The translations under genes were made by a program, and so were the position numbers. A stretch of 64,000 nucleotides of DNA from the NCBI RefSeq assembly GCF_024713945.1, contig NC_134684.1, positions 2,771,001-2,835,000 of the forward strand, in the 5' to 3' direction. Positions 1-64,000 of the stretch are shown here, one piece after another (within the stretch, counting starts at the first letter, position 1; each line of letters opens with the position of its first letter). Below the pieces are notes generated by a model. That model was not told where the DNA came from and did no database searches. It was given only the letters and a program-made list of their open reading frames with translations. Source of the stretch: Dermatophagoides farinae. Its lineage: Eukaryota > Arthropoda > Arachnida > Sarcoptiformes > Pyroglyphidae.

Positions 1-1811
1 TATAAACCACTGAGCATAGTTATTATGACGAATAAAATTGTCAATGCTGTAGCCATTAATTGGACATTCTTTGCATATATAACACCCCATACTTGTGCAT
101 ATGATTGCATTAATACTGTCAATAACCATACGAATAGAATTTGATGTGCAAATCGATTCCAGTTAATCATATAGTTATCCAGTATATAATATTCCGATAG
201 TACATAGCCAATAAATGCTTGATTGAATGCAAAAAAGGTCAATTCAATCAAATGAATAATTTGGAATGCCCAGAAAAAAGTACCCAAACTATACCATCCT
301 ATTAATGTGATGAAATTACCTTTTAATAAATATTTCAGAAACAATACAATACTTACCATTTTTATGTTCATTACAGAATACTGAACTCAATTCAACGACC
401 AATATGGAACTTAGACCAATCGAAACTAATGTCGTTGTAATGGCCATTGCTAGCTGATAAATCATAAATGATCCATCAATCAGTGATTCTTTTAATTTTT
501 CATTACAAGTATGATTAAATTGTTCCATCGAAACAATGTGACATCCACGTGATTTGATCATATCTTCATAGCTGGTATAACAGACAAAACCAACACAGAT
601 TCCTTGTAGTAATAAATAACAAAGAAAATATCGAATATCGGCAACAAAAATTAATCGAAATAATCGTTGTAATTGTATAAGTAGATCGTCGAAAGAAAAT
701 AATTTCGGATAACGTGCAATTCCATTTGGATTCCATTCATAGTTTTGATCATTGAAATTTTCTTCCAATTTAAAGCGACTAGCTTCTTCTTGTAGAGTAT
801 TGTCAGCTAAATCACGTACCAATTGGTCATCAATACCTTTGAAAAAATATTTATTTATCTTTTTTTGGATATTATCAAATTGAAAAAAAACTTACCATTA
901 TTTGCAATCCTTAAATATTCTTCGATTGGAGAGCGATCATCAGCTATTCGATGTTGTTGTACACATTCTAAACGGAATGACATTTCAGCCGGTGGACCAG
1001 AGAAGATACAAACGCCACCTTTGGCCAATATATAAAGATTATCAAATAGACTTAAGATTTCTGAACTAGGAGCATGTATCGAAACAATGATAGTTATTGG
1101 ATTATGATTGGCCAATTTTCGAAGGCATCCCATAACAACCAAAGCAGCTTCACTATCTAAACCGGTAGTTGGTTCATCCACAAATAAAAACGGCGGTTTT
1201 GATTCATAAGCCATTAGTTCTTGTGCAATGGCTACACGACGTTGTTGGCCACCCGAACATTGAATGAAAGGTGTACGTAATACTTTTGGATCGAGCATCA
1301 ATTCTTCGATAGTTGATTCGATATGAGCTTTAGCTTTATGACGATTTTCATATAGATTTTTAAAACGAAATGAATAATAAAGAATTTCTTCAACCGTAAA
1401 CCGGCCAAATATGATTTCATGAACAGATTGAGGAACAAAACTAACTAATGGTACACGGCTATTTCCTGGTATAATCATTCTATTTAAATAGATTCCAGAA
1501 TCTGAGGAAATGTTTTGAGTGGATACATTTCCAGTAAGACATTTAATCAATGATGTTTTGCCCGCACCAGATGGACCAAGTAAAGCATTCATACTATGAT
1601 GACGAACAAAACCATTCAAACGTCTTAAGATAACTTTACGTTGTTTAATTGGTAGCCAACTGCGATCATTTTCAAAATTCCATTCATCAACATCATATTG
1701 AAGATTTTTCCACAATAATGATACCGGTTGATGAATCGATCTGAATGATGAATGTTGTATTTGATTATCATTTTGTTGTCGATGATCATCATCATCTAGA
1801 CCATTGGCCAT
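1..1811 (-). CDS. ABCG (White-type) half-transporter, partial at window edge
   Basis: Three exons are visible: 896-1811, 357-836 and 1-319 (running off the window), with GT..AG introns of 59 bp (837-895) and 37 bp (320-356), both in phase 1. Exon 1 encodes the nucleotide-binding domain: Walker A GPSGAGKTS, ABC signature CSGGQQRR, Walker B LFVDEP followed by TTGLD, and the switch His in SIHAP. Exons 2 and 3 encode the start of the ABC2-type membrane domain, with hydrophobic segments and an ITMLSG-like helix at the edge. The NBD-before-TMD order and TTGLDS motif are typical of subfamily G, which exports lipids or xenobiotics at membranes; the substrate cannot be told. The start is taken as MANGLDD at 1811; an in-frame upstream Met at 1844 is possible. 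All visible catalytic motifs look intact. A piece of exon 1 (about 1333-1425) recurs as a relic near 6800 and 26670. Confidence 0.9.
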
Positions 1812-1844
1812 TATTTTATAAAATAAAATATGATTTAAACACAC

Positions 1845-3405
1845 AATATATTTTCAGCACAACAAGCAATGATGAATAAGCAGATTTTTTTTTTAGAAGA
1901 AAAACCACCAACAATTTGACAACCTTTTTATATTTCTGTTCATCCATTTTTATAATACCGTCGAACTTTTTTTCTCTATCTATTTTCACAGCATTTGTTT
2001 GTTTGTTTCTTTGTTGTTATTATTGGGTATTTCAATTTTTAATTATCCATGCATGCATGCATATCTTTGACACTGTTGTACATGTGTATGTGTGTGTGTG
2101 TATGTTTATGTGTTGTTTTTGTTGTTTACCATCATTAATAGCACTTAAGCAAGGTTAATGGTTGGTATCATGTCGTTTCATATTTCGTTTATCGTTATTT
2201 TGTATATCCATGGAATGTATCATCTCCCTTTCTTTAATTAAACTCCGCCTTAAATCGGAAATAAATGTTTATTTATTTTTTTTTTGCCAGTTCGACTGTA
2301 TTTTATATAGATATTATCATTCTCAAACCCTTGTACTTTCTATTTCTGTTCGGTAAAAATCTTGATGGCATGATAATCAGGTTTTTTTTTTGGTCCCCCT
2401 ATTCAAATTCACTTTTACTGTATTTGAATGTTTATGATAAAGAGAATTTCTAGAAAAAAAAATTGATCCTACCAAACAATTACTCCATCTCAACCACCTG
2501 GTGTGTGTTCAAAATAGTATTCCAAATGAAAAAAAATTCTATCAAAAACTAAGTTATTGTCCTTTTTTTTCAAGAGAAAAAATAAATTTATTCGACAAAC
2601 CTAATCATCATGACAATAATCATGTTATCATGAGAAAAACATGTTTATTTTTCACATGTTGTTGTTGTTGTTGTTGTTGTTTTGTTATTTACTTATTTTT
2701 TTTATTTTTTATTTATTCTTTTTTTTTTGTTCATCCAAAAGCAATAAGTACAAAATGTTTTACGTCCATCCATTAATGATTATGATAATGTGAAATCAAA
2801 TCGATTAATCGAAATTAAATTTAAAGAAAATAACTATGAAATCATCTGTGAAATCCAAAACGTATTGATGACGTATAAATTATCCTTCAATCAGTCATTT
2901 TAGTTAAATCAATAATAACGAAATTATCAAGAATGAACAACAAGAAGTGCAATTTAATACTTAAGAAATATACATGATGAAATCAATAAAAAATAAATGT
3001 TTACGAATTCATCAGTATTATTTCAATGAGATAAGCAACAGTTAACTATAGTTGTTTGTGTGAAGTATTTTGAAATAATAATGCTCATCATCATATAATT
3101 TAATTAAATTAAACAGGATGGGAAGAGATTTAAACAATATCGAAAAAAAAAATCAAAAACAATGTTCGTGAGAATGTACGATTATTTGTTGTCAAAAAAA
3201 TCAATTGATGTTGGATAATGAAAACAACATATCCGACAAAAATACAATATAAACACGAAACAACTAGTATCGAAACCAAATGCAAAGCGAAAGAAGAAGA
3301 AATAAAATCAAAGAGAAGGGAACCTGTTTGAAAATGAATAGGGGCTAATCGATACGACCAGTTCTAAAGTACGAAATGGCTACTACTTAGAGCAATTTGA
3401 ATAAA
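1845..3405. other. Intergenic, no gene seen
   Basis: AT-rich spacer between the 5' end of the ABCG gene and the 3' side of lipase A. It holds a short (TG)n tract near 2087-2103, a (TTG)n tract near 2658-2681 and many T or A homopolymers. Open frames here are short and low complexity. Sequence similar to the 3' flanks of the other two lipases begins at about 3405. Confidence 0.6.
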
Positions 3406-3493
3406 TTTGAATTAATAGGTACATTGAAAAAAAAAGAAAGTGTGAATGATTTGGTGGCAATCTCTTCAACAGTTCTTTTTGATTATTGCTTAT

Positions 3494-3499
3494 TTTATT
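3494..3499 (-). promoter_or_regulatory. Putative poly(A) signal of lipase A
   Basis: AATAAA on the minus strand about 180 nt past the lipase A stop. The same hexamer is kept at the matching place in the two paralogs (7059-7064 and 26910-26915), which supports a role in 3' end formation. This is position plus motif only. Confidence 0.4.
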
Positions 3500-3679
3500 C
3501 ATTTCTTGATTATGAATGCATTCAATGGAAATGAGCGATTCAAATGGCTATATCCAATTCATGAACATGAATTTTAACGAATAAAATCCTATTCAAAAAT
3601 CTATTAGTTAAATTTTTCAATTTTAACCAATCATTGTGCTTTGGTGGTGATTATTCTCGATCATCATCCCACATAGGTT

Positions 3680-5524
3680 TCATTTATGATTAGTTTGATT
3701 TCTTGAGTTGGATGATCTGGATCCGGTAAAATGTGTGATATCTTTGCCTGTTATTTCCACAGGTCCATTGCGGCTTTTCAGCACTGATGATAGTGAACGG
3801 CGTTTACTATTGATTTTTTTCCATTTTAAAATTAAAAAAAAAATAAATTCTTATTACAAATTAATCAATAAAACAAACCTTTCAGTATAGCCATTCATAT
3901 AGTTAAATTGAATCTCTTCGACAATAATTCGACTATTAGTTGAACTAGAAAGACCACTATTTATACCTGGAATCGCGGTAATAGCTTTATCAATACTAAC
4001 TGCAACCACATTCGGTAACACCTTATTTGTCAATGTTGCATCTACTGATTCGATGCGACCAAGTGATTTTTTGGATTTATGTAAATAGGTATATTCTTTG
4101 TTTGGTTCAAATTTTCTATCCATTAGAATATTTTCGCTGAAATCGTTTCGTAGACTGCCAGTAATGTTCATGGATAATCGACCATCAAAAGTAGGAAAGG
4201 AATTTCCGGTTCGAAGCTTATTTTTAAAAATTAATAATTAATTCAACACCAAGGATAATCTAAATATTAAAACTATACCTTGATCTGATAGAAAAAATAT
4301 GATAAAGGTTGGTCTTTCTGTGTATCAATATAATAGATGATCGGTTCTCGCCATTCTTTTGATAATTTCTGTTTTTGCCACCAATCAAACCATCTACCAA
4401 AGGGTTTACAATCATCTGAACCATCACGACAGGTACCACATCGGCCAGCTTCAAATGCTTCATAGTTTTTGCATCGATAACCCATTGATTCGAAATCATC
4501 ATCTTTCAATTCATCATATTTCATTAATTTATAAGTGACAAATAGATGCGAGCAAGCTACTGTTTCTTGTCCTCCTTCATATACTCCTTTTGTCAATGGT
4601 GCCGCAATTCCGGAAACGGAATCGCAACCGGGCTGTGTTTCACCCCCATTGGGAAAAAAATTATAGTGACCAGACGGGGTGAGTGTTCCTAAGCCATCGA
4701 GTAAGTTCTTACCACCATTTGTATGGATGGATACAACTAATTTTGCATCATTCGGAACTAGACGACCGTCTTCGCTAACATCATTGAATGCTGGACCAGC
4801 AGGATCAAGACCAAGTATCAATCGTACTTTCGGATTACGTAAACGTTTGCCAGCAAAACCACTAATTTGTCCTCCTAAACTATGTCCCATAATTGTATAA
4901 TGATCATTGTTTGTATTGTAAACGTTGTTCATTTTTTCAATAAATTTTGCAATTATAGCACCAACCAATCTGGTATTGGATGATGACTGTAAATAGTTCA
5001 CATGAATTGAACCACCACGCCAATCGACAGCTATAACATTCAATGAACATGGTTGTGCTCGTAGAATAAGATCTTTTAAATCTCCCATCCACTTGAATTG
5101 AGTATAATAATCTACGTAACCATGTATTATAAATATTGTACGTTTTTTTGGATCATAGTTGATATTATGCAAATCTCTTTCAGTTACGTTATATGGTAAA
5201 ATAGTTGGATTATAACGATCACGACAGGAGAATACATGGAATTTCGTATCAATATTTTCGGGAGAATCAGGATAATGACCAAATACATTTGCCGTTTGAA
5301 TGTCGTTGCTCAATTGAGCTTTTTTAAAACAACCAAATTCACCATAACAAACTTCATCTATGATTTGAATTTTCAAAAAAAAAATATGTAACTTAACATT
5401 GTATACAATTAATGATGATTTTTAAATAAAAAAAAATTATACCTTTATTTTGACCATTGCATTCAATATATGTTATAGAAATAATGAAGATTACAGATGA
5501 AATACAAATGAATGATTTATACAT
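3680..5524 (-). CDS. Secreted pancreatic-lipase-family lipase, copy A
   Basis: Four exons: 5443-5524, 4279-5357, 3879-4216 and 3680-3806; the exon lengths sum to 542 codons. Exon 1 is a signal peptide (MYKSFICISS then a hydrophobic core). Exon 2 is the alpha/beta-hydrolase domain, opening with the EVCYGEFGCF motif like the pancreatic lipase N-terminus. Its catalytic triad is recognisable: Ser in GHSLGGQ, Asp in GLDPAGPAF, His in ACSHLF. Exons 3 and 4 give a C-terminal region of about 150 residues in the place of the PLAT domain. The family hydrolyses triglycerides or phospholipids outside the cell; digestive use in the gut is inferred. Compared with copies B and C it lacks five codons in exon 3. 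It also carries a net 2-base deletion near 3705-3715 that changes the last residues and stops the protein early. The catalytic part is intact. Confidence 0.88.
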
Positions 5525-5545
5525 TTTTAATCCAATTCGTTAACT

Positions 5546-5752
5546 ATATATTCAAATTGTTCAGATGGTAAACAATAAAACGAAAAAATAAACGCTAAAA
5601 TAGAAAGAAAAAAAAAGATGAAATTAAAATTCATGTTCACACACACACAAGTGTTTATATAATAATTTTATATAAATTAATCATCAATAATCAATAATGA
5701 TTGATTTATGATCGTTGATGTTGAAATGATTTTACCATTGATTTTTAAATTT
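5546..5752. other. About 200 bp present only upstream of lipase A
   Basis: The 5' flanks of copies A and B match next to the start codon (to about 5545 in A) and again from about 5753 to 5890 in A. The intervening ~200 bp has no counterpart in B or C, where the two matching parts abut near 9172. This is either an insertion in A or a deletion before B and C arose. It contains a short (CA)n run and no recognisable element. Confidence 0.5.
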
Positions 5753-5899
5753 AGTACAATTATCAAAAAAAAAAAAAAAATTAGAATTTCAAAACACATA
5801 AACAGACAGAAAAAAAATTGATTGAATAAAAAAATCATTCGATTCGAATTAATAGACACACATAGATACACAAAATGTATGTAACAACCACTACGTTAA

Positions 5900-6785
5900 A
5901 AATATCGATGGCATTCAATGATGACTGATTATAAAATTTAAAAAAAAAAAAAATTTTGGTATTTTTTTCCGATTGGACTTTGAATTTACTCATAAACCTG
6001 AATGAATTGTCTATATATCTTTGTTTCAGTTCACTAGCACGTATATATGGGCAATCCATGTGATTATCAATGTCTGTCAATAGAATTTTTGTTGATTAAT
6101 TTTTTTTTTCAAATTTTCATTCAATATAATCAATGATTAGTAGGAAAAAAATAACCAATCATTACCATCATCATCATTATCATTATGATGGTAAAAAAAA
6201 CATGATAATTATAAATTATTTGATTTGATTGATAAATAATAAACTTTGTGATTGGCCTTGAATTTTTTTTTTGTCAAACATATGACCAAAAAAACAACAA
6301 CAACAACAACAACCAAATTCTTTTTATCTTTTGGCATGTGTCATTTTTGTGAGAATATGTTATTCAAAAAAAATTTTTTTGTAAAAACATTTAAGAATAA
6401 TATATAAATCTTCTTAACCTCAACATACAAAAATAATCAATTCAACAAGATTTGTATTGCAAAATCACTTGAATAGCGTGATGGTTTTTGTTTCTTCCCA
6501 TATCGCCGCCAGTATTTCATTTGAAATTTCATTTTTTTTCTCTTGTGTACAATGAAATAATTATGAAAACAAACAAACAAACAAACAAAAAAAACGATAA
6601 ACACTTGTTGCTTGTAAAAAAAAATGGAATAATTCCAATGGAATATTGGCCCCTCTCTCTTTTTTTTTATCGGTTATGAATACAATATATCCGAGGGCAT
6701 TGTATGTGAGATATTATAAAATCACTAATATCACATGTCAATGTGCTATGTTGAGAGGCGAAAAAAAAATGAAAAAAAAAATTCG
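5900..6785. other. Intergenic, no gene seen
   Basis: AT-rich spacer with homopolymer runs, an (ACA)n tract near 6292-6311 and an (AAAC)n tract near 6562-6590. The only longer minus-strand frame (5835-6080) matches nothing I recognise and lacks convincing splice context. Confidence 0.5.
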
Positions 6786-6788
6786 AAC

Positions 6789-6972
6789 AAAGCTTTATGA
6801 CGATTTTTATGTAGATTTTTTTTTTTAAATGAAATTCATAATAATTTCTTCCATAGTAAATTGGCCAAATATAATTTCACATAAACATCATGAAATGCTG
6901 GACCAGTTGGATCAAAACCAAATGTTAATCATGCATTGACCAATCTGGTATTAGATGATGACAATCAAAATA
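6789..6972 (-). pseudogene. Chimeric relic: ABCG exon fragment joined to two lipase fragments (copy 1)
   Basis: Three blocks lie end to end. 6789-6884 resembles the ABCG gene at about 1333-1425 (shared GCTTTATGACGATTTT, then TAAATTGGCCAAATATAATT against TAAACCGGCCAAATATGATT). 6885-6932 resembles lipase exon 2 at about 4778-4828 (AATGCTGGACCAG). 6937-6965 resembles lipase exon 2 at about 4964-4995 (CCAATCTGGTATTAGATGATG). All keep the parental strand, but the roughly 130 bp that separate the two lipase pieces in the gene are missing. No open frame survives. It lies just past the lipase B 3' end and was copied with that gene to 26658. Confidence 0.75.
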
Positions 6973-7260
6973 ATTTGAATTGAGTGATACATTAAAAAAA
7001 GGTGTGAATAATTTAGTGACAATCTCTTGGACAGTTTTTTTTTTTTTTGATTATCACTTTTATTCATTTCTTGATTATGAATGGATTCAATAAAAATGAA
7101 CGATTAAAATGGCTATATCCAATTCGTGAACATAAATTTTAACGAATAAAATCTTAGACTTTTTTCTAAATTACTTTTAAAAATCCTATTCAAAAATCTA
7201 ATAATTAAGTTTTTCAATGTTAACCAAACATTGTGCTTCGAGGGTGATTATCTTCGATCA

Positions 7261-9137
7261 TCATCCCACATGTGTTTCATTTATGATTAGTTTAATTTCT
7301 ATATTGTTAGATGATTTAAATTTGGTGAAATGTGTGACATCTTTGTTTGTTACTTGCACGGGTCCATTTCGGCTTCTCAACACTGATGACAGTGAACGGC
7401 GTTTACTATTGATTTTTTTCATTTTAAAATTAAAAAAAAATAAATTCTTATTACCAATCAAATAAATAAATAAAACAAACCTTTCAGAATAGCTATTCAA
7501 GTAGTTGAATTGAATCTCTTCGACAACAATTTGACTTTTGATTAAACTGGGGAGATCAGCACTGGTCACTTCACTATTTACCTCAGGAATCGCGGTGATA
7601 GCTTTATCCATACTAACTGCAACCACCTTCGGTAACACCTTATTTGTCAATGTTAAATCTGCGGATTCGATACGACCAAGCGATTTTCTAGATTTATATA
7701 GATAGGTGTATTCTTTGTTTGGTTCAAATTTTTTATCCATTAGAATATTTTCGCTGAAATCGTTTCGTAGACTACCAGTAATGTTCATGGATAATCGACC
7801 ATCAAAAGTAGGGAAGGAACTTCCGGTTCGAAGCTTATTTTTAAAAATTAATAATTAATCCAACACCAAGGATAATCTAAATATTGAAACTATACCTTGA
7901 TCTGATAGAAAAAATATGATAAAGGTTGGTCTTTCTGCGTATCAATATAATAGATGATCGGTTCTCGCCATTCTTTTGATAATTTTTGTGTTTGCCACCA
8001 ATCAAACCATCTACCAAAGGGTTTACAATCATCTGAACCTTCACGACAATTGCCACACTGACCAGCTTCAAATGCTTCATAGTTTTTGCAGCGATAACCC
8101 ATTGATTCGAAATCATCATCTTTCGATTCATTATATTTCATCAACTTATAAACGACGAATAGATGCGAGCAAGCTACTGTCATTTGAAATCCTTCATATG
8201 CACCTTTTGTCAATGGTGCAGCAATTCCGGAAACGAAATCGCAACCAGGCTGTGTTTCACCCCCATTGGGAAAAAAATTATAGTGACCAGACGGGTTGAG
8301 TGTACCTATGCCATCGAGGGCGTTCTTACCACCATTTGTATGGATAGATACAACTAATTTTGCATCATCCGGAACTAGACGACCGTCTTCGTTAACATCA
8401 TTGAATGCTGGACCAGCTGGATCAAGACCAAGTATCAATCGTGCTTTCGGATTACGTAAATGTTTGCCAGTAAAACCACTAATTTGTCCTCCTAAACTAT
8501 GTCCCATAATTGTATAATGATCATTGTCTGTCTTGTAAACATTGTTCATTTTTTCAATAAATTTTGCAATCATAGCGCCAACCAATCTGGTATTGGATGA
8601 TGACTGTAAATAGTCGATATGCATTGAACCACCACGCCAATCGACAGCTATAACATTCAATGAACATGGCTTTGCTTGTAGAATAAGATCTTTTAAATCT
8701 CCCATCCACTTGAATTGAGTATAATAATCAACATAACCATGTATTATAAATATTGTGCGTTTTTTTGGATCATAGTTCAAATTATGAAAATCTTTTTCAG
8801 TTACGTTATAAGGCAAAATAGTTGGATTATAACGATCATGACAGGAAAATACATGGAATTTTGCATTAATTTTTTCGGGAGTATCAGGATAGTGACCAAA
8901 TACATTTTCCGCTTTAATGTCCATGCTCAATTGAGCTTTTTTAAAACAACCAAATTCACCATAACAAACTTCATCTATGATTTGAATTTTCAAAAAAAAA
9001 ATGGAATTCAACATCGTATACAATTAATGATGATTTTTAAATAAAAAAATTATACCTTTATTTTGACCATTGCATTCAATATATGTTATGGAAATAATGA
9101 AGATTATAGATGAAATACAAATGAATGATTTATACAT
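7261..9137 (-). CDS. Secreted pancreatic-lipase-family lipase, copy B
   Basis: Exons 9056-9137, 7896-8974, 7481-7833 and 7261-7405, in the same phases as copies A and C, give 552 residues. The order is signal peptide, alpha/beta-hydrolase domain with GHSLGGQ, GLDPAGPAF and ACSHLF, then a C-terminal domain ending in NETHVG before the stop. Introns are about 75 to 80 bp; the last one happens to be open in frame, so exons 3 and 4 read through on paper, but the GT and AG borders match the paralogs. The EVCYGEFGCF start of the mature chain is as in pancreatic lipases. It is almost identical to copy C, 19.85 kb away, and clearly more distant from copy A. No damage is seen. Extracellular lipid hydrolysis is expected from the family; the substrate is unknown. 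Confidence 0.9.
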
Positions 9138-9654
9138 TTTTAATCCAATTCGTTAACTATAGTACAATTATTATATAACAACAAAAAAAATTGGATGAAT
9201 AAAAAAAATCAATCGATTCGAATAAATTTATTATAATAGACACATACACAATGTATGTAACAACAGCTGCAGAATTTCAAAACAATAACATTTAATAAAA
9301 TTCATCATCATCATATAAAAACATTACCGAAATATGAACATTAACATGGAATATGTAAATCTTCACGATGAATATTGAATATTTTGAAGCTTCAAGATGT
9401 TAATTTACAGATTGTGAAAACAATTTAAATTTTTTTTGTTGAATTTATTTCAATTCTTCTAGGTGTGCAAAGTTTTTTTTGTCAACAGTGAAGAAACAGA
9501 AAATTTTTTGTGAAAAATCTTTTTCAGATTTGCTGTATTTATATAGATTTCAATGAAATCAGTATCCATTATGTATAAGTAGACCTACAACCTAACCACT
9601 AATTGTCAAGCTACCACCGAAAAAAACCGTTTCAAATTTTAAGTTAATCAACAG

Positions 9655-9790
9655 AAATGGATTTGAATCGCTTCATCTGGATAATTCGACAAATTCCTAG
9701 TCGCCATAATAACAAAAATGTGAACTGACATCCAAGTATTTGTATGCTTTGATCGATGACAATCGTAAATCCACTTCTGAAAGAATTAAA
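9655..9790 (-). pseudogene. Decayed exon of an unidentified gene next to lipase B
   Basis: On the minus strand a good splice acceptor (TTAATTCTTTCAG at about 9780-9792) precedes a frame reading SGFTIVID. After a one-base shift the adjoining frame continues with a plausible coding stretch (TNTWMSVHIFVIMATRN in the other copy, 29483-29608). GFTIVID recalls the start of CRAL-TRIO domains in Trio/PLEKHG4-type exchange factors, but the piece is too short to name. It is shared by both arms of the duplication; only this copy keeps the acceptor. Confidence 0.35.
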
Positions 9791-9791
9791 A

Positions 9792-11045
9792 CAATTTATT
9801 ATTATTATGGATCTATGCAACCATGTCAGCTTGAAAACATACAAACGACAACCGTATAGCTCAATCAAATTAATGGAGCTTGAAATTGTTTAAAAAGTGA
9901 TCACAGTGTTTGAAAAAAAATCAAATCTCAAAACCAAACAATCCAAATCAAATAAAAAAAAATGAATGATATCCTGAAAAATAAATTGAGTGATTACCCA
10001 TCCCGTTGATGTGCGAATGTCATCAGCAAAAAAAAAATAAAAATAAAATCCATAAAATCATCAACGAATGAAAAGCTGTTGGAAAAAAAATTAGAACAAA
10101 GAGGCATTAGAAATATATGAAAATATATTCCTTACGATGAATTTGGTTTGGTCATTGAAATTTGTGTATGCATAAATCAGAGCTCAACACTAGCTATTCA
10201 TATTATTAATTTCAATCATTGGATAGAGGGAGAGAGAGAGAGAGAGAGCGAGAGTAAAAGAATTAATTCTTTTCTTGAAACAATGAACAAAAATTCTAAT
10301 CATGTGATGCAATCATCAATCGTCATCATCATATGTGTATCGTAATAATAATATAATTCTAGGTTAAGCCTCATACACATCCATGACAAGCAAAAAAAAA
10401 AAAAAAGAAAAATTCAATTAAATGAATAAACCCAAAAAAAAAAATTGTCGGTACTGATCTGATTTGAATCGTAGTAGTATGGAAATTTTTTTTTCTGGAC
10501 CTTGATGACCGAAATCTACATTCAACTATATAGATTTGTATATTTATTTGGCAAGCAAATGTACTGAATGAAATCTATCTGATGGAAAATATGTCAACAA
10601 ACAAATGTGGAAGACATGGATAAAGATAGCACACACACACACACACACACACACATACAAATGTCCGGAGATGTATTTGCTTTTATCAACATTACAAAAT
10701 TCAATCATCAATTTTTTTTTTTCATAATTCCTCATAAGAATTTTAGTTCTACAATGTTTTTCAAATGATAATTGAATTTTCTCAATGTTCTCCCAGTGAA
10801 TTCAATGATTCTGTACTCGTTTTATTTTGTTTGGTTTCAATCATAATCGATACCACTGATAAAGTATGTTGGCCACAGATGTTATGTGCCTGAATTGAAT
10901 TTGAAAGAAAAAAAGAAGAAAACAATTTTTTTTTCACTTTGATGCATCATCAAAGACAATTGGAATCTCATTCTTATTCGCTTTTTGTTGGTCAGAATGA
11001 TGATTATTATAACATGATGATCATCATAATTTGTTCATTCTGTTG
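9792..11045. other. Intergenic, no gene seen
   Basis: AT-rich DNA between the duplicated lipase block and the MITE, with (GA)n and (CA)n microsatellites and homopolymers. I see no coding frame with splice support. Confidence 0.5.
10629..10655. repeat. (CA)n microsatellite
   Basis: Uninterrupted CA dinucleotide run of about 13 units in intergenic DNA. A (GA)n run also lies at about 10229-10248. Confidence 0.9.
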
Positions 11046-11047
11046 TA

Positions 11048-11246
11048 CAGTAATACCCCGCTTAACGCGGGGGTTACGTTCCAAAAATTCTGAGCGTTAA
11101 GCGAAACAGCGCTAAGCGGGGCTATCTTTACATAATGCATTTTTACCCTTCATATACAATGTAACAATGTAATGCAATGTAGGGTAATTATACAGCGTTA
11201 TATCGAATCAGCGCTAAACGGGGCAGCGTTAAGCGGGGTATGAGTG
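11048..11246. mobile_element. MITE, pogo/Tigger-like, with TA target-site duplication
   Basis: A 199 bp non-coding element. The left end CAGTAATACCCCGCTTAACG and the inverted right end (CACTCATACCCCGCTTAACG when read from the other strand) form terminal inverted repeats. Both are followed inward by further GCGTTAAGCGGGG-type copies, so the ends are largely self-complementary. TA flanks both sides (11046-11047 and 11247-11248), the target site of the Tc1/mariner-pogo superfamily, and the CAG start fits pogo/Tigger ends. It is strikingly GC-rich against its surroundings. There is no transposase, so any movement would need one from elsewhere. Confidence 0.85.
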
Positions 11247-12768
11247 TATATAATTTTTCTTTTTCATTCTATCAACAAACAGAAAAAAAAATGTGTGAAA
11301 AGAAAATCGAATCATCCAATTTTAAAGCTAATATGTATCTGTTTCATATCAAACATGGCCTTTTCTGGTTTAAATTCTAGAAAATTTCAAGGTTTTCTAC
11401 CATCCTGTTTGAGTGTAGGACAAATGTGACAAAAATCTCTAAATAGTAAATGAAACCCAAACTAGATCATTCACAAATTATGTTTACAATGCCGGAAGGA
11501 TGTTTTTTTTATGTATATTAAAGTATCCAAGATAAATAGTTTTTTGTTTTCTATTGTTGCATTTTTTTCACAACTAATTACTCATAGAAATTTTCACCAT
11601 AATCCTTTGAGCAATATTAGATGTTTACACATGCACATTTGATCAATTTCAATTCGTTTGTATACAAATAATAATAATGATGATGTTTATAACAACAAAC
11701 AAACAAACAACAGGGTTAACCAGAATCGTGACAAAAACAAAATAGAAAATAATTCTTCTCTTTTTCTTTCTTGATTCAAATTTTTATAATTTTGACACCA
11801 TTCACACATTCATGCTGTAATGATCTTTTCAACAACAAAAACAAAAATTTTTTTCTCTCTGTTTTCATTGTCAATATCGCTATCTATAGATAAACTATAG
11901 CATACAGTATCAATACAATAATCAATGTGGACAGATCAATATTTTTTGTTTGTTTTTTTTGCCTAATTTGTTTTTTCATTTTAACAACAATAAAATTCAT
12001 AAATAATAATATTTACAGCAATTAGTAAATTTAAATAATATCCATAGGACTATTATTATCATCATCTTATTAATCAACAAGCAATTTTGATGAAAAAAAT
12101 ATGAATTTGAAAACAAAAACAAAAAAAAAAATTTCGAAAAACTGCTGCTGAAAAAGTATCAATAGCCATTTGATTTTTCTATTTTTTCCATTCATTCAAA
12201 AAAACAAATTTAGATATCGAAATATAGTCAATTTATTTATATTTACTATAGTCAGTTATCAATAAAGATGAATTTTATGACGCGCGCCGATCAGAATTCA
12301 AGAATGAAATGCTATTGAAAAGAAGATTCTGCGCTTTTCAAAATTCCAAAAACCAAAAAAAAAAAAAAAAATTCTCATGAGTATGGTTTATTTTCCGACC
12401 AATTCCATTCAAATATGGTCGAATGTTTAAAGATAAAGATTAAATTATTCCAACTGAAAATGAATTGGTAATTTTGTATTTTTTTTTTTTGTATTTCAAA
12501 AAAATTTTATTCTATTCAATTCTTTTTTTTTGTTGAAAAAACTGCCTGAAGTGAAAAATTCGTGCATCGATTTAGAGGCAAAAAAAAATCACATATTTAA
12601 TCATCATCATTTGTTTTGTTAATGTTTTTGTTAATCATTTGGTGGTGGTTTTTTTTGTCAAATTCTGTTTGTTCATTTTTTCGCACATCATTCAATTGAT
12701 GATCATCATGATGATGTTTTCATATTGGATATATTTGTAATTTACATTCGTGAATTCAATTCACCATT

Positions 12769-12805
12769 ATGGCAATCAATCATAAAGAAATAGAAATAGA
12801 TTCAG
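12769..12805 (+). CDS. Candidate distal first coding exon of the GPCR
   Basis: ATG in a good context (CACCATTATGG) opens a 12-codon frame, MAINHKEIEIDS, closed by a strong GTGAGT donor in phase 1. Joined to the acceptor at 17670 it runs in frame into the receptor N-terminus (Ala-Ala-Thr-Met-Glu). The intron would be about 4.9 kb. This is compatible rather than proven; a competing exon lies at 16694-16742. Confidence 0.35.
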
Positions 12806-15800
12806 GTGAGTGTTCAATATCATGATGACATTGTAAAACATTATATCAGTGAAATTGTTTAATCATCAAAAATTCTGTTGTTGTTAATGTCAAACAAATG
12901 GCAAAATTTTCATTGAAAAAAGTCTATTTTATTTATTTAAAATTCTATCATTAAATTCAAAACTTTTCAGTTTTTTTTCCATCAAAATTCATCATTGGAA
13001 TAAAACTTTTTTTTTCATCTGGTAAAGTAAATAGAGTGAATTTCATTTTTTACCATTATTTTGTTATTGTTATGATTTTTTGAGGCATTAGTAGTCTTTT
13101 ACGAACCTTTGAATTTATTGCAGAAAATTCAGTCTAAATAAGATTGTTTGAAATGAAAGCAAAATCGTAATTTACCAAGAATTTCGACGAGTAGAGAAAA
13201 AAATTAAATCCAATTCAATCAAAAAAAAATCGATTTAAACCTGTAAATACTGGAAACTAAATAGGGAAAAATTGAAACCAGAACCGTGATTATATTCAAT
13301 ATATGCATAACAGTTATCTTTTATCGACTGTAAACATGAATAATCCATGAGGGGCAATCTTTTGCCTGATAAAGAAATCTTTTGAAAAAAAAGTATTTTA
13401 AGGATTATGAAATTTTTGACATAATGTATTCAAAACAAAAACAAAAAAAAATATTAAATTCTTTTCACGTGAATGATATTGAAAATAAATTTACTTTTTG
13501 ATCATTTCACTCGCGATCATTTTTATCCATATGTGCATATCAGGAAAATCAGTTGCTGTTTCACTCAAATCACCAATAAAATTATCGTACTTTATTATTC
13601 TTTTTAGATTAGCTTATATAGTAAATTTCAGAATTATAATTTGTTTTGTTTTATCAATCGGATGTTCAAAGGTTTACTGATGTTCATCGCATCCTTTGAT
13701 GTTCGGATGTTTAATTGGTCATTTTGATTCCATTCGTGGGATTGTTATGATTTTATGAAAATCATAATTCCCTGACATGCATACATATTTTTATTCTGTT
13801 CTTTATTTGACATTTCAATTTTTGTAATGTGAATGGCATACACAATTGTCTAAATTCTTATGGTATATATATTCTTAATAGAACAAACTTGGCAACAAGA
13901 AATTCCAGCGAAAATCAACAAAACTTGAAAAATAAACATAGAATCTATATTTAAATCGCAAATTAATCATAATATATCCTTACATATTTATCAACTTACT
14001 AATTTGGAATTTGACATTTTTTTTATTTTTATTAATAATAATTTTTTAATAATAACATTTTCATTCACAATCAATCAAATTTGACAAAAATATTTGACAA
14101 TCATCTGCCACAAAAAAGGTGACATGGACAACTATGAATGAACTTGAAATTATCGAGTTGTAGTGGACAACAAAATTATCTTAGGAAAATTTTGCCAGAA
14201 GCAAAATTAAATTGAATTTTTGTTTTTTTTGTTATGATTTATAAAATTTCATCAATTTTACAAGCACAGGGTAAATTTTAGGCAATTTTTTTTCTCTCTC
14301 TCTCCTTCCCTTCCTCACTTCCCCTCTCTCTTTCTTTTTCTGTACAAATAAAAAATGAGAAAAATATGTCATTGTTATTCTCAAAAACAAGAAACCATTG
14401 GTCCATTATTATATTAAAAAAAATTAAAAGGAAAAAACTATTATTTTACTACTAATTTGGAATAAATACAATCAATATAAACTAAAAAATAAAGGCAACG
14501 GTCTACCTTGCAGCAGAGCAAACACATTAACATTAATATAGGATCAAGATTAGCATCATTTGCAAATCGAAACCACTCCAAATGGAAAGCAGAGAACTGG
14601 AGCAATAAATTCAACGAGAACTGCGTCAATGATGAGCAAAACGAACAATCGGAATTATGCATACCAAAACGATACAAATATCCGCCGAATTTTTCGTGAT
14701 TCAAAATAGATTGTGTTAATACAAATTTAGGTCGAAGTTCGGGATCTAAGCGTAATTGAATTGTTGGGAAAAGAGAGAGAGAAAGAGAGATTACAGAACC
14801 AAAATTATTACGATCATATAAATCATTGATTTTCGAAACAATAGAATTCAGAGCCAATTTTGCAGATTGTTGTGGTAAAAAACCAAACTGCCTGGATGAT
14901 AAACAGTGATTCGTGTGAAGAAAATGCGGCAATCAGCGTAGATAGAAATAATTGAACAATTTTTCAAGAATTCATATTCAATTTCATAGATTAAAATATT
15001 ATTTTTATCATATTATTCAGGTTTTTCCCATTGAAATACTATGATAACGATAGAATGTTCATTTTTTTCTCATTTTAACATATACGAATTACCCGAAAAT
15101 CACTACTATAAGAATAATCTTATGATAAAATAAAATTGCCTCTTATAGTCACGATTTTAAGATATATAAGCATTCTCTATTGAACGTTCACAAACATCAC
15201 CATGGACATTGACATTCGACGACGAACTAAATTTCAGGTTTTTCATGAAAGATGATGATGAACTTTAAAAGTCGTAATACATATCAAGAAAAAAAAATGA
15301 TGAAAAAAACCTGTAAATTTTTGAGGAGAAAGTATTTGTTAAAAAATTTAATGATGATGAGATTCTGATTTTGATTTAGCTGCTGTTATTGTTGATGTTA
15401 TAATTATTTATACATTGAAACAAAAAAAATTTTTTTTCTTTTTATCTCGTATTTCTATCATTTTATATTCTATAAATCCTAAGGGATTTTCATTTGAATT
15501 TTGATGATATCAGTTGGGTTTTTCATTCAATGCATAATTGTTATTATTGGAACATTTTTGCTGTAATCAACAATAAAACGGAAATCAAATTTTGTGCAAG
15601 CGTTTTTTTTTTTTTGCTTCTCATTATTCTTCAAATGCATTCCAGTAATAATTTTGTGTTTTTAATTTCATTTTTTTCTTTGGATTTTTTTTCTAGATTG
15701 CCCATTCAATTCAAAGATTGGATTTATGCTCAAGGCAGTTGTTTGCACTCAAAAAAAAAACCAAATGAATGATGATCAAAACAAAAATTCTATCTGGTAA

Positions 15801-16600
15801 ATTGAAAAAAAAACCAGAAAAAAAACAAAATAACGAAAACAAAGTTAGATCATTTTAATATAATGAATACTTGAATTCATGAGATTCATTCATCTATTGG
15901 TCTAAATTAGATAATCGTTGGGATGAACCAGAATCAGAATTAGAATTTTATTATCAATACAATTTGTTCTGTAAACGAATGTGTATCGATACGGTGAATC
16001 TCACACGAATTGTTTTATTGTTTCATCTCTATTGTTCTCTATTTTTAATTTCACTCATTGTTTTTTTTCCAATTTTCATCTTCAACTAATTACTATTTTA
16101 TCCAATGGCATCCAATGCGAATGAATTCACTATCATCATTAGTTGATAAAAATTTCAAAAAAAAAGAAATTATTTTTCAAGAATCTTTTCATTTTACATT
16201 TATAAATAGAACGAAAAAATTATTTTTTCCACTCTATTTACATATTGTTTATTTTGCATCATTCATGATATTGAATTGAAAAATCATCATTCATTGATGT
16301 TGATAGATTTTTTCACTTATTTTTTTTCAATAAAAAATAAATATTTTTCACATTATCAACAACGAATACACATCAATCAACAAGAAAAAAAAGTGTGAAC
16401 AAAAAAAAAAATTCAAACAAATATCGGTTTTTGTGTCAGCAGTGTAGGAAGAAATGATACAAATTGCCATTGACATCATTTATTTCTCTTGGGAGAATTT
16501 ATTTTTTTTTTTTTTTAGTTGTTGTTGTTGTTTACATCAAATCAACAAAGTAAATGGAGTATGAAGAAAAAGATGAATTAATGATATTTGGCCCAGAAAA
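12806..16600. other. Probable intron or intergenic DNA
   Basis: AT-rich DNA with a pyrimidine (CT) tract near 14290-14340 and the non-LTR relic at 14441-14932. No other coding region is supported. If the exon at 12769 belongs to the GPCR, this is its first intron. Confidence 0.45.
14441..14934 (-). mobile_element. Internally deleted non-LTR retrotransposon relic
   Basis: A 163-codon minus-strand frame joins two parts that are far apart in a complete element. The first is RT-like (LSSRQFGFLPQQSAKLALN, matching the QFGFRxGxST..AL block that opens the RT core). The second resembles the region after RNase H (KFGGYLYRFGMHNSDCSFC, comparable to KFRHYLYNIG...CWCG in the LINE at 33693-35591). The bulk of RT and RNase H is missing between them, around an AG-rich (plus strand) tract near 14773-14792. 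It is non-autonomous and dead, though still open in frame. Confidence 0.7.
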
Positions 16601-16620
16601 AAAAGACATTTTTGGTTGCA

Positions 16621-16628
16621 TATAAATA
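16621..16628 (+). promoter_or_regulatory. Putative TATA box of the GPCR proximal promoter
   Basis: TATAAATA stands about 70 bp before an ATG (16694) whose short frame ends in a donor matching the GPCR acceptor. Between them a Kozak-like ACCATGG at about 16673 opens a two-codon upstream ORF. The motif and spacing are seen; promoter function is inferred. Confidence 0.35.
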
Positions 16629-16693
16629 CAGAACATTCTCTAATTCGATTAATCATAATCATCGCTGATCACCATGGTGTAGATATATTTGTT

Positions 16694-16742
16694 ATGAAGC
16701 AACAATTCCGATCCAGAATCACGACAGTAAAGAATATATATT
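16694..16742 (+). CDS. Candidate alternative first coding exon of the GPCR
   Basis: ATG opens 16 codons (MKQQFRSRITTVKNIY) followed by a consensus GTAAGT donor in phase 1. This joins in frame to the acceptor at 17670, with an intron of about 930 bp. The TATA-like motif at 16621 favours this exon as a genuine 5' end. It competes with, or is an alternative to, the exon at 12769. Confidence 0.35.
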
Positions 16743-17670
16743 GTAAGTCCTATTGATTGATTGATTGATTGATTCTGTTCTTTTTGATTTCATGTATTTT
16801 TTTTTATCTTGCTATTATTATTTTGTTGCCTCTTTTATCTATGTACATTATGTAATTTTGGACTACTATTTTTGAAAATATAAACCAATTATCGTTATTT
16901 TTATTCTTTCCATCTATTCGTTTCATTCATCATCAAAGAAAAAACAACAAAAAAAACATCAATGGATAAAATAGTACAAGAAGTAGGCAAAACATTGTAC
17001 ATTTTATGCTTTACAAAACAATGCAAATCTTGTTTTATGTATGATTCATACATTCTTGAGTCATCATAACTAATTAAGAGAAAAATGTGATGCTAATAAT
17101 TGTGTGTGGGCATGTTATTACGTTGTGACAATTTTATCTTGATCTTGGACATAACATATTTGACTTGACAACGTAAAAAAAGAAAGATCCTTGACCATTT
17201 TTTACAATCTATATGGCTCCCTTTTAAGTATTTTATTATTTTTTTTTTTGCATCTCCGTATACAATCATGATATCATCATGGTGACCAAAAATTGTCCAT
17301 CAATATTTCAATGTTAAAGATAATGTAGAGAAAAATTTTTTTTTTTAAATAAATTGAAAACGGAAACCGAAAAAAAAATTTGGCATTTATGTTCAGTTAA
17401 TAATAGGCCAATGTCCATCGTCAATCAAAATATTATTCAATTTGATTATCAATAACTTTGTATTGAATTCTAATCAATTCTTTTTTTTTAAAATTTTTTT
17501 TACATGGTCAATCGAAAATTGAACAATCATATCATTGACCTTTGATATAATTTATTATTTCAATGGCCATCAAAGCTAATTAACGGAAATGAAACTTATT
17601 ACATTGATTTCACAAAAAAAATATTAATCTAAATCCAATGTAATTTATTGAGACATTAATTCATCATTAG

Positions 17671-20600
17671 CTGCTACAATGGAATCATCATCATCTATGA
17701 CAACAGCATCAGAAATTGTTGAAATATTGGAATCACCTTTAATTTATAATCATGATAATAATCAGGCCACAGAACCACAATGGCGTTATTCATTGATTTG
17801 GACCATTGTACTTTGTATTGCCTATTCAATTGTATTTATAATGGGATTAATTGGCAATAGTGCTGTACTATTGGTAATCAATATGATGCGTCATAATACA
17901 CCGAATTCAAATCAAATGATGGCCAACAATAATAATAATGTATTCAATTATTTCATCTGTAATTTGGCATTGGCCGATTTGTTGGTCATTTTATTTTGTT
18001 TAATACCAAATCTGCTTGGCAATATATTGACAAGTAAGTTTTTTTTTTAGTTGTTATTGTTTATCATTGATTTATTGGCTATTTTTATTTTCAATGATAA
18101 TTGATTTTTAACAATGTTTTGATAATTTTATTGATTTGATTTATTGTCAAATATTGACGTTATTCAATGAATATTTTGGTAATTGATTTGAAAATCATTG
18201 AAAGGTTAATGGAAAAACGAATAAAAACAAACAACCGGAATCTGATGAATGAATTTTATTATAATCATCGAACGAAAACAATTCATCATTATATAAATTG
18301 ATTGAATTTGTGAATTTCTTGTAGTTCAACAAAATAATCGATAAAACTGATAAATGAGATAGAAAATAAAATGAAAAAATTACTAGTAAAAAATTTTCTC
18401 ATTCGATTCTTTTTTTTTCCCAAGAAGTTTTTATAGCTAAAATGTATTTGTAAGAATAAAAAAAAAATATCAACCAATTCCAAGTCCTACGCATAGAAAA
18501 AATTAATTCCAAATGAATGAATGATTGAAAATGATGTTGACATTAATGATGAAATCATTAGCAAGTAAAACGACCAAGCATTAAAAATTTTGTTGTAAAC
18601 AATTTTTTTTTTGACAAATGGACGTTTTTTTTCGTTCAAAAAATATTTGTTGACAAATTTTGTTTGCCATATGCCAATATGTTATTAACTAATCAGTATT
18701 TATGCTAGTTCACATGGGCGCTACGGGTTTTTTTACATTTTCATCATATCGAAGATGATATTGAGTTAACAGATTGTCACCATCATTCACTAATGGACGA
18801 CAATGTTTTAACAAAAATTGATAATTTTGAACAATTTTCAATGTTGTCTTTATCATTTGTAATAATAAACAATTTTTACGTTGAACATTAATTAAAAATC
18901 AAATTTTGAATTTTTCTTTTTTTTAGCCTGGATTCTAGGACGTCTTGTATGTAAAGCCGTTCCATTTCTTCAAGGTGTTGCCGTCACTGCATCCATATAT
19001 ACTTTGGTTGCCATTTCGATCGATCGGTATTTTTATTTTTTTATATCGATAAAAATTGATTATTATAAAATCGCAATATTGATTTTTCTTTTCATTATTT
19101 TTTTTTCTACAAATCGATTTTGACAGTTTCTATGGAATTTATTATCCATTTAATAATGGATTCAGCCCATTAGTTCGCCGATATGTTATCGTATTCATAT
19201 GGCTATTCAGCTTTTCATTGTCAAGTCCGTGGTTAATATTTTTCGATGTTTATACCGTCGATAATCAAGTGGTAAGTGTGATGAGATAAAAAAAAATTCA
19301 ATTGATTTGAATGAATTTGATACAATAGATGGCAGCATCGTTCTATAATTTTTTTTTGTTTATTTATTTTTCCTGATTTTTATAGATGTGTCATGAAAAT
19401 TGGCCTGAAGAATGGATTTCAAATTTTTATTTTATATTCATTAATTTTGGTCTGCAATATTTATTACCTGTATCCGTTACAATCTTTTTCTATTTATTAT
19501 TATATGTAAAAATTTCTCGACGTCAATTACCATTGATCATTAGTAATGGTGATGGCCAAACAAATGCTATAATGAATGATGAACATTCAAGTATCAATAA
19601 AATGAATAGTCGTATTGTGGAAAAATCCAGGCTTAAAGTGCTTAAAATGTTGATCACAATTGTATCCGTATTTGTACTCAGTTGGCTACCATTATATGTT
19701 ATTTTTTGTTTTATTAAATTCACACAAATTGATGAAAATTCATTCAAAGGTATGATTCATTCTATATATCATTCATTTTATTGTTCAATATCAAATCTGT
19801 TTGTTTCAAAATTAACAAATAAAGGACTTATTATAATTGGCTTAACACCATTGGCACAATGGCTAGGAGCAACAAATTCCTGTATAAATCCAATACTTTA
19901 TTTTTTCTTCAATCCAAAATTTCGTACCTATCTACGGAAAACTATAACGAAAAATTGTTCAAGAAATGAAAATCTAAATCAATTCAATATGAATTATCAA
20001 CATAAAAATGGTACAAAATTTACGATCAATTGTAATGGAAAAAATTCATATCATTCACGTTTAGCTACAGCTAGCAATACATTGAATCAACCACCGACGC
20101 CAACAACATTTGAATTGAATAATTCATCATATAAACTGCAAACATCACCGAATATTTCTAATTTTTTGAAATTATCACCAACATTGGGAATTACGAAAAA
20201 GAATAATGATGATAATAAGAATAATCAGAATCAAAATAGCCAAAAAACTTATGAAAATACAATGTTGTTATCACCAAAAAAGATGGCCATTTCAAACCAA
20301 ACTAATGATAGTCAACCGGTATCGAATATAGTGTCTGAATCAATTCATAATTTTGATCATCAGATGATTAATTTGGATTGTGGCACCGTTTTAACATCGC
20401 CAACAGCAATGAATGAAACAACAACATATCCAACACTGAGAATGACCAATTCATTACCATTGACAATCAGTAATGTTGGTGATGGTCTTTCATCATCATC
20501 TTCTTCATCAGCAACATCATCATCATCATCATCAGCATTGTTCAATCATTCATCATCATCATCATCATCAAAACCATTATCATCAGCAATAACGACAATC

Positions 20601-21116
20601 ACCAAAAATGTATGTACACAACAACAATCAAATAACTATGGGAACATTCATAAAAAGTTCAACATTATTAATAAAAATGATGTAAATTGTAATCAGAAAA
20701 CAAAAACTTTTGTAACAGAAAATGTTCAAACAAATAACAATATCCTCAATAATCATAATGATGATAATGGAAAAAAATTGACAACTGTTGTTGGATGTAA
20801 TGAATTTCCCTTGAATCATTTAAAAAAATTTCATTGTTATCATAATAATGATAATGATAATGATGATGATGATGATGATGATCAACATTTTCAACAGAAT
20901 AATTATCATAATAGGATTATAACATTGAATAATAATTGTTATCATCGTCCAAATAATGGTAAACAAGCAACAAATATTAATATTAATAATAACGATGATG
21001 ATGATGATGATAATTCCTTATTATTTCATCGATATGATCAAGGCTATTCGAAGATAATTTCCAATTGTTTTATCAAAATATCGACAACATCATTGAATCT
21101 TGAAACATCTGTTTAA
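17671..21116 (+). CDS. Rhodopsin-family neuropeptide receptor (GPCR), SIFamide/NPFF-like
   Basis: Coding exons 17671-18033, 18927-19026, 19127-19271 and 19386-21116 have matching phases. The first Met within this block is 17679; acceptor CATTAG at 17670 suggests upstream exons. Class A landmarks: TM1 GLIGNSAVLL, TM2 NLALADLL, a Cys in the extracellular loop (RLVCKAVPF), SIDRF in place of DRY, TM6 VLSWLPLYV, TM7 NSCINPILYFFFNPKFR. The APLAQWLG-type loop and DRF recall SIFamide/NPFF receptors, but the ligand is not certain. A 75 bp stretch at 19750-19824 begins with GTATGA and ends AAATAAAG. It is in frame without stops and adds about 25 residues in extracellular loop 3, so it is probably an intron. 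The C-terminal tail of about 400 residues is Asn/Ser/Asp-rich low complexity, much longer than usual. Confidence 0.85.
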
Positions 21117-21119
21117 CGA

Positions 21120-22872
21120 ATGAACAGAATCCTCCCCCCCCCCAAAAAAAAAATCATCCACAATTTTTCATTGAATTTCCAATCGTTTTTTTCTATTGTT
21201 TTTTCATCATCATCTTCATTTATAAATCAACGGGTTTCACAATCGATTGTAAATCTTGTCATCCTGTTGTTGTTGTATGCATGAATCATATGACATTTAA
21301 TATAAACTAAGAAACTTATATATTCACATCACCTTTTTTTTCACACTGTCATTTTTTTTTTGTTTTACTCAAAAATTGATCTCTAAACAACATATAAAAT
21401 TTCCTGATCACCTAAACAATCATACAATGTCAGTGATTGTTTTTTTTCTATATAATATTCACACATACACATAAACATATACAAACATACATAATATATG
21501 AATAAGAAAGGCCAGATCAACAATTGAAAAATCCATACATCTGTCTGATGCCAATCAATGTCTTATTCACTATAGTCATAAAATGTTCATGATGTGCCAT
21601 ATGATGCATCCTACAACAATTGTGGAATCGACATATTGTATATTGTATGTCTACACTGTGTTTGTGTTGGTGGTAGTTGATTCCTGTTCGGGACAAATCG
21701 TGGTTCAAGTTTCAAAATGGAAAATGAACACATCCACATCCACACACACACATACAGCAGCAGCAGCATCCAAAATTTTTATAATTTTCAAACAACAAAA
21801 TTTGATTCAGAATTTCAAACAAGATGATCACATTGGATAAATTATTTTTTCTACTATTATTATGTTTCACATTTCACATTGATATTTTTTTTTTACTGTT
21901 GTTATTTTGTTATTATTATTATGATTTTTATCTTTGTTGTTTCTTACCATTAACATTATTATTATTAATATGAATCAAAAAAAAAAAAAAAAAAACAACA
22001 ACAATGCTTTCAATGTTTGATCATTGTTGATTCAGTTTACATATATGAATTCATTTTTGACAAATCATCTTTAACAATTTCGGGGGCATCATTTGTTGTT
22101 GTTGTTGTTGCTGTTTCAAACATTTGAATTTAGGCACGTTTTCCTATATTATTTGATGGTATCGATTTTAAGATTCAAAAAGTCAATTGTAGCTCAAACA
22201 ATCATGGTGAATGGAAGAAGACAAAAACAGAGATATACAATGATTTAAGAGCCAAATCCAGCCTCCATATGAAACATGATCAAATCGTCATCATTGAACA
22301 TCAGTAGTAAATAAAAAAATTTTAATTTTTTTTTGTTTCAAAACAAATCCAAAAAAAAAAAATTTAAAATCATCTTGAACCATCACCATATTAATCAATT
22401 AATATTTTTTTTTATTTATAATTTATTTTGATGCTTTTAAGATGAAAAAAATTGGCAAAATATGATGCTACTAAAATTGATCTAAATGGATGAATAAGAA
22501 AAAAAACACGTGCAAACAAACAAACAGACAAACGCTTGCCATCGAATAAGACAAGGTCACCGCGAATGAATAGTGTACATTTGTGGTGATTTTTTTTTCA
22601 ATATTTGGCCTGATGATGGATGATGTGTGATACGGGCAAGCGATTTTTTTTCCATTATTTTTTTCCATTGTTTTTAAATGGAATGTGAATTTGAATGTTT
22701 TTTTCCGGCCTTTTATCATTCCATAAATCCTATAATTATTTTCCAATTGTAAAATATGATTTTTCTGTTTTTTTTTGTTCGAAAATATTTTTAAATTGAA
22801 GAATTTTTCTTCTTTTTTTTTGATTCTAATTGTCTTGAATTGAATCGATGATGATGGTGATGATCTACATGA

Positions 22873-22911
<39 letters not shown>

Positions 22912-25900
22912 AAATCTTTGTCTGCTTCAAATTAACTCGAAAAACGATCATTTTGTCCAAAATGAATACTATCCGACATTGAAGTGAAAAATGAAGTTGT
23001 TTTTGATGTATTCATGGTTTTTATTGTTGTTAATGTTTTTGTTGTTGTTGTAATCATGTGAAAATTTTCAAAGTCAATGATGTATAACAATGAAAAGAAA
23101 ATGTTGCCAATTTGCATAATGTCAATTATTATCATCATCATCATTTATTGTCGCCAATCATCGACCATTTTCAATGTGAAACATTGTTTCTTATTTTCCC
23201 ATAACAAAATTTTATTTTGATCTGATTGAAAAAATTGATTTGATGATGATGATGATGATAATAATGATTATGATTAAGACAGTTCTGGTCATTTAATGTT
23301 TGGAGCTAATTTTCTTTCAAGTTGTTTATATATAGGATAAAAGTAGTAGTTGAAAATCAATCTTCGAGGTCTTTATCACTATTATCATATAGTCAGGTGT
23401 AATGATTTTGACAATTTGAATTTTTTTTTTCGTGTGAAAATCTATGCAATTTCACATCATTTTTAACTTGTAAAATTTTCCAAAATACTCATAAGAAATC
23501 TGTTTAGGAGTTATATATGCGACAACAGTATTGAATTGAATTTCGAAATACAAAATATAAGATGAGCTGCCGGCTCTCATATGGTTCGTATTCGTTTTTT
23601 TTTCATTTTTTTCATTTTTTTTCTGATTTCTTGTTTGTTTTCTATCATAATAATGAAACGTGTATGCACGATGTATGAATGAACACACACACACACACAC
23701 ACATGGGGAGATATGTCAGCTTGTAGCTTGGATCATCAACTTATTTGTAGGTCAAACAGGTTCCAAAATAAAGAAAAAAAAATTCAGTTCATTGCAGCAG
23801 CCATTATTATTATGGCCCAATATGATTTTTATTTTTTATTTTGAAGATGATGATGATGATGGCATCATCATCATAATAGATGTGAAATAAATATGGCAAT
23901 ACAGAAACGGGTAAACAAGTAAAAACTATTGTATACGGATGGATAAATATGATCATCATCATCATCAATGCTTAAGTTGAGGCTATTGAAATGATCCATT
24001 TTTTTATGATTGAATGAACTGAATGGATATATCAATCTACAAAGTGATTTCATTCAGAATTAAATCAATTTAGATTTTATTTTGGAACATATACAATTGT
24101 GGCTAGTTTTGTAGAAGATTCAGATGAAAAACAATTTTTTTTTTCATTTCCTTTGAAAATTTTTGGTCTTTATTTTGATTTTTATGGTGCTGAGAAAAAA
24201 AACCGATTTTTTTTTTGAAACGACAGACAGCATTTTACTTCCATTTTCAATTAATTTTTGTTTTTTTTTGTACTCATCTCTTTTCTGATTTTGGTGACTA
24301 TCAAAAAAAAAAAAAAAAAAAAAAATGATCAATTGTATGGTCAAAAGGGAAATAAAAATTACTCAATATCAATGATAAAGATTTAAATCGTAACTTGATT
24401 GGCCATAGATAATAATACTTAATGGTAGATGAAATTAATATCAATTCAATTATTAGCTAATCACAATTATTTTGGTCATTTTTCGTATGTATCCACAAAA
24501 CAAAATTGATGCTCAACAATTTTTTTTTGTGTGTGTGTGTGTGTGTGGAGACAATCATCATCATGTACATTTAATTCAATTTGAACAACAAGTCAAATGT
24601 TTCTAAAATCATCATTTTTCATATTTGTGACTACTTTATGATTACAAATGATTACTGGAAATTATTGTTGATAAATTTAAAACAGAACTTTCAAAACCAT
24701 CATCGTCATCATCATCATTATTTATTGTTTTTTTTTTCTTGGAAAAAAAACAATTTTTCAATATGTAAATGATAAACAACATGATGACGATGATGATGAT
24801 ACTGAGACATTTTAGATGCAAATAAAACGAGTTTCTGATGATGATGATGATAAGGTCATCCGTAGCCATCATCATCATCTTTATTATGAAGATCATCATT
24901 CAGATGGTTAACGACCACGATCATGATGATGGTTATGATGATGATGATGATGATGAGTAATAAGTATTATATATAATAGACAACGATGAGCTTCTGTTAA
25001 CTGTATGTGTGTGTGTGTGTGTGTGTGTGTATGTTCATGATTTGTTGTGGTGACATTTGTTAACCTGAATGAACATCGTTATATCGGTGGAAAAAAAAGA
25101 CAAAATTTTTAAACAAGGATGATTATCATTCAGACGATGATGATCATGATGATCATGATAATGATATTGATATGTTATTAATGAGACTGGATTTTCATTT
25201 TTTTTCCTTCTTTGTTTTGATTATTACATAAAGATATCCTGTTTTTTTTTCTCATTTCCATTTCCATTTTTCATGACCTTCAAAATGATGTACAAATATC
25301 ATGTAAAATAAAAACAGTGACAACGACATTTTTTTTTCTTATCAATCAATATGATTTCCGATTCATTTTGGATATTATTGAAAATTATTATCTGTTAAAT
25401 TTGTAATATCAGGATCTTGTGTTAGATTAGATTTCATTTTTTTTCTCAGCTCATTACATGGATTATTTGTCTGTTTCAAGGTGATAATAGTGTCCATAAA
25501 ATCATCAAAAAAAGATTAATTAATTTTCAATTGAATCTTATTCATATTCGTATTACAATAAAATGATTGCTCATCAGTTGGAATGAAAAAAAAACAAAAT
25601 TAAATGGTCTTTCATCATCATTTTGGATGTCATTTTTTTTCCTAGCTAGAAAAAGGATTCCACCATTAAATATTAGCTATAAATTGATTTCTATTTGATT
25701 ATTCATCCAATCATGATTTATTCATATATGGATTATCCAAATAGATGATTATCGTAGATTTCATACAACGATAATGATTATGATGATAATTAATTAATTC
25801 ATTCTGGCAATGGCCAAAACAACAAAAAAAAATGCAATTTGAGCAAATTTACGATTAGATCACGATGATGATTGAATAGGCCATTGGTAATTATAATTGC

Positions 25901-26655
25901 CATTATCACTGTGTGATTTGTATTGATTCCAACATGTGTTTTTTTTTTCTATTGAATTCAATTTTCATTACATTTCATATTTTTCATTTTCTATTCAACA
26001 TTTTCTTTACTTAATTTTTTTTTTTTATTTCATTCATTTTACGCCTAATGACATGCTGCGCTAATGCCCCAATGCATATCAAATTATTCGCATCCGCATC
26101 GATCTATTTTGTTCGGTTTCCATATGTGTGTGTGTGTGTGTGTGTGTGTTGTGATGATGTTTTGAATATTTAATCATGGATGGAAAAAAAACAAACGAAA
26201 GAAAAAACCACATTTAAAAGTGAATTAAAACAAACAGGAAAAAAATCGATTTCAATTTCAATGAATGAACGATACGATACGATAAACATGGCCACACGAA
26301 TTTTGACAATCTGATTTATGATGGATATCATCATCAATTCAAGTGTCACATGGTGAAAAAAAAAATTTTTTCGTCAATCATTTTGTTTGCAACATTCAAA
26401 GATTAAGATTTCCACCAAATGAACATTGTAATCAAATTCTTCTTCATATATACTTTGGCTATTATGGACTGGCAAAATCATTAAACATTGGAAATTGATA
26501 ATTAAAAACAAACAAAACAAAACAAAAACCGCTAAATCGAAAAAAACGTGTTTGACGAATTTTCTTCTTTCTTGGTTCCTGATTTCCATTTCATTTTATT
26601 TCTTATTTATCATACACACATACAAACACAATACATCTATCTGATAATCACATGA
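21120..26655. other. Intergenic, microsatellite-rich, no gene seen
   Basis: The first part is presumably the GPCR 3' UTR. Beyond it lies AT-rich DNA with (GA)n at 22878-22907, (CA)n near 23684-23701, (GT)n at about 24530-24547, 25006-25030 and 26125-26149, and several (GAT)n/(ATC)n runs. No frame has splice context or a recognisable motif. Confidence 0.55.
22878..22907. repeat. (GA)n microsatellite
   Basis: About 15 GA units, bordered by an A-rich run, in intergenic DNA downstream of the GPCR. Confidence 0.9.
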
Positions 26656-26657
26656 TG

Positions 26658-26823
26658 ACGTTATGACGATTTTTTTTAAAACGAAATTCATAATAAAGAA
26701 TTTCTTCCATAGTAAACTGGCCAAATATAATTTCACATAAACATCATGAAATGCTGGACCAGCTGGATCAAAACCAAATGTTAATCATGCATCAACCAAT
26801 CTGGTATTAGATGATGACAATCA
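26658..26823 (-). pseudogene. Chimeric relic: ABCG exon fragment joined to two lipase fragments (copy 2)
   Basis: This is the same three-block structure as at 6789-6972: an ABCG exon 1 piece (26658-26740, here closer to the parent, with AATAAAGAATTTCTTCC kept), then AATGCTGGACCAGCTGGATC and CCAATCTGGTATTAGATGAT from lipase exon 2. This copy retains bases the other lost (AAAACGAAATTCATAATAAAG), so the two relics have diverged separately since duplication. Non-coding. Confidence 0.75.
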
Positions 26824-27111
26824 AAATAATTTGAATTGAGTGATACATTAAAAAAAGGTGTGAATAATTTAGTGACAATCTCTTGGACAGTTTTTTTTTG
26901 ATTATCACTTTTATTCATTTCTTGATTATGAATGGATTGAATAAAAATGAACGATTAAAATGGCTATATCCAATTCGTGAACATAAATTTTAACGAATAA
27001 AATCTTAGACTTTTTTCTAAATTACTTTTAAAAATCCTATTCAAAAATCTATTAGTTAAATTTTTCAATGTTAACCAAACATTGTGCTTCGAGGGTGATT
27101 ATCTTCGATCA

Positions 27112-28988
27112 TCATCCCACATGTGTTTCATTTATGATTAGTTTAATTTCTATATTGTTAAATGATTTCAATTTGGGGAAATGTGTGACATCTTTGTTTG
27201 TTACTTGCACGGGTCCATTTCGGCTTCTCAACACTGATGACAGTGAATGGCGTTTACTATTGATTTTTTTCATTTTAAAATTAAAAAAAAACAAATTCTT
27301 ATTACCAATCAAATAAATAAATAAAACAAACCTTTCAGAATAGCCATTCAAGTAGTTGAATTGTATCTCTTCGACAATAATTCGACTTTTGATTAAACTG
27401 GGGAGATCAGCACTGGTCACTTCACTATTTAACTCAGGAATCGCGGTGATAGCTTTATCCATACTAACTGCAACAACTTTCGGTAACACCTTATTTGTCA
27501 ATGTTACATATGCTGATTCGATACGACCAAGCGATTTTCTAGATTTATATAAATAGGTGTATTCTTTGTTTGGTTCAAATTTTCTATCCATTAGAATATT
27601 TTCGCTGAAATCGTTTCGTAGACTACCAGTAATGTTCATGGATAATCGACCATCAAAAGTAGGAAAGGGACTTCCGGTTCGAAGCTTATTTTTAAAAATT
27701 AATAATTAATTCAACACCAAGGATAATCTAAATATCGAAACTATACCTTGATCTGATAGAAAAAATATGATAAAGGTTGGTCTTTCTGCGTATCGATATA
27801 ATAGATGATCGGTTCACGCCATTCTTTTGATAAACTTTGTGTTTGCCACCAATCAAACCATCTACCAAAGGGTTTACAATCATCTGAACCTTCACGACAA
27901 TTGCCACAATGACCAGCTTTAAATGCTTCATAGTTTTTGCAGCGATAACCCATTGATTCGAAATCATCATCTTTCGATTCATCATATTTCATCAACTTAT
28001 AAGCGACGAATAGATGCGAGCAAGCTACTGTCATCTGAAATCCTTCATATGCACCTTTTGTCAATGGTGCAGCAATTCCAGAAACGGGATTACAACCGGG
28101 CTGTGTTTCACCCCCATTGGGAAAAAAATTGTAATGACCAGACGGGTTTAGTGTGCCGAAGCCATCGAGTACGTTCTTACCACCATTTGTATGGATAGAT
28201 ACAACTAATTTTGCATCATCCGGAACTAGACGACCGTCTTCGCTAACATCATTGAATGCTGGACCAGCAGGATCAAGACCAAGTATCAATCGTGCTTTCG
28301 GATTACGTAAATGTTTGCCAGTAAAACCACTAATTTGTCCTCCTAAACTATGTCCCATAATTGTATAATGATCATTGTCTGTCTTGTAAACATTGTTCAT
28401 TTTTTCAATAAATTTTGCAATCATAGCGCCAACCAATCTGGTATTGGATGATGACTGTAAATAGTCGACATTCATTGAACCACCACGCCAATCGACAACT
28501 ATAACATTCAATGAACATGGCTTTGCTCGTAGAATAAGATCTTTTAAATCTCCCATCCACTTGAATTGAGTATAATAATCAACATAACCATGTATTATAA
28601 ATATTGTGCGTTTTTTTGGATCATAGTTCAAATTATGAAAATCTTTTTCAGTTACGTTATAAGGCAAAATAGTTGGATTATAACGATCATGACAGGAAAA
28701 TACATGGAATTTTGCATTAATTTTTTCGGGAGTATCAGGATAGTGACCAAATACATTTTCCGCTTTAATGTCCATGCTCAATTGAGCTTTTTTAAAACAA
28801 CCAAATTCACCATAACAAACTTCATCTATGATTTGAATTTTCAAAAAAAAATTGAATTCAACATCGTATACAATTAATGATGATTTTTAAATAAAAAAAA
28901 TTATACCTTTATTTTGACCATTGCATTCAATATATGTTATGGAAATAATGAAGATTATAGATGAAATACAAGTGAATGATTTATACAT
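27112..28988 (-). CDS. Secreted pancreatic-lipase-family lipase, copy C
   Basis: Exons 28907-28988, 27747-28825, 27332-27684 and 27112-27256 give 552 residues, the same length and phases as copy B. Signal peptide MYKSFTCISS; catalytic Ser in GHSLGGQ, Asp in GLDPAGPAF, His in ACSHLF; C-terminal region ending NETHVG. Differences from copy B are scattered and mostly conservative (for example IVVDWRGG against IAVDWRGG, NPVSGIAA against DFVSGIAA, QSLSKEW against QKLSKEW). No catalytic residue is affected and no stop or frameshift is seen. Upstream sequence is shared with B to about 29608, so regulation may be similar. Function as for the other copies: extracellular lipid ester hydrolysis inferred from family. 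Confidence 0.9.
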
Positions 28989-29618
28989 TTTTAATCCAAT
29001 TCGTTAACTATAGTACAATTATTATAAAACAACAAAAAAAAGTTGGATCAATAAAAAAATCAATCGATTCGAATTAATTAATTATAATAGACACATACAC
29101 AATGTATGTAACAACAGCTGAAGAATTTCAAAACAATAACATTAAAAAAATTCATCATCATAAAAACATTACCGAAATATGAACATTAACATGGAATATG
29201 TAAATCTTCACGATGAATATTGAATATTTTGAAGCTTCAAGATGGTAATTTGTAGATTGTGAAAACAATTTAAATTTTTTTTTGTTGAATTTATTTTAAT
29301 TCTTCTAGGATTGCAGAACAGAAAATTGATTGTGAAAAATCTTTTTCAGATTTGCTATATTTATATAGATTTAAATGCAATCAGGATCCATTATAACAAC
29401 GTTAAACATTAGTTATACCTACATTCTAACCACTAAATGTCAAGCTACCACCGAAAAAAAACCGTTTCAAATTTCAAGTCAATCAACAAAAAAACATTTG
29501 AATCGCTTCATCTGGATAATTCGACAAATTCCTAGTCGCCATAATAACAAAAATATGAACTGACATCCAAGTATTTGTATGTTTTGATCGATGACAATCG
29601 TAAATCCAATTCACCAAA

Positions 29619-29620
<2 letters not shown>

Positions 29621-29654
<34 letters not shown>

Positions 29655-29655
29655 G
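29621..29655. repeat. (GAT)n microsatellite at the duplication border
   Basis: About 11 to 12 GAT units start 13 bp past the end of the duplicated lipase block, which may have helped the rearrangement. Confidence 0.85.
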
Positions 29656-29659
29656 TTAT

Positions 29660-31005
29660 TACGAAATTCACCATCCATAATCCGGTGAATTAGAAAAAAT
29701 GTGGCAACAGTTAAAAGTCACGAAATTACTTAAACATTTTCTGTTGATATATTATTCATATATATTATATATCAGGAAGTTACTTTTTACGTGTTTTTCT
29801 TGTTTTGTTTTTCTCTCATTTCATCATTGATTTATGTATTTTTTTTCTCATTTATCTTCAAACGACAACAACAATAATGATACTGATGATGATGTTGATG
29901 TTGATGTTGATTGAATGATTCATTCGACAATTTTATTTGAAAATTTCGATGAAAAGTGAAAAAAAAATTCAAAAATTTTCAAGGAATTTTATTCATTTCA
30001 TTCAGGCCAAACAAAATAAATAAATAAAAATTGATCATCGACCTAATTTATAGAGTATTTGTTTTTTTTTTTGTTCGTTTGTTGACCTGATCGTATCGTG
30101 ATTTATCGTTATTTGTTTGATTAAATTTGATTCGATTAAATTATTGATGACTGATGTGATTAGCCTGATCAACAGTTGTTGTCTAACAAATTTACTTTCT
30201 CACATTCACATTTGTGTGTGTGTGTGTTAGTGTTCATATATGTTCGTGCCATTCATTCATTCATTATATTTGAGTATATCTGGACATACGTTTGTTTTTG
30301 TTTTTTTTTATTATTATTAAAAATTTTTTTTTTTTTTTGTTTTGACTTGAACAAAATAAAAAATTCAATGAAGAATTCACAAAATGGCTTTTTTGCCTTG
30401 ACTTTTGTTTTTTTTTTTTTTAAAAAACACATTTGAAAACGAAATATCTTTGCCGTTGACCCGTATCATCCATGGACCATGTTTACCATTCAATTTGATG
30501 AATGATTGATTATTTTATTTTTTTTTTCGTTGGAAATTTTACCTGGCTCATTTTAATTTGATCAATCGTTTGAAGATTATCATTGTGATCATATATGCAA
30601 AACAATTTTTTTGTGCAAAAAAAAAAAAAAAATGTTTGGACATTTGGTACTTGAATTTTTGTTGAATAGTTGAAATGAAATAAAATTGATAGAAATTAAA
30701 AATTCAAATTTTTTGTTCCAGGAAAACAAAAACAACAACAATTTCACATCTTAATCAATGTTGTTGAATTGACACGACGTTATTTATTTTTCATTTTATT
30801 TCCATGTTTATTATTCAACACTATGCTTTTTTTTAGTATTATTATTCAAAATGTTTTGTCATAAAATTTTTTTTAATGATTATATATCTGACGATATTCG
30901 TGCTTTATAAGCGTGTGTATATACATAATCACTAAATTTTTACTAAATAATAATAATAAAAAAAAGACAGGAAATGGATAAGATTTTTTCTTTCTCAAGA
31001 TTTGG
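29660..31005. other. Intergenic, no gene seen
   Basis: AT-rich DNA with a short (GT)n run near 30211-30226 and long T runs. It separates the lipase C 5' flank from the 3' end of the first DRAM-like gene. Confidence 0.5.
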
Positions 31006-31010
31006 ATTTA

Positions 31011-32055
31011 TCATTTTTGAAATAAACGAATACGTCTTGCAATGGAAAAATATAACAAAGTACTGGAATTCATACAAAAAAATTCTAAAACACTTGCCAC
31101 ACTATATGCATAATAACCTGGTCGATTTGATGTCCAATTAAAACGTAAATCATTATCAAACCATTTTAGTACTGTATCTTGTTGTAATGTAGAAATGCCC
31201 AATGAAAAGAAACAAATCCACCAACTGATTGATACGATAAAATAACAATATGTAAGTGTAATTGGTTTGGTTTCGATTTTTTTCATTGAATATAAAATTT
31301 CAACAATTTGCACCTTTATTAGGTAAAATAATTAATGATGAATTGAACATTATCATTTAAATCTATATAATTGATTGATTAATATTTAATGATTGCTTAC
31401 CTGAAAATATGTCATGGCCATAATCATTAAGCTCAGTATAACACCAAACGAATGTATCATTGGTTTTTCTGTATTACGAAAATTTCCAACTATAATCAAA
31501 CCTAATGAATATAATAATCCGGATATGTAAAAATATCTATTTTTTCTATACAATTTTTTAGCCAAATTTTGATCATCGACATTGTTGAAATAATGTTTTC
31601 GATAATATTCAATATGTTCACAACGTATCCAAATGGTGATAAAATCTTTTAATAAAATTATTCATTTGTTAAAATGATGAAAAATCATCATATATCAATC
31701 AATTCTTACTGAAAAAAGCAATCAAATCTAAACATTGTGAAACATGTGCAGCAACAGCTGGTATGCTGCCCATATCGCTGATTAATTGTAATGGTGGATA
31801 TTCATTATCAACAAATAATTTATATCCAAATCTGTTGAAATTGATTGAAAGAAAAAAATTAATGAAAATTTCATTACAAATTCAATAAATTACATACGGT
31901 ATTATGCCAATCAATGGGATCAGAATACAAATGATCAATGGACAGAGCCAAATGTATTTTTCTAACCAAATTTCATATACTTTCATTGTTTTATTACAAT
32001 TTGTTGGTGTTGAATGATCATTGATGGAAATGCTAAAAAAATCAGATTCGACCAT
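31011..32055 (-). CDS. DRAM/Frag1-family membrane protein, copy 1 (one-base frameshift in exon 2)
   Basis: Exons 31898-32055, 31711-31831, 31401-31645 and 31011-31313 have the same phases as its neighbour at 32529-33641. Markers of the DRAM (autophagy modulator)/Frag1 family: LISDMGS after TM1, RKHYFN then NFRNTEKPMIHSFGV, and FNWTSNRPGYYAYSVASVLEF near the C-terminus, with about six membrane segments. Family members act in lysosomal or Golgi membranes; the role here is unknown. Exon 2 is 121 nt, where the neighbour has 122. The reading frame breaks at about 31740 (GCACATGTTCACAATG, next codon in frame soon a stop), although both halves align in protein. This is a pseudogene or a sequence error. 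An in-frame upstream Met at 32073 is possible. Confidence 0.7.
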
Positions 32056-32280
32056 TGTTTTTTTTTCTTTCAATATTCATCTTTAGGGATTGTTGTTATT
32101 GTTGAAATTAGTAAGAGAAAAAAAATCACTAGCTACTTATATATTTATAGTTTGAACACTTTTTTTTCGACGTTATCAATTTCGTATTTTCTTAAGAATT
32201 GACAATCAATCTCTCAATTTTTTTTGTGTTTTAAGTTGTTACTTTGAAAAAAAATAAACCTTTTGTTTAATTGAAACTCA

Positions 32281-32282
32281 TA

Positions 32283-32310
<28 letters not shown>
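32281..32310. repeat. (ATC)n microsatellite between the two DRAM-like genes
   Basis: About ten CAT/ATC units within the roughly 450 bp spacer that separates the start of copy 1 from the end of copy 2. Confidence 0.8.
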
Positions 32311-32314
<4 letters not shown>

Positions 32315-32528
32315 TGATTGAATGCTATAACGGTTGTAAATCAATATTGGCCAATCGTTTTGAATATTAACACATTCTAACAAGTTTTCTTTTCTTTTTC
32401 TTTTTTTATAAACTGTAAAAAACTGTTTTATTCTACTGCGTTTTTTTTTTTGCGTCATGAAATTAAATTCTGAAAAGTGAAATTTAAAAGAATGCAATAT
32501 ATAAATATATTGTATATTGGATTAATTT

Positions 32529-33641
32529 TTATTTTACTTGATGCCATTGTTTGAATAAATGCATACGATGACTGATTGAAAAAAAATATAATGAACAACA
32601 ATTAACATGAAACCATTCTAGAAAAGTGCCCATTGTAAACCATATGTATCCTGGTTGATGTGGTTGCCAATTCATTCGTTGATTATTGTCCAACCAAAGT
32701 GATATTGAATCTAATTTTAAAACAGAAATTGTTATGAAAACGCCACTCATAAATAAAATAATAATGATAAGCCAAAAACAGAATCGTATTGTAACCGGTT
32801 GTGATTCAATACGTTTGAATGAATATAATTTATTACAAATGTTTGCCTATTCATAAAATATGATGGAAAAAAAAAGTTAAACATTAAATTGTATTGTAAA
32901 TAAAATAAAAAATTTACCTGAAAAAAAATTTCTCCTAGAACACATGTCATAACCACAAAACCAATACCATGTTCGAATGGCTGTTCGGTATTGCGAAAAT
33001 TTCCCAATATCATTACACCGAGAGAATATCCGCAACCAAAAATTGCAAAATAACGATTGTTTCGTTTTAGCCTTTGACTGATGCCGATACCGACGTTATT
33101 GAAATATTTTTCAATGTAAAATTTTACTTGTTTATAACGAGCCCAAACGGTGATAAAATCTAGATGAAATAATAAGGCATTCAATAAATAAAGATAAAGG
33201 AAATTTTTTTTTTGTTTTACTCACTTAGTATTGCGATTGAATCAAAAATTTGTGCTATATAGCCAGCAACAGGTGGTTTTGCACCTAAATCACTGATCAA
33301 TGGTATAATTGGATGTAAATTATCGTTAAATAATTTGGTGACATATCTGATAATTGGAAAAAAATTAAATTTTTTTTTTAATTAATAACCATCATCATCA
33401 TCATCATCATCACAATTATTTATGAACACATACATGAGTAAACAAAATGATGGAATAAGACAGCCAACCATAAAAGGAGCAATCCATAGATAACGTTTAA
33501 TAATATGATAAAGTTTTTTTTATAAGGCTTAATTTCTATAATAGTTGGAAGACAATTATGTGGAACAGGTGTTATTGATGTTGTGGATAAACCGTTATCG
33601 TAATCTTCTACGACTATCAAATGAGATTGGTTTTGATCCAT
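32529..33641 (-). CDS. DRAM/Frag1-family membrane protein, copy 2 (frameshift in an A8 run of exon 1)
   Basis: Exons 33434-33641, 33225-33346, 32918-33159 and 32529-32846. Family signs: PLISDLGAKPP, WARYKQVKFY, GNFRNTEQPFEHGIGF, MNWQPHQPGYIWFTMGTFLEW. These align closely with copy 1, so the pair is a tandem duplication. Exon 1 begins MDQNQSHLIVVEDYDNG and runs to IEIKPYKK. The TM1 segment that matches copy 1 (KRYLWIAPFMVGCLIPSF) lies in another frame, reached only if the run of eight A at about 33513-33520 had nine. Exon 1 is 208 nt, and 209 would give the phase needed by exon 2. This may be a sequencing slip in a homopolymer or a real lesion. A LINE sits 52 bp before the start codon. Confidence 0.72.
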
Positions 33642-33678
33642 TCTTGAAGAATTGTAATTTAGAAATGGTTAGCCAAAC

Positions 33679-33692
33679 ATCATCGAATGGTA
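33679..33692. repeat. Target-site duplication of the LINE, left
   Basis: ATCATCGAATGGTA, repeated exactly at 35592-35605 directly after the A-rich tail of the element. Confidence 0.85.
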
Positions 33693-35591
33693 TGAAAAGA
33701 AATTTGGTATTTTTATTTCGTTGGATATATCTGCTGCTTTTGATTCTGTTTGTTTTGATATTATTGAATCGAAATTACGTGATTTGAACATTCCACCGAA
33801 TTTATATTTTATTTTTGTTGATTATCTAAAAAATCGTTTTGTCAAATTACCCCTTCAAAATTATGTTGCATGTAAACCGTTACGTCGTGGCTGTCCACAG
33901 GGTGGAAAATCATCACCATTACTTTGGAACATTTTTGTAAATGATATTTTTCATTTATCTCTACCATATGGTTGTTATCTTCAAGCATATGCCGATGACT
34001 TTATCTTGTATTGTGACCATCATGATCTAAATGTTTGTATGAATCGTATATCAATTGCTTTAAAAATGTTGGAATCATGGAGTATACAAAATCAACTTTC
34101 CTTCAATCCCAATAAAACCGTCGCTATGATTGTTACAAGAAGAAGAAAATTTGATATGCCTACAATTTATTTTAAAAATTCTCCTATTTCCATTGTGAAG
34201 AATATCAGATATCTTGGTGTTATTCTGGATTCCAAGCTTTTGTGGAATGATCATATTTCATATATTAAATCCAAGGCTTTATCGATCTATAACATGTTAA
34301 GGAGGAAGTTTGCATCATCTTGGGGTCTAAGTTTTGATGTTCTACGATTGATTTATTTACATGCAATTGAACCATTAATTACTTATGCATCACCTGTCTG
34401 GTTTTATTCTTTATCAAAAACGAATGTCAAATCTCGCTTATTATCAATTCAGCGTATTTTTGCTCTGTCAATAATAAGAGGATATCGAACTATCTCTTTA
34501 GAAGCTTCTTTAGTGTTGGCAAATATCGTACCTATTGATTTAAGAATAATTTATCTTGCCAATATGTATCGCATTAAACATTGTTTACCAGTGGATCACT
34601 TATCAAATTTAAAATTTCAATTAACGTTGCCTGTTGAGGATTTTCACCATCCATCTGTATCTTTTAATTTTTTAAATAATGTTTGTAATTTTAATCACAA
34701 TTATCATATTTATACTGATGGTTCAAAATTGGCCGGTCATGTTGGGTGTGCAGTTGTGATTTTTCCTGCTAATTCTAATCAATCTATTGATATTTTAAAA
34801 TTTCGTTTGGCTGATTCATGTTCCATTTTTCAAGCTGAATTATTTGCAATCTATCAAGCATCTGAATGGTTAAAAAGGAATAATCAATCCGCGAAAATCT
34901 TTATTGATTCTTATTCTGCTCTTCTTGCTTGTTGTTCAAGTAAAAGTAATGATTTATTGGTTCATGGTATTCAATTAAATTTGGTTGGAATACATTTTTG
35001 TCTTCAATGGATACCTTCACATTCTGGCTATCTTGGTAATGAACTGGCTGATCAACATGCAAAAGATGCTACAAATCTCTCTTATATTTCGTATGATTTT
35101 TGTCCAGTTTCCTTGGCAAAATATTTTTTGAAAAATATAATGTTTTATTATTGGGATAATCGCTGGAAAACAAGTAGAGATGGAAGTGTTACAAGACGCT
35201 TCTTCCCGTCTATTTATGATCGTTTATCATACTATATTGATCTAAATTTTACTTTAGTTCAATTTTTATCCGGACATGGTAAATTTCGTCATTATTTATA
35301 TAATATTGGGTATTCTACTGACTCATCGTGCTGGTGTGGAATAGATACTCAAAATTCTATACATTTAATTTGCTATTGTCAACGATTTGCGAGTCCTCGT
35401 TTCCAGATTGAGAACCGGTGTGGTTTATCTTTACATGAAGAGACCTTGCCGATTTGGATTACAAAATTTCCTGTGCAATTATTTGAATTTTTATTATTGA
35501 TATATAAATGTTTATAATTTATTATTTTTGTATATAAATTTTTATCCCTATTTATAAAGGTATAGGGGTTTATTTCTATAATAAAAAAAAA
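33693..35591 (+). mobile_element. 5'-truncated non-LTR retrotransposon (LINE) with RT and RNase H
   Basis: A perfect 14 bp direct repeat flanks the element, which starts inside the reverse transcriptase and ends in AATAAAAAAAAA. This is classic target-primed insertion with 5' truncation. The frame from 33694 to 35517 is open for about 607 codons. RT motifs: A block SLDISAAFDSV, RRGCPQGGKSSPLLWN, catalytic YADDFILYC, and RYLGVILD. RNase H follows: IYTDGSKLAG, FQAELFAI, FIDSYSALLA, WIPSHSGYLGNELAD. The end holds a Cys/His cluster (SCWCG...HLICYC). RT plus RNase H on one ORF points to the I/R1/LOA-type group; the exact clade is open. ORF1, endonuclease and the RT start are lost, so this copy cannot move, but the intact frame and perfect TSD mean it is young. 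Confidence 0.93.
33694..35517 (+). CDS. LINE ORF2 fragment: reverse transcriptase / RNase H
   Basis: Partial ORF2 with no start of its own; the frame is open from the insertion junction to TAA at 35515. Residues 1-250 or so are RT (from motif A on), roughly 340-465 are RNase H with the D-E-D-D/H acidic residues visible (TDGS, AEL, IDSY, GNELAD), and the last 110 end in a Cys/His cluster. There are no internal stops. Codon use is AT-rich like the host genes. Confidence 0.9.
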   Translation, partial: EKKFGIFISLDISAAFDSVCFDIIESKLRDLNIPPNLYFIFVDYLKNRFVKLPLQNYVACKPLRRGCPQGGKSSPLLWNIFVNDIFHLSLPYGCYLQAYADDFILYCDHHDLNVCMNRISIALKMLESWSIQNQLSFNPNKTVAMIVTRRRKFDMPTIYFKNSPISIVKNIRYLGVILDSKLLWNDHISYIKSKALSIYNMLRRKFASSWGLSFDVLRLIYLHAIEPLITYASPVWFYSLSKTNVKSRLLSIQRIFALSIIRGYRTISLEASLVLANIVPIDLRIIYLANMYRIKHCLPVDHLSNLKFQLTLPVEDFHHPSVSFNFLNNVCNFNHNYHIYTDGSKLAGHVGCAVVIFPANSNQSIDILKFRLADSCSIFQAELFAIYQASEWLKRNNQSAKIFIDSYSALLACCSSKSNDLLVHGIQLNLVGIHFCLQWIPSHSGYLGNELADQHAKDATNLSYISYDFCPVSLAKYFLKNIMFYYWDNRWKTSRDGSVTRRFFPSIYDRLSYYIDLNFTLVQFLSGHGKFRHYLYNIGYSTDSSCWCGIDTQNSIHLICYCQRFASPRFQIENRCGLSLHEETLPIWITKFPVQLFEFLLLIYKCL

Positions 35592-35605
35592 ATCATCGAA
35601 TGGTA
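35592..35605. repeat. Target-site duplication of the LINE, right
   Basis: Exact second copy of ATCATCGAATGGTA, abutting the poly(A) end of the element. Confidence 0.85.
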
Positions 35606-35607
35606 AG

Positions 35608-35614
35608 CTTTATA
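35608..35614 (-). promoter_or_regulatory. TATA-like motif of DRAM-like copy 2, separated from its gene by the LINE
   Basis: TATAAAG on the minus strand lies just outside the right target-site duplication. Without the LINE it would stand about 55 bp before the ATG at 33641, a sensible place for a core promoter. Now it is almost 2 kb away. Promoter function is inferred from spacing only. Confidence 0.35.
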
Positions 35615-38600
35615 TTGTTATATTAGCTATTAGTGGTACCTTTCGACAAAGAAAGATTGCATCTATTTGATAAATGATTATTTTTTTGTTTCATTCTTCT
35701 TTGATAATTTCTATATTACGCCCATATACGTCATATTAATATTGTAGTACACATACATGGTATTTTCTTGAAAAAAAAACCATTTCTATGCATTTTCAAG
35801 CTTTTTTTCGCACTGTCCATTTCACAAGATCAATTAATAAATTCTGTGAAATCAATCTTTTGACTTGTTATCTACAATAATCGAAGATGAATGAATAGTT
35901 TTGTTGTCATTGATGCGGTGTGTCATTGGCCATTTCATTTGTTGTCAATATTTTGTGATTTTTGTGTTTATTTTTCATCACCTGTTGAATTTAGCGGAAA
36001 AAAACAAGAAAAACCAATCTATAATTCAACAAAATCAATGGATTGGAATAAAAAACGTTTGAACCCAAAATTGCCCATGAAAATATATGAGAAAAACCTT
36101 GCATAAAATGTTCATTACACATATATATATATGAACATAACATAAATTGCCACAAATGGTGAAACTGATGACAAAAAAAAAGTATAAATGACTGTTTAAA
36201 ATATCAACATCAATGGTATGAAATTTCAATACAGATTCAAGTAAATGATGATGATTTTCATTACTAATATTTCTACTACTGTGTGCTGATGATATACGTT
36301 TCGGTCGGGTATTTGGGAATAATAATTGAAAAATAAAACAAAAATAAAACTTGATAATCTTATTATTTATACTAATAGTGTTTGAGTATGTAGTGTTTTT
36401 ATGATTTTTATTCTGAAATACATTACAAGTGAATATTTGTTAAATGTGATCATGCCATGATGATGATGATGATGATTAATTTTGTTTGGTAAATTTTATT
36501 GTTTTGGTATAATAACTGCAATAAATTTCAAACTTAATTTGTACTTAAATAACAATAATGAATGGTGTGGGTGTACGTTATTTATTTTTATTCAAACATT
36601 TCGTTTCATTACACCTAATATAGAAGCTGTTGTCTTGTCTTGTTGTTGTTGTTGTTGTTTCTCACACATTTGTTTTCGGATGGTTTTTTTTCCTTGTGAA
36701 TAAGAAAATATGCAATTTTTTTTTTTTTGTTTTTTTAGGGTGTCTTATTATCTGATGAATTCAATAGTGTTGTTGTTGGTTTTGATTAAATTTATTTTAT
36801 TCATCATCATCATCATCATCATAATCATCATATAAAACAATAAGGAACTTTCAGTAGTGATGAACAGTAGAAATTTGTGTGTTTGTGTGTGTATTTTTAT
36901 TGCCTTTCTTGGTGTTTTTTTTTTCATCACAAAATTATCAACATCATTGCTACTGCTAGCCAAGTAGTGAAATAATTTTTCATCAATTTCCTAGAACGAC
37001 AACATAATTTGCATGTAATTTTGATTTTGATTTCGATTTCGATTTCATTTTTTTTCTCTCTTTTTCTTTCTGTTTATACTAATATACTATCAAAAAATGG
37101 CAGCGATGAAAAAATTCAACAATTTCCTCAATAATATCAATGAATTTTTTTGTGTGTCATTTCTTTTTGTTTTTTTTTTTTTTTACTTACAGTTCAATTT
37201 CTTGTTCCACTTCCTTTACACAGAATTTAAATTTGATTCATATGAGTGGATTTGAATGGATTTTTTTTCTTCTAATTTTTTTTTTAATTTGAATCACCAA
37301 CAGACCAATAAAAAAAAAGAAAAGAAATCCATACATCTATTTTGAGAAACAATCAGTTTTTTTTTGTATATGTCCAAAATTCGAAAACAAAACAAAATGG
37401 GCAGACAACATGAGTAAAAAATGAAAAAAAAAAATTTTCCCGTTATGGTCGAGCTGAAATGTAATTTTTTTTTTGTTCGTTTTTCTTTCATCCATTATCA
37501 CCACATAGTTGTCATATTTATCATTAACACCTTCCTGTCTTCTTGGTGATTATGATGATGATGATCGAAAAATGGTTTTGAATGATTCAAAATCACAATA
37601 CAATCAATCTATCCATGACACGAATCCATGATATTAATCAATGATATTACCTTGAAACGAAATTTTTTTTGTTATTATTATTATTTCATTTTTAGAACAG
37701 AATTTAAATTTTCTTGTCTATATGTCAATGTCCTGTTATTATTTTAATCCATTTTAGGTTTCAGATTTTCAAAAAAAAAAAAAAATTCAAAATGAAGGTA
37801 AACCATCATCATCAACTACAATTATGGATTATGAGTGACAAGCCACAGTTTTAAAATTGATTCAAAACAGCATCATTCTTACCAGTTGATCATCATCATC
37901 ATCATCATCATCAAAAAGCTGTTATTATTTTTAATCGAATGCTAGTTCGAAGAAAGAAAAAATCTATAATGATGAGGGCTCATGAAACTTCTTTTTTCGT
38001 TGTTGTTGCTGTTATGGATGACAAATATATGCCGGTCCGCCTGTCTTTATATTTGTCTGTGATGTATTGTATTCAAAAAATAAAATAAAAAAATCCCACA
38101 AATCGACTCATCGGTTCATCATTCTAGATCCAAATTTAGACGACAAATGAAACAAAAAATCCAGTACATAGGATGACAGAAAACAAAATCATTGTTCTGT
38201 CAATGTTAAATGTTGATGATTATTGAAAAATTATTTCAACAAAAAAAAAACCAAGAGGATATCATTGACCAAACCAAAAAAAAAAACAAATCAGATAATT
38301 TTATTCAAATTATCTCGGTCGGTCGTATGAAAAACATTATCTTCATTATAATTTGACCAACACATGCACACACACACACACACACACTTTTTGATAAATC
38401 AAAACACTTCTTCATCGATAATTTGAATGCCGATTAACCGTGTGTGAATGTGTGTGTGTGTGTGTGTGTGTGTGTATTACAGCCATAGCCAACAGCCATC
38501 GTGTGGGCATTAATTTTGGATCAATTTTCCAATTTTCGTAACACTTTTTTTCAATGTATATAATCTAGACATTTGTGTGTGTGTGTGTGTGTGTGTGTGC

Positions 38601-41600
38601 GAGCGCAATTATCATCATTACACTTTGTATAATCATTTTCAAATTGATCATTTCTATATAATGATGATCTATTTATCGAATAAAAAATGAAAAGAAAGGA
38701 GAAAAAAAATCGATATAATTGACGATCAAATGGGATCTTCTTTATCTTGTCTTTTGCAACTTCTAAATATTAATCTTGAATGATGATTTGTATCCATGTT
38801 TGTGTTTGTGTTTGTGTTTGTGTGTGTATGTGTATGTTGTTGTTGTAAAAGAGAAAATAGCCAATCTCTTATTATAACAATTTTAATTGGTCACTATCCT
38901 GTACTTTTCAAAACAAATTTTACCATTTTTGATCAGATTGAATGCAGATTGGTGATTCATAAGATTGTGTGGTAAATACTAATGCCAAAATTATCTCGTT
39001 GCTCTTTCTCTACTGGTCATGTTTGATGTCATTGTTTGGTGGAGTATCTCATATATTGTCTACGGTTTCAATTTTTTTTTTTTGTTTGTTTTACTTTCAT
39101 TTTTGGGATCACATCTTTTTTTCAATTATATATATTTGTAAAAGATAAATGAAAACAATGATGAAACTATTGAAATAATGACCACTTACAACCTGTTGCA
39201 TTTTTTTGTTTTTGTTTTTTGTTTTTCATTTTTCATTTACTGATTATGATGACGATGAATTTGAATACCGGCTTTCAGATATCAATTTTTTTTTTGTTCA
39301 TAATTGTGCGTTTGTTTACGATTTCGGTGCCAACTTCTGTAGATCGGCAACAATGTACTGCCTTTGATTATAATGATAGCTGGTAGATGATGATGATGAT
39401 AATATATATATATATGAAACAGATACCAAAATTAGTTGTTGCCTCTTTTTTTCCAAATATTAAAATTGCCATTGTGTGTACTGATGGATAATGATAATCG
39501 AAAACAAACAACGATAAAAAAAAACAAACGATACAAGATTGCCAAAAACAGATTTGACCATTCTTTTTTTTTTTTAATCGTCCGACAACAATCAACAAAA
39601 AAATATGATTCAAAGATCTAATTCAACTTTGACTTTCGTTTTTTCTTTGTTTTGTTTTCGTTGTTATATGCCCAGATAATGCCAGCCATTTTTTTCTGTT
39701 GAAACATTTAAATTTAGAAAAACAAAAATGCAATCAACAATAAATGAAAACAAAAAAAAATACGAATACATTATTATTCTGTTAACAAGAAAAAAAAAAA
39801 TTCATTTTCTACGACAATGAATTAATGCAAAAAAAAAATAAAGTGAAATGGCTATGGAAAAAAAGATGATTTCGTGGTCAATTTCATTTACCTTCAATGT
39901 GTTTTTTTTCCTCTCGAATATTTTCTTGTTTTTAATGTCACTGTTGGAAATCCGATTTATCATTGATCAATGAACAAGAAAAAATAAATAAATAAAGGTT
40001 AATTGGATTAAATGTTCATTGGAATGTCAACTTTGTTTTTATGATTTTGAAAAAAAAAATCAAAACTAATTTGTATGATGATTATAAGATGGATTAGTTG
40101 GTTGTGTATAGAAGAAAAATTCTGATATTTTTCCCCATGAATATGTCTTATTGGATCAATTTTAGAAAATTTGGAGACGACAAAACAAAACAAGGTCAAC
40201 AACACCCATTTAGATTCAACCAAAAAAAAAACAAACAAACAATCATTATCCGTTTAATTTTCCACAAAGAATATGATTCAAATTTCACTTTCAATCAAAA
40301 CAAATATTTTGACCTCACATGGTTTTCATGGATTTTTTTTATCCTATACAAATCCAATTCCATCATCGTCATCATCATCATCATTATTATTAGCATTATT
40401 AATAACAAAAAAAAAACTTTTTCATGTTGACATTGATTAAAATCAACCATATCCATAAGAAATAATGATAAAAAGAAAATAGTATCATCATCAACGATGG
40501 ACAATGGATTTTTTTTGTGATGAAATTCTTGTGTGTGTGTGTGTGAATTCACAAAGACAAAAACAAAACAATAATTTGTTCATATCGATTCAAATTTTTG
40601 TTGTTGTTGTTGTTTGAACAACAATCTGATTGATTGATAATCGTGTGTTTGTGTGAAACGAAACAAAAAAAAAATCTTTCGTAATTTATGGAATAAAAAC
40701 ACGAAAATAAGTGACGTTCAAAAATGTTGTCAACACGCGTGTTGCACGAACACATACACACACACACACGCACACATTATATTCTCAATTATAATGGACT
40801 ATGTGTCTCAGGTAATCATAATTGGGCATCTACAATAAACGAAAACAAAGACAAAAGGATCATTACACAAGGTTACACACACACACACACACTAAATCTT
40901 TGTAAACATTATCATGATTATGATCATAATGATAGATGAATGATGATGACGCTTCTTACTTATATACGTTTATCTTTCAAATGTCATGATTTGAAAATTC
41001 ATCAAATCAAACCAATTATTATTATCTATTGATCATGTATTAAAATTTAAATGATTAAATTTAAAAATAAAACAAAACAAGAGAAATTATTTCATAATCG
41101 ATATTGTTCCAATGTTTGCAAAAAATGTTTGTCGATGTTGATCAAGGTTGATTGCATTGTTGCATTGTGCGGAGAATCATCATCAACATCATCATCAAAT
41201 CCCATCAAGTTTAGCGATAACAAACAAACAAACAAACAAAAATTAAATTTGCAGTTGTCCTTGATGTTGACCAATGATGATCGTTATCGCCATCATAATC
41301 ACTTGGAATTTTCATTTTAAAAAAAGCAAAAAAAAAAAATTGACCACATCATCTTCCAAAAGATTGACATGTTTGGATCATCATTTAGATTTTATTTTGT
41401 TTTCAATATTGAATCAAATCATTTTGGACTGAAACTTTTGCAATTTCAGGATCAACAAAATCGGAAATCGGCCAATTATCATTATTTTCAATAAACATTT
41501 TTTTATTATTATTTCTGGAACACAAAAAAAAAAATATTTCCATCAAACATTATCTTCACAAACAAGACACACACACACATATATATATGTATAAGTTTAG

Positions 41601-42893
41601 ACCAATGTAACAACAGGATGTCACGATTTCCATCTTTCCAATAATAATTTCGATTTCATCATTTTTTTTTCTTGTTCACGGCAATAATAATAAGTTTTTT
41701 TTTTGTGGTTTATGGTGATCATCATATACACACAATAGACATATGTGCACTGTTACTTAAATTTGATCAATGAAAACTCGTGTTCAACTAATTATATAAC
41801 ATCAATGATTTAAGTTTTACCATAAACAACTAATTAATGGTTAGAATTTAATGATAAGAGCCATAAACATGTGTGTGAATTTTAGGAAAATTTTTTGCTC
41901 TGTGCATGATGTGAATGGGAGGGGGGGGAATGGAGAAGCAAAAACAAAAAACGAAAAAAAATTTTATTGATCATATATTCCAAATGATGATATGAACATT
42001 GATTGAAAATCAATCGAAAAGAAAAAAAATTTTTTCCAGGAAATTTTATTTTTTCTCACACTTCCTTTTTTTTCTGTCGAACAATTAATCTTTTCGGAAT
42101 GAATTTTTCCGATATTTCATTGATGCAAATGTCCAGGTTATTTATCGGATTAGATTTATGGGGATTTTGTTTTTTGTTTTTCTAACAAATGGTTTCGTTT
42201 GGTAAAGCATCAATTAATCTTGAATGTCCGTTTCGAAGATGCGTTTGTTTTTTTTTTGGCGTATATAACCATTTTGTATTGTCCTATGTTCTATATTCGT
42301 TGAAATCAACAGGTTTTTTTCTGTTGTATGAATGATATTGGTAGGCTAAAAATATATATCGAAATATGAAATTCAATTTGATTGGATCTACCCAAATTGT
42401 ATGTGCCTTAGTTGATTTGATTTGATTCGGTGATCGAATGTATATTCGATGATGATGATGATCGCCAATCATATCAATCGTTTGTCAAATTGGTTTACAA
42501 TCTTGGTACAGGCATAAATGAATGAAATATGGCTAAAATATGATCTATGCTCGAATATTAGTTTTGAAATTTAATAGATTTTTTTTCCTATGTGATCGAC
42601 TAGAAATAAGATTGGCTAAATAAATTGCCTTTCAAATTTTCTAATTATTATTATTGAATCAAAATGAACACAACAAACTCATCCTAATGATGATGATGAT
42701 TGTGGAAATATAAGAACAGAAAATAACAGCTAATGCATGTCAGTAATAAATCAAAAAAAGATAATTGATGTGAAAAAAGAAAAAAAATTTTTTTTTCTTT
42801 TGGCCTTAATTAATTAATGAATAAATGTTCGGACAACAACAAACATTTCAGACAAAACTTATTAGACATTCATAATGATATATGAAACACATC

Positions 42894-42924
<31 letters not shown>

Positions 42925-45845
42925 TCATCACAATGATGGAACAGCAAATCAAATCAAACAAGTTTGAAAGAAACAAATTTTGTCTACAAATCATTTCCAT
43001 GTTCTCTTGCAACAACAACAACAACAATCATTGAATGTTGTAAAGCTGTCAAATTATCCAAATTGCTTGTTGCTGTTGTTGTAGAGATGAAAAACAATTT
43101 TTTTTTTTTCAAAAGTGATTGACTTGAATTCAAAATATTTATGTTCTAATCTTATATCCAAAAAAAAAAGAAAAAAATTCATTCCAATGCAACTGAGAAA
43201 AAAAATTCAAAAATTCAAGAATTCAACATTTATTGATATCGATCACGATAACGATTATGATTGAAAAGAATCATCATTTGCCCATGATTCAAAAATAGAC
43301 AAGCAGAGTTGATCAAATCATCATCAATGTCGAATTTGATTGAGTTTTGATTCAGTTTTGTTTTATCTTGTTTTCCATCTATTGCATAAATAATCATCAT
43401 CATCGACCACAACTAACATGTTGGAATTAAATATCTGCATTGAATCGAAATTTTTGCTTTTTTTCTATTTCAAAATAAAAACTGAATACATTAATAAATG
43501 AATATGAAATGACCATATACACAAACATGATCTGAACAAATTATTCAATTATTTACTCGATCGATAAGATGAAATAGATCGACTAAATATTAAAAAAAAG
43601 GGAGAGAGAGAGTGAAAAAAAAATTTGTTATGGCTCATACATCGTGTACATGTCATGTTGTTTGATCGGATTAAAATCAGATATTGCACACACACAGACA
43701 CACACATCAAATTGATGATTTATGGTAAAATTGCCTAATTCGTTTCTTTTTTTTTGTAGAGATGAATAAATAGATTGAATGGATCATCATGTATAATTGA
43801 TTTTGATTGATTTAAAATCACAATCATCTTAATGATGATGATGATGATGAGAGGCATACATAGAGGCATGTTGTTGTAGTTGTTTTCATCTGTTGATGAA
43901 GAATGATGATAATAATTTTGTTGTTGATTTCAAATTTAAAAGTCATCACCATTATCGTCATATATATAATCATCATGTATGTATGTTAATCATTCAATGA
44001 AGAAGAAAAAAAAATTTTTTTTTTGTTTGTTTATTTGCATGTGCGTTTCCCGTTAAATGCTCAAAATATGATGCTGATATTGATGAACAAAGGAAACAGG
44101 TACATTTTTTTTTCTTTTTGACAAAAAAAAATTTTTTTTTTTTTGACACTTGTTGTTGCTTGTTATGTCAACATGGACAGACAGTAACTAACTAACTAAA
44201 CATGATGAAAATTATTATGAAAATAGAAAAAAAAACAAACAATAATGACATCAAAAGTAAGAGAAAAAAGGGAAATTTAAAACAAATTATCCTGAAAAAA
44301 AAACAAAATAATAATAACAGTGATTGCGGTTAGTTAAAGAAAGAAAATAGAAAAAGAAAATGGAAAAGAAAAACATTTCAAACATATATGATAATCAAAA
44401 AAAAAAAAAAAAGAAGAAGAATGAATGACCACACCATACGTCATAGAAACAAACATATTACATATTAACATGAAAACATTAATCTATCTATATGTGTATG
44501 CAAATGTGGTATGTATAATTCAAAATGTTTTTTTTTCGCTGGAATTTCATTTCATTTTTTTTATTTTTATTTTTGCCATTCATATCCGACAACAAATCAG
44601 ACAGGTAGTCATGATGATGATTATGAATATAAAAAAGAATTGCATTTAATCCATTATGACATGATGTGTGTGTGTGTGACAATTAGTAAAAAAAAAGAAA
44701 AAATGATTATGGCAAGAAAACATGAAACAGTGCATACAGTCTTTTTTTTTGTCTTCCATAAAAAATATAAGTATACATACTCTATAGGTATGACAATTAG
44801 ACAATTATCACAAAATGCAGTGCTAAAAATGAATCAATTGAATTCACTTTGTAAATGAAAGTAAAATAAAATCTTGTTAGATTCTGTCATTCACATTTTG
44901 TCATCTTCATTCATTTTGGTTAAATGAATGAAGATTTGAATCAAAAAAAACAAAAACAACAAGGTTTTGTTTTGTTTTTTTTTCGCTATTTTCGGCTACC
45001 ACTGTTATCAAATTGGAGTTATTTTTTTTTGGCAAACAACAACCGTTTCCATTTCATTGAAAATGACAAATAATTTTTCATTGTGTGTGGCGCTGGTAAT
45101 CAGGTATGCATTTTTGTTTTTTGCCAGAATGGTAGAATTTTTTTTTGTGTGAATAATAATAACAAATATTTAAAGTTCCAAAATGAAAATGAATGATAAA
45201 AAAAACAACAATATGATAGGAATCAAAATTTCAACTTATTGATTGGCTGATATTGTTTATGGAAAACAAAATTGCATGAAAAGTAATTAAAACTGAAAAA
45301 AAAAATTTCTAGAAATACACTATTATTGATCTATGATAATCGATTCACCTCTCTCTCATAATAATTGTGAATACGGTGTTGGTTTTTCAATAATCAATTT
45401 TTTCAAAACAACAAGTGACCACGTTAACTAGTGAATGATAATGAACCGATTCTATATTAAATACCGATCTGTTCCGAACAATGAACATGAAATTCACGTT
45501 AAATCAACTCTTCAAAAAAAAAGTTGACGAACTATAAAACAAACTTTTAGTTTCCACAAACATTAATGGCCATTTGGAGAAAATAATTGTAGAATTAATT
45601 ATAAATTTTAAAAAGAAAAACCTTTTTTGTACAAACATTCGTGCATTTATAATGGTTATTCCTCATCATAGAAATGAATTCTTTTAATTCTTGAAAACAT
45701 TTTAAATTGATATGTTATGAGAAAAACAAGTGAAAACTTTACCGAAATTGTCAACAACAAGGTAAAGTTTGACGTATTCTATTCAGTTTGTTTAATGATC
45801 ATTCACAGTTCATTACAATCGTAAGATTCATTTGGAACATTTGAA
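35615..45845. other. Ten-kilobase gene-poor stretch
   Basis: AT-rich, microsatellite-dense DNA with no recognisable gene. It contains (GAT)n/(ATC)n runs (for example 36459-36476, 36801-36820, 37889-37913, 42904-42930, 43833-43851), (GT)n at 38449-38475 and 38573-38599, (CA)n near 38368-38387, a GTTTGT repeat near 38799-38822, and many A/T runs. The open frames are low complexity and unspliced. Undetected small exons or non-coding RNAs cannot be ruled out. Confidence 0.5.
38449..38475. repeat. (GT)n microsatellite
   Basis: About 13 GT units. A second similar run follows at 38573-38599, only about 100 bp away. Confidence 0.9.
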
Positions 45846-45848
45846 AAA

Positions 45849-47480
45849 ATGTTTCTTAAGATAAAAAAATTTTACTATTGTCAATTTGAAGAAATTATGC
45901 ATCCGAAGAATAAAAAATTTTATCTCTGGAAACATCGATATGAAACTGGTGTTATGATTTACTATCAATTACGAATAATCATCTGTTTAATCATTCATTT
46001 TACTGGTTATTCAACTGATTATACATGTTATGATCCGATATGTTATCTAGTGAAAAAATATAAACCAAATCTTTATCATCAATATCTATTCTTCATGTTT
46101 GGATTGCCTGGTTTAGGTATTCTTGGTAAATATGTTTTTCATTTCAATCCAACTGATTCATGGACATTTCAATTACCATATGATATTGTTGTACGTAATA
46201 CAAATCATCTGAAACAATATGAATATTCACAAACAGAACAGGAAAATTTATTACGTTTAAAATATCAACAAAATTTGCAAAAATATTCATCAAATAATCA
46301 TTTATTGGGTAAAAATTTAACAAATTGGATTGGCTGGCATTTAACAAGACTATCATATTGGTTTAATATGGAAAAAATTAATAAACGTTTAGCACAGGAA
46401 AAACGTTTACGAACACATTTATATTTCTCTATAGAATGTCGAATATTTATCTGTAAAACATATCTGATTATCGATGGAATCATCTATCAGATTCATATGT
46501 TTCTTGGTAAGAATTATATATATGTTTTTATTTGGAAAAAATTTCATCCATGTGAAAAAATTTTCAAATAACAGGACCAACGGTTTTCATGTTTTCCATA
46601 TTATATTATAAGATTGTTATGAATGAATATCATATCGATAAATTATGGCAACATATGATTTTATTGTTTGAAGTAATAACAATTGGCAACATGATCATGA
46701 CCGTATTACAATTGGGATTCTTTTTCGTATTGTTTGCATCATCACCAACATTATTAAAAGCATTTCAACTTCGAGATTATGATCGTACATTATTAATGGT
46801 GGTAAAATATTGTAAACAATTAACTAGAATGTTGATCAATGATGTAAGAATGAATCCGAAAACAGTCAAAACATTTGTATTAGATCGATCGATATATAAT
46901 TTTCTTAATTGGTTCATTTTGGAACATGGTCGTATATGTGTGGTTACAATGAAAGCATGGCGTGGTCAATTTATTAAAAGTTTTCTAATTTATTTTATCA
47001 TCAGTATACCATGGAATGTTCTTTGTGTTACAACATTGATTCTAAATGAAACATTAACAGGATCTGATGAATTTTTCATCTATTCGTTGACCATTTTTCA
47101 TTCTTCATTGACCATATCATTATTGGAAGCATTAGCCATTCAAAGTAATTCATTACATCGACCAGCCAAACATTTAATACCAATTATACAGGGAATCAAT
47201 GGAAAAAATTCTATTTGTATGAAAACAAAATATGAAGATCTTTATTCACGACTTATTTGTGGTCCACGTTATGGTCCTCGATTGGCCATGATTGGTGCCA
47301 TTACACATTTGGTCATTTTTAATGTATGTACATCTGAATGGTTAACTAATTGTTTTTTTTATTTTTGATTTCTAAATTTCATTCCATTTTTTTTCTATCC
47401 ACCTGTAAACATAGATGATTGGCATGTATATTGGATGTTTTATATTCGTATTTAGCCATATTTATTTTCAATTAAAATGA
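45849..47480 (+). CDS. Seven-transmembrane gustatory-type chemoreceptor
   Basis: Exons 45849-46506, 46575-47323 and 47415-47480, with introns of 68 and 91 bp whose phases agree, give 490 residues. The protein is rich in hydrophobic helices: early IIICLIIHFTG, FMFGLPGLGILG, TYLIIDGIIYQIHMFLGPTV across intron 1, MTVLQLGFFFVLFA, FLIYFIISIPWNVLC. It ends in a short last exon MIGMYIGCFIFVFSHIYFQ. A long cytoplasmic-looking middle section and a small C-terminal exon encoding the last helix fit arthropod gustatory receptor-like proteins, which are ligand-gated channels for tastants. No TYhhhhhQF motif is clear, so the assignment is moderate; an orphan multi-pass protein is the alternative. No stops or frameshifts. 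Confidence 0.6.
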
Positions 47481-47484
47481 AAAT

Positions 47485-50400
47485 AAATTATAATGTTTTT
47501 TTCACCAATTTGTCACTAAAAAAAATGAATCGATAAAACTATAAATCAAGCCAATTTTTTTTCTTATTCGAAATCAAAATTGTTCATAAACAAAAAAATT
47601 TGGATGAAAAATTTCATTTTTCCCCTTCTCCATTATTCATTCGAATTATTGATAATTGTATGTCGTAATTCAGTGATGAAAATTGATGATGAAATTAGAT
47701 CTAAGGGAAAATAATTTTTCTATCGATCGTTGTCGATAGAAAAAAAAACATTTTCATTCATTCTATTGTTTAACGATATTATTACGAAATAATAATTATC
47801 ATTTGAAGAATGAACAAAATGTGAACACACACACACACACATAAACATTCGTCATAAAAAAAATTGATTGTTTAGTCACCAAATTTCATTTTTCTTTTCT
47901 TTTTTCGTTTGTTTTTCCATTCTTTACATACGTATACACACACACACACACACACACATATGATCAACTTACTGGCACTTAACAACCACATTTCATTTCA
48001 TTTGTTTCAGAAACAACAATTACAACAACAACGAAATAGAAAAATAAAACACCAACACATGTACAAATGAACATTTTTGTTATTACCAACAAAAAAAATA
48101 AAAATAAAAAATAGGTAGTTTACAATCGTGTGTCAGGCGTTTGATTATTTTGCTTTTTTTTCTTCGTTTCCTTTTTTTATATAAATTAAAAACCTGGAAT
48201 TATATAAAATGTTCCAATTAAATCCTAGACTAGGAATGATATGGATCCGAAAAATTTTTTTAGGGCACCCTTTTTTTCAATGATTTTATTGGTGCGATAT
48301 TGTTTATGAATCAATTAAAAATTGATTCATCATCATCAACGTAGCCATTATATATTTACAATAAAATAAACGACAATTTCTTTTCATTTTTTTTCGTTGT
48401 TGTCTTTGTCTGATTTCCTTATTTCATAATCTCGGTGAAAAATAAATATAAAACATGACGATGATCATATGAGCGGCAATGAATCCAATGATGATGATGA
48501 TGATGATGATGGTAGCCATTGATTTATGATTGATAGATGGATCGTTTTTTATCTTCTTCTTCTTTTTCATTTATTTATTTATTCATTTATTTCTCTACAA
48601 TCTTGTATATATAACGGTAAATGACATAAGTTTGATGGATGACAATGGCCGCAGGCTTCATATAAAAAAAACAAAAAACAAAACAAAATCGTTTGAATGA
48701 TTGGTATAGCCAAAAAAGTAGTAGAAAAAAAAACTTGGTACAACTGATGTAATTGATGATCACAATGTGTCAAATTGTGTCACATCAGCATCGGTGTTTT
48801 TTGGTTCAATAATAAGGTGGTTTGTTGCAATTTTGTTTAAAATATTTTACATTTCTGTTGCTTCTCATTTTCCTTTTATTCATTTCATGTTTTTATCACT
48901 TTTTGAAATCCGAAATAAAAATCGGATTTTTTGGGATATTTCTTCTCACATTATTTCTTCACAGGCCAAACATTTGCAATTGTAGCTTAAATGTTTTGGC
49001 TATTAATCCCCTTACCACAAACGAAAAAAAAATCTAATCCAAATTTTGGAATGATTGTGTGATGATAATGATGATAGAACCAGGAAGATCAAATTATCAT
49101 ATTTTTTTTCTTTAATTTTAAAAATCATTTTCATATATTTCCCGCTGGTTATATTGGGAATGTCGAATATGTGAACTGATTACATAATTTCGAACGACGA
49201 ACACACACTATAGTGACAGACAACTTGTATATCTGTATGATTTTATTATCATAAAATATCGATCGGATGTTAGTAGCTGGCGATTGCGAAAAAAAAAATT
49301 GAAAAAAAAATTTTCACACCACCACCACCACCACCATCATCATCACTTTTTTTTCATAAATAATAATTTGATGATTCAAAGAAACCCGTTCATATAAATG
49401 GTAAATTAAATCAAAGAAAAAAAAAATATTGACCGAATCAAAGATCATCAATTTTGTCGTCGGCGTCGTTGTTGTTGTTGTTATCATCATGCACCTAGTC
49501 ATTCATTTTTGATCGATAAAAATCAACACCATGCTGATCAAACTTGCATCATCATCATCATCGTCATCAATTGACCATATGATTGATCAGTAACAACAAC
49601 AACAACAACAACAACTGGCATTATCATCATCATCATCATCATCATTAACGTCATCACATCCTGGATTCAAATAATATCTGATCATATAAAACATACAAGC
49701 GATTGATTTAAACTTGGCAAAAAATAATAATTAAATAAATGTGAGGCCTTTCACACCTGTTTGTTACGAACAAAACCAAACGCCCAATCCAATTGCACGC
49801 GATACAATCATGCCCTTCGTTCAACACTTTTTTTTCAATAATAAATTGGCTTTATACAATCAGCAGAATGTGAATTAAGTGATGAATCAAAATTGATTGA
49901 TTGATCATTCAATTTGATCTACATGTCAACTAACCAAGTAGATTTTTTATTTCATTCACAATTTGGTATTACATGATTCAAATATATCGGTTTACCGATT
50001 TTATTTATCATTTTTTTTATCTCAAATTCAATCTAATTTATTGAAAAGATCAACATTATTGATTGAGAAAAAAAAGTGGAAATCATGAAAATCACCATTA
50101 TCCCCATCTCAATATCGTTTATCATTTAGCTATGGATAAAATTTACTCACGTTTGAAACTTTAAGCAATCAACTATCAATTCTTTCAATCTATGGATCAG
50201 ATCTTCATCATCATCTTTGATACAATGATGGAAAGCAACAGAAATAAAATACCAAATTTGGTGGGAAAAAAATTTGCAATCATCATCTTACAAGATCGGT
50301 TTGAAATCCTCTATATATATTTAAATTAATCTTCGTGTGTTTATGTTTGTTTTGTGTGTGTGTGTATGCGGCCAATGTCCACCTGGATCAATAAAGAAAA

Positions 50401-51956
50401 TGAAAAGAAAAAAAAGAAATCGATTTCACTTTCGAATTTTTTTTTCTCCATTCAACAACAAGAAAAAAAAATCGAAAGTGAATCATCCAATGATTATGAT
50501 GATGATGATGATTTGGATTTTGAATTTGAAGAGCCACACAGTTGTTTATGTTAAGAGTAGCAATAGCAACAGCGAAATTTAACCAAAACGAAAAAAAAAT
50601 AGAAAGAAGAAGAGAAGACGAGCACAAACTAAAACGATGAATTGAATGAACAAGAAGTGCAATACAAGAAAAAAAAAGAAGAAGAAGAAAAAAACTCTAC
50701 ATTTTGACTGAATAAAATGAGAGTCAATATTAACATCTTGTATATTACACATATAGATACGAAATAAGAAAATCCCAAAGACGTGAAACCATTTTGTACG
50801 TTTGTTTCAACGTATATGTCTGTGTGTGTGTGTGTGTAAATTCATTGTTCAATTTGAATCATCTTGGCCATCATCATATGGTGCGATATAAAGGATCATC
50901 ATCATCATTTCTCTTTATGAAAAAAAAAGAAATAATATTCTCTTTGGTCCACAGATGTTTGCAGTGTATGTGTGTGTGTGTGTGTGTGTATACGCGTTTG
51001 TTTGTATGGAGAATAAATGTAGAATGAATGAAATGTTCCAAATGCTGAAAAAATTTTTTTTTTCACTTTCTATTAAATTCAACTCTTTCAACCTGTTCAT
51101 TTAGTCTGTTCATTCAATGATGATGATGATGATGATGATGATGATTAAAAAAATTTCTTTGTTTTTTTCTCCCAATTCATTCGGGAGTGATGTTTGAATT
51201 CATCATCACCATCACCATCATCATCGTCATCATCATTTTCGTTGTCTTTGTTGCCGTTTGTAGTTGTTTTCACTAAATTAGTGATGACCATCATCATCTT
51301 CATAACTTGGAAAATCTCATCTTTACCTAAAATAATATAGAAAAAAAAACTTTCATCAGCCATCGACATCAACAACAACAACAACAAAATTATTTGATCA
51401 TTGCGTGCCATCATGTCATTCAGTTATTGTTATCATTTTTATTATTATTATTATTATTCGTACAAATGAATGAGCGTCGGTGTAGAATGTGAAAAAAAGA
51501 AGAAGAAGAAGAAGAAAAATATGGTGTGTTTTCAACAAATTTCCAAGTTTGAAAATGAAAATGAATGATCCACAACAACAACAACAACAAAAAACAATGA
51601 TGATGATGATGAGCGTGTTTTTTCCCCTATATGAATGAGTTTATGATTCATTTTTGTTTTGTTTTGTTTTTTTTTTTGGATCATCGTCATAAGCAACAAA
51701 ACAAAACAAAAAAAAAAATTTCTGCTATTTCTTGACCAATTGTCTTTTTTTTTTTTTTTTTTGTTTTATTTTCATGTTTCTGTGTGTGTGTGGCACCAAT
51801 TGTTCAAACGCGCGTGTGTGTGTGTGTGTGTGTGATTGTAATTTGTGTATGTGCTCTGAATGTGTCTCCTCATGATAAAAGAAAAACTTCAAAATCTCCC
51901 ATATACCAACACATATGATCTGGAAATGAATTAAATCTACTATAAGGATATAAGGA

Positions 51957-51988
<32 letters not shown>

Positions 51989-53015
51989 TTTTTTTTTTTT
52001 TTTTGATAATCTTTAGGTCAACATTACGATTGTCGGCAATTATTATTATTATTATTGTAACAACAATTTCATAGGCCATAATAATAATAATAATAATCTC
52101 ATCTAAAATTATCACACAATCACATCCAAACAACACCAACAACAACAACAACAACAACAACAAATTGGATGAAAAGAAAAAGTTATTATTGACCAATCTC
52201 ATCTTTATCATTGTTTCTGTTGTAGGATTTTTTTTTGTTTTGTTTTGTTTTGTTTTTTGTTTTTTAATCGTGTGCATAAACACTGTTTGCCTTCCATATT
52301 GTCGGTCCGGTTTTATATTTATATATAGAATAGAAAAAAACACGGATATATAAGTGCAAATTGAGGAAATAACAACAACAACAACAACAGTCAATTCATG
52401 ATTATAATGGCAACGATTAGATTAATTTGATTTTCATTACAATTCATCACCAACCAATCAACCAACCAGCCACCCACTCACCCATCCCATTACACCTTGT
52501 CATTATCGCATTGAATTGTATTTTTGTGCGTACCAAAACGAAAACAAAAAAAAATTCCTTGGAATTATAAATCAAGAAAAATCTTTTGGACCATCAAATA
52601 AAACAAAAATTTAAATCCGTTTTTGAAAATAATCAAACAAAAGAAAGAAAATATAGTAATCTGCAGATGCATCATCGTAATCAGCATAATCGTAGCAATC
52701 ATCTTATCACATCTTGTTAGCTACACACACACATCAAATTATCCATGAATTGATGAGAATTGAATCGGATCAAAAACTGAAGAAGAGAGAAAAAAATTTT
52801 TTTTTTCTACTACATTGGCCGTCACCGGGGAAAAAAAATTAGGGCCATAATATTATTATTATAACAAAGAAACGTACACACAAACACAGAGAGAAAAGAC
52901 ACCATCATGTATGACGTCCAAATTAGAACGATTTTTCGCCACCATCAACACCACCACTGCTGCCATCATAATCATCATCACCATCACAACCATCATCATC
53001 ATCATAGACATCATA
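47485..53015. other. Intergenic, microsatellite-rich, no gene seen
   Basis: AT-rich DNA downstream of the chemoreceptor. Tracts include (CA)n near 47825-47842 and 47938-47957, (GAT)n near 48491-48512, 51118-51144 and 51958-51985, (CAA)n near 49592-49614 and 52139-52161, and (GT)n near 50820-50837, 50968-50988 and 51815-51834. Several frames encode only His, Asp or Met runs from these repeats. Confidence 0.5.
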
Positions 53016-53020
53016 TTAGA

Positions 53021-56000
53021 ATGGTGCCAATAAGCTCTTGGTTCATCGTACTACTTATATCGATCAGTAAGTGTTTTTTTTTGGAGGGGAGAGGGGGATT
53101 TCTTACTGAATAAAAATTCTTCATTACAATCCATGAATGTGAATAGAAAAAAAAGAAGAGAAAATTATATACAACTGGTATATATATCTAATTTAGTTTG
53201 ACAAACACAGTAAAAATAATGAAATCAATCGTATCTCTGATTATCATCATATTTTTTTTTTTTTTGATCTGAATTTTGGATTCATTCATTTTTTCTCAAC
53301 TTTTTTTTATGATTGATTAGTTTCACATGGATATATTTTTTTTCCAATTTTCATTAAATACTGTAATCCAGAAATCAGGACCTTGATTAGGAAAAAAAAG
53401 ATCATTCGGCAAATGCAAACGAATGAAAATGTTTTACGGATACAACATTCGTACAAATGTGGATTAATTAAAATTTTTATTAATTGAGACATAAAGTAAC
53501 ACACACACACACACACACAGTGAGCTGTTGCTTCCTTATTGATGATAAAATATTTGAAATAAAATTTGTGATTGTGGTCTCCACTGTGTGAAAGAAAAAT
53601 TGAACATTATTATTTATATATCCAGAAGATTGAAAAAAAAATTGATAAAATCTATTTTAAATTGAATTTTTTGTTTCATCTTTCTCACTATCACTTTTTT
53701 CTTCACATCAAAAATGTTTATGTCATGATATAAGATACGATAAAATCAATTTATGGTCAACTTTTCCTCTTTTTTTCCATTTTGAAATTTTGAATTTTTT
53801 TTCCACTTTCATCATCATTCATTATTATTCATTTTGTTTTGATAATCAAAATTTTTTTAAACAGAAAAATAAAAACTTTTCTATAGAAGGTGACAAACTT
53901 GTTCATTTATTGCAAACAAACAAACAAAAAAAAGGTCAAAACAGATGCTAATCAATCATCATCATCAAATTTAATCGAGTAAAAACGAATTATTATAAAA
54001 TTTAATTAGAAAAGTTTAAATTTTTTTCGTTTGTTTGTTCAAATTCTTGCTGTTTAAAAAAAAGATGATTATAACTATAAATATATATGTAAAAAGGATC
54101 AATCAAATAGGATTATGGCCAATAATCAAGGTCGTAAAAGTAAAAAAAAATTTTTTTTTCATTCAAAATCCGCTAAACAAGAATTAATTATTCACAAAAT
54201 TTGCAAAAACGAAATTCAACAACAACTAATTATAACTATCGACATATTGTCCATAATCAAGGATATCATTTCATCATCATCATCATCATCATCATTATTA
54301 GGATTTCAGAATCTTCATCTTTCATTTTCATCATCATCTAATATATAAACATATGGTGTTCTAATCGTTTGAAGGAAAAAAAAAACAAACTTTTACTTTT
54401 TTTCCAACAACAACAAACAACAACAACAACAACAACAACAACAAATTTCAATAAATAAATATCATGACTAAATCATGGCTTTTATGGTGATAATAATAAT
54501 GGTTCTCTTCATTGAAAAAAAAATTGAATGAATGAAAAAAAAATTCAAATAATGTTGTTGAATGGAACCATAAAAAAAATGAAAAAAAAAATGAAAGTTC
54601 ATTGTCACTGAAAAAGTATTATGGTATTATTGTCTACATTTTAAGAATATATGCCAGTGGTATTTTTGATTGGTATGGCCGATTTTGGATTATTTCGTTT
54701 GTCTTTTTTTTTTCATTGTCATTTCGTTGTGTTTTATGTTACAGATGGTGAATAGTGGATGATGAAACGCATAGATTACAGGATTGTGTTTGTCTTTAAA
54801 CATCCCATCACCATTGTCGTTTGTTTTTTTTTTCATTCATTCATTCATTGCCAAGACCCAGAAAAAAAGGCGATCTTTTTTTTTTGTTCAGAAAATTTTC
54901 AAAATAGAATTCATTATTCATAACAAGAAAAAAAAAATTTTTTTTAATCGATAAAAAAGATGGTCACACGTTTCGAAATTACAGAAAGCAGAACAATTTC
55001 TGTAATGGTAGCTGCTGTCCACAAATTGTTTACATTCTGGCCAATCCGGATGAATATCCAGTTCATCATTTGATGTGAAATGATATCCACCTTTTCACAA
55101 TCACAATCGTATGAATTTAAATTGATCTTCATCTCGAATGTAAATTTTCCATAACCACAGCATATTCAGGATTCAAATTATTCAATCGTTTTTTTTTTCT
55201 TTTTTTTGATTCATAATAATTATCTTATAATTTTAAATTTTCATATATTCATAATCTTGGCCTGATGATCTTTCATTGTATTAATTTCGAAACATGTGCC
55301 AAATATGATCATCATGATTGAGATTTAATCATTCTATTCTTACAAACATTAAGATAATCAAACAAACAAACAAACAAATAGACAGACAGAAAAAATTAAT
55401 GTTTCAAAATTTAGAAACGAATGACCATTATTGGCCATATGGCAACAACAACAATAATAATGATGATAATGATAATAATCGAAACGAATTTATTTTTCTG
55501 AATGTCATATTTCATTCCATAATGTGGTAAAGAATAGATAAAAATTTTTCAATAAAAATAAAAAAAAATTTAAGCAAAGATGTATTATTGTATTATTATG
55601 AGCAATATGTGATGTAATAATAAACTCGTTTAACGATAGAAAATTGTTTTTTCATTTCATTTCAATATTTTTACTTTTTAATGTGATGATGATGTTTGTT
55701 CGAGAATTGGCTTTTAATTTCGCTTGTCATTTTCATCATTGTAGTTTTCTATCACCATCCAATAATGATGATGATGGTTCTGTGGATTCAATCAATCGTT
55801 TCATGATTATTTTCTTTGTTTTACATCATTGTTCCCAATTATCATTATGTAATCAGATTTTCTTCAACAACAACAACAACAAAAACAACAAATGAACAAT
55901 AATTTGACCCGATAATCAGTGAATGTTTTGTTGTTGTTGTTCTTTTGCAATCAAAGAAAACAATTTGTATCGGAATAATTTTTTTTTTTTTTGAAGCAAG

Positions 56001-59000
56001 ATGTCAGGCAATTTTTTTCCATCAAATTTCGAAATTTTGATCATCAAAAAAAAAAATCATTTACATCATTTTTCTAATATTCAATTATAATAAATTCAAT
56101 TTTTTTTCAATCATCAACAGGTTCAATTGGAACATTGATTGATTGCCGTCGACAGCCACAGCCATCAACGATAACGGAACGTTCAAAATTTATCGATGAC
56201 AATGATTCAATTGATTATTTTAATATAAATAATAATAACAACAATAAATATAGCGATGAAATTGATGAAGAATTTGATGATTTTGATTGTCCAGAAAAAT
56301 TTGGTTATTATCCGGATGAAAAAAATTGCTCAAAATATCATCTTTGTGATCATGGAAAATCGAGACTAAAATCATGCGATGATGGATTAGTATTTAGTAC
56401 TATATTGAAAACATGTGATTGGCCATACAACGTACATTGTAATCTTGCCAATGGTGATAGAGGTTTGCCATTTGTTATTATTTTGAAATGATTTTTCTCA
56501 AATGAAAAAAAAAATTTCTCTTTTTTTCACATACAAAAAAAGGTGATTTTGTTGGTAGACATCTTCGTTTACGCAATAATGCTGGTACAGGTGATGTTGA
56601 TGACAATAATAATAAAATTGATCAATCATTGAGTAATCGTCGACAGCCAGTATTGTCTAATGAAGCTGATGATAGTTATTGGCTTGGTCGTCCAAATACT
56701 GATCTATTAGCATATTTAAATGATGATAATGATTATCATGATATTCATCATGAAGAATTTCATCATGATTTTGATATTCCACGACGACCTGTTGCAAATA
56801 ATCAAAATCGTTTAGAATCACATCGATCACTGGACGATGAAACGGAAAACAATAAACGAACCACAACCAGTAATGATGATCAACCATGGTTTCAGAACGT
56901 AAATTTTGATCAACGTCGACCAACGACGACGACGACGACGACAACATCAACATCATCACAACCCATTATTTCGATTAATCAACGTGGAAATCAAGGCTGG
57001 CGAAGCACTACACCAGCTATAAACACACAGACAACTAGAACACCAACAATGTTGCCACGAAAGGCTTTACGTTTCGGTGATAATGGTGAACAGGAAGATT
57101 TTCTTGTTACTGATGGTGGTGCTAATCGTCATGTACCAGATAATGATCTCGGTGATTATCGACGTAAACCAGCGAAAAATGATCGTGATAGTTATCGAAT
57201 TGTTTCATTTCAACAACAAAATCCAATAACAACAACTACACCACAAACGACGACTACAACAACAACAACACGATCACAACCAATTTGGTTTCAACAGACA
57301 ACACCACCACCAACAACTGCAATACAAACCGCAACACAAATAGAATCACGACCTAGACATCTTGGAACTTCTGTACGCCGGAAAGTTATTCGTAAAAAAG
57401 TTATTCCACAAATTACCACAACAATTTCGACGACTTCAACAACAACTACAACAACAACACCGGCACCAACATTTAGAAGTGTAGCCGATTTTTGGAACAA
57501 TAATGATCCATGGAAATCTTTCCGTTATGAACCGGTTAATCGTGGTCAATCGAATCCAACCACTTTGAATCCGCCGACAACTATTGGCCCAAAACATATT
57601 AGTTCAATTCGACGAACCATACCTAAATTTGAAAATCGACAACGTTTCGAACGAAAACCCGTTCTACGAGATGAAAGTGAAGATGCTAATGAACGTATAA
57701 ACGATGATGATGATGACGATGATTATGTTGTTGGCAGAAATTTTGTCTACAATACACCAGAAATTGTACGAAATAAAAATTCAAGCCATCGCCTTCATAT
57801 GGATGATGATTTATTATTGCCAAAAAATAAGGTCAAAGATGTTTCCAATAATATAAATAGTGGTGGTGGTGGTGGTGGTGGTGGTGTAAGATTTAAACCG
57901 GTCAATCCAAGACCAGTAACACCATCAACAATAACAACAACAACAACGACAACAACAACAACAACCGCCCATGGTAATAGAAGAAATAATAATCGAAACA
58001 ATAATCAAAATTTAAACAATGCATTCGATGCTGGTTTCCGTCATGCAATATTGCCAATAAATCGTCCAATTAGTTCATCATTACAGCATCAACCACCACC
58101 GCCACCACCACCACTCCCATCATCGAATACCGATATTGAATATGAAGATTTAGAAAATGAAGATGAAGATGAAGATGTTGATGATATCGGTGCAAGTGAT
58201 CATGATGATGATAATAACAACTTCAATAACCGGTCGAATGATGAAAATAGTAATAATCAATCATTGAATAATAATAATAATAATAATAGAGAAATTATTG
58301 TTCGCTATGATGATGATGCTGATGATAATAATCATCATCATCATTTGGATGCAACAAGACGGCGACAATTGCCATCTAATCATCATCAATTTATAAACAA
58401 TAGTAATAATAATAATCATTTTTTAAACAACAATATTCCAATAGCAAGAAATATTGCATCACAATCACCAAATAAATTAACAACAAGAATATTTAATGAT
58501 GATAAAAATATCAATACATTCGTTCATCATAGACTACCATCATCAACGTTAAATAATTCAGGTAAGCTTTAATTTTTTTTTACATTTGAATTTTTCTACA
58601 CACACACACACCCACACACACACACGTACACACCTTTGAACATGCAACTTTAATATATACAGTTGAATAGCATAAGTTCCTGCTATTTTTTTTCGTTGTT
58701 TCTATTATTTTCTGAATGGCTTACAACACTTTGAGATCTTGTGATCTTGAATCCATGAAAAATATATTTCTTATTGGTCGCATATATGCAAACACACACA
58801 CACACACACACATATAAACACTTGAAAATATGAGTGTGTAGAATATCAGAAAAATTACATAAATATCCGATCAAAAGAAGTGTATAATATTGCCCATTTA
58901 GTGATATTCAAATATTTCATTTCTATGCATGTGCATCATCATCATCATCATTTGTCACCATTCGATGTGTTTATATTGTTTCAAATTTTATCCATTAAAT

Positions 59001-60426
59001 ATCGTCCAGTTGGTTATGGGCAGAAAATTTTGACCACTACAACAGCAACAACAACAACAACAACTACAACAACAATAACTCCTTTGACGACACAATCTGT
59101 GGAATCCACAAAAAAACAGCCAACATTATTGGCCGCTAACAATGGAGAAAAGAAGAGTAGAAAATCTAAAATTTTTAACCCAATTGTGAAACCAACAACA
59201 ACAACAACAACAAGAACAGAGTCAAAATTACCGGTTATAAATAATAGTACGACAAAAATTAGAAAAATATTGAAAAAAATTTCATTACAAAATCAACCAA
59301 ACAAAATAACTACTACCAAAATAAAACGACAAGAATCAAAGATTCGAAAACAAAATAATACTATTTTAATTGAAAATTCTAAACATGTTTCATCATCATC
59401 ATCATTAATGAGTAATGATACTAATAGTTTAGATAAAAATGTTGGTAATAATAGTCAGAGTAATAATAATAGACAAACTATCAAATCAATAGGCAATACA
59501 ACAGCATCAACGATACGATTGAATGAATCGAAAAATATAACAAACGGAAATAATTCATCCACAATAGCCAATGGTCATACAAGCGGAAATAAAAAAACAT
59601 CCGAAATTGGTTCACGAAATCATAATAAAGTTAATTTAAAGAAATCAAATAAATCCAACAACAAATCAAAAGATCGTACATCAAAATTAAAACCAAAAAC
59701 GGATGGTAAGAAAAAATTAGATAATGATCCATCAAGACCAGTGGCAAGATTTTTTTTCGGCTCAAATCAAGGCCGAAAACGTTTTCAAATAAATGTACCG
59801 GATAAAGAATGGCGAACATTTGATGTTTCATCACAATCCATATCATCATCATCATCGAAATCATTGATTCCAGTGGTTCGGCCACCAACACCGCAACGAA
59901 TTTTAACATTCGTACCAAAATATGAAAATTTTTAGGGTTAAATTTATTATATTATAAATGTGAGCTTAAGTATCAACTTTTCATTTTCAAATTGGTTTTG
60001 GTTATTCATACATTATTAAAAAACATTCACAGTCATCATGAACCATCATTGTACCATCATTCAATTCTGAATTCTCATCAAATCAAATTATAATCAATCA
60101 ATGTTTATGATTGTAGAGAAAATTAAAATGATATAATAAAATTTCATATTTCATAATGTAAATCGTAATTTCCTGTCTCTATCCATCTCTCTCTCTCTCT
60201 CTTTATTTCTTCTTTCGTATTTTTTTTTCTGTCCCAATTTATTTTATTTTTTTTCAATATATAGATTTTAATGAAGATAAATAAAGGTGCTTTACACCAA
60301 ATGTTTACATATATCTTCCTATACTCAGTTTTTTTCTTCCTTTACGTTCCCTTCATCCATCCGTCTTCCTCTTCCGGGCATATAATGGCAAACTAAATGA
60401 TTAAACAAATCAAAAGCACGCACCGT

Positions 60427-60458
<32 letters not shown>

Positions 60459-62708
60459 CCAGCTACCCACATGCACACACACACAGTTGCTTACCCTTTT
60501 TTCATTCTAATTTTTTTTCAAATTAATATACCTCTCTTCTTGGTGATTCCAGAAACAGACCAGAAAAAAAACCAGGAGCCATATACACACACACACACAC
60601 AGACACAATCACAGTATTGAATTGATTTCTACTTATATATAAATTAATACTAAAATTTTACTAACCAATATATAATCTTTCTTTCTTTCTTTATTATTAT
60701 ATTTCTATATATATATTGATTCACGATGATATATTTGCTACTAAATTATTAAACAACCACAATATATTTGAATATACAATTTCGAAAAAAAAAATTTTAA
60801 ATAAATATAAATGAAAAAAAACAAAAAAAAAACTTACGTATATATAGCCAACATACGTATTGTGGATCTGACATCGAATAATAATAATAATCGACCAATA
60901 AATCCATTACGTTTATCGAATCAATTTTTATCATTACCACCACTAACATCAAGACAACAACAACAACAACCACAACAACCATTTATACCTAATCCGATTC
61001 CATTTGTAACCATAGTAGGTCCATTGCAGAGTAATGCAAAAAACAAAATCAACAACAACAACAACTATAACAATAAATCAGCTGCATTTCAGTTAACAAC
61101 AAAACCACCTGATTCATTACAACAACAATCGAATCAATTTTCATCTGGTCAAAATCATCATTTATCAAATAGCTGGCAATTATATGATGTTCCTAATCCT
61201 ACCAATAAGATAATAACAAATAAAAAACAACCAATCATTATTTATCCTAATAATAATAATAATAATAAAAAACAACATACAAACAACAACAACAACAACA
61301 ATCATAGAATGTTGAAAAATGAAAAACGTAAAAATCCATCATCATCATCATCATCATCATTGGTCAACAATAAAAAATTGTCCAATGTTAGCTATAATCG
61401 TGCTAAACGATGTATACCGGAACGTTGTCAACCACCAGATTGTCGTTGTGGCGGTCTTGATATTCCAGGTTTGATTTTTTTTTTTACTTTGAATTTAATT
61501 TATGGATCGCTTATAATCAATAACAAAATATTTTTTCTTAGGCGGTTTTAAACCACGAGATATTCCACAAATAGTTTTGCTGACTTTTGATGATTCGGTT
61601 AATGATTTGAATCTACATATTTATCGTCGTCTATTTGAACAAGGACGTACAAATCCAAATGGCTGTCCAATATCGGCAACATTTTATGTTTCACATGAAT
61701 GGACTGATTATGCACAAGTACAAAACCTATATGCAAAAGGACATGAAATTGCATCACATTCAATTAGGTAGGTTTCATTTCATTATCATTCAGTCAATTT
61801 AACTTGATTCAATTCATTTGTTCTTATCGATTTTAGCCATAGTTTTGGTGAAAAATTTTCTAAAGAACGTTGGCTTGATGAAATTCTTGGACAAAAAGAA
61901 ATTCTTCATCTTTACGGTGGTGTTGATACAAATGAAATTCGTGGTATGAGAGCACCATTCTTACAGACTGGTGGTGATACAATGTTTGAAATGTTATATC
62001 AAGCAAATTTTTCCTATGATTCATCATTACCCGTTTATGATATTGATCCACCATATTGGCCATATACATTAGATTATTCTATTAATCATGATTGTATGAT
62101 TGAACCATGTCCAAGTAATTCATATCCAGGTAAAAATTGTTGTCATTATTGCTAGAATCTATTATTTTTGCTCTTGTTATTTTGAATATTTTTGAATATT
62201 TTGAAAAAAAATCATTCTTTTTTGACAATTAGGATTCTGGGAAGTTGGCATGGTCATGTGGGAAGATCTACGTGGTGGCCGTTGTTCAATGGCTGATGGC
62301 TGTTTTAATCCATCGGATGAAGATGGTGTTTATGAAATGGTCAAACGAAATTTTCTTCGCCATTATACATCAAATCGTTCACCATTTGGAATGTATTTCC
62401 ATTCAAGATGGTTCTTAACTGAACATAATATGAATGGTTTCATTAGATTTTTAGACGAAATGTTACAATTAGATGATATTTATTTGGTCACAAATTGGCA
62501 AATGATACAATGGATGCGTAATCCAACACCATTAACACATATGAAAAAATTTTCACCATTCGGTTGTGATTATATTAGAAATCGGCCACCATTATGTAAA
62601 TCACCGCATACATGTAAAGCACGTTTCCGTAGTGAAATACGTACATTAAAAACATGTCAAACATGTCCACAATCATATCCATGGACAGGTAATAATGGTA
62701 GTGAATAG
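53021..62708 (+). CDS. Cda5: Chitin deacetylase, Cda5 type, with chitin-binding domain and giant linker
   Basis: Eight exons fit in phase: 53021-53066, 56121-56462, 56543-58561, 59010-59705, 60848-61468, 61542-61767, 61837-62129 and 62233-62708 (1572 residues; 1340 if exon 4 is skipped). Exon 1 is a signal peptide (MVPISSWFIVLLISI). Exon 2 has a peritrophin-type chitin-binding domain with six Cys (FDCPE, NCSKYHLC, KSC, KTCDWPYNVHC). Exons 3 to 5 are a Thr/Asn/Asp-rich linker. Exons 5 to 8 carry the deacetylase: CQPPDCRCGG, metal and catalytic residues in LTFDDSVND and HSISH, then RGMRAPF and FHSRWF. It removes acetyl groups from chitin in extracellular matrix such as cuticle. There is no LDL-receptor domain, as in Cda5. 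An upstream in-frame ATG at 52907 would add a His-rich leader; 53021 is preferred because it starts the signal peptide. Confidence 0.88.
53067..56120 (+). other. First intron of the chitin deacetylase gene
   Basis: About 3.05 kb, from donor GTAAGTG to acceptor CATCAACAG, both in phase 1. It separates the signal peptide from the chitin-binding domain and is far longer than the other introns here, so it is a likely place for enhancers. It holds (CA)n near 53500-53519, (ATC)n near 54271-54295, (CAA)n near 54419-54443 and no coding sequence that I can support. Confidence 0.65.
59010..59935 (+). CDS. Alternative terminal exon of the chitin deacetylase gene
   Basis: Joined in phase 1 to the exon ending at 58561, this exon opens VGYGQKILTTTT. 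If the donor GTAAGA at 59706 is not used, it reads on to TAG at 59933. The extra 76 or so residues (SRPVARFFFGSNQGRKRFQ, VPDKEWRTFDV, then a Ser run) are far less repetitive than the linker and look selected. AATAAA occurs near 60280-60290. The product would be a secreted chitin-binding protein of about 1110 residues with no deacetylase domain. Splice choice is inferred. Confidence 0.5.
60431..60458. repeat. (CA)n microsatellite in an intron
   Basis: About 14 CA units, with shorter CA runs near 60474-60484 and 60584-60600, between the two possible continuations of the chitin deacetylase transcript. Confidence 0.85.
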
Positions 62709-64000
62709 TAGTAGGTAAAAATTATTATTAAAAATAGGTCAATAGGTTGTTTTTTGTTTTTTTGTTTCCTAACTTTTATTCTCAAACACATAAATATAAT
62801 ATAAAATAGTAAGGAAACAAAACAAAACAAAAAATTCTTAATCAATCAATCAATCAATGACAATTTTGGATTTAAAAATGAGTCTCATTTCAAAAAAAAA
62901 GTGTGATTTTCAAAGTCAGTTAGCTCTTATGCTCGCACACGAACACAGACACACCCACCACCCATCCATACAAACACGCACATACATTCATCAATCATCA
63001 TCATACAGACACATTTTGTTTCAAAGAATTTGATTCATTTGGCATATCGAACATTTAATTTTTTTTGCATATTCTACCCAATAATAACATTGGACATTCA
63101 TTTTCGTTTGAAACGAAACCAGATTTTCTTTCCATTGTTGGAAAATAATCCAAAAAAAAAAACAATCGGACCCAGCAGTTTTTTGTTGAATTGACCACTG
63201 GTAATTACAATCCACATCCATATATGTACACTTTATTTTTGTTTACTGTCTGTGATTTACATCACCAAAAAAAAAAAAACAAATTTGAAACATTGTAATT
63301 TTTTTTTAAATACACATTCTGCTACTATTTCCGATTTTTTTTTCTTTGATTGATCATTTTTTTACAAACGTAAACAGTTATGATTTATGTAATAATTGTC
63401 AATGTGTGTGCGTGTGTTTTTTTTTGAATTCGAATTCAATTTTCATTGAATTTGGCATTTTTTTATCTTCGTTTTCTTTGAACAAATTTTTTGCCCGATT
63501 TTTTTCATGTTTGTGTGTGTGTGTCAAACCAATTAACTCTTGCAATTAATCGGGTTGTACCATTTGAAATTTTTTTTCCATTCGTTTTTCCTCATTCACT
63601 CATCCATCCATTCATTCATTTTATTCGTTAAATAAAAGATAATTGCAACAACAACAACAAATTGAGAAAATTAAAACCAAAAAAAAAAAAAAAAAAAAAA
63701 TCCAATAAAGTTGGTAAATTGAATTGGAAAATTGGACAAAAATTAAATAATAATAAAAAAAAATTCGAAACTTGTCTATTGTTTCTACGTTTTTTTTGTT
63801 CGTTCGAATAAACTGATTGTTTAAATTCATTTGTTACAAAAAAAAAACAGCAAGAATTTTACGTTGATTGTAAGCGAGGTTAAAAGCCACGTTTTTCATT
63901 TTGATCAATCAATAATCAGACAAAATAAAAAAAAAAAAATACCGATCGATACGTTTCAATGATCATGAATAGAGGACCACATTCACCGCCTATTTCATCG
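62709..64000. other. 3' flank of the chitin deacetylase gene, no further gene seen
   Basis: AT-rich sequence with homopolymers (for example about 22 A near 63680-63701), short (TG)n runs and a CAT-rich area near 62980-63003. No coding region is supported up to the window end. Confidence 0.5.

Follow-up and report, generated by a model that had tools for sequence, protein, structure and literature searches.

Organization of the ABCG-Lipase Locus

The window, i.e., the complete stretch of 64,000 nucleotides analyzed here, derives from contig NC_134684.1 of Dermatophagoides farinae (assembly GCF_024713945.1, positions 2,771,001 to 2,835,000 of the forward strand) and contains an ABCG transporter gene and three lipase copies, which are listed in Table 1 together with the features discussed below. 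In keeping with this origin, or with a very close relative, the genome carries a gene for a group 7 allergen, a mite protein family, that includes a stretch agreeing with Der f 7 at 164 of 165 residues. The protein encoded by the ABCG gene belongs to the Pfam family ABC_tran, and CDR1 and ABCG2 are at the top of its solved relatives. The lipase belongs to the Pfam family Lipase and is of the pancreatic-lipase type, an identification made with the PF00151 model on lipase copy 1. Since two older lipase copies are located upstream of the window (about -6690 to -5641 and -4752 to -3219), the locus represents an old array of lipases that encloses an ABCG gene. Further upstream (-9744 to -7636), two clusters of local repeats are present with units that are 74-95% identical. 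A rhodopsin-type receptor gene (17652-21113) lies between lipase copies 2 and 3; its similarity to 7tm_1 is above the cut-off in 19386-21113 and below it in 17652-18047, and its C-terminal region is long and of low complexity.

Table 1. Features of the ABCG-lipase locus, with positions in the window.
Feature	Position	Strand	Description
Open frame holding ABCG exon 1, donor of block A	858..1853	-	PF00005, E 5.3e-16
Lipase copy 1 unit; source of blocks B and C, or sister of that source	3393..5888	-	Pfam Lipase PF00151, E 2.2e-64
Block A, ABCG exon 1 fragment	6791..6887	-	Donor 1332-1425; 77/90 aligned bases identical to the adjacent ABCG gene
Block B, lipase exon 2 fragment	6884..6937	-	Donor 4777-4830 or paralogs 8394-8447, 28245-28298
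Block C, lipase exon 2 fragment	6939..6962	-	Donor 4964-4987; 23/24 identical to each of copies 1-3
Lipase copy 2 unit (3′ flank, gene, 5′ flank)	6962..9264	-	Homologous to 3393-5888
Second patchwork, same joins	26661..26818	-	At the left boundary of the copy 3 block
Lipase copy 3 block	26661..29612	-	Duplicate of about 6795-9777

A Patchwork of ABCG and Lipase Fragments Borders Lipase Copy 2

The segment from 6791 to 6962 consists of three abutting blocks, a piece of ABCG exon 1 followed by two separate pieces of lipase exon 2. In a BLAST comparison of 6700-7450 with the window, 6791-6879 matched 1332-1419 (E 3.7e-15), 6884-6930 matched 4777-4823 (E 4.2e-8), 6884-6937 matched 8394-8447 in lipase copy 2 (E 2.9e-10), and 6939-6983 matched 4964-5010 (E 2.2e-5). 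The right end of block A is 6879, or 6887 if the AACA shared with block B is counted. Block B is identical to lipase copies 1, 2, and 3 at 43, 45, and 44 of its 54 bases, respectively. The safe part of block C is 6939-6962, where 23 of 24 bases are also identical to 8581-8604, and a weak tail reaches to 6983 (donor to 5010). All matches are plus/plus and the donor positions (1332, 4777, 4964) follow each other in the parental order.

The best local scores of 6789-6883, 6884-6938, and 6939-6972 against both strands of 1-5600 were 80, 54, and 43, respectively, and none of 500 dinucleotide-preserving shuffles per block reached the real score, the best shuffles scoring 43, 33, and 34. BLAST and shuffles thus bear out the initial annotation, which had described three ordered blocks from the two genes in parental orientation, and the donor interval that it considered dropped between the two lipase pieces corresponds to about 133 bases absent from the patchwork. 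A single continuous homolog that would account for all three blocks was not found when the genome was searched with the patchwork fragment and with either donor exon.

To the right, the patchwork is followed by the 3′ flank and then by the whole gene of lipase copy 2. The homology between copies 1 and 2 starts at 6962 (corresponding to 3393) or 6972 (corresponding to 3404), within about 10 bases of the end of block C. The patchwork therefore adjoins the junction of a duplicated segment, with its donors at most 6 kb away.

The Patchwork Is Present in Two Copies

A 44-base pattern spanning the join of blocks A and B had two matches in the window with 0 mismatches, the second one at 26719-26762. 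This second patchwork belongs to the block carrying lipase copy 3, and 6818-9777 and 26670-29612 share 94.9% identity over 2980 aligned columns. The block common to copies 2 and 3 starts at 6795/26661, which agrees with the proposal that the patchwork sits at the edge of a block that was duplicated later. In a local alignment (6797-7010 versus 26655-26866), the two patchworks were identical at 200 of 208 bases. In a global alignment, 13 of 144 bases differed in the first 150-base window, a higher divergence that is due in part to the poorly aligning left end. Neither patchwork derives from the present form of the other, because the second keeps some ABCG donor bases that were lost in the first and vice versa. 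An assembly error was considered as the origin of the joins and is unlikely, since identical joins occur at two places in diverged sequence.

A search of the genome (62.4 Mb, 22 contigs) with 6780-7010 identified at least five places, namely the fragment itself, the other patchwork (about 26670), the donor in the ABCG gene, lipase copy 2, and the older upstream lipase. These counts are lower bounds, and lipase copies 1 and 3 were not among the matches listed. A third patchwork was not found in this search, to which the same lower bound applies, and the two copies are located about 20 kb apart within one lipase array. The initial annotation had also considered capture by a mobile element, i.e., that a Helitron or Pack-type element took up and moved pieces of both genes. 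Such an element would account for two copies with identical joins and for a copied block whose left boundary coincides, to within about 4 bases, with that of the ABCG piece. However, at the present lower bound only the two local copies were detected, the copied block includes an entire lipase together with its introns and flanks, the ends of the block in the first copy are not paired by inverted repeats, and by eye no target-site duplication is evident in the flanks. We therefore regard capture as very improbable.

Donors of the Three Blocks

The genome search with the ABCG exon yielded 19 matches, comprising the donor, the two patchworks, and 16 others with 67-81% identity (14 of the 16 with 67-74%). 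With the patchwork fragment as query, no ABCG gene besides the neighboring one was matched, with counts again being lower bounds. By this measure the neighboring ABCG gene is the donor of block A, because the fragment matched no other ABCG gene. Among themselves, lipase copies 1-3 show 1-2 differences over the 54 positions of block B and none over the 24 of block C and are too similar there for the donor to be told among them. The older upstream lipase matches block B as well as copies 1-3 do (44 of 54 bases identical, 10 mismatches) and, in the alignment inspected by eye, matches block C more poorly; the LipA row (blocks B and C) and the LipB row (block C) were out of register and were left out of this donor comparison.

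Age of the Patchwork

The patchworks differ from their donors at 17 of 153 bases (copy at 26661) and at 23 of 168 bases (copy at 6791), i.e., by 11-14%, when block A, block B (versus lipase copy 2), and block C are summed. In the outer flanks of lipase copies 1 and 2, 28 of 242 bases (3′ flank) and 14 of 81 bases (distal 5′ flank) differ, which amounts to 12-17%; in 150-base windows the divergence was 20% and 10% in the 3′ flank and 3-15% in the gene core. Within the core, only 2 of 60 bases differ in an intron and 6 of 158 in 5386-5545, which covers intron and probably the first exon. This divergence of 3-4%, compared to 12-17% in the outer flanks, suggests that the gene core of copies 1 and 2 was later homogenized by gene conversion. 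The flanks of copies 2 and 3 differ at 4 of 272 (3′) and 33 of 588 bases (5′), and judged by these values the split of copies 2 and 3 is younger than the duplication of copies 1 and 2. The patchwork was probably formed along with the latter duplication, because its donor divergence resembles that of the outer flanks; the dating relies on 153-168 bases, over which one event and several close ones are inseparable.

In two alignment columns, located in blocks B and C, respectively, the patchwork agrees with the older upstream lipase, from which copies 1-3 differ, a weak hint that the patchwork may be older than the split of copies 1-3.

Template Switching or Deletion as Possible Origin of the Joins

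At most two or three extra bases are present at the joins of the blocks. Blocks A and B are joined on the AACA common to both donors, and a match of at least 4 bases occurred in about 2% of 20,000 random ABCG/lipase pairings, which represents the chance expectation for this join. Blocks B and C are joined on AATCGTGC / AATCATAGC, a pair of short, imperfect direct repeats in lipase copies 2 and 3 that was recognized by eye and without a chance expectation; the pair is weaker in lipase copy 1. At the third join, between lipase exon 2 and the 3′ flank, the donor strings showed no clear microhomology.

The positions of the joins also bear on an origin by reverse transcription of a lipase-ABCG transcript that was read through or aberrantly spliced. 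Both genes are encoded on the minus strand and their order, lipase before ABCG, would fit a read-through transcript. However, the blocks are exon-internal pieces joined inside exons, and the patchwork continues directly into the genomic 3′ flank of a lipase that contains introns, which makes this origin extremely improbable.

The reading that we favor, tentatively and just short of calling it probable, is that the patchwork represents the scar of template switching at the junction of the lipase duplication. During duplication of the lipase unit 3393-5888 beside the ABCG gene, the machinery of replication or repair would have changed template several times, copying first about 94 bases of ABCG exon 1 and then about 54 and about 24-35 bases of lipase exon 2, before returning to the lipase 3′ flank and copying the whole unit, which would have become the present lipase copy 2. 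The finished block consisting of patchwork and lipase would then have been copied once more, giving rise to the two copies about 20 kb apart. We assume that all switches took place in one event, which would have been driven by FoSTeS/MMBIR or by polymerase-theta end joining with templated insertions. Template switching is favored because one event with several switches needs the fewest steps. In addition, the ages fit when the divergence from the donors (17/153, 23/168) is set against that of the flanks (28/242, 14/81).

Comparable insertions have been described in other organisms. Human complex insertions with microhomology and inserts from nearby were read as the result of iterative template switching (PMC5120786). 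According to a review on rice, insertions of 10-1000 bases, often derived from several nearby places, were ascribed to break repair (PMC7407515). A literature search on D. farinae and template switching found no paper, and among the matches listed in searches on mite genomes, lipases, tandem copies, and gene conversion, no title referred to this locus.

The parental order and orientation of all blocks argue against template switching, which does not require them, whereas they are predicted by deletion. In a human series, 46% of the duplicated fragments were inverted (PMC6258378). It is quite possible, and in our estimate only slightly less likely than template switching, that a tandem duplicate of the ABCG-lipase region was free of selection and was reduced stepwise by a few deletions, part of them between short repeats, to three crumbs beside lipase copy 2. 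Deletion accounts for the wholly parental arrangement nearly as well as template switching does, and by eye the B/C join resembles a deletion between imperfect direct repeats. Local noncoding DNA does lose much, as about 250 bases around 5548-5800 are without a partner in copies 2 and 3. The two columns in blocks B and C that match the older upstream lipase against copies 1-3 hint at an older crumb, and because the block C column is included, we gave slightly more weight to stepwise deletion and less to template switching. However, both shared changes are transitions, which arise by chance more often than any other change, and gene conversion may have homogenized copies 1-3.

Stepwise deletion would furthermore require a minimum of two duplications plus three deletions, one of them longer than 3 kb, within the time corresponding to 12-17% flank divergence, and would have left only about 172 bases of about 3.7 kb (1332-5010). 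The rest of the ABCG gene and of the ABCG-lipase interval has left no remnant that was found in 5889-6790: with BLAST at E 1e-4, neither ABCG nor lipase sequence but only short matches elsewhere were detected in this segment of about 900 bases. In the genome, its matches elsewhere are 33-60 bases long, and the best local match nearby (best match only) is a simple repeat. With such short matches, the left side of a template-switching event is not reconstructed from 5889-6790. Taken together, template switching proposed in the initial annotation stands as the leading reading, but its accompanying statement that the pattern is not simple decay was too strong, because successive deletions in a duplicated ABCG-lipase unit would also give parental order and orientation.

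Edges of the Duplicated Blocks

On its left side, the block common to copies 2 and 3 (6795/26661) starts no more than about 4 bases away from the start of the ABCG piece (6791), a coincidence that calls for an explanation if the two duplications were independent. One explanation would be that this edge is a recurrent break site, which served as the start of the first lipase duplication (6791) and again in the later copying at 6795/26661. We consider this unlikely; if true, a template-switch scar would seed further duplications of the block it borders. An A-rich/T-rich inverted repeat extends across the edge in copy 2 (6761-6824), and it may be later than the break, because its T-run exceeds in length those of the donor and the second copy.

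When the other flanks were compared with -3000 to 5600, considering the best local match only, a simple repeat was obtained for the sequence that precedes the second patchwork on the left and for that on the right of lipase copy 2. Right of lipase copy 3 the best match was T-rich and was reached by 5 of 60 shuffles. The right ends of the copy 2 and copy 3 blocks are at 9777 and 29612, and copy 3 runs into a GAT repeat within about ten bases of its end, for which reason the copy 3 block may have been inserted at a simple repeat.

Functional Status and Significance

The patchwork shows no sign of function and appears to be dead DNA. No constraint is visible in the alignments, because the two patchworks (8/208 differences) diverge at least as much as the adjacent 3′ flank (4/272). 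The segment 6790-7300 contains a single TTTATT (AATAAA on the minus strand), located at 7059, and the patchwork is probably outside the lipase 2 mRNA, because it lies beyond this likely poly(A) signal. No Rfam family reached the gathering score in 1-30000 of the window.

The patchwork is real but ordinary in kind and most likely represents a known type of scar; it points neither to a new element nor to a new function. It provides a single germline case from an arthropod with a compact genome in which the growth of a lipase family by duplication leaves a readable junction containing pieces of the neighboring genes. It matters mainly as a marker, since the shared scar indicates that lipase copies 2 and 3 come from one block, and it could serve to date and polarize the lipase array in other mites.

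Among the known systems, Helitron or Pack-type capture also joins exon pieces of more than one gene, but for the patchwork only local copies about 20 kb apart were found and no inverted repeats that pair the block ends in the first copy. With a decayed tandem-duplicate pseudogene it has in common that fragments of adjacent genes lie in parental order within a local array, and the 8/208 differences between the patchworks are comparable to those seen in noncoding flanking sequence of copies 2 and 3, which range from 4/272 to 33/588. It differs from such a pseudogene in that no intermediate remnants were found and about 95% of the supposed 1332-5010 unit would be missing. Unlike duplication junctions with templated insertions, as produced by FoSTeS/MMBIR or polymerase-theta end joining, the patchwork is old and diverged, its pieces are all direct and in parental order, and it comes without an ancestral haplotype proving a single event. 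Like these junctions, it consists of short nearby pieces that abut at the junction of a duplicated segment, and at two of the three joins it has short shared sequence, the AACA match and the imperfect repeat seen by eye, which may correspond to the microhomology described in human complex insertions (PMC5120786).
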